Below are positions 1 to 64,000 of a DNA stretch of 64,000 nt, one piece after another. The translations under genes and the position numbers were made by a program. A model generated the notes under the pieces. It saw only the letters and a program-made list of their open reading frames with translations. It made no database searches and had not been told where the DNA came from. Origin of the DNA: Apus apus (lineage: Eukaryota > Chordata > Aves > Apodiformes > Apodidae); contig NC_067286.1 of NCBI RefSeq assembly GCF_020740795.1, positions 3,529,990-3,593,989 on the forward strand, in the 5' to 3' direction. How positions within the stretch are numbered: the stretch's first letter is position 1; each line of letters begins with the position of its first letter.

Positions 1-92
1 GTGAAAGTCTGTATCTTCCTTTTTGTATGCTGCTTGTAAAATGACATAAATAATCTTGGAATATTTTGTCTGACAAATAACGGTGATATGAG

Positions 93-106
93 CATATATA
101 TATATA
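93..106. repeat. short (TA)n microsatellite
   Basis: Uninterrupted TA dinucleotides in the intron just left of the first visible ZDHHC13 exon. Related ATA-rich sequence continues to about 125 and gives that exon a weak polypyrimidine tract. Confidence 0.7.
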
Positions 107-152
107 AGAATACATATAAGAATATATTCCTTAACCTGAGCATTACATGTAG

Positions 153-3100
153 GCAGTACAATTATTGAAATCACTGTCATGATCTGTGTGATGGGTCTTC
201 TTTATTATTTCTATAAAACTTGGAGAACTGATCCTGGGTATATCAGGACTTCAGAAGAAGAAAGAAAAGAGGTAGGTGAAACAAATGGAAGGACTAACCT
301 GGTGCAGCACAAAATTGGTAGATTTGTTTGTCATTATGTGCAGCTTTGCTAATTTTGAAAGCAGTGAAACCCTTTTTTAAGTTATTTTCTTTGTCATTGA
401 ACAATGTAGATAATAGATAATTTCTTTTGATTTTTGTGCTTAAGGGTTGTGTAAATCACAGGCTGTTTCATAGCTCCGCTTTAGAAGGGCAAAAAGAAAT
501 AATAGCAAATCAATGGGTAGAGAATTCAGTATTTGGTCTCTCCAGCCTGTGGATTAAGGAAAGCATTCTTTTTATCATCTCTTTGTTCTGCATGAGGTTT
601 TATTTCTTCAGATTGCCAGGGAGAATAAACTGCAAGTAAATGAACTAGTAAACATTGTCTATCTCGTACTCATTAAGGAACAGTAAATAAGGCAGCTCTC
701 CTCTTCTCTCTGACTATAGGAGAGGTACCTTGTATGTTAATACCATCTCATTTTTAAGAACATTTAATTCACATTATTAATTTTGGCAACATAGAGATAC
801 TTTTCTGAATAATCCTGCATCACTGAAGTTGCATTAATCTGTTATGCTTCTCCTGGACCTTTTTAAAAACCCAGTGCTTATTCCTATTGGTGCTTGGCAG
901 CCAAAATGCTTATGAACTGCAAAAAGCCTAATGTGAAAATCTTCATACATCTTGAAAATGTGATCCAAATGCTAGCATGAACTTCTTTGTCTTTCAGAAC
1001 ATTGTGGCTCTTGCAGAAGCAGGTTGCTTGGACTTCAGAACATTTTGCACCTCATGTCTTGTAAGTGAAGCTTTGCTATTTGTTTTCTAACCTTTTCGTT
1101 TTCTTTAGTCAATACTGCTGTAAAAACTTCTTCCCTCATTTCTTGTCATGCAGGTGTGATTTGCACAGTTTGGTCTATGTTACTTAGATTTCTTTTTCTT
1201 GTTTTATGGTGACAAAAGAAATGCTGTGAGATCCTTTGACTGTAATATTAATAAAAAAGCATTGTTATGGTGGTTGGTGTTTCAATCACTTTTTTTTTGG
1301 TAGAATTAAATTGTATAGTTCTCATCTATGTTCTGTGTTGTGGGGTCTATTAAACAGTAATTGATTCTCTAAACTTTGAGCAAAATAGATGCTTTTGCTC
1401 TGACTCTTGTTTTCCTTCATCCTCCCCTAGGTAAGGAAGCCTCTGAGATCCATGCACTGCCTTGCTTGTGATTCATGTGTGGCCAGGTACGACCAGCATT
1501 CTCTGTGGATTGGACGGTGTGTAGGTGAGAGTGTTTGTTTTATCAAATTTGAAAATACCACTTGTTTCAAAAGCTGCAGAAATAACATTTGTCTCCTTCA
1601 AAAGCACAGCTGGTACAGGAATGCCCAGCTGATACTGAGGGGTTTACTGTTAGCTGACAGAGGGAAATGAGTTAGATGGCAGAGAGAAAAGCCTCTACAA
1701 AGATAAAAGAGATGGAGTTGTTGCCCTAAAAGTAGAGACAGAAAGCCTGAAACTCCTTCTTTTGAGAGAGATGACTGAGACTTTAAAAGGGGAAAAAAAA
1801 AAAGGAATGAAGATGATTGCCAAAGTGCATGCAGAACTGTTACTCGTCAAGCACATCATACTAGAACTAAGCAAGGCTTAGTGAGGACAGCATTTGGATT
1901 TAAAATTGGTAAAGAAAATATGTCTTTACAGGCCAGGCAGTGAAATTTTGGAGCTTGCTGCTGTAAAGGTTTCCAGATACAGACAGTACCAGGAGGTTCA
2001 GAAAGGCATTAGACAAACTTTTGGACAATGTGCCCAAAAGTAAATACTAAAAGAATGAGACAAGTAGGCACACTCTGACACTTTAATGCAGTAGCTGGGG
2101 ATGAGGAGAAGGAACTCTAGAAAGCACCCAGACTGCTTTGTCCTCCTGAGCTTGTGTTTCCTATTGTCCTTGTTAGAGCAGCATAATCCCCTAGGGCGTT
2201 TTTACGTTCTGGTATTCGTTGAGAAACTCCCTCTTCCTTTCTGTCCCATTACTGTTGATGCTCAAGATAGAGAGGTTAAAGCTTTACGTCAATAGAAATA
2301 CATTTTTTAGCCTATTATTTTACAAACAGTTTTTTTGTAATGTTAAGAACTTGGAAATGTTTTTACAGTGTTTGCTGTTTACTAGCTGGTGAAGTAACCT
2401 TCTGGTGGGTTGTTTCAAAGCTGCAAGCAATGCTGATTGCAATTTAGAGATAAAAATAGTTGTATATCTTCATGTAAGTTTCTCTGACAGAAACCTGGGG
2501 GGGTTTATGGATATATTTGCAATTCTGAAGTGTACAAAGCTCATGCAATAAAAGGGAATAGCTGATATTTTTCAATCATATGAGACAGTTGTGTGCAGAG
2601 GGAGAGCTGTGGTAGCATAACATTGTCCTTTAGCTGGAGCAGCTGAATCATGCTCTGAAGAAGAGACAAATCCTGGTTGACTTGCTCAGAACTAATTCTG
2701 TTCTATAAATTGGGGTGGCTTATAGGAGAAAGTTGAGAAAGAAAGCAGCCTTGTCAAACTCCCTTGAGGACAGCAGAAGTAATAATTTGTTTTTATTCTT
2801 CCTGTGAATTTACAAGGAAATGCAAATAGTGCTGAATTTCAAATGTCTGGTTTTTAACAGGCCTTGGGAACCATCGATACTACCTATTATTCCTGTTTTT
2901 CCTGTCTGTGACCAGTGGCTGGCTGCTTTATGGAACTCTTCTGTGTATGTATCCATTACTTTGTTTTAATTTAGCTTTCAAAGATGCATGAGTTTGGTCT
3001 TTATGTCATTTCCAGCAAGTGTAATTATACGTGTGCAAATGATGCCATATTTTGGCAACAATGTTATCTTGTAGTTCTGTCTTTAAGTGAAAATGTATCA

Positions 3101-6100
3101 TGTCTGAGTCTTTGGTCAAATATCTGATTACATTTGAGTTGAAACTAAGATAGAACTCTAGTGGGAGGTCCATTGGAAAATAAAATATCAGAAAACATTT
3201 TTATTAGAGGTGAAATAGGGAAACCATGTGGGGAAAGATCAGGGTCTAGTCTGGTTACCCTTTGCTGCAATAGAAAACAAGTTTGTAAATACATTATTGC
3301 AAATGCTTTATTGATTTTGTTATTTGGAAATATCCATGTTGCTGGCCAAACTTTTTTTTAATGTAATGATGTTTTGAAAAGAGGAGAACTGTGTATCTCA
3401 TTGATAAATCCAAACTGTTGCTTTGGAAACCTTAAAAAATTTCTTGAAGGGAAGAGAAAAACCCTGATAATGTAGGTCCTGAGGATGAATTAACAAAGCA
3501 CTAACCTTTCCAATAAAAAGTAGAGGGAGTTCATTTTCTTTTCTATTACTTTTCATTATATTGAAATCAATTGGTCTTCAACATAGAGTGAAGTGAACAG
3601 GCTGTGGCAGTGTAGGACACAGGACACCCAGGTGAACACGAGTTGCTTTCCTGTGTTTCAGTGGTGGTCTTGTGTATACAAAAAAACGTTTTTTCTCCAT
3701 GTGAGGGGAAAAACCTCTTTATTGTTCTACTGACATGGAGGCAAAAGAAAAGTTGCTTTGCTTTTAAGTTTTTCTGTGTTTTTTTTTATAGGGTAAAGGC
3801 ATATGGGGTAGGCTTTTAAGTATCTGTCTCTTAAGAAATCTACAGAAGTTGAACATTCTAGTTTGCATCTAATAGTGCAAAAAATCCTGGCATTGTCACC
3901 ATGGTGTCTTCTTTTGTTGATGAGGGTGTTTAAGAGAAATGATGAATTCTTGTCCTAAAATTACAAATAAGCACAGAGCAAAATTTCGGAAGTCATGACA
4001 GTGAGAGAAGATGACTTATTTCATTGGTACTAGTTAACTTTAAAGAAGTACCTGCCCAGTGCCTTGAATGTTGCTGTTGTGGATTGTGAACACAGAAGGA
4101 TTATGCAGCCAGAACAGCAAGAAATCACATATCTGTGTGGGTGCTTTTAAGTGGGAACGTGACATGTCAAACATAATACTTCTAGGGCATGTTGCTGTGT
4201 AATTTTCCTTCTGTGCAACGATCTTTGTTCAGTTCTGAAGTGGCCTATGTTAAAAACCTAATTAACTCATCTTGCATCTTGTCAGATTGGTCAAACCACT
4301 GTGCAACAAGTTATCACCAAGATGGAGCGTGGATGTACTTGACACAGATAATATACTGCTCTCCCTGGGTCTTCTACATCTTCTCAGTAGCCAGTTTTCA
4401 TGCTGTGTGGACTTCTTTGTGGCTAACTGTTCAGCTCTATCAGGTAGTATTTTGCTTCAGCTTATGCTCTTCTCTCAAGGAGTCATTGTATTAAAACATT
4501 TCCCTGGATTATTTGCTCCCACAAAAACTTTGCTTTCCTTGGCTAATTAATGTCACTTCTAGGTGCTTTTCTTAAATCTCAGGGCAGTCCTTTAAATTTC
4601 AGGGGTACTTGTGCACTCAGCATTGCTGTATTAAAAGTAGGATCACGATCTGCAAATCATTCTCATAACAGAGTTCTGGATTTCCTACTCATAAAAAAAT
4701 TTCCAAAGATGGATTTAGAGGCAAGAAATTTAGTTGATTAATAGAAATGATATGACTACCCTAAATGGGTACAAAAACTCCGTAACACAACTAGCCCTGA
4801 GTTGAAAATTCTCTTGCAGAGCTCACCAGTGCATCATTAGACTGTATTAAATCCCACTGCTACAATAAAAATGCATGGCCTGAATTTTGTCCTGATGAGG
4901 ACTGTCCAATTTCTGCTTTATGGTTTTTCTCAGAGCATTTGGCTCTGCAAACAAGATTAAGGGGAGCTGTCTTAAAACATCTAAGAAACAGCTTGTTTAG
5001 CAGCTTTTAGGAAAGACGTGTCATTTGAATATGTGTTAAGCATACTGAGCTAAAGATTTGGTTTACATCTTGGTTTGTTTGTTTGTTTTAAATAAATAAA
5101 AATTCCACAATTTGAAATGTGTGCTGCTAGATTTCTGTAATGTCCAAGACACTGAGATATCGTCCTGGGGATAAAAAGGGGTCTAGGTAGGATATTTACA
5201 GTTAACTACTGTGTTTCATACACAGTCATTGTAAATGTACTGCTTTAGGACATGGAGCATGTCACTCAGCAAAGCAACCTTGCAGCCATTTATAAGGACT
5301 CAAAAGATTTATGTTGAGTTTTAAAAAATAAAGGAAAAAGCGATAGATCAGCAAAAATACAGAAAAAAAAACAAATCTCACAGTGAAACTCAGTGAAAGA
5401 AAACACCAGATCCAGAAGATGAGAAAGTTATTGTTGAATCTTTGCCATCTACTTCATCTTCTTTGCTAAGCTGCGTTGTCTTATTTGGGGTAGACAAAAT
5501 ATGAGGAGACAGGTTCTTAACTGTCATAGATCTTAAACTTGTTGTACAGACACCTGTGCAGGTACAGTTCTACAGCCATTCCAATTAACCTTGCCTCCTC
5601 TGTGAAAGCCTGGTGTTACAGTTGGCTGTGTTTTGTTTTAGTCTGGGTGTCATTAATTATGGCAGTATTAGTTGTTAGATATGGCCAACCTCTTCCCCTC
5701 CCTCCCTTCTCAATAGTATCTTTTGGTATCACCAGAATTTTAATTTGTGATGTTGATGTTTTAACCATTACTTATGTTTTCCTTGCTGGAAGATTGCATT
5801 CTTGGGATTGACCTGGCATGAGAGAATGAACATCCTGATGCAGAATAAATCCTCTAAGCATCCTGTTTCACTCAGGAGAACTCCATATAAGTGAGTATTA
5901 ATTAATGGTGTGTTTTAACCACGTATCTTTTCACTACTGATATGCTTCACTACTTCATAAATGCAAAAAAAGCTGGTTGGTGGACATGCTGGACATGCCT
6001 GTTAGGAGCTGTGCTAAGAGGAGGAAATGAACCTCATTTTCCTTGCTGAGAACTTCCTTTGCCATAGGAAATAAAGCTAATAAACCCGTGAGCATAAGAG

Positions 6101-6786
6101 CTAGTGGAATTCCTTCCACATAGCTGTGTGTATAGGGAAAAGCTGTGCCAAAATCAGTCCACAGCTTCAGCAGAGGCTGTTTTGGGGGTGAGGGATGTTG
6201 TCCTTTAATTTGTTGATCAGTCTCTGTTCTGTAGGTTCAGAAAGAGAATTAAGATATGAACTGGCCTCTTTCTGGCTTCTCTTCCAGCATTTAGCTCACT
6301 TGAGAAATTAGTACCAGAATTTCCCTGTTAGTACTAGAAATCCATGTTTCCTCAGTGTGTTAACAGATGAGATCTTACCAAGTACTAAGCTGGAGGTATT
6401 TGAGTTGAACTTGATCTGCTGTCACTGTTAAATATAATACAGGTTGTAAAAGTTCAGCAAAGGAACGATGCTCATAGGAGAACCCTGCTTGTATTTCTTC
6501 TCTCAGATCTGTCTTTATTGACATGGCTATTGATACAGCTTTCTATCTTAAGCACTGTCTTGTGGTGTGTTTTTTGGATTCCTGTAATCTTGCCTGAACT
6601 CTGTATTCTTATTTTCTAGGTTTATTAATGGGTATTTCTCTCTTTTTCAGTCTTGGATGCTTCCAGAATCTTGCAGACTTTTTTCAGTGCAGTTGCTTTG
6701 GTATGGTCAAACCCAATGTAGTTGACTGGACCAAACAATACAATCTTTTTCATCTGGCAAAGGAGAAAAATGTTCATTCTGTATGA
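153..6786 (+). CDS. ZDHHC13: ZDHHC13 (HIP14-like palmitoyltransferase), 3' part, seven exons
   Basis: Exons read at 153-271, 998-1060, 1431-1524, 2861-2944, 4286-4443, 5793-5890 and 6651-6786 (TGA at 6784-6786). All junctions keep phase and encode about 249 C-terminal residues of a protein of about 620; the N-terminal ankyrin repeats lie off the left edge. The family is a polytopic Golgi/ER enzyme that moves palmitate to protein cysteines and also scaffolds clients through its ankyrin repeats. Visible in order: a membrane segment before KTWRTDPGY; the DHHC cysteine-rich domain ([19 protein letters not shown]); two hydrophobic segments (LLFLFFLSV and [13 protein letters not shown]); LTWHE at the TTxE position; and the PaCCT-like [12 protein letters not shown]. 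Oddity: the catalytic position is Ser, not Cys (codon 1500-1502). The first exon start is the least certain; an acceptor at 156 would start it at 157. Confidence 0.95.
1431..1524 (+). CDS. ZDHHC13: ZDHHC13 catalytic exon with DQHS motif
   Basis: A CCTCCCCTAG acceptor precedes 1431 and GTGAGA follows 1524. The exon encodes [10 protein letters not shown]..., the second half of the zinc-binding DHHC domain. Cysteines at codons 1458, 1467, 1476 and 1518 and His at 1455 are present. The tetrapeptide is GAC CAG CAT TCT (1491-1502), D-Q-H-S. Human ZDHHC13 has DQHC as I recall, with the final Cys forming the acyl-enzyme. The frame is open and both splice sites are normal, so the exon does not look decayed. 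Confidence 0.93.
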
Positions 6787-6821
6787 AACTTTGATTTCTA
6801 AAGCTGTTGACTTGAAAGTGA

Positions 6822-6827
6822 AATAAA
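6822..6827 (+). terminator. ZDHHC13: ZDHHC13 polyadenylation signal, proximal
   Basis: AATAAA lies 36 bases after the stop codon. Further AATAAA copies at 7081-7086 and 7206-7211 could give longer 3' UTRs; the last is still about 500 bases short of the convergent CSRP3 signal. Which is used cannot be told from sequence. Confidence 0.55.
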
Positions 6828-7736
6828 AGTGGATATTTTGTTAATTTTTACAAATTCTTCTGAAGTTGCGTGTTGTTTTTTTTTTAATTACTGTTTCAAA
6901 TATTAAACCTATCTTGCCATAAATACAGCAGGTTTATGTATGGAACAATCACTGTATGTATATATTGTTTGGGGTGAAACTGAAAATCTATATGATGAGA
7001 TTAAGAATATATTTTTAAAGGTAAGTTTCTAGGGCAGAATTTCAAAACCGTGTTGGTACTCTCTGCTTTATTTTGCAGATAATAAAATTACTTTTGAAAA
7101 TTAAGGGTAATGTTAATATTTTAAAATTTCATGTTACAATTGCCCTGTTATTACTCCTGCTGTGAAAACTGCTGTGAAGTCTTTGTATTTGGGGGGTTTA
7201 CATGTAATAAAACAGCTTTCATGCTTCCAAGTGTATTTTTACAGACTCTGAAGGGAGTTTTGTGACCAGTGAGATATTTAAGAACAGGTAAGCACAAAAT
7301 CATAAGAAAAGGCTTGACTCTTTGCCTTATATTTTACATGTTTTGCCTGCCCTGTTAGTGTATGAAAACGGGTAAGTTGATGAGGGAGAATAGCAACGTA
7401 TATAAAAAGAGGGAATTATTCCCAACTGTAAAACGTGTTTCCAGGAAAAGGCTGCAACATTGGTCTGTGGTGGCCAACTGGGCAGTGTGGTTTTGGATGT
7501 AAGTTGACGTAGATAATGATCAAAACCAGCAGAGAAACAGATCAGGATCAGAAAATTAAAGTTGAATACCTTCTAAAACTGACAACATGAGAGTGAAGTA
7601 GTGTAATGCAACAGATTTCTTGTACTTAAGAAATGGGAGTTTTCATACATGTCAGGGAAATGCGTTTATCTGTGATATTGTAGAACATGAAGCACCAACA
7701 AATCCAAGTGAAAATAATGTGAAGCAATATCAGTAC
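6828..7736. other. ZDHHC13/CSRP3 convergent intergenic spacer
   Basis: A/T-rich DNA between the two convergent 3' ends. It holds the alternative ZDHHC13 polyadenylation signals and no coding exon or repeat that I recognise. Confidence 0.6.
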
Positions 7737-7742
7737 TTTATT
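7737..7742 (-). terminator. CSRP3: CSRP3 polyadenylation signal
   Basis: TTTATT on the + strand is AATAAA on the minus strand, 577 bases beyond the CSRP3 stop codon. It gives a 3' UTR of about 0.6 kb and faces the ZDHHC13 3' end. Confidence 0.55.
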
Positions 7743-8318
7743 GTAGCTTGAAGACATACAATTACAAAACTTATAACACTGTCTCCTAATAAAATGTTGT
7801 TTTTCCTTCAGAAGTTTCTCCCCTTGAGAGAGAATTTCAAACCCTTTTTAATTCTCTCAAAGTGAATAACATCTCTGCTGTCACACAAGATGTCAAAATG
7901 CCACTGGGAAATTTTGGGAATACAGGCAGCACAACATCCTGAGCAAAGAAAAGTACAGCCTGAATTGGAACACTCTGACCCTCGTGCTCCAGAAGGTGTC
8001 CCTGTCTTAACAGGACAGAATGCTGAGTCTTCACACGTCCAGTCTAAACTGTGGTAAATACTAGTTTAAGAAGCAGTAACGTTCCATGAGGGTTTTTTGT
8101 CTTACTGTAAAGCAAATACAAATCTAGTTTTATCACTGTGCCATTTTAAGCGATTCTAAGAATATCTTAAGATAAAAGCTCACAAGTTTTTCCTGCAAGG
8201 TGGAAAATACTAAACAAATGCCCTAAGGTCGTAGCAATGTGTGATGTTTGGTGCTTTACTTGACAACTGTCACTTGGTGGCATCACCAGCAGTTTGAGTC
8301 TGTTGCACCCATTTCTTC

Positions 8319-17020
<8,702 letters not shown>

Positions 17021-17706
17021 TCAGAAGAAGCCTAGAAAATCAAATCACATAAATGCAACAGCAAGAGTGAATGATTTTAAACATTACAGCTTGTTTGGGT
17101 TTTTTTGTTGGTGGTTTGGGGTTTTTTTTAAATTATGTTTTCCTTTCTCCAGTCAACTGCTATTGCAGGGTGGCTCCAAGCCAGTATCTGCAAGTGTGAA
17201 TGACACCACAGTGCTTGTAGATTATCTAGTAGCAAAGAGAGGAGACATTAACTGAGAGTCCTCAGAGCTTCAACATGCTGGCCCTACAAAGGAGGGGAGA
17301 CCTGGAGAGACCTTCCTTGATCTTGGGAACTGTGGCTGGTGTCATGGGTTTTTGAGGCACGTTGGTAGTCAGGATATACTGCAGGGATGTGTCCTGTCCA
17401 TGGGTGCTCAGTAAAAAAGTACCAGGATCACTCAAATCTCTTCTGGAGAAGTGGATCGAGGATCTTTCTGCCAGCAAATAGTAATTTTCTTTCAATCCTG
17501 CCCTCCCCTGTGTCCTAGCATAGTCTTTTCCTCTCACTTTTTCCTTTGTGCATTGATCTGACTTGGCAAGGCAAATTTTAATGGAAGCTAGGAAACACTT
17601 TGGAACTCTGCTGAAGTTTAAGCAAACATGTGGGCAGTATCTGGCATGAAGTTTTCTACAGAGCAATATTCTATGTAAACTCTCTGTTGAGAGACAGGGT
17701 ATAGTA

Positions 17707-17824
17707 CTATTTATACCTCTCCAGAGCAAGGACCAGTTCATCCAGTGCCACATGAGCTTCATTGGTGACACATATAAAGGCAATTTTCTGTCAGTATGAT
17801 ATCATTTTATACAATTCACACCTG
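17707..17824 (-). promoter_or_regulatory. CSRP3: Candidate CSRP3 muscle promoter
   Basis: On the minus strand, in order: E-box CAGGTG (17824-17819), TATAAAA (17811-17805), CArG-like CCTTTATATG (17780-17771, one mismatch to CC(A/T)6GG), E-box CATGTG (about 17753-17748) and a strong TATA box TATAAATAG (17715-17707). The cluster is about 0.7 kb upstream of the first coding exon. SRF and MyoD/MEF2-type sites fit a striated-muscle gene. No untranslated exon with a convincing donor was fixed, so the true start could be further right. Confidence 0.35.
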
Positions 17825-17831
17825 GATAGTT

Positions 17832-20800
17832 CCACCTTGAAGTTAAACAACTGCACAATGTTATTTCAGAGGACGCTTTAGTGGAAACAAGTTGTTTGTT
17901 GCTTTTCTGAATTCCTCATAAAACACAATCACTGTGCTGCACAGCTGTTGTGAAAGAATAACAGATAGATTCCTAAGGTGCCTAAGGTGGGCTTTTCTCT
18001 GTCAGTTGCTTTAAAAATTTAAACATCTGAGGGGGGGGAAGAAAAAAAGGAGAATAGTGCTTTATTGTTCCAGCTACTGCTGAAGAGACTTGCCCAAGGT
18101 CACACAGGAGGGCAGTGTTGGAGGCAGGAGCCCAGTGGAGGTCGCCTGACCACACTCTCAGTAAGTGCCTTTCCTGATCACTGCACTATCACACATCTGA
18201 AACAACCTCAGCCCACCCTTTGCCCTTCTGTTTTCTTGTTTGAGTCATGGTTTCTGGAAAGACTGGGACGTCATCTTGTCATCTGCACATTATATTATCA
18301 GCTTGTTCCAAGCTCCTGGCTCAGGGCTTCCTTGTCCTTCTTGGAAAACCAGTCACCTTCTTATTATAGTTCTTGCAAAGCCTGCTTGTGCTATTTGTAT
18401 TTGATTAAATTCACCATGAGATATTCCCAATTAAGAAAGGAATTTTGAATGCTGAATCAGGTCTGCTACCTGAGAATTTTCCTCTGAAGTCAAGCAAGAG
18501 AGAGAGGGGAATTTGTCACAGCAGTGATGTAACATAGTTGATCTTGTAAATAGCTTGTATTTTAGGTGTTGGACACTAATGTCCCCTGTATATCATCATC
18601 TCAGTGGCTTCTGTACTGTATCTTCTGAATTTCAGAATGAAACGATCAATTGCTACATGCCAGCAAGCTGAACCTGAAGGTGAAAAGAATTCTTCCTGGC
18701 AACTAACACTAAACACCACAGGATGGTACAAAAGAAAATTGTCTGTCCAGCAAAAGGCAGCTGGCATAGGAGTGTGTGCACATACTGGAGCTCTAGCACT
18801 GGAGACACAGCAATGTCAGCACGTTTTAACACTCGGTGTTTGATAACAATGCCTAGCCAAACATTTCTGCTTTAGGACTGTGGTTATTAGTGTGTCTTTA
18901 ACCCTGTGGAAGTGCATACCTGCTGTTGTGACTGCTAACCTGTGGTAGACAGCATGGCTGTCATCCACAGGTGAGATCCAACCTCTCTTTCTCTGCCTCG
19001 TTCATCTCTTTCACACCCTGTCTGCTCTCTTGGGAACCTGTTCACGAGCAGAGCTGCTCTAACAATTAGAAAACAGAAATCATGCAAGAAGGAAGAGGAT
19101 TCTCAGCTTGTCTCTGACTCTGTTTATCTCTAATGCAATGAGGAAGAACAAAAATATCATGTAGCTGAAATAAGACACAAAAGTAACTGTGTGCAAGGAA
19201 CAGATGATTAATTTGGTCCCTTAATCAGTGAAAGTTTTACTGAATAACACTGCTAAAACCTTTTTTCTGTTTCTTTTAGATGAGACATAATGGAACAGAG
19301 ATAAATCTTTAACACAGGTAAAATCTTATTGTCTTGTTCTGCCGTTCTGTATTTTCTCCTCTTTTTAAGTAATTTTGTATCAGTGCCATTTTTTTAATAT
19401 ATAAAAATAGTTCAAGTAATGCTTCAAACATTTTAAGAGCAATGGGAGATAAAAGTCAGTTTTGTGACACTTTCTGGGAAGTGAAAATGAGATTTTTGTG
19501 TTCTGAATGTTCCCTTTCAAACCAAGTTCCCAGTTGAATCCCATACCAGCTGAGGAGGGAGGAGAGGGTTTTGTACCTCCAGCCTCAGCAAAACTGCTTC
19601 TGCTGTTCTAGTTCCTCTGAAAGGCACACAAAGCATCTCAGTCTGTGGCAATTGGGTGCTTGTTGGAAACCAGCTCTAATTACATCATTAGCTGAAGGCA
19701 AAGTATAATCTCTGAAAAAGTCTGATAATGCGCGATAGTGAAGGTTGTGCTGTTAGGGGCCGTGGGTAGAGCTCTTCAAAGAATCATTGCTCCTGAGGCT
19801 AATTATAGTAGCATGACTGGGCATGCAAACACATTTTCCATGTTTTTTTGGCATCACCTGATGGGAAGCTGTAGGAGAAAGGAGTCACAGTAAAAACGTT
19901 CCCATGAGGATATGGGTATAAGAACGGCAGCGTATGCAGAGGTGTCTGTGCTGGCTGACCTAACAGCTGGGTGAGGCACCTGGACATGTGCTCTTCATGT
20001 CCTTGCTTTCTTCTTCTCTCCAAACACTGAACTGCAGTGCCCACCCATCCCTACGGATGCTGCCTGTGCAGCAGCATTCCCACGAGCAAGGAAATTCCAC
20101 AGGGTACGTGGCTTTCACAGTTTTCTCCTCATCTAAATCATAACAGTGGATAAATCTCCATCCTTACAATGTGCAAACAGAACTCAGTCTCATATTTGTT
20201 GTAGAGAGAAAGACACCCAAAGTCTTAATTTCACTTAAGTTCCTTGGGTGTCAGTATCTAAATCCCTGTGAAATCCCCCAAACTTTGTTGCCTAAATCTG
20301 GTTAACTTGCAGTGACTGCTCACCACGTGGTACTTGTTACATTTTGGTGACCTAGTGGGAAGCAGAGTGGGCCCACTCTACATGTACTAAACATGAGACA
20401 CAGGAACTTTTGAGTTATTAATATTGTGGCATGTTGGCAGGCACTCCTGGAGGAGTTAGGAGTTGAGGTGGAGGAGTGTTCTTGGCCTCGCTCTAACAGC
20501 ATCAAGCAACTCATATTGATCCTTCTCAAAATGCAGCTGCTATATGGAGTAGAATTCATACACATGAGACAGGCAGCCAAGGATACTTCTCATTATTTAG
20601 AGCTTATAACACTCCTATCCAGGCTGGCCTCAGATCAAGGAAGCCTTTGAAGTGTTTCTGTGCTCTACACAGGCATGAAAATATGTGAGCTGGCTTGTGT
20701 TGGGCTGTTCATCACACCGTACAAATCTGGGTGTCATATAACTGTCACAGAGTGTCTCCCTAACCAGAGGGCTATTGATAAGTGTATAATCCAAAGATAC

Positions 20801-23800
20801 CTTTAGATCCATTGATTGAAACGGGAAGACGATGCAGGCCCCATGAAGTTGTGCAGAGGAATAAAAGGCAGTGCTGGTGCTAGGCAGGGCGGTGGAGGTA
20901 AGAGAGATGTTGAAAGTCACCTGGTGTTTCCTTCCTGAGCACGAGGTTTTCCCTCCCAAGTGCTTGCCCATTTGGCAGCCTGGAGCTCAGGTCCTGTCTG
21001 AATGGGCTGCAGAAGTCACGTATTGTGTGGCTGGGAGGATTATCTCAGGGTGCCACATGTGCTACAGGATGGCTTTGAAGGAGATAAATGGAATAGAAAA
21101 TGTCCTTCTTTGTGATCTGTGGTAGAAATGCTGAATGAGGAGTGATGGACAGGCTGTGCCTTGCATCTCTCTCTCTCTCTTTTAGTCCTAGCTAGTTCTT
21201 CAGCCTAGACTTTGTTAGGAGTATAAGAATCCTGATTCCTTACCTAGCAAAGAAACAGTAACAATACCAAATTAAATCACTGAAATGCAAGTATCAAGGC
21301 GACATTGAAAGTTCTTTTCCCAGCTGAAGCCTGTGGGAAACACCAGTGCAGCCTGGACCTCATTGTGATATCTAATCACAGCTCTGCTGTGACCTGTCCT
21401 GTGACCACCAGTGACTCATTTGACCGTCCTTAGTGTTACACACCTCACCAGCACCGTGGAGACAAAGACATACAACTTCCTTTGTGAAAGCAGCCATAAA
21501 ATGCTGCTAGAGGTTTTTTTCTGCAACTAACACTGACTGTGTTTCCTCTTGCTTTGAAGTGTCTGCAGTGGAAAGCACCATTCCTGCCACTGCATCTCCA
21601 AACAAGAGCCTGAAGGTGTTTTTTGTCAAAATCCAGCCCCTTGCAGAAAGCCTTCCCTCTCAGTAGGACAGGTTCACAACAGAGAAAATGGTTGTGTTCA
21701 AAGAGTGAGCACATTTAATGGAAGATTCAATGTTTTGATATATTTATAATCGTATTTCTCGCATTCCAGTGCATTCAGTGGATGATGGACACAGGTACAT
21801 TTTAAGTTCATTAGGTTTGCCTCCATCACAGTCTCCTGATAACTAGCTTTGTTTCCTTCATATTTCTCCCAACACAGGGAGATCAAGGGCTGGGAATTTC
21901 CAGACTGATAATTTTTCATTGACACTGGTCACTCTAGTTTACACAAGCCCTTTAGAAACAAGATACTTAAGGTGGCTTAGTATGAAGCAAGCTGATGGAA
22001 AAACCCAGACTCCTTTGTCTGAGTCCTTCACTTTCATCTCTATGTCCTTCCAATTATCTATTATTTTCTAGCCTAGTAATGCCACATTTCTTTTAAAACT
22101 TCCTTCATGCACATAGTGGCAGAAATTGAAGATTGCACCTCAAAAAATGAAGATATCCTGACACAGGAACAAGGTCCTTAGTTCTGACTTAGAAAGCAAC
22201 CACAGCCCCACACATCCATGCACAGAGATATTTTTGTGTGGCTGTAGAAACTGCATCCTGCTGTTCAAATGATCCAGACCTAATCCTGGGCTATCAGCTT
22301 TCACTTTTCCTTCCACTAAATCCTCCTCTAAATCCCTGTCTGTGCACTAAGTCTCTTAAGTGCCCAGAAAAACTCTTACGGACCGGGAAGAGTTGCTGTG
22401 ATGATTGAGATCGGGCATCGAATTCTTTTATCTACATCCAAGGCTTTATTCTTTGAAATAATTATACTTTTAGGTAGAAAACTTTTCATAGTTTTTTGGG
22501 GGTTTTGTTTGTTTGTTAGGTTTTTTCTGTTTTTAAACTATTGGGGCTTTTCTGAACACTTGACCAATCATGAGTCTTGTAATGCTTGAGTGGTGAAAAA
22601 GTGAGTTCTTTCAGCTTGTGGTCTTATCTAGTAATTTTCTGGTGAGTCTGCATAGAAGTCTTATTGTCACTTGATATAAAACAAATTTGTCACTGCCTTT
22701 AAATATTTTCAAGATTTTTGGTTGGTAGGTTTTCTTTTTTACTTCTAGAATACTTTTATCTGGGAAATTATGAATGTGGGTAAGTTTATATCCTTTAAAA
22801 ATTGCGTGTACAAAGACAAAATGTTTGTGGAACCATAATTCCGTAGCTCCTTAATAACTTTTTTGTTTTTTAAACCTTCTGAAACTTCTATTATCCAGTC
22901 TTAGATGCAGCCAAAATGTGTGTCCCATTAACGAGGATCCCCACAGCCCTGTTCTTGGAACACTAGTTGCTACTAACCAGGCTGAGAAGCCCACAAGAAT
23001 CTCTTCCATCAGTGGCTGCTCCGAACCTAAAATACTGCTCTCAGCTCTTTAGGACTCACATTTCTGTACTATACTTACACCTTTTTCTTTGCCAAGCAAT
23101 AAGCTGTTTCTATGATCCATTAGGAAAAAATGTAAAATGCCCAAACCCTTATAATCAGAAACCCTTGGGAGAACCCAATATGCTCCACTTACCGGAGTCG
23201 CTTGATGTTCCTCCTTATTTTCTTGGGCCTGGAAGGGTTTGAACACGAGGGATCCCTGCACTCTTTAAATGCAGTGGCCACTGCTCTCAGCCCTATAAGC
23301 TGGGAGGGGAGGGGAAGGAGAGAGAGTTTCAGGGATCTGAGCAATGCCATTGCTATCACCAAGCTGAAAATAACCTCTGACAAAAGCCTGGCATGTGGTT
23401 CCCTTCTGTCCACTTGTGAGTAGGTGGACAACAATGCAGCCCCTCAGATTAGCCCTGGAGAGCATTCCTGACTGTGGTCAAATAGATCAGAAATAAAGAT
23501 TAAAGTTTTGGAGTTGCTACCACATGGTTTAAATGTGAACCATAAAATAACGGCTCCTGAAATGAGGATTTAGTCATAAAAGGTCACAGTGCCAGAAGTA
23601 ATTTACCAGAGTAGTTATTTAGTGATTATTTAGGATAAAAATAATCAGATTTAAACCTGTTTGTAGGAACCTCTGGAACTGGAGAATTTTAAACCAAATA
23701 GAATTTCATTTGGTAGTTCATGATTCGATAGATACAACTGGTTTGTCTTTTAGGGCACAGAGAATTATGCTTTTCACTCTAATCTTTAAGTTTTTATTGG

Positions 23801-26150
23801 GCTTAGGTGTTAAAATGGCTAGTTAATACGTATAATATGTAGCATGTCTAATCATTGCAATTATCTTTGCCATGCCTCACTGAGCCCTTTGGAAATGGAT
23901 GATGCTGCAGATGTGTTGAAGATGCCCAGACTGAAGTAGGAGGCACTTTAAAGTTCACTTTTTACAGGGTACTAATTACTTTAAAGATGTAGAAGCTAAT
24001 TCTCATCTTCTGAAGGGCTGTATGAATTTAGAGAACTTATCGTGGACTTTGCTGTGTGTGAAAGGGCCAAGCCCTTACAGCCTGGGGGTTGAACTCCAGG
24101 AGTCTGAAGCTGAGAGTCTCAACTCTGAGACTTTCATGGGAATGTAAGGAAATTAGATGCTAAATCCACATCAGACTGTAGGATTTTAGGGGTCTGTTCA
24201 CTGAGGCTACTTTGAAATCCTTTGGGAGCCTATAGCCCAGCAAAGGTTTTATAATGCAGAGACAAGTTCTTGCTGTGAAGTTGGAGAACTGTATTTTCCT
24301 GAGCAGCAGAGCTGGGCTCCATCTCTTTTTGGTGGTTCTCCCTGGGTAGTGAATGGAACATTTCTGCCTGTGTCAGATGAGGCTGAATGCAGAGGTGATG
24401 GTGCAGGTTGTGTGGTGTGAACTTTTGATGTAAGGATGGCAGTGAGGAGGCTGGGGCAGGACTGAGCTGGCTGTTGGAGCACAGGGAGAGCACCAAGAGG
24501 CTTGTGACCACTTGGTGTTTGCAGCCCTGGTGATTGATAAGTGAGGACCCTTGACATTTGAGGGGACTGAAAGTTAGTTGTCACTCATGTCATGTAGATC
24601 ATGCACTTGGGGTGGATTTGCACCATAACCAATTCTGTAGAGAAGTGTTTTACCCTAAAATATCAATAAGTATTTTCCCTTTGAATTTGTCTGAGAGTGT
24701 AAGGGGAAAAGGCAGGGAAAAGCCTTTAGTTTCCTGGTATTTGGGGCTGCTTTATTTCTGTAGTTCTGGGCTACCCTGGACTCTGTGTGTCCCTGTAAGG
24801 AAGGAAGGCTTGTTGAGAGGTTCTTTACAGCTCAGAGGAGCAGTCAGACCCTTAAGGTGGCATTTCAACTAATCCCTGGCCTACTGTGGTTATCAGGGCC
24901 AGAGGCTGGAAGAACAGACTTGAAACAGGCGACTGGAATGTACATGTGTGAACCTTTATATTCCTGGTGGAGTGAGAATGTTGGGTTTTCTAGAATTAAA
25001 GGCAGGGATTAAAAAATGCTGCTTGGAGAATGGGAATGCAGAGTATCTAAAAGCAAAGGGAGCCTGAGGATCAGAGGGACATTCCCAGAGCTTGGCAGCC
25101 AGGGCACAGCAGGTGCTCAGGTCGTGTTGGAGGGTCGGTGAGGTAGGTGGAAGGAGCGGTGAGCTCCGTCAGGGTGAAGTGTGGGTCTTCTGGGGAACAG
25201 GGCACTTCAAGCAGAGAAGCAGCAGCTTCTCAGCCTGAAAAATGAACAAGAAGAATGTGAAGTGCAAGGTGTTGTGAAGCCTGCCTGAACAAGCAGGCTG
25301 TGTTTTGACAGGAGCCAAGGGACAGCAAGGCAGAATGTATGTTCGGCTTTCCCGGTGGGAGCAGTTTGTGAGAAGACCATTTCTCCAAGCCTCATGACTG
25401 CAGCTTCTTATTCTGTCAACAGCAGTGTCCAAAAAAATGAAAGGTTTGGGGTTTCTTTTCTTTGAGTAATGCAAGTTTCTATAAACCTTGGTCTTTATAC
25501 TTCTAGAATGAGATCGACAGCAGGTTTAAGGAAGATCAATAAATTACCCCTTTGGAGAAGAAAAAAAGATCTCACTGCTGCTGTGAGAATCCTCCCATTT
25601 TCCAGCTTTTATTCTTTTTTCCCTCCTATGTAGGATCCTATAGTGATCATATTCTGTCAGGTCTATTTTGCATTATAAAATAATTTGGAATTAGTTTTAT
25701 TGTATCAACTGTTTTAACTATGTTTTTCTGTCCCATCCAAGCCTGAATTTTAGCCTTTGCTACTGTTTCTCCTGTCCTAGTTTGAACAGCCAAACAGTTT
25801 CACCTGGAAAGGAAGATATATTGTATTTTCCTTTAATTTGTTAGTTATTCCTTGTCATCTAAGAGCGGGTGAGGAGGCTGTGTCTTTTTTCCTTCAGCAC
25901 AGAACAGACTCTGTTCTGCATATTTAAATTCAATTGGTTCAGCTTAACCTGTTGAATTCCAAACTTCATAATTATATTTTCCTCTAATTGTTGTTATTAG
26001 GAGATGTAACCTCTACTGACAGAGTCCAGAACTCAGATGGAGCTACTGAAATCCCTTTCTGATGAAATACCATTTTCCCTTTCTTCAGACAACAAACACA
26101 CCCTTGTCTGACCAAGAAGAGCTGTCAGTGAACATACAATGTATCATTTA
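17832..26150. other. Intergenic spacer between CSRP3 and E2F8
   Basis: About 8 kb with no recognisable coding exon. Scattered ORFs are short and lack paired splice sites or familiar motifs. It has a short CT run near 21169-21183 and A/T-rich stretches. The 5' untranslated exon of CSRP3 or the distal E2F8 3' UTR may extend in from either side. Confidence 0.6.
21169..21183. repeat. short (CT)n run
   Basis: TCTCTCTCTCTCTC followed by TTTT in the CSRP3-E2F8 spacer. Confidence 0.6.
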
Positions 26151-26160
26151 ACTCAGGTAA

Positions 26161-26171
26161 TTTAATTTAAT
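26161..26171 (-). terminator. E2F8: Possible E2F8 polyadenylation signal
   Basis: Two overlapping TTTAAT copies on the + strand read ATTAAA on the minus strand, about 590 bases past the E2F8 stop. A canonical AATAAA on the minus strand also occurs at 25701-25696 and would give a 1 kb 3' UTR. The choice is unresolved. Confidence 0.3.
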
Positions 26172-26759
26172 CAAACAAAAAAAGTAAAAATCTGAGTTTG
26201 ATATAAGTTTAATCTGAACAAATTGATTTAAAAATACAGTATAAATAATTCTTAACTTATATAAAAATTGATTAAGAATTCATTTTTGTTGTTTTTTGTT
26301 GTGTTTTTTTTTTAAAACTAACTTTACAAAAGAGCATTATTGAACATAAGAGCAAGACATTTTAACTGTGGCCTTTTTGTTAAGACATAAAATATGTACA
26401 CACTCACAGTACTTTTCTTTGTGCAAAATCTGTACTGACTGATAGACTGTACCTTTCTGTCCACAGACCATTTCAGCTTCCTTTGCATAGCAGAAAAGCA
26501 ACACAAAAAAACCCCCACTAGATACATAACTTTGTTGCTATAATACTTCAGGTAAGCCTTTTGAAAAAAAAAAAAAATTAGATGTGAACTTTCTCATGAA
26601 GAGCCAGTTTTAATTCTAAAGCATTAATTAAGGCTATTCCAGTACTGAAGTCTTGCCAGTGTCCAAACCACACATTTTCCATCATACCATCCAAGCTGTG
26701 TGCAGTGTGTTACCAGCCCTGGTGCCTGCTAACACATTCAGCAATTTGATATCTCAGAG

Positions 26760-29700
26760 TTAGTCTTCAGACACTTCAAGTTTTCGTTGAGGAATATAAA
26801 GAGTTCCTTGAGAGACCCTGTTGGGACCATCTGAACTTGCAGGTAGTGAAGATGCTGTGTTTGGCCCTCCTGGGGTGCGGAAAAAGTTTTCTGTAACTGC
26901 CTGGGATTCCTTTGGAGCAGAAGGCTGAAGAAAAGAGTGAAAGTTACTTTCAGTTAAGGGGAATTTAAAAAGAACTGTAGTTGTAGGTCTCTGCAGGATG
27001 TTACCAAATCAGGGGTTTTTTTCCTGGAATTTAAGAACTTCCCAACACTTTACTGAGAAGAATATATCTGTTTTCCTTGATATAGCTAGAAATATATATA
27101 TATAAAAAATCAATTCCATAAAAAGCTGGTTTCTCTAATCCCATTATCCTCTTCTTTCATACAAACTGACCTTATGCAGTACACTATTACACAAAATATA
27201 CAGAGAAACTTCCTGGGAAAAACTCAATTTTAAAATCCTCTACAATCCCATCCTCTTAAAAAAACCTAACACTGAATGCAAGAACTTGAGAGTTAGATGA
27301 GGTAACACAAAGGAAAGATGAAGTAACAAATGGATGATTTGTTAATAAGTGTCTTGTCAGATCTATGCGAGATCTTCCCTCTGAAACAGTTGTCTCTTCA
27401 CACCTTGTCAGCTTCCAGCTGGCTACACTTCCACAACAAGTAAGATACTTGTTCTTCCTTTCTAACCTCTCAATTACATTGTACTTTCACTGGCCTTCAC
27501 TGCCAGCTCTTTATGGGCAGTGCTGATTTAGAAAGATTTAAAAAAAATAATGTTTATTTGGAAATTTTGCCTGCTGTAAAGGAATTACTGCACTATACTG
27601 TACTGCACTATATTATAGCCCCAGGTTGGATGGGGCTTGGAGCAACTTGGTCTCATGGGAGGTGTCCCTGCCCATGCAGAGGGGGTGGAACCAGCTGATC
27701 TTTAAGGTCCCTTCCAACACAAACCAGTCTATGGTCCTTCCCACTCAACCCATCATGGTCAAGAAGTTGCAATATATTTTAACTTACCTTCTGTTCTTGC
27801 AAGTTCATGTTTCCTGAGCTATGGCTAACATTGTCTGTTTGTGGAGTGACTGGCAGCTGCTGAAGAACAGGATTTGCAGGGACTTGCACACCAGCAGGTA
27901 TCAGTCCTACGTGCTGCAGTGCAAAGTTCAGAACTGAAGAACTTGGATTTGGGGCAGAACTGGCATCGCTGGAATTGGGACAGGAGTTGCTCAGCACAGG
28001 TGCTATGGAAGTTGGTGAGAGCATTATATTCCAGGGTGTGATATGAAAAGCAGGAATGTTAACTGCTTTCAGGTCAGATGTTGTCACTGGAATGACACCT
28101 GAAACAAAAAAATCAAGTGTTGAAGGGGATTAAATGTCTTGTGATTTTCTTACCTCAGTGGGATGAATCTGGCCCAACATCCTCCCAGCTGTGTGCCAGT
28201 TCTATGGGATACCCACCAGCAAGGGGGGAGCTGTAGCTGCTGTGCTGTAAGGAACATATTGCAGCTTTCTCTGCATCAGAAAAGCCTGCCTTGCTGCCAT
28301 GGGTGCACTGAGTGAGGGGAATGAGATAGCCAGATGGAAAAAAAGTCTGAAAAAGAAAAATACAAACCCCTAGTAAATAGAAGATGAAGTTTTTCTCCCA
28401 GGTTGCATCCCCCTTGCCTTGTTCTTTATCCTCCACACCCCCAGATCCTATATTCCATGCCTGTACCACCTTCTGTCTGAAATTAGATGGAACTGACTCG
28501 AGCACTCTTTAAGGTAAGACTGGCCTAGTGTGCAGAAGACAGCTGGCTCAATTTCCAGCTGATATCCTCAGTGAGGAATTAGAAATCCATCTGGGAGTAA
28601 CACAGTACAATTAGATTAGACAAAAGAGATCCTGATACTGAATACTACTTTTTCCACACCCCCACCCCCCCCCGAAGAAACATCTAGACCCAGTAATCAT
28701 CATGTCACCTCATTTTTGGATTCTGTTTTTCCTAAGACAAATATTGGAAAACATATACATTTGCATTTACAAGTTCTGGTTTTGTCATCAGAACTGTTCT
28801 TTATTCAGGCTTACTACAACAGTAAGTCTTAACTGCAGAATAACAAATTTTCCTGATGAAAGTTTGTGTATGTTGTGAATCAAAGTATTGGAGACTAAAT
28901 ACAGACAAACACAGGACTGGGGATATAAGGGATCTCAACGTTGCCTTCATCTACTTAGTTTCGTGATCTTCATCCCAAGCAAAGCCTGAAAGTCACTTCA
29001 TGTCCTCTTATTTTTGTACTTAAATGCTGAAACAGAAGTCCTACATTCCTACAAAATAAGGCTTTAAAAGCACACTAAAAATAATCCATCCAAGGGCAAT
29101 CTATATATGTGTAGTTGAGGATAGTTTCGTTTATTTTGCAACGACTCCAAGTGTTTTTTTCCCAGGCAAGAAGTGCTGTGGGGTCTGCCAGGGCTTACCT
29201 CGTGAGCGGGAATGGCAAATGCTACAGGGATGTCTTGCTTAGTTTTGAGTTTGTCCTCATCTTCTGGAATATCTTCTCTTTTACCTGGGTCGTAGCAACT
29301 TGTTGTGTTTTGATGTACTGTTTTGGTTTTGTTCTGCCTCTCTTCCTGAAAATTGTCCATTTTGTGATTCATTTGTGAGCTGCTGGAAGGAGGTCTTTCA
29401 TTTTTAACGGATTCCCCCTTTAAAAAAAAGTCCATACAAAACCAAAGGCAGACATGGTGAGACTTAACATTCTCAATTACAGGCCTACAGTGATACTTGT
29501 ACATCTTAAAATTCAGGAAAGCAAGCTTTGTCCTTTCTCCTGATTCCCAGGTTTGTGCTATAAACATTTTGATTCAGTAAGACAACCAGTTCTATGTTGT
29601 CCCCTCTCGGTCCTCCACAGCTAGTGGATGTTTGACACCACGTGTTGTCCAAACATGCTGATAAGACTGCACGACTGTTTTGGCAATCACAATCTAAAGG

Positions 29701-32700
29701 GGCCTAATAATTTACAGAGACATTAAAACATTCAGCAACGGAGGAGTAGAAAGCCATCCAGTTTCTCTACATGCATCAAGTGTATCTGAACCTCATCATC
29801 TCTCCATCTGTATTATTATTATGCCTACAACAAGCCAGCATTACCAGTGTACAACAATGGATAGAAAGATTTAGAAGGTGATTTTGGGACATTCCCTGTT
29901 CAGAGGCTTTGATGGCCTTTCAAAGCCATGTGGTATATTGCCTACTATATATTCTGCCTGATGCTTTGCAAATGCCAGCAGGATTATGTGATATTTATAT
30001 ACACGTGTGTGTGTAAACAAACAAAAACCAGCCCCCTGAACATCAGCAAGCACAACAAATGAACATCATCCCTTCAAGTATGGTGTTATTTAAAATGCCT
30101 ACACATAATGGCAGGCTCCTAAGACACTTTAAAAATAAGTAGGTGGCAACATCATTAAGGTTTAAAATGGCATGATAAAATTAATTCAACTTACCGGAAA
30201 CGTATCAAGGCTTTCCTTGTCACTTCTATACCTTTTAATTAAATTATCCTCTTGTAATGCTTGTGATCTTTTAAGGCACTGCTGTGATGAAGTTTCTGCT
30301 TTTATAGTTGGTCTGCCTTTAGCTGCCAAGGACTTTGTTGGATCATCTGTTGCTATCTGATTGTCCCCTTCCTCAGTGGTTATTTTATTTAGTACTTTTG
30401 AATTGACGCTCTTAATTCCAGTTACGTTAGCACATGGTAGAGGCTGCAACATGAAACTTGGGCTGTATGTTGTCACAGTGTGGGCTTGGGAAGGGTGCAG
30501 ATAGATTGCATATGAAACACCAGAATGAGTATGAGGTAGAATCACTGGCGAGACTGAACTGTGGCTTGGAGGACAGACACTGAGTGGCTGCTGAGAGGGT
30601 GCTGAGGTGCCAGGAGGTTTGGGCTTGGGAACTACCTCAGGTGAGGACAAATTGCATTCCAAAGCAGATCCTGACAATTTCATTTTCATCTCTTTTGCTT
30701 TCCTTAAAAACAAGCCAACAAAAAAAAGAATCAGTATTTTAATTTATTGTAATACCTTTACACAGAAATCCATGCCCTGACAAGTAATTTTCTGCAATAC
30801 AAAGACTTAACATGAACCTGTCCTTCTCAATACACTGAACAGAAAACAGTAAGTGAAAAAACCCAGCCTGCAGTACCAGGGCTTCCCAGTTTCTGCAGAC
30901 TGTTGCCCAACTCAAACTTTAACTTCATGGCCAGGGACAAAAGAAAGCTTCTCACCTTCCTGCTTGTGCAAACTTACTTTGATTGTCCTTCCAGCTGATG
31001 TTTAGTGATTGCTGGAACCTGAGCCATTTTACTTGGGAAAGCTGATAAATTTTGATCAGTACCTGGTTGGAAGGGGAGAACAAAACAAAACTGAAGTTAA
31101 ATTTTGCCTCGGGGAAACTGCATTACTTCATCTGGCACACACATTGGAAGAGCAGACACTAAATCTCCTTGTTATTCTCAAACTGCAGCCCTGACTGGAT
31201 TTGATCAATTGGATGGTAGCTTCTGGCAAACAAATTCTTAAGCCTCAGCTCTATTTTTTTTCCCTCTGAAGAGGATACCTAACAAGAACATGAACATTTC
31301 TAGGTGATTTTCTGACAATTTTATGGAATACAGAACTGCTTAAATAGTGAGACTGAAAGCAGTTTCCACAACAAACAAGGGTTACAGTAGTTCAAAGCAA
31401 AATATAGAATATCCAGAGAATCAACTATACTGCATAAACAGGAATTTGTAGCCAGTAAGACATCACACGGAGTCAAGACAGGGGGGTGTAAAAAGGGATT
31501 TAATATTCTTCCTAAAGCAAAAATAAACAATATGCCACTTCCTGTGTATTCAGTGTGAAAGAGGAGGCTGGAGTTCCCCCCAGTGTGCTGAATTTGGTCC
31601 AAATCTCAATAAATGTATCTATTTTTTTCCAACTGTGCAAGCTGTGACTGGCTTTGGTCCACCAAGTTGAAAAGAGCTTCTACTAATTGCAGAGCTTACA
31701 CACTGAGCACTGATCAGTTTAGCTTTGCTTTCACTATCAAAGCCTTAGATTTAAAGGGAACATGTATTTTCCCCACCTTGTTGTATATTTTGGATATTTC
31801 TTAAAACATTTTTATTGTAAGAAGATATATCCAGACATCCACATCTCCTTTGAGGAGGTAGTAAGTCTGAATATTTAATGCAAGACTCCATCTGAGTCAA
31901 AAACATTCTTAGAAAAAGATACAGGAATATATGTTTCAGCTACTTACTTGCACTTATTTTAACTGGACTGGTTGGAGCAGACTGGATCTTTCTTCTGTCA
32001 TTTTCTATACTTTTAACTAACTTTATTAGAGAAGGATGCCTGGTGAAGTTTTGCTTTCCTTTTGAAGGAAAAAGGTTTTTTGAACACTGCTCTTTGGAAG
32101 TGATGCATTCTGAAATAGCTGGGGGACAGGTTGTAGAAGTTGCTTCAAGTTTTGTACCTAAAAAGCAGAAAAAAAAAAACCCAAAGAGTAAATAGGTATC
32201 ATATGCACATTCAGTAATGAAAAGCAGTTATTTGAGCCTAGCTTACAATTATTTAAGTCCTAGCAGCAGCAGAAATGGAAATGCTAGAATCTCAGTGTAT
32301 CTACTCTGTGACATGCTGGTGTGCAGGGCTGTCAAGGGGTGTAATGTAAGTAGTAAAGACTTTCTGCTTGGTTTCCTCTGTCTTTGTCAAAAAAATTCTC
32401 CCCAAGAAAACAATGAAATAATCAAAATCATCAGCAGAACAAGAGGAAATGGCACAGTCACCTACCCTGAATATTTGGCAAGACCTCAGGTCCTGTCCAC
32501 TTGAATGCTGGTTTTCTACCTCTCTCTTCTGTGACGTGAACTTTCTTGATAAGCTCCAGGCTACTGAGAACATTTGCTATGTCATAAAGTCTCCTAATTT
32601 TGGCTGAAATAAAATAAATAGAAATGTGAAGTACAGAAAATCCAACAGATTAATTAGTATATATCAGGTTAAAAATGTTACAATGCCCTTTTAGCAACAA

Positions 32701-35700
32701 GGAAAACCCTTTGTCATTTACTTATAAGAACAATTCTGAGGAACAGGTATTTATGCTATGAAATAATGTATCACAATGAAACCCACAATTCATTCTTGAT
32801 GCCTCAAGAGCAGGCACATCTTTTTATTATTACAGATACACAGGCCTAGACCTAGAAGGACCTTTTCATTTGATAGGAGAGGAAGAGGAGGAAGTGTGCA
32901 AGGAACTGAGATCAGGGTAAAAGAATGAAGAAATAATTGGCAGTTACAGCACTGGGTTTCGCTTCCTCTCGTGTGTAAGTTATTAACAAGACTTTTACAG
33001 AATTTCTTTAGATTTCAAATGAGTAAGTTCTATAATCAGAACACAGATTTGCATGATTCTGGGGCATCTTTGAAGAAACAATACTGAAATCTTTGAAAGG
33101 CTTGATTTGAGGAAAGGTAAGTTGTTGCCCACAAGCAGCCTTGTGGCATTACTCAGGACAGAAGATTTAATGGACTTTTTCTTTCATGTGGTCATTAGGT
33201 ATCAATGACTATGCACAAGTGGGTCCCTATTAAAAACTGAGCAAGGTGTTTAGTGAGTTTCCAGAGGTTCAAATCTGTTTGTGGCAGGAAAAAGATTATG
33301 ATATTTTACACCATATAAACTTGTACAGGAACAGTCGAGTCAGATATTTCTATTTAGAACAAGATCAAAAAGCAGACACTAACAGCAGCATTTTACTTAC
33401 TTTTAAACTTGCTTTTATCCAAGTCTTCTAACTGGTCTTCTCCAATCAAGATTTTAGCAGCAACTTCAAGGCTCACTATTTGAGGAGTTGATACAAGAAA
33501 CAGCATCACAAATTTCTGGCTCATCACTCGCAAAGACTTGTCTTTCCTGCTATTTACTGATGCTGCAGCAGCAGGAGAAAGGATGAAAGGATTAAGTGAC
33601 ACACCAGCTCTGAACGCTTATAAAACGCTGAAGAAATTTGTCAGCAACAATTATTGTAAGAACAAAAAACAGAGCAACTAGGCAGGGCTGCTGTGGACTC
33701 CAGAATCATGTGTCTACATGGCAAGAATCAGATAATTAGGTGGATACTAAGTCTAACTACAAAGAGAGAGTGCAACGTTTCCTCTTGTATACATCTCCTG
33801 TTGTCTGACAACTTGTACTCTTACAGATGCTTAACTGCAGCTTATACAAGGTATTTAAACAATCCCTAATTAACATTTTTCCATGAATCAAGCCTAAATT
33901 AATAAATAGATGAATGGAGTAATCAATACACTTCTGGCTTTACAGTATTCAATAGTAACAAATCCTGCAGTTGGATTGTGTGTTGGGTATGTCTGATGGT
34001 TTCACCTGATGCCCCCTTGTTCTTGCACTGTAAAAACAAAATGCACGTGTAACACCTGAACAAATAAGAGAACTGAAAGAGTGCAGAGAACTTATTCTCC
34101 CCACGAACAGCTGTGATGCCTTTCAGGCAGTACCATTTCAGAAAAAAAAAAAAAAAAAAGTTCCAATTAGTTTTTTTCCCAAAATTCATAGATATTTATC
34201 ATTACAAAGCCATATTATTCTGGGGCATGACAGAGAATTATTACCAGCACGAAATTCCATTCCTGGGAGCTCGACAAAAGACATTTCTGAATTCTCACTC
34301 GAGCCCAAAGTTCTTGCCACTTCTTCATTTCTTTCCCCATCGAGATCAAACTCGTGCTCGTACTCTCTTTTCTTGATCATCTGAATTTGTTGGGTGTATT
34401 TGTTCTCCTCTCCAACTTTTTTCAAAGCCTGCAGGGTTTTGTAGAGGTTGTGTCTCCCATGCCAAGCATATCTGTTCTTGGCCAGGCGGCTCACCATGTG
34501 CAGGCTCTCCAGCACGTTCACGATGTCATAGATACGTCTACGTTCAACATCTGGAAAAAAAAAACCCCACACATGACCATGAGATACTCCACTACATAAA
34601 ACGTTTTGTCATATTTACCTGAAATACTGCTTGCACAAAGGCATCAGTTTCCTTTGCTTCCCCCTCCTCTTAATATACTTCTAAGACATTTTTGATAATT
34701 TCTCGTACAAAGGTTTCTGAAAATAGCCCTCGTAGATCTTGCCAGCAAGGAGAGGAAAATAATTCTTGCTTTTGATATGGAAAGACTTGCTTTTTCCCAG
34801 TTATGCTTGGTTTACAGCATTCCTTAAGAAATAAAACTTACTGTTGCCAGAAGAGCCATTAGATGGGTTTCAATACAGCTTTAAAAAAAAAACAAAGCAT
34901 TTTTAATTATTCGTTGCATTGATTTTACATCATATTAAATATCCTTGGAAATTCATGGTAGACAACAGTTTTGTAACTGTTTTTTGTATTTTTTTCTATT
35001 TACACAATGTTCTCTTTCATGTGTAAATTCTTGGTTTTGACTAGGCATTTTCTAAAGGAGGTGTTATTTGGTACAAAGTATAACTAAAATAAGACATTTT
35101 GTTTAATTTGAAATTCATCCCTCTTCTGTGTCCTCAAAAAATTCTGAAGACATTTTGAGCAGTGAGATTTATAATTATTATCAGTGTTATAATCTGTAGA
35201 ATACTGTCACTTAATAGCTCCTTGATTAAAAAAAAACAAACCCTCTGCTTAATGTTACCAACTCAGGTGCTCGGTAGATGGTTGGTGTGATATAAAAATA
35301 GTGATATAAAATGAGAAAATTAAAGAGCAGAAAGTAGTTTCTTGCTTTGATGTCACGATTGGACAAGAAGTTGGGGGCTCAGCTTGAGAAACTCTTAGTT
35401 CCTGCTTCCAAAATCCAAGCACTACTCTTAGCCATCACCTCTAGATCCAAAAACACCTGCAGCTGGTTATTTGTGGTCTAAGCAATCATTTGGATGCTTA
35501 ATATTAAACATAATTCAGAGTTTCTCAATTTGGTTCACTGAAGAAACCTCAGCTTTTTAGAAGAATTGCTCCAAGAATGAAGAGTTTAAAGCTGGTTTAA
35601 ACCAATATGGAGAGTATGCAGGAAGCATTCAAACTGTTACAGAGCACAGATGTGCCAACACAAATGGCAGGTTACTGGCACATCGGCACGTGGAAAGATG

Positions 35701-37276
35701 TAATAGCATAAATACCAACTTACTAAGCTCTTCAGCTACTTCATCAAGGGAAATGTAATTACTCTCTGCAGTGCTGGGGTAGTCAGGGTATCGAGCTAAG
35801 AATTTATGACACAGTAATCCTAGACTTTTCTCCTTGCGACTCGGTTGAGATCTTTCATATTCATCTCCTGATAAGTGCTCCTACAGGGAAGTAAGAAATG
35901 GAGAAGTTGACATTCTTTACAATAAATATGTAAACGAGATTTTTAATAGCTTCATTGTGAGCACTGTCAAAGGCCCCATGATCTCCCTTTGTCCTCCACT
36001 GTTGTGAAATAAACCCAGCAAAACCTTTACTTGGTTTATGTAAATAGGCAATATGCTTAACTTATGGTTGGTAAACACTCCAAACTTTAAAACCACTGTT
36101 GTGTGTTAATGTGTAACTTTTTTATACTGAATAAACAGCCTTCAGCTAACTTAAAAAAAAATAAAGTAAATACAGAAGACCCCTTTACAACATACCTGCA
36201 AACAGTGTTTTGCCTGGCGGACCTCACTTGTGTTGTTTGACAGCTCCCTTCTCTGTTCTCTGCTCCTAATCTCAGGACTAGCTGCACTAATCAGCATTTT
36301 CAGGTTGGAAGTAGGTGTCCATGGATCTGCTGGAAGGGTTTCTTTAGGCTTTGGGGGTGTGGTGAGAGGCTGACAGTCAGACTGGATCTCAGTCAGCACC
36401 GAGTGTGAGGTAGCTGCTTGTTTCAGTGGGGTTTTCAGGACGTTCCTGCATGGCTCAGGAGAATGGTTTTCCTACAGAAAGTAAAACGGTGACATTAAAA
36501 ACCAGCAGCCTTGTAAATCGTTTGTGGATAGCAGTCAGTGTGGGATAGGGAAGGTGGGGATGTGCCCTCCCTGGGCAGGTTGGATGGGGCTTGGAGCAAC
36601 CTGGTCTGGTGGGAGGTGTCCCTGCCCACGGAAGGAGTTTGGAACTAGATGATGTCTAAGGTCCCTTCCAACCCAAACCAGTCTATAAGTCGATGATGAC
36701 ACCGATCAGCTGCGTTTTTGGGGGAGCTCAAAGTCAAACGCTGGGCTCTGAACCTTCCCTGAAACCATTTTTGGTGCCTTTAGCTTAAGACACGGGTCCC
36801 GTGGTACTCTTGAGTTAAATTTTCCTTTCCCTCCAGGAGGAAGAGAGTCAGGATGAATGTGAATCCGTAGCAGAAAGCTGTAAAGAGCGACCGAAAAACC
36901 TTTAATTAAGGAAAAAAAAAGGAACAGGGAGGCAGGAGGAAGAACCGCTCGTTACCAAACCGGCGGGTAAAGGCGGGCAAGCGAAGCTGGAGGTAATTTC
37001 GTTAAGGAGAGAAACTCCAGCCCAGGCACAAGCCGCTCGGTCGCCGCCATCCAACGCTTCTCCTCCGCGGTCGTTGAGGCCGCGGTTCCCTCCCGCAAAC
37101 GGCCGGGGCGCGGGCAGCGGGGCTGTCAGCGGGCACAGCCCCACCGGCCCGGCCCTCACCGGCCCCAACGGGGCACGGCAGCCCCGGGGCTGGGGGCTCC
37201 GGTTGGCCGGTCCTCGGCGGGGCGGGGAGGGAGGAGCGGTTACCTTGCCGCCGGTGCCCATCTCGCCCCGCCGCAT
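26760..37276 (-). CDS. E2F8: E2F8, atypical E2F repressor, complete coding region
   Basis: Thirteen coding exons in transcript order: 37276-37244, 36471-36196, 35880-35724, 34550-34245, 33562-33401, 32603-32466, 32157-31948, 31062-30978, 30702-30195, 29417-29199, 28346-28217, 28098-27788, 26924-26760 (TAA). The sum is 2700 nt, 899 residues, with every junction in phase; human is 867. Two tandem winged-helix DNA-binding domains are visible: DBD1 about 122-200 ([26 protein letters not shown] at 159-172) and DBD2 about 264-345 ([28 protein letters not shown] at 313-327). Typical E2Fs have one and need DP; E2F7/8 need none and lack RB-binding and activation domains. The protein represses G1/S genes, drives endocycles and acts in the nucleus. 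The conserved C-terminal FFRTPGGP is in the last exon. The ATG at 37261 (MGTGGKEN) is an alternative start. Exon 29417-29199 appears extra. Confidence 0.96.
27622..27735 (+). mobile_element. CR1 LINE 3' fragment
   Basis: CAGGTTGGATGGGGCTTGGA through GGTCCCTTCCAACACAAACC is the common CR1 3' end. It lies in the intron before the last E2F8 coding exon, antisense to the gene. Confidence 0.88.
29199..29417 (-). CDS. E2F8: E2F8 73-codon phase 0-0 exon, apparently lineage-specific
   Basis: Acceptor TTTTTTTTAAAG and donor GAG|GTAAGC bound 219 nt of open frame, beginning [10 protein letters not shown] and ending AFAIPAHE. The upstream exon ends in phase 0 after DTFP and the downstream exon starts in phase 0 at [10 protein letters not shown], so it can be included or skipped without a frame change. 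It is hydrophilic, rich in K, E, D, N, Q and S, with no domain I recognise. In human E2F8, as I recall, the sequence runs directly from the KEDLKGLENVS region into [10 protein letters not shown]. Inclusion is inferred, not shown. Confidence 0.7.
32466..33562 (-). CDS. E2F8: E2F8 exons for DNA-binding domain 2
   Basis: Exons 33562-33401 ([20 protein letters not shown]...) and 32603-32466 ([35 protein letters not shown]). The split falls between KFK and TKIRRLYD, as expected for E2F7/8. These are nearly unchanged from the human sequence as I recall it. Confidence 0.95.
34245..35880 (-). CDS. E2F8: E2F8 exons for DNA-binding domain 1
   Basis: Exons 35880-35724 and 34550-34245 are joined at the N of the [10 protein letters not shown] segment. 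The first supplies [14 protein letters not shown] and LDEVAEEL; the second supplies the recognition helix [20 protein letters not shown], the [12 protein letters not shown] hairpin and the linker to domain 2 ([11 protein letters not shown]). The linker differs most from human as I recall it, being shorter and acidic ([14 protein letters not shown]). Confidence 0.93.
36560..36693 (+). mobile_element. CR1 LINE 3' fragment
   Basis: Same CR1 3' segment as at 27.6 kb (GGTTGGATGGGGCTTGGAGC, then GGTCCCTTCCAACCCAAACC). It sits about 90 bases upstream of the second E2F8 coding exon, inside intron 1 of the coding region, antisense. Confidence 0.88.
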
Positions 37277-37296
37277 GCCGCCGCCGCCGCGCAGCC

Positions 37297-37346
37297 TCAG
37301 GAGCCCGCACCCGCCGCCGGGCTCCGCATCGCAGCTCCCGCCGCTC
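37297..37346 (-). other. E2F8: E2F8 5' leader of coding exon 1, with short uORF
   Basis: The pyrimidine-rich acceptor CTTCCTCCCGCAG ends before 37346, so coding exon 1 is 37346-37244. Its leader has an upstream ATG (37329-37327) opening a 10-codon ORF that stops with TGA (37299-37297), 21 bases before the main ATG. This could dampen translation; not tested. Confidence 0.55.
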
Positions 37347-37596
37347 CTGCGGGAGGAAGGGAAGGCGTTAAGAGGATCCCTCCGGGCCGAGCCGGGCCGG
37401 GCCGGGCAGATGGATGATCCTACCTCGGCCGCCTTCCCGCCGGGAACGTCCGGCCGCCTCCCGCCCCTCAGCCCGGCCCGCGCGCGCCCGCCGCCCAACG
37501 GCCCGGCCCCGCCCTGCCCTGCCCCGCCCCGGGCGCGGCGCCGCCGATTGGGCCGGCACCGGCGGGCGGGACCCTTCCGGGATCCGGTTTAAAACA

Positions 37597-37869
37597 TTTG
37601 GCGCCAGCGCTGCTGCTGCGCCCGGCAGAGCCGCTTACCTTTGGGCTCCGCGCTCCTCCGCCTGCCCGCTGCTTCCCCTCAGCGAGCCGGAGTCAGCGGC
37701 ACTTACCGGGACCGGCCGCCCCAGCCCGGTCCGGTCCTTTCCCGCCCGGTCCCGCCGCTCCCGGTGCCGATTTGAATTCAACCCGCTGAGAGGGCGGGGG
37801 GGGGGGGGCTGGGGAGGTTGGTGTGAGCCCAGCCAATCACCTCCCAGCCCTCCTCCCGCGGCAGCCAAT
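37597..37869 (-). promoter_or_regulatory. E2F8: E2F8 cell-cycle promoter
   Basis: CCAAT boxes at 37865-37869 and 37833-37837 are 32 bp apart, the spacing typical of paired NF-Y sites. Then come TTTGAA (37771-37776, CHR-like, inside TTTGAATTCAA), the E2F consensus TTTCCCGC (37738-37745) and, downstream of the leader donors, TTTGGCGC (37597-37604). A further reverse CCAAT lies at 37547-37551. There is no TATA box. The order fits an E2F plus DREAM/MMB-controlled gene active from G1/S. Functional CHR orientation is uncertain. Confidence 0.7.
37639..37735 (-). other. E2F8: E2F8 untranslated first exon(s), two alternative donors
   Basis: Two good minus-strand donors, GTAAGT immediately after 37707 and GTAAGC immediately after 37639, face the acceptor at 37346. 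They imply an untranslated first exon with two possible 3' ends. The 5' boundary is inferred to lie just below the E2F site at 37738. Confidence 0.5.
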
Positions 37870-37967
37870 CGGAGCGCGGCGTTCCCGGGCTGTTCCCTCC
37901 TCCCGCCGGGGCGCGAGCCGGGGGGGGCCTTGGCGGGGCCGGGGCGCGGGAAGCGGGGCGCGCGGGG

Positions 37968-37989
37968 CCCCCCCCCCCCCCCCCCCCCC
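37968..37989. repeat. 22-base poly-C tract (poly-G on the minus strand)
   Basis: An unbroken run of 22 C about 100 bp upstream of the distal E2F8 CCAAT box. A 13-base G run lies at 37796-37808 between the CCAAT boxes and the CHR-like site. Length is likely polymorphic and prone to sequencing error. Confidence 0.85.
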
Positions 37990-38241
37990 ATCAACGGGCG
38001 CGGGCCGGGTAATTAGCTGAGCCGAGCTAATGACCCGCCGGCCCGGGCTCCCCGTTTTGCCACAGCCCGTCCCGGCCGCTCCTCAGTTCGTGGCCTTCTT
38101 TCAACGCCCGACGTCGAGGGTTCGTGCCTCAGCGCCCGCCTGCCCCGCACCGCGGCCTGGGCCGGGGCAGGCCCCGCCGGGCTTCCAGGCCGAGCTCCGC
38201 AGCCCCGGGAACAGGTCTCAGCGAGCCGGGTGCTCTGAACT

Positions 38242-38736
38242 TAGAATCATAGAATCCTAGGGGTTGGAAGGGACCTCGAAAGATCATCCAGTCCAACCCC
38301 CCCGCCAGAGCAGGGTCACGCAGAGCACATCACATAGGAACATGTCCAGGTGGGTTTTGAATGTCTCCAGTGAAGGAGACTCCACAGCCTCTCTGGGCAG
38401 CCTGTTCCAGGGCTCTGTCACTCTCACAGTAAAAAATTTTTTTCTAATATTCACCTTAAACCTCCTATGCTCCAATTTGTATCCATTACTCCTTGTCCTA
38501 TCACTGGTCATCACTGAAAAAAGCTTAACTCCATCTTCTTGACACTCACCCCTTAACATATTTGTAAACAATGATGAGGTCACCCCTCAGTCTCCTTTTC
38601 TCCAACCTCAAGAGACCCAGCTCCCTCAGCCTTTCCTCATAAGGGAGATGTTCCACTCCCTTCAGCATCTCTGTGGCTCTGCGCTGGAATCTTTCAAGCA
38701 CTTCCCTGTCCTTCTTGAACTTGAGGAAAAGCCCCA
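38242..38736 (-). mobile_element. CR1 LINE, about 495 bp
   Basis: Starts at AGAATCATAGAATCCTAGGG (the CR1 3' end reversed) and extends through CAGTGAAGGAGACTCCACAG and CCCCTCAGTCTCCTTTTCTC to the truncated 5' side near 38736. The longest and best-preserved CR1 in the window. Its position right against the CpG island puts it just upstream of the E2F8 promoter. Confidence 0.95.
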
Positions 38737-38739
38737 ATC

Positions 38740-41700
38740 AAACAACAAAAAAAAGGGGGGTTGGAGGGTGGGAAACGAGCTCAATGGCTCGTCGTGGAGC
38801 GGGGTCACCGAGCCCTGGCTCGGATCCCCCCCCCTGAGATGAGGTGCGGGGCTTGTCATGGGTGTCACAGCCCTTGGGGGCTGCGGGTTAGATGTTCAGG
38901 GTTGAAAACGTCTTCCTTTTGGGGGCTGGGGTGGCGTGAAGGAGAGACCTGTTGGTGTGGCAGCATCCGTCGTGTTCTGACAGGGCGCCTTCGGAAGCAG
39001 GAAATTCCAGTGGGGAAAAAAAAATCACCCGGGTAACCTTTACTCTCTGGTATCACCGACCATGTAATAACAGCCAAGGCTTGTTCTCTTGCAGTACCTA
39101 CACTCCGAAACGCAAGGTTTAGGGCTGGGTGAACACTTGCTCCTTGCCCTTGCTTTGATGCCACGACGGCATCAAATCTCTGGCTTTTCGTGTCAGTTGT
39201 GCACTGGAAAGTGCCCTTGAGATGTGTAACCTCACCGTTCTTTAACTTGGTATGAGACTCCTAAAAGACGCGATTATAAATACTATAAAATGGAGGGATG
39301 TGGTGGTTTGGTTGGTTTTTTTTCCCCTTTCTTCCAGAGATGATCCCATGTAATACCGTGTTAGATGTTAATTAAAAGAGGAGCAAATGCATTCGTGTGT
39401 TTCAGAAGGTAAACTGCAAAAAAAGGAAAAAAAAAAAGGAAAAAAAATGTCTTTTACATTCAAGCTGTCGCTTGATTACTTCTTTAATTTATGCTGAGCT
39501 TTGAAAACTGCCCTTATCCCCCAGTCAAGAAGCCATTATCTCTGTTCAAACACATCACAGAACCTCCCATGCCCTTTGTTCGGAGGAGATTTAACCTTAG
39601 AATCTGTCCCTTTTGCCAGTATCAAGTATTTTTCAGTGAAAATTAAAAGGATTGCTGGCAATATTACTGTTACTGAAACAATAATTCTGTGACTTGTGTG
39701 GTTGCCTTTACTATGCTACTGCCCTTGCTTTTTTTTTGAGATTGCAGAAATACAGGGAGCAGTTAATTGGTGTGTTTGGTTGCAGCCACCAATTTAAGCT
39801 GTATTTAATTCTGCTCCTGCTCCAGTTGATCTCTGGAGCCCCAGCTGTAAGAAGGAATGCTTACCCTCTCTGCTAGGTACTTTTTAAAGGGAAAAGCATA
39901 AGGATTAAATATGTTATGGCCCTGACTGGGAACCAGAGGCACCAGTAGCCCATTAACAATAGGTCTTTTAATGTATAACCTTGAAGCTTTTTGCATGATG
40001 GTTCTCAAGTGGGACATTTGCTCTGTTCTGAGTAATGTGCTGAATCAAGGTACCACCTGATGCCAGAAATCAGTGCTGGAGAGTGATATGCAATTTTATC
40101 TATGCTGGTTCAACTAAAGAGTTTCTAAAAAAAAAAAAAAAATATGTGTGTGGTATATCCTGGTGGTTTAGCCAAATGCAATTAATGATAAGCTATGATG
40201 AAAAGTGGTAAATAAGTCAAGAATATGTAAATTGAGGTGCTTCTAGTGCCTGTGTTCCAGCTAAGTGTGCCTTCTTATCTTGCCCATGGATATTTTGCTG
40301 TTCCTGTGACATCATTGGCTGTGCACTAAAGAAAGAACTAATCTGGTTTGCTTGGTGTGCTCTGCTCCAAGTTGTGCTTCTTGTGTTAAAATAGTTGGCA
40401 ATAGTGGATTTGTTTTAGCATGATCACAAGGCAGCAAAGTGTCCCTCATGGGTGTGCTGCTGTATTTCTGTCAAGCAGAACTGTAAATAATTAAATGCAT
40501 AAATAATTTTACTGAGATAATTCTTCTTAGGTAATTCCATGTATAAAATCACCTACAGGTTGTCCAGGGAGGTGGTGGAATCTCCAGTCTTTGGAAAACA
40601 GAACTTCCCAAAGCTTTCTGCCCCACTGCCTGGTTGTTCAGACCTTTTTTTTTTTTTAGGCTGCTTTCCTCTAGAAACTGGTTTGTGATTATTCTTTCTA
40701 GGACTGGACTAGTGAGCTTGTAAGCAGCAGTCACTAATGGGAGCTTTGCAGGAAAGTGCCTTAGGTTAGGCATCCAGTTCTGTTGCTGAAATACTGCTTG
40801 TGGCAAACCTTGGGAGGGCTGCTGCTTATTGCAATAATTCTCTCTCAATTGCAATGCTTTCTTCTATGGTTTCTTTTATTCAAATTAATGTAAAATGCAG
40901 TAGATATCCCTCTTTTATGATGCCTTAATTCTAGTGCCTGATGGGCATCTAGGAGAGACTGCCCTTTTCCACAGGCATGTGCTTCTAGTCAGGAAGTCCA
41001 TGATAAAAGCAGACCCTGAAATACCTCAGAAATCTCTCAGTAAAGTTTGCTACAATATTTGATGTACTTCTAAGTATAAATAATGAAATGGTTTTATTAA
41101 ATAAACATTTAAATAAGGCAGATTCATCAGCACCATATAGTAGTCAGAAACCACAGCTTTCTCCTTGCTCAGATGCTTTTCTGTCCTTGATCTTTCCATT
41201 CACTCCAAAACTCTGAAGTAATTAGATTATAGTGCTTTTCTGTTTGTTGTTCTCATCTTCACTCTGGGTTATATTGTAACAAAAATGTATCTTCGTGTCA
41301 GAGCTGTGAAACAAGCTCTCCAGAGTGTGAAGGGAAGGCTCTGCCTCTTGCAGAGCGCTCGGGTTCGCTAGAGGGAAGACTTATTTCACTCTTTTGTATC
41401 CAAAAAGACAAAACTGCTGTTAAGTCCTGGGGCTGTGCTTGCTCTGTACACCTCGTGTTATTGCACTGGGGTCAGGAGGTGGCAGTGCCTGCTCCAGAAG
41501 GCACTGCAGAGTGCTCTCCTCCAGCCTTGCCTCATTTTGTATTCATTAGTCTGCATAAAATTAAATCATATTATGAAATGAGTTGATTGAATTTAGCTTC
41601 AATTTATTTGCTGTCGGTTGTTACAGTATCTTTTAAAATTAGGCAAATTGAATCAGCTGGTCAAACTCTGAGGTGAAAGCCGGGAAAGAAACAAAAAGAA

Positions 41701-44700
41701 ATACTATGTAAACCTGGATTCCTAAACAAGCAAATGCCTTTTCCAGGCATGCTAATTTCAGGGAGTGCTAATTAAACTTAATGGATTCATCAGAAACTAC
41801 ACTGGAAGAATATTAATAGCATGGTACAAATAAATAGAGATACAGCATCTGGGGGCTTCACTTCTGTAGGTAGATGCTTTCTGCTGAGTTATCAGGAGGA
41901 GAAGATAACTGCAGAGGAGTGTGGGTGTATTCAAGATCAAACACATCTGAGGTTCAACAGGGCACTTTCTTAGCACTGGTGCTGAGAACATAGAGCCAAG
42001 GTTTGAAGTACTGAGTAGAAATTACATTTCTATTTCAAATACATCCTACTTTCTGTAGTCCAAAGATGTACAGGTAACAGCATCTGAATCACTGTATTTA
42101 GGGTAAGTTTTGTTCTTTTAGCATTTCAACATCTCTACTAAGAGCTGAGACTCGTGGCCATTTAAGTGAATAATTTATTTTTTTTTTTAAATTTTTATTG
42201 AGAAATGAAAAGGAATTCTGCCTCCTAAAGGGAAATGTACAGACAAGCCTTTCCCTGAGATATTATTTTTTGATCCAACTCTGAAGTGTAAGCTGGAGCA
42301 AAGGCCTGTTTGCTTCATGTCCTGGAACTAGTGTATTAGATTTACACTGTTTTTTACTCCTTTGTGTACTTTCCACTCAACTCACTGAAGTCGGAGCTTC
42401 ACGGGCCAGCTAAAACACAGGGTCAAATTGATTCCTGAAAAGAGATTATAATAATAGTGACAGAAGCCACATTATACACTAAAAAGTATATAGCATTTCC
42501 ACAGAGCCAGCAGATCCGTTGCACACTGCATACCTTGGACTTCCCGGGATCTATAAGCTCCAGTGTCCATCAGCCCAAGCTTCTTTGTGTTAGAAACTCT
42601 CCCAGCACTACCTTTTGCTGCTGATTGCAAGGAAGATGAGAAGATGAATGCTCAGACAGGGGCAATAAAGATGAGTTGTGGATAAACAGAAGTGAGATGA
42701 GAAGCGTAATATTGCTTGTGTGTGAAACCAGCAGTTAGGAGGGGCTGCCATGGTGTTCTCAGCTGGGGTCTGCTGGAAAGGGGTGCTTTTAGTGCTACTC
42801 TCATAGCACCAGGCAGTGTTGCTACAGATAATGTCATGAGCTCTGTTGCTGATATCACAGAGGTTCCTGTTGCTTAGAGGTGAAGCACACATGGCAGTAT
42901 TAAGTAGGATCTGATAGTACTGTTTGACCAGATATTGGAATGAGTATACAACAAAAGGAGATAATTCCCTGCCAGAATGTTTTATGTGATGGAGCTACAA
43001 ACAAAAACAAACAAAAAAAACCCAAAACAAAACAAAAAACACACACAAAAAAAGCTTGCTGTTACATTGTTATTTGCTGGAGCCTTTGGAAGATCTTATT
43101 TCCGATCTTATTTCCCTAGGTGGTTGTGCTACTGAAACTGCTTCATTTATTTTGTGTTTCTTCTGCTGCATATTTATAGTGGAATCAAGTGTGGATTCTT
43201 AAAGGGGCCTGTGAAGCGTTTTTCTCTAGACCTGTTTTCTTTAGCTTCTTGCCAACGAGCAGCATTTCAGTTCTTATTCAAAGGTTTTCCTACTGCATAG
43301 ATACATCCAACAGTTAAATGTTTGTTCAAAGCACAGATTATTACACAGATCCCCCCACCTCCCCCCACCTGCCCAGTGCTTTAGGTAGTTAATGTTAAGT
43401 GGCCTGTCAACAGCAGAACACTTAAATTCTGTAAGAATAACCAAACACCCTATACTGACATTTCAGAGACATGTTTTACTCCTCTGGTTCAATTGAATAT
43501 ATTCACAATATTCTTGTGTTTAATTGTTTGGCTTAACTCATCAAATTTAATTAATTTTGCATTCAGGCCAAGGAATATGTTTTCCTCTAGTGTAAACTGA
43601 CTGGTTTCAGAGGATTTAGAGGAGGAATTAATATGGTTCAGGCATGTTATCGTATTTTTTTATTTGGAGATTTTTTTCAATGAATTTCTCTCTTCCCTGC
43701 ATTTTCATACTGTTACATGTTTCAAAGCTGTTTCTTTGTGTTTGCTCTTCATGTGTCTTGCTTTAAACCTTCTAGCCAGCTCTGCAGTTCTAACTTGAGC
43801 CACCTTTTTATCTTCAGGTGCTTCTTGCTCTGCAGGTCCCCTTGCTCTGACTCCAGTAGCTCATTTGTTTCCCACTGACTCTCTTTCAAGTCTGCTCTTG
43901 GGTAATCCCATCCACAGCGACAGGCACACGATAGGTACCTGCACTGGGACATGACTGTGCATGATAATTAGCTCCAAGTTTGTCATGTACTGATGAACAC
44001 ATTGAACAGGGATTGAGCATTCCTCCTTCCTTCTTTCTAGCTGAAAGGATTACTTACTGAATGACCTTCTGCAATTTGAGAAGTACTCGGCAGCAGATGC
44101 CCTGTATCCAGTCTTTGTTGTAGTAAGCACATCTGAAAGTCAGACGGGTGGCTTGTCTGTGCTGTGGATTCCATATTGTGGGATGGGTAATGCAAATTCC
44201 TCACTTCTTGGAAGTGGCATGCATTCATGGCATAAAGGGAAAAGGGGATTCTGATTTTCTTCCATGTGCAATTAAAAGCAAAATTCTGTTATGAGTTGAA
44301 GACAGACTTTACTTTCCATTAGCTAGTTTTCCTGTGTCTTTTGTGTATAGAAGGATTTATTCAGCACTGCACAGATAACCTTTTTTTTTCTTTTTTTCCC
44401 CCAAGAGAACACTGCTCGAGTGCAGTAAATCCACCACAAAGCCCATAATATCTGAAATAAACTTTATTTGCACCTGCCATCTTCTGTTCCAAATGCCATC
44501 TCTATTGAAACACTCTGTATTCTGTATATAGCATCTTAACCAGGCTGAATTATTTCACCTGCCACAAAGGGATTAAACATGTCAACACTAATTATCCTTG
44601 CCTTATTCTCTGGCAGTTGCTTTTCCTTTAATTCACTCAGAGGTTCATTATAACTTTCTCACTAGATCTCTTGCTGCATACATCTATCAAGGTATAATTT

Positions 44701-45121
44701 GCTAGCATAGCAAGTGATGACACGTGTCCACTCTTGCAAACAGAAGATGGTCAGCAGGGTTTTAGTCATGAATTCTAGTCTGTGTTGTTCTAGTTAGAGT
44801 CCCAGCTGAGCTTATGCTCTGCTTGGAAGCCTGCTAGGCTGCTGCTAGAGACTGAATTTAACCTACAAAAGGACTGAGGTTTTTCTGTCAAGTTTTGTGT
44901 TATTAACAGAAAATACTTAGTGCTTTAAATTCTAGTGACAGTTGAGCTGTGCTTCTAACTTGAAGAAATGTCAGAGGTGAGTGGAGAAAGGAGAGCAAGC
45001 AAGATGAATGACCAAATTGATCCTTAAGTTTTGGAGACTTTTCCAAGATGTGCCACCTCCCTCAGCAATGGGCTCCTGAGCCCCCTGTGTTTCAGTTTAT
45101 AAAGTAACTGAATAAAGGGAG
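38740..45121. other. Intergenic spacer, E2F8 to NAV2, first part
   Basis: No coding exon recognised. A-rich runs at 39418-39448, 40128-40141 and 42998-43053. Homeodomain-type ATTA/TAAT clusters, for example 41535-41660 and 44395-44700, look more constrained than their surroundings, which is a visual impression only. Confidence 0.55.
42998..43053. repeat. (CAAA)n A-rich low-complexity run
   Basis: Irregular CAAA/CAAAA units followed by a short CACACA stretch. Confidence 0.75.
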
Positions 45122-45285
45122 ATTGCCCAGAGAAGCTGTGGCTGCCCCCTCCCTGGAAGTGTTGAAGGGCAGGTTGGATGGGGCTTGGAGCAACCTGATC
45201 TAAGTGGAAGGTGTTCCTCCCTATGCAGGGGGGTTGGAACTAGATGATCTTTAAGGTCCTTTCCAATCCAAACCACTCCATGATA
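45122..45285 (+). mobile_element. CR1 LINE 3' fragment
   Basis: TGCCCAGAGAAGCTGTGGCT, AGGTTGGATGGGGCTTGGAG and GATCTTTAAGGTCCTTTCCA are successive CR1 3' motifs, ending near CCATGAT. Confidence 0.9.
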
Positions 45286-48200
45286 TTTTGTAGACAAAAT
45301 ATCTGAAGTGCTATTTTTCAAAACGTATTTGCAGTTCTTACTGTTTGAAGGGGCTAAATTTCATGTTGTGGTTAGTTAACATTTTTTGTGGGTTAAAATG
45401 GTGGTAAAATGTCATTTATCAAAGCCTTACGGTGAGGGTTTTGATTAAAATATCATAGAAGTCAAGATAAATGAAAAATGTTGTTAATATCAAGTTTTTA
45501 AGAGTGGTGGGGTATTTTTTTTCTCCCAAAATAATAAAGCCATGTTTCACTCTTTTGAAATATTTTTATTGGAAAAAAGTATGTAGTCAAATATACATTA
45601 ACCCAAAACTGTATGAGAAAAATAACTTACAGTCCTCTATTATGAGTGGAAACATGTTTATTACTTTTTCACTGTATTTCTGCTGAAATCCTAGTAATTA
45701 AGGCTAATAACTAAACAAATACATTTAGGGTACTCTCTAGGCATGACAATATTCCACATGAGGTGGTTGGCACAGACAATACAGTGCAGGAATACTCATG
45801 CTCCAAGGAGACAGAGGATGATAAATACACATTGCAGTGTGCCCATCAAAATAAATTCCCTTTTGCTTTGCTTGGCAGCTTCACCAATTCTTCACAGAAA
45901 TGATAATTCTCTGAGGGTATTTTCTTGCTAAGATACAAAGGGGAAAAAAAAAAGGGAACTTAAAAGCATTTGAATATTCATTTTTTTAGCCATTTTGTTC
46001 TGTTTTGTTTCTCCCCCCTTGGAGGATGCAGGAGAGTGTGTGGTGCTCTAACAAAGAGCCTTTTTATTTCTGAATAGTCTGACATAGGAGAATTTTGCAA
46101 CCAGTGAAGATGATGATGAGCTGGGTATTGGTGATGATATTTCACTCAAAACACCTGCATGTTGTTTGGTGTAGGACAGGAAGGTCAGGTGGATGCCCTC
46201 ACTTTTTAATTGGATGGCCTAAACCACCAGGAGAGTATTCTCAATTCTTCTGCTGAAGCTCTTTCACTTGTAGACCATAATTGACTTTGTATTTGGCTGG
46301 AGAAAGAAAGACATTTCAATTGAAACTCCTCTCTCTTACCTCCTTATGTTGAGAAGAACTTCAGGAGTCTTATTAGGGAGGATTTCCAGAGGAGTTTCGT
46401 GGGGTGGAGCAGAGGTAGCTACTTAAATCTAGAAGATGGTGTAGACTGAAAAATCCTGAGGGAAAGAAAGGGCTACTTAGCAAAACTACAGAGGCCTGGA
46501 AGGGGTGAGGTTGAAGCTTGTTAAATATGTTAATTGCTCAGCTTTTCACTCTGGGGTTTGTAGGTGCAAGAGCATTTCCCCTTTATGCATTTAGTCAGTA
46601 CCTCCATAATTTTCTTAGACTATGGTAATTACTATCTTTACATTAAGTAAAGGTGAAATCTGGGGTGTGTTTTTTTTAAGTAGGAGGGGAAAAAAAGGCA
46701 AGGTTCAGACACATCTCTCTGTTCTCCATTTCCCCACACTGAAGAAATCTATGGAAAAGCAAAGCAAGCCAGCACTGCTGCTGGTGTTTTATTTCACTTC
46801 TCGGTAGCTGGATTTCATGTGCAAGCATGATTAAAGAGAAACACTATCAGGTAAGGAAGGTTCAATATTTTCCCTACAGAAACTTCAGTATGCACAAACT
46901 AACATTGACAGAAAAGTTTTCAGCAAATTAAATGCATTAATCAAAACCAGGGTTACGTTTTGATTTGAGCAGGAGGTTTGGGTGGGCTCAGAAGGCAGGG
47001 TCAGGTTCATCCAACGCTGAAAAGACAAAAGTTCCCTGCCCCAGGAGTTTACAAGAAGAGAGATGTGGCTCACAAAGAAGATGGAGGTGGGTGATGGGTG
47101 GGGTTTGGGCATGGAAAGCTGCTGTTTGTATTGGAAATGACACGGTGGAAGCTTGTGCATGCTGAAAAGTAGACATCTCTGCGGTGACCTTGGTGGCAGC
47201 ACAAGTGGTGCCTTGAGCGGCTTTTACACACAGGCCAGACTGCTCTTGAAATTATTTTTTTTCCCTTCATGTAATTGCTCAAATGAAGCTGTGGAGGTAC
47301 AAAGCCAGTGCTTTGCTGTTGATGTGGGGAGGACAGTGTGCTGGGGTGATTGACAGTCTATTGGGTTGGAGATCAGCATGTTTCTCCAGTTGTTTGTGGA
47401 AAGTCCTGCCTCGTGTTAAATTATTTATCTCTGTAATCAGTGAATCACAGATCAAGATAAACACTTGTGCAGAGTCAGTCAACCTGATTTTTATTTCTAT
47501 AATTGCATCTTAAGAGCCACCTGACTTTGCATTGAATCAAGGCTATAATTTCAGCAGCAAATATCTGACACTTTATTATAATGAAGAAGCTAAGAATGAA
47601 TAGAGCCACCTTGTTGATTAATTAGAATATTGTTGCCAAGGAATTAATCTGTTTTCCTTCCTCTGTGGGGAAAAAAAACCCAAAAAACACTCCTCTCTAA
47701 AATGAGTTTCTCAGCAGGGGTAATTATAGAAATGTTGAGTGAACTCCAGCAGCAGATATGTTTCAATGTTTCTTTATTTTCTGGTTTTTGGGAGCAAATG
47801 GAGGAAACAGATGATTGCTGAATACTGAATATGGTTATTATTTTTCCTGAGCATAAAAGAAAAGCTAGCCCTGGACCTAAGATTTCCTAGTTACTAGCTC
47901 TTTCTGGGTGAGACTGGAGAGGAAGTTTAACTAAGACTGCAATAATTCAGACCCATATTCATGTAGAAATGGCTGCAGGGTGCAAGTCTCTACTAGTTAG
48001 TTGCTGCTCTACCAACTGAAGACTTGCTGTAGTAATACCTTATATGACTGTGCTTCCTCAGACCATCCTTTAGACTGATGCCCGTTTTCTGAGGCAACGG
48101 GTGTGACACTAACAGAACTGACAAGCCTAAAATTACCCGTTGGCTGTGCTGAAGTAAACTTTGCTGAATTACTTGCAATTTACAGATGAGAATCCATTTG

Positions 48201-48496
48201 TGCACATGGCAAGCTAAGGTGTAATTTCTGTGGGAATGAATAAATAGAGAAACCACTTAGTGTTTTAAAAGGTTGCTTTCTGACATTACCTGTGGTAGCA
48301 GGGGATGCATTTCATTGCTTCTAAGTTTAAAGGAAGTAAAGCTTTTTCTTTGCTAAGAAAAGCTACCATGCTTACCTGACTTGTAATAAATAATGTGTCA
48401 GTTGCCATATTCCTGCTTTACTACGTCTCTCTAGGATGCAGAAAGCTAATGATAACCAGGCAGAGTTAGAAAATTCAAAAGGAAACTGTCTCAGAA

Positions 48497-48564
48497 GCAG
48501 GGATCCTGAGGGTTAGACTCGGTGATCCCAAGGGTCTTTGCCAACCTGAATAGTTCTATGATCC
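48497..48564 (+). mobile_element. CR1 LINE 3' terminal fragment (short)
   Basis: GGATCCTGAGGGTTAGACTC through AACCTGAATAGTTCTATGAT matches the CR1 end (…TTAGACTAGGTGATCTC…, TTCTATGAT). Confidence 0.75.
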
Positions 48565-51500
48565 AAATGCCACAGTTCAGGCTCATCAAGACTGGTAAGT
48601 GTTTTAGATGTAATTGAAACTTGCTGCTAGTGGGTGCTTCTAGCAAAGAGTGAAACTGAGGAACCAGGAGCTGGTGCCCAAATGCATGGCTGCAGCTTAA
48701 GTGCCTTCCCTGGGGGTGACTGAAGCATTTTATTATCTGGTTATCTCAGAGCAGAGAGTACAGAAACACTTTGGGATGAGAATACACTTTGGGTTCTAAA
48801 CTTCACTGCTTCATTTTACTGTTAGCTAAAAAAACCCACAAACCCAACTCCAAAACCCAAAGCCTTTTGTAAGGCTGGCTAATGGTGTAATAAGCACTTG
48901 GTTCAAGCTATTAGAATAGTTGAAACTGTACTGATGATGTTTTTTAAGTACTTTCTCTGGAAGAGGGACAGTGTAATTTCTCTTGTGTGATGACATACAT
49001 GGATTGAAAATTAAAATACAAAGATTGAGACTATTCCTTAAAAAATGGTTATGGTTAAGTGAGGACTGGGTTGTTTTATTTGATGGCTCATGCTAAGCAG
49101 TAGCTGATGAACTCTCCTCAGACAGAGGAACTTCTTGAAAATTCTTTCCTCTATTAATCACCTCTCCAGTTGTAAGGAGAGGGATGAAGAAGGAAAAGAC
49201 CCTTGTCCCTTTATGAGCCATGCAAAATAGCACAAAATACTTCTGCTCAATAAAGAGAGTCTTAATGCAAGTTCTCATGCACTAGGTTCTTAAATAAAGG
49301 ATGGAAAATCTAGTAGCTATTAAAAAATAATAGAATGACTTGTGTTATTAAGGTGCTCCTATAATAGCTTGAAAAATGAAAATTCTTCCTTGAAAATGCC
49401 TCAGTGTACAGAGCCCTTTCTAACAGGGGAAACTCAGTTCAGCAGCCAATGTCAGCCTGCCAAAAGGGGGAGAATGAAGAGAGGGCATGGCTGAGCTGGG
49501 GTGTATCTGGTCTTCCAGTTATTCAAGGTAGAAGACCCTGAATATACCAACTTGGTAAAAAGTTTCCCTCAGAGACCTTTTATAGCTTACCTATTTGAAC
49601 AAGCAGCTTATGGCATGTTTGGAGGTACAAATTCTTGTGTAAACCCAACTTCCTACCCTTCTAGGAGAGACACAGCTCTTTTTTCCCTGCCTGGTCAGCT
49701 GCATCCATGTCTCATGGAAGCAGTGAACAAACGTTATTTAAATTAAAGTATATCAATATATATATATTTATCACTAACTTTAATTTTTAAAAGAGAATAA
49801 AATGTCATTAGTACAGGGACTCCAAAACTCTTTGTGCTCCTTCTTTGGAGAGGGAGTCAGTTCAAAATTCAGGCATCCCACTCAAATCCTCACAATGCCT
49901 TAAGTCTGAAACCTTGGAAGTGTCCATTTCCGAAGCAAAACAAACAGTAAGCTGAGCTTGGCTGCAACTTGTGGATATATTCTGCTTTCTTGCTTCCTCT
50001 GAGCAGTATCATGTTCTTTCAACAGTGCTGCAAATACCAGCCTGACTATTCTTATACGAGCTATATTATGAAAGAATGACAAATTATGAGCAAGGAGGAT
50101 ATTCATAAATCATTTCCCTTTGCAATGCTTCTATTTTTCTCTGCTTTAAGATGGGTAAAAATACTCTCATTTTCCTGATACTAATAAGAAAACTTGCAAC
50201 ACAAAGGAATTCGTTGACTCCAGGCAGTTACATATTACCTACCAACCCTCAAAAAAAAATTATCAGAAGCTTGAACTGGTGTCCCTTCCTGCTTGCTGAC
50301 AGATCTGCTTCTTTTCCACTGTCATAGATACAGGCTTTTAACCTTTCTGGTTTTAATAATGAAACTGTTATTTTTGGTTAAAAAAAAAAAAAGAAAGAAA
50401 GATACTTTCAGTCTATTAGAGTGCTAAAGTATAATTTCATTTCACACCCTACCTCCTTAAAAGGTTGTCACAGCAGCAGTAAACCAAAGATTAGTTAAAA
50501 GCCATGAACAAAATTGTAATTTTCTTGTTATCATTTCTATATCTGAGAAAACAGGTGACAAAAGATTTCCACACCACTGAAAATTCCTGCTCTTTTACAT
50601 CTTCTTAACTGAAACCCAGTGCTTGGATAATAGTCAGAACATAGGGAAAAAGATTATAGCTTTACATTAGTGACACTGGAGTTATGGCTGAAGAGGAGCT
50701 TTCATTCTAAGCCTTCATTTTCAGGCACTTACACTTTCTGAATACATTACCCTTTGGGCTCCCATTACATGTGCTTGCATTCATCCCAAAGATGGTTTGT
50801 GTGGTTTTTGTTTAGTCTCTTTCTTTATTTCTTTCACTACATTTTACTTGTTATATTTGTTTTGACACCTAAATATGTGGAAAAGTATCTTAATTATTTC
50901 ATCAACAGTTTAGCTTTTGTTTTCTGCATGTTGGTGCTTCTGCAGAAACTGCCTTTGATGCAGCAGAGGAAATTTCTTTCATAGATAACCATGCAAAGTT
51001 CTTCAAACCCACCAGCTCTGTTTTGGTTTTTACTTGAAATAACCAAGGAATTCTTCCTTAAAAAAAGTATCCTCAAGTGTGGCATCATGGTTAAAAATGT
51101 AAATATAGACTTACCTATTCATTAAATTGCCCTGTGTGGATAGTGTCTGAGAAATAAGAATAGATGATTTATGAGCATTTAGAGCAGGATTTCACTCTCT
51201 TTTATGGTGTGGTGGGAAAAAAGTGTCTATTTCACCAGCAAATTCCACAAATAAAAGCCAGAGTTCACCCATGTCTTCAGTTTTGACTTCCCTAACACTC
51301 ACAGACAAAACCTCCCCTTTGTTTATGTACAGTTTGGATTAGCAGACTTGATGTGGGAAAATGATGAGGAACCAGGGAAGTCAAATCCACTTCTATGGCT
51401 TCCTGATGTAGCCCCTGTCAGTCCCCAACAAGAATAATTTCAGTCTCTTGGCTTCCAGTGTAAATGGATTAACTCAAAAGATGGATTAACATTAAGGGTT

Positions 51501-53934
51501 TTGTATCTCAGTGAGAAACCACTCTGTGTGCCTGTGCACATGCACAAAAACAATGAAAGATCAGCAAGAATAACCAAAGCTCATGAAAAACAAACAAAAC
51601 CCAAATCCTGAGTGGGAAGCTTCTCTAACATGACCATGTCTCATCCTCATTCATTCTTAAGTTACTGAAGCTGGTGAAGATTGTTGAGAGACCACATAGA
51701 TACTTTACTAAGTTTGAAAATACTAGATGCTGATGTAAAAATATAGCTATATCGTCCATTGTAATTCTGAAACAAAAGGGGGTTTGTAGAGATAAGGTAT
51801 CTGTAGGGAGCAAATAATTAATGTGTGCAGAGTCTGTGTTCCTGGGGACAGCTTTGCTGTAGTGCTGGACCCAGCTGGTACTGGTAGTAATATCTGGAAG
51901 TAACACACACCAAACGCGCCCCAGCAAGGTCCTACTCACCCTCAGGGACTCTTTAAAGCCACAATTTCACAGTGAAGCCCTGGCAATGCTGGCTGCTGCT
52001 GATCTCATCAGGATTGGGAATATGTTTTGGGGTTTGTTTGTCTGGTTTTTCCCTAGCTTTTGTTTTGTTTTCTTTAAACAAAAAAAAAAAAAAAACAACC
52101 AAACATGGTTCAGAATTCCTGTCTCAGACAGTGACCTTTTGCTGAAAAGATAGGTCCTCTGATGAAGAGTGCAAACTGATGTTTAGCTTACAGGAATACT
52201 GTGGTGTTTTTCAACAGCTATCATAGGATATTATGAGGAGACAGCTCAGGGATAATCCAAGGCTGTTGAGCACTGCACGCTGTGAGAAAAACCCTGCAGC
52301 CATAAACCTAAGCATGCAGGCTGACTGCTGCTAAAAACAAGCATCTCTTTGGGAACAAGAGTTAGTTACAGCACAGGTGGCATAAAAGTGGTGCTTTTTC
52401 CCAGGCAAATACTTTGTGTGAGTCTTAAGGCATAGTTTCATCTTTTCCTTCTTCTCCACCTCTTTTTTTCCCTTCTCCCCTCTCTCAAATCTGTCACAAT
52501 AGCTTGGTCAACAGCATTTTCTTGCTTCATTGGTTTTGAAAAGGACTTGCTGTTCCCTGCTGTTAGATTATTTCCAGGAGACTGTCTCAGGTCAATAGTC
52601 ATAACATTCTTTGCTCAAGTCCCTCTTTCCCCTATCCAGAAAGAAAAGCAATTATTAAAACTGGGAAGTGGGGAAAGGAATTGTGATTTTTGTTTATGTT
52701 ATTGATCCAGAGTATTTTTGGTATGGAATCTTTTTTTTCTTTACAAGTACCTGGTCTCTGCACACAATTCCCATAATGAAATTCTTCCTATGAGGCATAA
52801 GCAGTAACAGCAAGGTTTCAGGTGACATTACCCCAAAATATAGGGACCTTTATTGGTGTTATTTTTATTGCCATCTTGAAAAAAGTATTAAAAAAGATAT
52901 AAAAAAATAGTAATCTGGATGACATTGAATGTCAAGAAGAAATTAGCCAAAATAAACATGATCCAGTAGTGGTTACTTTGGGTCTTCAAGTCTTGCTTCT
53001 AATCTTTGGCTTTATTTTAAGGCTCAGGCTACTTCTTGCCTGGCTTGTTCAGTGGTTGTGGTAAGAATTGTTCTCTATATAGAGGTTTGAGGTGTAGACT
53101 TCACAGCTGAGGATCACCAGCAGCTGTTCTTCCCCCCAGCTTCTCCTTCCCCTGAAAATATTCTGTGTCTTTACAGTTGTCAGTTTAGGACTACCAATAT
53201 GAAATAAGTGTATAGGGTGTGTTTTGCACTCCAGCACATTTTGGCTGACATTAGAATAGATTTCCATTTTCTTTAGTGCTTCAGCTGAGTAAATTAGCAT
53301 GAAAGCAGATACTTGCAAAGATGAAGGCAGTTCCTGTTATGTGCAATGAAAATCTGTGGAGTGTTTAAATAGGACAACATGCAGTAACCAGCAATTGTTG
53401 ATAGCTGAACAGTAAACAAAAGAGGGAGAGACCGTGACAGGCTGATTTGACAGCAGCAGAAGTGAACAAGAAGACAACTCAACATTGTGCAAAACTGGCT
53501 TGGGAACAAACACGTTTCCCTTATTCCTCATGGGATTTTTTTAAAATCTGCTTAAAACTCTCTTTGGTGTGCATTTAACATTGTTGTTATTTGTATGTGC
53601 TGCTGTAGGGCCACACAGTGAGCTGAAATGCTGAATGAACCACAGGAATTCTAATCTTAGCCTTACTCTTACCTTCTCGAGTTTTGTTGGCCAGTTTGGT
53701 GCACCCAAAACAGCAGAGGAACTTTTAGAACTATCATGTGTCACAGAAAGAATCAGATCATAAGAGAACTTGAGCTCTCTGAGTGAATAATACAAGCAAA
53801 GCCAACCCATGCCCATCAGCTCCCTAATTGTGAATCTTAGTAATAAACAGAGGAATAAACTGGGGAGTTAGAGCTTGATTTTGAATTTACACTGTAAATA
53901 TAAGCTGTCCATTTTTGAGTGTTTAACTCTGGCT

Positions 53935-54187
53935 CAACCAGGATCAGCTACAGTAGGTTGTCCAGGGTTGTGTCCAAGGATTGAGACTACATAACCTAAC
54001 ATGTCAGCATTTGATCACCCTTAAACTAAAAACAAACAACCAAACCAAAACAGAAAAACCACGAAACCCCAAAAACTTTAAAAATATTTAAACAGAATTT
54101 CCTGTATTTCACCTCAAGCCCATTTCTTCTTGCCCTTTCACTGGGCACCACTGAGAAGGGCCTGCCTTTCTCTACTCCCCTCATCCC
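53935..54187 (-). mobile_element. Degraded CR1 LINE fragment, interrupted
   Basis: GGTTGTCCAGGGTTGTGTCC and later CCTTTCACTGGGCACCACTG with GAGAAGGGCCTGCC are CR1 pieces in reverse orientation. A low-complexity AAACAAACAACCAAACC stretch separates them. Confidence 0.7.
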
Positions 54188-56651
54188 TAAGAGAATGCAC
54201 ACACAGTTTTAGCTATTTTAATGTAAAGAGATGAAGAAATTGTGTGGGATGTCCAAATGCCTAAGGTGACCCAGCTGTGTTCTTCTTACCCCTGTAAGAA
54301 GACAGAGTATTCATTTGCTCTCTTTTCTAACACAAGAACAAGAAGACAGTACCTGGCTCAGGCTATGAGCCATGGATTGCTGGAAGCTGGGAGTATAAAG
54401 TGCTGAAACATCATTCTGTCCTGGGTCTGTTCCTGCATCTTTTCACAGACTTTGGTTACTGAGCACAGCTGGGGATGGGATATTGAATAAAACGGACTTT
54501 GGGTACATCTGCTTTTACTTTCTAAGACCTCAGAGTAGTTTTAGAGGGACAGATGCAGCTGGATTTGCTACAACATTGCTGTTCCTGATCAATCTTCATA
54601 ATGATGTTGATTTTGGGGTAGCACATTTTTTCAGCTTGCCATGCTCTCTGAAAAGACGGAGAAACGCAGCAGCACAAAGCAAAGGGGAGGATGGCCTCTT
54701 TTGAACTAAATGCTTGCCCACCAAATCAACTCAGGATCTCCTAGAGTTGAACACCTGGAACAGTGCCCTCCTTCAGGAAAAAATAAAAATAAAATTGCTC
54801 CTAGTTGTCTATCTTGAAGCTCCATTGTCATAATTGTAAATAAAATCTAATACGTACTATAACTCCAGTCTTGTTTGCTTTTTAGAGAGTGTGAAATGAG
54901 CTTCCATTTGTAATTGCAGGTTTTCTTGATTGATGTGAAGCTGCTTCTTCTGTAAGCAGTTTCTAGCTCTGTTGAAAGTATGAATAATCCATTACAAAAT
55001 AAAACCTGAAAAAAAACCCCGAGTTGCAAAGAGGTTCATTTCCTAATGCCCCAGGACAGCAAGAACTTCTGAGCTAGGAAATTACATGCCCTTAACATGA
55101 CTGTTGACTCTTGCATAGAATGAAAGCTGTACATCAGGAGAGGTCTCTTTTTGCGTGATTGCAGCACATATTCTCCTTGGAAGATCCAAGGCACTTTCCC
55201 TTTGGGTCTTGCTTCTGAATTTTTACGGCTCGGAGAACTGCAAATATGCTTGAGAAGAAAATGTATCTATGACCAATGGAAACATAAAAGGGGAAAAGTT
55301 GCAAGAGTTCCCAGGCTACCTACTCACCTCCTGAAATGCTGTGTCCCCACGCATCAAAGGCTTTGCTTTCTTTCTGAAAGATACTGTTTGTATCACTGCA
55401 CATGATATTGCATCCTTTGGGATGGATGCTGCTAGCTCTTGATAGAACTATTTATATATGCAACCTGTCAGGTTAGCAAAGGCATAAGAATTTGGCTGGT
55501 CATTAAAAATGTAAGTGCATTTTAATGTATTGTTTACTGAGCGTTTTCCTTGCCTCCATTCCAGGGAGTGCCAAGACTCTTCCTTCTGCTGTGGCCTCTG
55601 TGTTCAGGAACTGGGTCGATTCTTAGCAGGAGAGCATTTCTCTAACTCTACTGTCTTGGGCAAGTTATTTCATACAACCCTGAATGTTGTAATTTGTAAA
55701 GCAAATCTGTTTCAATACAAAAATATTCTGTAAAATCTTTTACCTCTGTAGGCTGAAAATGAGTTTCACATGCTCAAAACAACCTCTGTTTTTTGTAATC
55801 TGATCTGTTCCTTATTTATTCTGCTACTACTGTTGTCACTGTGTCCAAACTGTCCCTATGTAAGCAGCTGTAAGCAGCTGTAAACTCTTCCTAAACATTT
55901 TTCCAGTACTGTGAATTGCTTGAAGGCACACAGAATATAAATGAAGAGGAAAACAGTGGATTTTCTACATGGTCTAAGTACTAGATGAAGTTTTAGGAAT
56001 GCTATTTCCCATTTATATCCATTCATCTCCTTTAATTTCAATCTTTAAATCATTACCTTTTCTCTCAGGACTGCTGTGAGGCTTAATTCATTAATGTCCA
56101 CAGAGTGCTTTGAAATCCTTAGATGAAAGAGATTATGGAAGTGCAAAATATTACTGTTCAAGCAAAAATGTGAACCCATAACCTCTTTCCTTCTCTCCCT
56201 TAACTCACCTGTTTATGAAGATCTTTGTAATCATCTCAGCTTACCTCAGAAATGAGGCAAATGCTTTTTCCTTTGATGTACAGAGAACATGAGGTTGTAA
56301 GTGTCCATTTTTTAAAAGAATCTTGTTCATGTTAACCAAGTTAACGTAAAAACTTCTTAGCAATGTTTTTAATATTCTATTCACAGTCTTTGTGCTTCCC
56401 CAATTAAAATCTGGTCCTGGTTAAATCCAGCTGAATCTTGAAGGACTACATCAGTATTGAAAGATTCATACTGCTCTCTCCAGAGCCTTCTAGTAGGGAA
56501 ACAGAAGTTCCTTTATCGGGTTTATGTAACTTCAGACTGCAAAATAATTGGCATAATCTTTTCAAAATGTATAATTTGTTTTCTAGATAAGAACCATCTT
56601 CTCTTTCCTAACGTCTGCATTTCTGAGAAACATATTTTCTATTTTCATAGG

Positions 56652-56800
56652 AATATAGGACAGTTAGGTTAGAATCACCTCAGGGAGACTTTTAGTCCAA
56701 CCTTCTGCTCAAAGCAAGGTTAGCTATGAGGTCAGACCAGGTTTCTTAGGGCTTTATCCCAATAATATCTTAGCCAACCAACTTCTATCTGCAGCCACCA
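56652..56800 (-). mobile_element. Degraded CR1 LINE fragment
   Basis: TTTTAGTCCAACCTTCTGCT, AAAGCAAGGTTAGCTATGAG and CAGACCAGGTTTCTTAGGGC are diverged versions of the reversed CR1 3' region. Confidence 0.7.
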
Positions 56801-57754
56801 GATCATCCATGAACCCAGCTGCTTCTGTTTCCATTAGAATCTAAAACCTATGGAAGCCTTTAGGAATATTACTGAAATTAAAAATCTAACGACCCAGAAT
56901 AACCTTCACAAAAATTGATGCAAATGTCATTATTGGGACACAAAGAATTTTTTTTCCACCTTAACAATTTATCCCTGTAGCTACAAGATTGTCCATGGAC
57001 CTTCCCAGTGACAATTTCTTCCCTGCTAAGAAAATCAGAGACGGGATAAGAACTGTTAATGAGTGTGTGAGAAATAAGCCAACAGCCTTTGCAAGACATT
57101 GGAGCACTGCATCTCTGAGGACAGAGTTAGGGTAAGGAAATAAGGGCTGCCTTCTCAGCTTCTTGGTTTGGATATTGAAAGTCCTACTCTCCTGATCTGC
57201 TAAGGCTAGAAATTGCCCCTGTGCTGTAACTGCTAATTTAAGTCCATAGAAAGCTGCTTTTCTCAGGCATTCCTGATGGCCCTCTTAGTCATACTGGGCA
57301 TCCCATTCCATCTTTCCCAGCCCCAAGAGGAAAGGCTCAGTTTCCTGTCTCCTCAGTCAGTATGAAAAGACCTGCCTTCTGCAGAAGGTTTCAGTTTTCT
57401 CTCCAGTGCTGGTCTTAGGGCTTCCAGCTGGGTAATGCTTTATATTATTGCAGTCTTACTGACAAGTAGGATAGAGAACCCTGTCAGTGGGGGAAAACCC
57501 CTTACCAAACCTGTATTCAAAGCTGTTACAACATTCATGATGTCCAGGTTGTCCAAGACAGAGCAGATAGTCATGGTTTTAAAAAGGTATCATTGTAGCA
57601 TCTTGCCATCCCACTGGGGTTCAGATGAGCCTTTCTGACAACAGACAGTTTATTTCAGAACTAGCCCTTTCTGCTGCTCCTGTGCCATTATCCTGCTCTT
57701 CCAGTTCAGCCATTTAAAGTCAGTAGAAAACTCCAGTGACCTCTTTATTTGCAG

Positions 57755-60700
57755 ACAGAGCAAATATCTACAAGCCAATTGTGGAGAGAAGCTACTCTGA
57801 ATCTGCATTTGGATACTCAGGTAAGCACATGTTTATTCAGATTTCTCTTTAAAGTGTGGGGCCTGAAAGTTTCTCCTGCAGTACATATGCATGTGTTGAT
57901 ATCATCTGAACTCTTGAGTTGATTGTAATATTACTACTTGATGTTAGACTAGAGTTATTTTATCACCACTTCTTCCCCAAAGGAGAATTAATCATTGACT
58001 TAATTAGAATGCTAAAATGAATGATTGTGGTTTTATGCATATTGCATGTTGATTTGTTTAATTTTCAGCCTTCTAGGTCCCTTTTGAAAACAAGCTCAGC
58101 CAACCAAGATTTACAAGCTTTTACACGAGTGTGTATAAATGTTAAGTAAACAAAATCTTTTCGCTGCTTATGCTTGCAGTACTCAGCTTCATTAAACATG
58201 TTAATATGCAGCCCACAATGTTTGACAGTGTACATGACTAACTTGTAAGGCAGATTCCGTTCAATAAAAGAAGACATGGAAAAGGTGTTTTGGAGAGGTT
58301 GTTTGAATGTAGATCTCCTGAAACACTTCCAAAGTGTCCTATTCAAGCAAAACAGCCGTCTCAAATATTGACATTTGAGGTGTGTAACAGGAGAAGTTGG
58401 CTTCTCTTAGGTGGACTTTCCACCAAGTAACAGTTAATAACTATTTTGCATTTTGAAGTCATCCATGGTGAATGATGTCCCTATGGCCAAGTGGGAATCC
58501 TCGGGCTAACAGCACTTGGAGGCTGAGGAGAACATGGTGTGAGGGTTGCTAGATTCCAGTTGGTGGGTTCCACTTCACTGGCAGCCTGAGAGAGGGTTTG
58601 TCTCAGAGGCCAGGGAAACACTGACAGCAGAGAGAATTGTAAGGCCACCACATTTGGCAGATGTTCAGGGAAGACCTTGGGAACAGACAAACAACTGAGT
58701 TCTGCTCTTAGCCTCACCTGCCAAAGCAAGGGTTAAACTAGTATAATCAAATTGCTACTTCCTGCCTCTGTTCTATCTTGAAGCAGATGTGCCAATGCTA
58801 AGATTTTGATGCCATTATCCAAAGGAAGCACTCGATAGTGACAGAATCAGAGTGTAGCAAGCTGCCACTTACTGAAAAATTCAGACATCCTGAGGGAATG
58901 TACATACAGGTTAAAGGCAGTAGATACAGGCTCCTCTGGCAGTGTGGAACACTGGTAACATCTCAGGGCCACCACCATCCTAACTAACCATTGCTGTCCA
59001 TGGAAATACAAAGTGACAACTCTGGGGAGGGACAAGATGCTAGATAACAATGACAACAGCTGATAGAGGGTTGCCCTGCAAGATTTACACTGTAAATATA
59101 AGCTGACCATTTTCCTTCAAAACTGTCTTTTCAATGTAGCATATAAACTTCCTCTTCAGTCGAATAGTTCACAGACCACAGGAGGGGTAATTAAGTGAAG
59201 CAGCTTCTAAGACTTTATATGCTTGTCTTGTTCCATTGATCAAATGATCAGCTGACATCATTTTCCAAAATTAAATTATATTTAAAGAAATATTTAAAAA
59301 CCAAAACCATCTGTCTCCCACCCAAAGACTATAACAAAGAAGAACAGCATCTGGCTGTCCTAGAGGAAACCTATGAGCTATCTAAGGAGTTAATCTTCCA
59401 AGGATTATATTGAATTTCATAGAAGTAAATAGATTCTCAAGATGCATTCTATCCCCAAAAGCAACAACTTTCCTTAATGTACATGCATTACACCATAACA
59501 TCTTAAAAATGCAAAATAAGACATTTTTTAGGAATTTATTGCCTTAAGTCAGTACTTACACGAACATTCAATTTGATTAGCTACAGCCAAAAATCTAAAA
59601 GGTACATAAAAGGACCTGAAAAATTAATGAAAGCATTGCTATTTTAGTATAACATCCCTGTTTTTCTGCTCTCTAAACATCCCAACTGTTGCAGCCACCA
59701 GTTTCATAACAGAATGTTTTACCAGATCCTGCAGCAGACACACAAATTAACTCCAGAGTGTCCTGAGGTCTGTGAAAACACCTCAGGAAATGCTGACTGT
59801 TACAGTCTAAGGATCAAAGCTGAATCATCTGAAGGTAAGTGATTTAAATTCTTTAGATGATGAATTGCATGTAGCTGATCATGAATGTTTTGTTTTCTAA
59901 TTATGAAAATTATTTTTCACTTACAATAAAATCCAGGTCTTTAAAATAGGAATCACATTCAGTAGTTTCAGGCATCTTTTACTGTTTTAGAACTAAACTT
60001 TCTGTGACATTTTGTAGTATCATGAAATAAGCACTCGCAGAGGAAGCCTCAGATGTTCAAATGCTTTGTCTTGTATTGCAGTGGTAATTAAAATGCTTTA
60101 GTGCAGATCCTGCTTTCCTTGCTGAGACCACAACTCCAAAACACAGCCAGTATTAGTGTGCACTTAATTCTTGTGGATTTGGTACATAGAACTCCCAGCT
60201 AAGATCAAGGGGTCATTTTGTGAGAGTTTCTATGGAATATGTAGTAAAAGGCAATCTTTGATTTAAAGCACTAACAGTGCATGGCTGGCATTTAGATTTT
60301 TCTCCTGTGGGAACCCAGTGTTCTCCCACAGTAGCTGGTGTGGGCTTAGGTGGCAGAAAGCTGACAGATTGGGGAGTCCTGAGTCCCCCTCGTTCCCTGG
60401 CACCATTTCATTTCTGTGACTGTTCTAAATGGCTTTTTCGTAGGAATTGTGTTGGGATCTGAGTGACATTATCCCTAGACTAAAGGTGAGTGTTCAAAGC
60501 CTGTTGTTACTGATTTTTATAGGACAATGACTGTTATCTGTTGCTCCATAAGGACTCTTAAATAAGAGAATTATTGCTCTGTTAATGTCCAATGAAGTCA
60601 TCAAACTGCTCCTGCTTTCAGTTCTCAACGTTGAGATGACAACTTGGGCTTTGATCGTTATCTTTTTATAGTCCAAGTCTGTAGCTTCACCCATGATTAC

Positions 60701-61920
60701 TTTTGCCTACCCAACAGGCTGGAACACATCAAAATGAGAAGAACCCACAAGAAGGAGAACAGCTTGTGCTTAAGATCCTGATGGTGGTTGGGAGACCCGA
60801 TTTTGGCAAATCCCTCTCATCAGCTCTGTGCCATAGCTTTCTGGTTCTAAAATAGAGATTAAAATGTGTTTTGTTGGTTTTTTTTTCTCTTTTATTTGTC
60901 TAGATTATAAGCAACACCTTGTACCTTAGTGCTTCTTGCTACACCTGTAACATTTAATCAATAAAAATCTGGCTTATGCTTCCTTGATTCATAAAATACT
61001 GAATGTCCCATTTATCTGAACTAGAGAGGAACACGTATTTGCAGATGACCTTCAGCTGGAATGAATTCCTTGCCTTTCAGTTGAGGAGTGTGAAACCAGT
61101 AAAGCAATTTTTCAGGCTCTTGGCATGCAAATGAGCAAAAGAGGTGGCAGTACACCTGCCTTGTCAAAGCTCACAGCATCACACACGCACAGGAAAAAAA
61201 TAAAAAATGCTACATTTCTGTAGTTCTCTACAGTCAAGCATTCTTTCAAAGGGAAAATCCATCACTTTGAAGAATTTACAGAAGAAAACCTCCACAGCAA
61301 CCAAAGCTGCAGGCAAGCCAGTGAAAGGCAAAATGCAAGTGCTGAGAAAAATAAATAAGGGCCTTTACAGCAGTCCCATTGAATTGCAATATTCCTTTAC
61401 CATAGACTAGGCTATTATAATCTTCTTTTCTACCTCTAGGCACATCTTTTTAAAAGAAGATTTTCTAAACCTAAAAATCTTACAGTAGAAGCAGAGTGTC
61501 TTACTAATGTGTTATAAAACACCTCTTTCTGTACTAAAACACCACCTCAATTTGGCAAAGAATCAACTTGGCTTAATTTCTCATTCCCGTTGTCTGCAGG
61601 TGGAACACGGATCAGAAACAAAAAATGGCAGTTGAGTTCTGGAGTGACAGAAATGCCATTTTCCTGCACAAAAATTCAGCAAGCACACCAAATGCTTGCA
61701 AAGGCCTTCAGGCACAGGCAGGATTGTTGCCACAAAGCCTTCTGCAAGCCACGATGTCCTGCAAGGTCCCAAGAGCCACAGCTTCCCAGGTGTTTGTGGC
61801 ATCTTGTTTCTCCAAGGAAGTTTAAACAAAAGCTCAGGCAACCTAAGTTCATAGACTTTTTTTTACAGAAGCCACATGCTTTAACTTTTAAATGAAATAA
61901 ATGGTCTAAATTAGATGTAA
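57755..61920 (+). ncRNA. Candidate multi-exon + strand transcript (lncRNA-like)
   Basis: Four segments have paired splice signals on the same strand: 57755-57820 (TTTATTTGCAG / GTAAGC), 59695-59834 (CAACTGTTGCAG / GTAAGT), 60444-60485 (TTTTTCGTAG / GTGAGT) and a terminal segment from 61600 (CGTTGTCTGCAG) with AATAAA at 61896-61901. The second segment is open throughout in one frame, but joining it to the third meets TGA within eight codons, and no family is recognised, so a non-coding RNA is likelier than a protein gene. No promoter was found; the 5' end is unknown. Each splice pair could arise by chance; the series raises the odds only moderately. Confidence 0.3.
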
Positions 61921-62011
61921 ATTTTATTGGCTGGTGTCCCATGATCAGCAGAGCTGCTGAATCCTGGCAGAAACCTGTAGCTCTGCTGAACTGACAACCT
62001 TGGGGAGCAAG

Positions 62012-62826
62012 CTAAAAGCAAGGTGAGGTTGTAGTCACGATTTTATTTGGGGAGGACCTGTACTTTCTTTTCTCCAAGACTGAGGCGCCAGAGGAAGAGT
62101 GACAGGTAGGACTCACTGGAGTTTTTACAGAAAATGAGGAAAACCCCTTGAAATCCTGGGCTGCTACCAGGACGGGAAGGGTAAAGGTTGGTGCTGCTCC
62201 TGGATACAACCTCCCACAGAACTGGTACCATTTCTCTTCATGCTTACCCCTCTCAAAAGGCGGTAGGCAGTAGCCATCCCGGGTTTCTTGGGCTGCAGAC
62301 AGAGCAGGCAGTGAGTCGTAACCAACTGGTTGCCTTCAGAACCCCCCAGCCTCCCGACCCTACCCGTTTCAGCGCCTCCGCGACTCCGACGGCAACATTC
62401 CCCTCTCAGCGCAAGGCGTCACAGCGCTGCCCCCCACAGCAACAAGCGGCCTTTCCGTTCGAAGCCCCCTCTTCCCGTCTGGACCCCGCGTTCGGCACCT
62501 GCGAGGGGATCTGCCGGAGCTCCCCTTCCCCACGGAAGCCGCGCGGCTCAGGCAGGGCTAGCGGAGAGGCGGCGGGACCGAGGGAGCCGCGTCACGGCGG
62601 GAGACCCGCTGGGACCCGGGACTCGCAGACCAGCGAGGCGTGCGGGACCAGCGCTGGCTCCCGACGAGCCCCCCCGCGGTGTGACGAGCAGGCTGACGAG
62701 CTTCCATCCCGCCTGCCTTCCCGCCGCTGCCTGGCTCAGCCTCGCCGGGCTCTGCTGCGGGTCACCCGAGCACTCACCAGAGGTCGGCACCGCCTTGACG
62801 TGCCCCGGGGGCCCACCCACCGCCAT
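62012..62826 (-). CDS. Candidate two-exon small gene, function unknown, divergent from the NAV2 island
   Basis: The minus-strand ATG at 62826-62824 sits in AAGATGGCGG, a strong Kozak and YY1-like context inside the CpG island. Sixteen codons plus one base (MAVGGPPGHVKAVPTS) reach donor GTGAGT at 62777. A pyrimidine-rich acceptor, CTGCTCTGTCTGCAG, opens exon 2 at 62292. The frame continues as AQETRDGYCLPPFERG and stays open to TAG at 62014-62012, 109 residues in all. Exon 2 has an internal donor (GTAAGC after 62248) that could give another form. A minus-strand AATAAA at 62047-62042 lies before the stop and another at 61928-61923 lies after it. No domain, signal peptide or family recognised; it may be an antisense lncRNA with a chance ORF. 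Confidence 0.35.
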
Positions 62827-63600
62827 CTTCCGCCGCGGGGCTGGCAGGCGGGGCGGGGAGCTGCCTGTCCGCCGCCTCCTCCCGGCGGGAGCGGGAGCGG
62901 CTCGGAGGGGCGGCCGCGCCCTCGCACGGCCCCGCACGCCCCGCACACCTCACGCCCCGCACACCTCACGCCCCGCTCCCGCCCGGCAAGCGGCTCCGCA
63001 CTCACTTCGCCGCTCGCCAACCCCCGCCCTCCCATTGGCCGGGCGGCCCCACGTGGTACCGAGGGCGGCCTCCTGGTTGGCGGGCGGCGCTGCGGGGGGG
63101 CGGGGCGAGGCGGGGCGGGGCGGGGCGGGCGGCAGTTGCCCGGGGAACGGGAGGTGAGGAGCGGCGGCCGCGCCGAGCTGAGCCGGGCGCGCAGGGGGGG
63201 CCCCTCGCCCTGCCCCGGGCGCATGGGCACCGCGGGAGCAGCAGCAGCAGCACCACGACCACCAGCACCAGCACTACCAGCAGCAGGTACCGGCGGGGGA
63301 CTTGCCGCCGCCCGCACGGGGAACCCGTCCGGTTGGCAGGAGGGATGCGAAAGTTTGTCCCGGTGGGCTGCTCCGCCGGTGAGAGGAGCCGCGGTCCCGG
63401 CGGGTGGGTGGGCGGGTGGAGCCCCTCGCCCTGCTGGCGGGGAGGGGTCGGCAGGGAGCCGTGCCCCGCCGGGGGAGCCGGAGCCCCTTCCCGCAGCGAG
63501 CCCCGGCGCTGCCCGCCCGTGCTGCGGCGGGAGCGGCTGCTCCGCGGGATTGCTCGGTGGGGGGGCCCCCCGACTTCTGGAGAAGGGGTGTGGGGGTCTG
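62330..63600. promoter_or_regulatory. CpG island, probable bidirectional promoter (NAV2 side)
   Basis: CpG-dense block with reverse CCAAT at 63034-63038, CACGTG at 63050-63055 and a run of GGGGCGGGGC-type Sp1 boxes at 63096-63130. AAGATGGCGG lies on the minus strand at 62829-62820. Minus-strand splice signals lie left of the centre and a plus-strand donor lies right of it, which suggests divergent start sites around 62.85 and 63.1 kb. By synteny the + strand gene should be NAV2. The 275-aa + strand ORF here is a composition artefact. Confidence 0.65.
63130..63286 (+). other. NAV2: Candidate first exon of NAV2
   Basis: Follows the Sp1 cluster and ends at CAGCAG|GTACCG. It has an ATG at 63223 that would give MGTAGAAAAAPRPPAPALPAA over 21 codons plus one base, but the start context is weak and the (GCA/CCA)n make-up may simply be leader sequence. 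I assign it to NAV2 only from synteny; I do not recognise the peptide as NAV2. The exon may be untranslated. Confidence 0.35.
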
Positions 63601-64000
63601 TGTGAGGGGCTGTGGGGGGCTGTGGGGCGCGGGGGCTGCGTGTGTGTGTGTGGTTGGGGGGGGAGGCTGTGGGTCCGTGGGAGGGGCGCGGGGTGTCTGG
63701 GGTGGGAAGGGGGCTATGGGTGGTTTTTGGGGTGCATGGGTCTGTGTGAGGGGCCGTGGGGGTCTGTGGGGCGGGGGGTGCTGTGTGTGTGTGTGTGGTT
63801 GGGGGGGGAGGCTGTGGGTCCGTGGGAGGAGCGCGGGGTGTCTGTGGGGGGGCTACGGGCGGTTTTTGGGGTGCAGGGGTGTGGGGGTCTGTGTGAGGGG
63901 CTGTGGGGCGTGGGAGCTGTGTGTGTGGAGGGGGCTGTGGGTCCGTGGGAGGAGCGTGAGGTGTCTGGGGTGGGAAGGCGGCTGTGGGTGTTTTTTGGGG
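63588..64000. repeat. G-rich minisatellite, about 120-145 bp units
   Basis: GGCTGTGGGTCCGTGGGAGG recurs at about 63665, 63810 and 63933 (spacing 145 then 123), each copy followed by a GGGTGTCTG block and GGTTTTTGGGG-like or TTTTTTGGGG sequence. Units also contain (GT)n and G runs able to form quadruplexes on the + strand. The array runs off the right edge. It lies in the presumed first intron of NAV2. Confidence 0.85.

Follow-up and report, generated by a model that had tools for sequence, protein, structure and literature searches.

ZDHHC13 of Apus apus reads DQHS at its catalytic motif and is probably a full-length pseudo-acyltransferase with retained ankyrin client binding

Whether ZDHHC13 acts through catalysis or through ankyrin binding is debated. 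In zDHHC20, the catalytic triad consists of Asp153, His154 and Cys156, and two zinc ions are each bound by three cysteines and one histidine (PMC8059564). The mammalian ZDHHC13 motif is given as DQHC (PMC12646662, PMC9800311), and despite the glutamine at the histidine site some activity is credited to the protein, with huntingtin and ClipR-59 described as palmitoylated (PMC8059564); elsewhere its activity is called doubtful (PMC5359973). The human protein is described as self-acylating weakly and as modifying some clients. On most zDHHC17 substrates, mammalian zDHHC13 is reported to show lower activity or none, it binds SNAP25 and CSP without their acylation following (PMC9800311), and it has been proposed that many zDHHC13/17 functions may come from ankyrin binding. 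Nevertheless, the human C456S mutant compromised CTNND1 palmitoylation (PMC12646662), and a D453A/Q454A mutant did not rescue autophagy (PMC11339336). Given that catalysis matters in these human-cell settings, its loss should carry a cost. Loss of ZDHHC13 in the mouse has been associated with alopecia, osteoporosis and amyloidosis, and also with Huntington-like deficits.

Departures from the DHHC motif are known in other members of the family. Yeast Akr1, Akr2 and Pfa5 (DHYC) depart from it as well but retain the cysteine, whereas the yeast Swf1 and Pfa4 proteins with arginine at the catalytic position are engineered and, according to a review, keep partial activity (PMC8107437). A literature search, conducted mostly among papers available without subscription, brought up no description of a ZDHHC13 that naturally lacks its catalytic cysteine. 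The survey in PMC5359973 dropped domain hits without the motif, so a case such as DQHS would escape it.

The gene described here is a ZDHHC13 of Apus apus in which this cysteine position is occupied by serine. In keeping with a bird genome, its alpha-A globin scored between 264.8 and 243.1 bits with chains mostly named hemoglobin alpha-A, among them presumably bird chains such as 1faw and 3wr1, and at most 213.6 bits with those that followed, six fused double-chain constructs with the top scores being left aside. The window, meaning the whole stretch of 64,000 nucleotides that was analysed (C6:3529990-3593989, where C6 is contig NC_067286.1), holds only exons 11–17; exons 1–10, with the ankyrin repeats, lie upstream of it on the same contig, and the coding sequence was spliced across both. 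The gene model was built by tblastn with a presumed human ZDHHC13 sequence and by reading of splice sites. It comprises 17 exons (C6:3520413-3536775) with a coding sequence of 1860 nt, which encodes 619 amino acids in one open frame; all 16 introns are GT-AG, and the stop is TGA. Two donors upstream of the window are weak, namely those of exon 9 (GTTTGT, C6:3526692) and exon 10 (GTATTC, C6:3527555). Since exon 13 has 94 nt, its skipping shifts the frame, and any full-length product must carry the serine. The coordinates within the window are collected in Table 1.

Table 1. ZDHHC13 features within the window (window positions)
Feature	Position	Strand	Remarks
Exon 11	153–271	+	DPG motif (D396 at 230–232)
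Exon 12	998–1060	+	Zinc ligands C426 (1046–1048) and C429 (1055–1057)
Exon 13	1431–1524	+	DHHC-motif exon, 94 nt; acceptor ends CCCCTAG, donor GTGAGA
Exon 13 zinc ligands H439, C440, C443	1455–1457, 1458–1460, 1467–1469	+	Counted from exon start
Exon 13 zinc ligands C446, H453, C460	1476–1478, 1497–1499, 1518–1520	+	Counted from exon start
D451-Q452-H453 of the motif	1491–1499	+	
Ser454 codon TCT	1500–1502	+	Replaces the acyl-accepting cysteine; aligned to human C456
Exon 14	2861–2944	+	End of cysteine-rich domain and next transmembrane part
Exon 15	4286–4443	+	Transmembrane part
Exon 16	5793–5890	+	TWHE (residues 549–552) in the TTxE motif position
Exon 17	6651–6786	+	C-terminal tail and TGA (6784–6786)

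The gene is a genuine ZDHHC13 (HIP14L). The spliced protein matched the Pfam families Ank_2 (E 7.4e-44) and DHHC (E 2e-28, residues 422–555), so that N-terminal ankyrin repeats are joined to a DHHC domain, and its motif has DQH instead of DHH, whereas ZDHHC17 of the same genome reads DHHC. A search of the NCBIfam profiles returned no family. Mammalian ZDHHC13 shares with the Apus apus protein the layout of ankyrin repeats followed by the DHHC domain, the exon order as judged by alignment and the D-Q-H residues, but it has cysteine where Apus apus has serine. The paralogue ZDHHC17 (HIP14) has the same architecture, and its zDABM-binding ankyrin residues are also present in Apus apus ZDHHC13; unlike ZDHHC13, ZDHHC17 of Apus apus retains DHHC. 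A PF01529 search of the genome gave 21 matches. The motif could be read in 15 of these loci, 14 of which have DHHC, with ZDHHC13 alone reading DQHS; the scanned stretch of the other six (L030, L031, L033, L034, L035 and L036) contained no motif, and, judging from their locations, L035 and L036 are probably further exons of genes that another locus represents. A second copy with the cysteine was considered and rejected. Among the best-scoring candidates, the DNA search of the genome matched one place, and the protein search returned six rows: exons 13 and 14 of ZDHHC13 account for two, and the remaining four are more remote DHHC matches.

At window positions 1491–1502 on the forward strand, within exon 13 and in frame, the sequence GACCAGCATTCT (GAC CAG CAT TCT) encodes DQHS. 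Human ZDHHC13, which we take to be 622 residues long, presumably carries the cysteine of its DQHC motif at position 456, and Ser454 pairs with this residue in the alignment to the presumed human sequence. The same number, C456, is used for this residue in PMC12646662. Gln452 occupies the position of the catalytic histidine in most DHHC enzymes, while H453 is a zinc ligand. Consequently, both the histidine and the cysteine of the triad are missing (Q452, S454), and neither of these catalytic residues of an active DHHC acyltransferase is present. The initial annotation had described DQHS with TCT at 1500–1502, good splice sites and a frame open to the normal stop, all of which the letters, the frame and the GT-AG introns bear out; it had also placed DQHC in human ZDHHC13, in line with the motif published for mammalian ZDHHC13 (PMC12646662, PMC9800311). 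The human C456S laboratory mutant has the same substitution at the aligned residue, but it is engineered whereas the Apus apus serine is genomic, and the partners and the cell type differ.

Several other explanations of the motif were rejected. A chance reading was dismissed given that D[QHY][HY][CSAR] occurs only twice in the six frames of the 64 kb, the second match lying on the minus strand (25648), where a stop is close to it in the same frame; apart from this match, the window has no other such string that could represent an alternative exon 13. A misread frame or a splice error is at odds with 17 exons and 16 GT-AG introns in a single frame. Neither A-to-I nor C-to-U RNA editing can convert TCT to a codon for cysteine, and a G-to-C difference at the second codon position is a product of neither. 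Beyond this genome, a pattern scan of viral contigs gave no match, and a scan of prokaryote genome contigs gave 222 pattern matches, none of which was confirmed.

The remainder of the cysteine-rich domain is intact, as had been proposed from the first inspection of the DNA. All eight cysteine and histidine zinc ligands are present (C426, C429, H439, C440, C443, C446, H453 and C460), providing at the sequence level two zinc sites of three cysteines and one histidine each. Six of them, from H439 to C460, align without gaps with human DHHC20, and the spacing of C426 and C429 presumably matches that of zDHHC20 as well. Given these ligands and the gap-free alignment, the DHHC domain of Apus apus ZDHHC13 should fold. 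The serine itself is compatible with the DHHC fold, since two solved zDHHC chains, 7khm and 6bms, read DHHS at the motif in the alignments; the zebrafish zDHHC15 structure is that of a catalytically inactive mutant (PMC8059564). The complete 619-codon frame, the zinc ligands and Ser454 together present the form of a putative pseudoenzyme, in which the whole fold would be kept and the catalytic residue is lost.

The ankyrin domain matched the solved zDHHC17 ankyrin chains 5w7i and 3eu9 with E values of about 1e-96. In zDHHC17, Asn-100 and Trp-130 touch the SNAP25 peptide (PMC5655499). Alignment identified N89 and W119 as their counterparts in Apus apus ZDHHC13, in a chain numbering deduced from the 30-residue spacing; both are kept, and the residues for binding zDABM peptides in zDHHC17/13 are thus predicted to be in place.

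On this basis, we consider that ZDHHC13 is here a full-length pseudo-acyltransferase that retains ankyrin client binding, with a probability of roughly 0.58. Judging from the codon, a palmitoyl-enzyme intermediate most likely cannot form on this protein, and acyltransferase activity would be lost. The protein, presumably expressed and located at the Golgi, may use its ankyrin repeats to bind clients with zDABM peptides at Golgi membranes, where it could retain them, pass them on to ZDHHC17 or act as a competitor of ZDHHC17. The suggestion in the initial annotation of a pseudoenzyme left with an ankyrin scaffold role fits the conserved ankyrin part and the published view of ankyrin binding. The serine is best read as the final step for a paralogue whose mammalian form already shows little activity on many substrates.

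The serine call comes from one assembly of one individual, and the substitution, although presumably fixed in the species, could instead be a private or low-frequency allele or a consensus error of the assembly, in which case the species would have a working DQHC enzyme. Such an origin is unlikely. The codon is a single base away from TGT, and the remaining domain resembles a working enzyme, as expected for a very recent change. Nonetheless, the assembly consists of long contigs (1.10 Gb in 110 contigs), and the serine stands alone as a substitution in a clean exon that matches a single place in the genome, which is unusual as an assembly error; G-to-C changes also fall outside the deamination class of damage.

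Early decay of the gene, with catalysis dispensable, no role retained and the serine as the first visible lesion, appears somewhat more unlikely still. Relative to the presumed human ZDHHC13 sequence, with which all human comparisons were made, 400 of 616 aligned residues are identical, and ZDHHC13 was more divergent than ZDHHC17 in the comparisons made. After exon 1, exons 8 (40.5%) and 11 (40.0%) show the lowest identity to the presumed human sequence, and these values would suit decay, as would the weak donors of exons 9 and 10. Conversely, the 17 exons are free of premature stops and frameshifts, all splice dinucleotides are in place, and identity to the presumed human sequence is retained at 165/200 in the ankyrin part (48–247) and at 39/51 in the cysteine-rich domain (419–469). 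DHHC13 is listed as missing in none of the 11 bird rows of a keyword-based table that is silent on the motif (PMC8227752), and the main text of that source, in its available part, makes no mention of DHHC13 or DQHC. The two divergent exons are also well below their neighbours: exon 8 (C6:3526143-3526268), which spans the linker and, ahead of it, the final ankyrin repeat's end, has 17/42 identical residues, and exon 11 (window 153–271), which leads up to the DPG motif, has 16/40.

To polarise the protein changes, the ZDHHC17 exons of the same genome were taken as outgroup, and residues at which the presumed human sequence agrees with ZDHHC17 and Apus differs were counted against the converse, over 331 of the 619 residues. 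The ankyrin part showed 9 changes on the Apus lineage versus 11 on the human lineage (169 sites), the transmembrane part 4 versus 7 (75 sites) and the tail 2 versus 1 (34 sites). For exons 12–13, there were 5 versus 3 (53 sites), the 5 including C454S. This lean of the catalytic exons toward more change on the Apus lineage is not significant (Fisher p = 0.68 versus ankyrin, 0.45 versus all the rest), the count being small, and a recent relaxation may underlie it.

Least probable is retained acyltransferase activity, either through direct attack of the client's own cysteine on palmitoyl-CoA or through an acyl ester formed on Ser454, given that human ZDHHC13 is impaired by the corresponding exchange of cysteine for serine (PMC12646662), that the general-base histidine of zDHHC20 (PMC8059564) is replaced by Q452 and that onward transfer from a serine ester is a hypothetical step.

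Extended beyond this species, the reading of a pseudo-acyltransferase with ankyrin binding would become that of a ZDHHC13 pseudo-palmitoyltransferase fixed in a bird clade or in all birds, kept under purifying selection and tuning ZDHHC17. We put this forward tentatively, the odds being clearly below even. Such a protein would bind zDABM clients, and perhaps also palmitoyl-CoA, but transfer no acyl group, and the scaffold role would be naturally split from the enzyme role. A vertebrate living with the counterpart of C456S would reveal which ZDHHC13 functions need no catalysis.

Additional features were observed downstream of ZDHHC13 in the window. On the minus strand, pieces resembling CSRP3 lie at 8319–16984, one of them with a C-terminus followed by a stop, and open frames resembling E2F8 lie at about 28129–34608, including the frame at 34608; we take these to be CSRP3 (muscle LIM protein) and E2F8, the presumed neighbours of ZDHHC13 in the vertebrate gene order. 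At about 62185–64000, both strands contain long open frames of up to 605 codons with proline-rich and histidine-rich repeats, which more likely represent a GC-rich tandem repeat than coding sequence.
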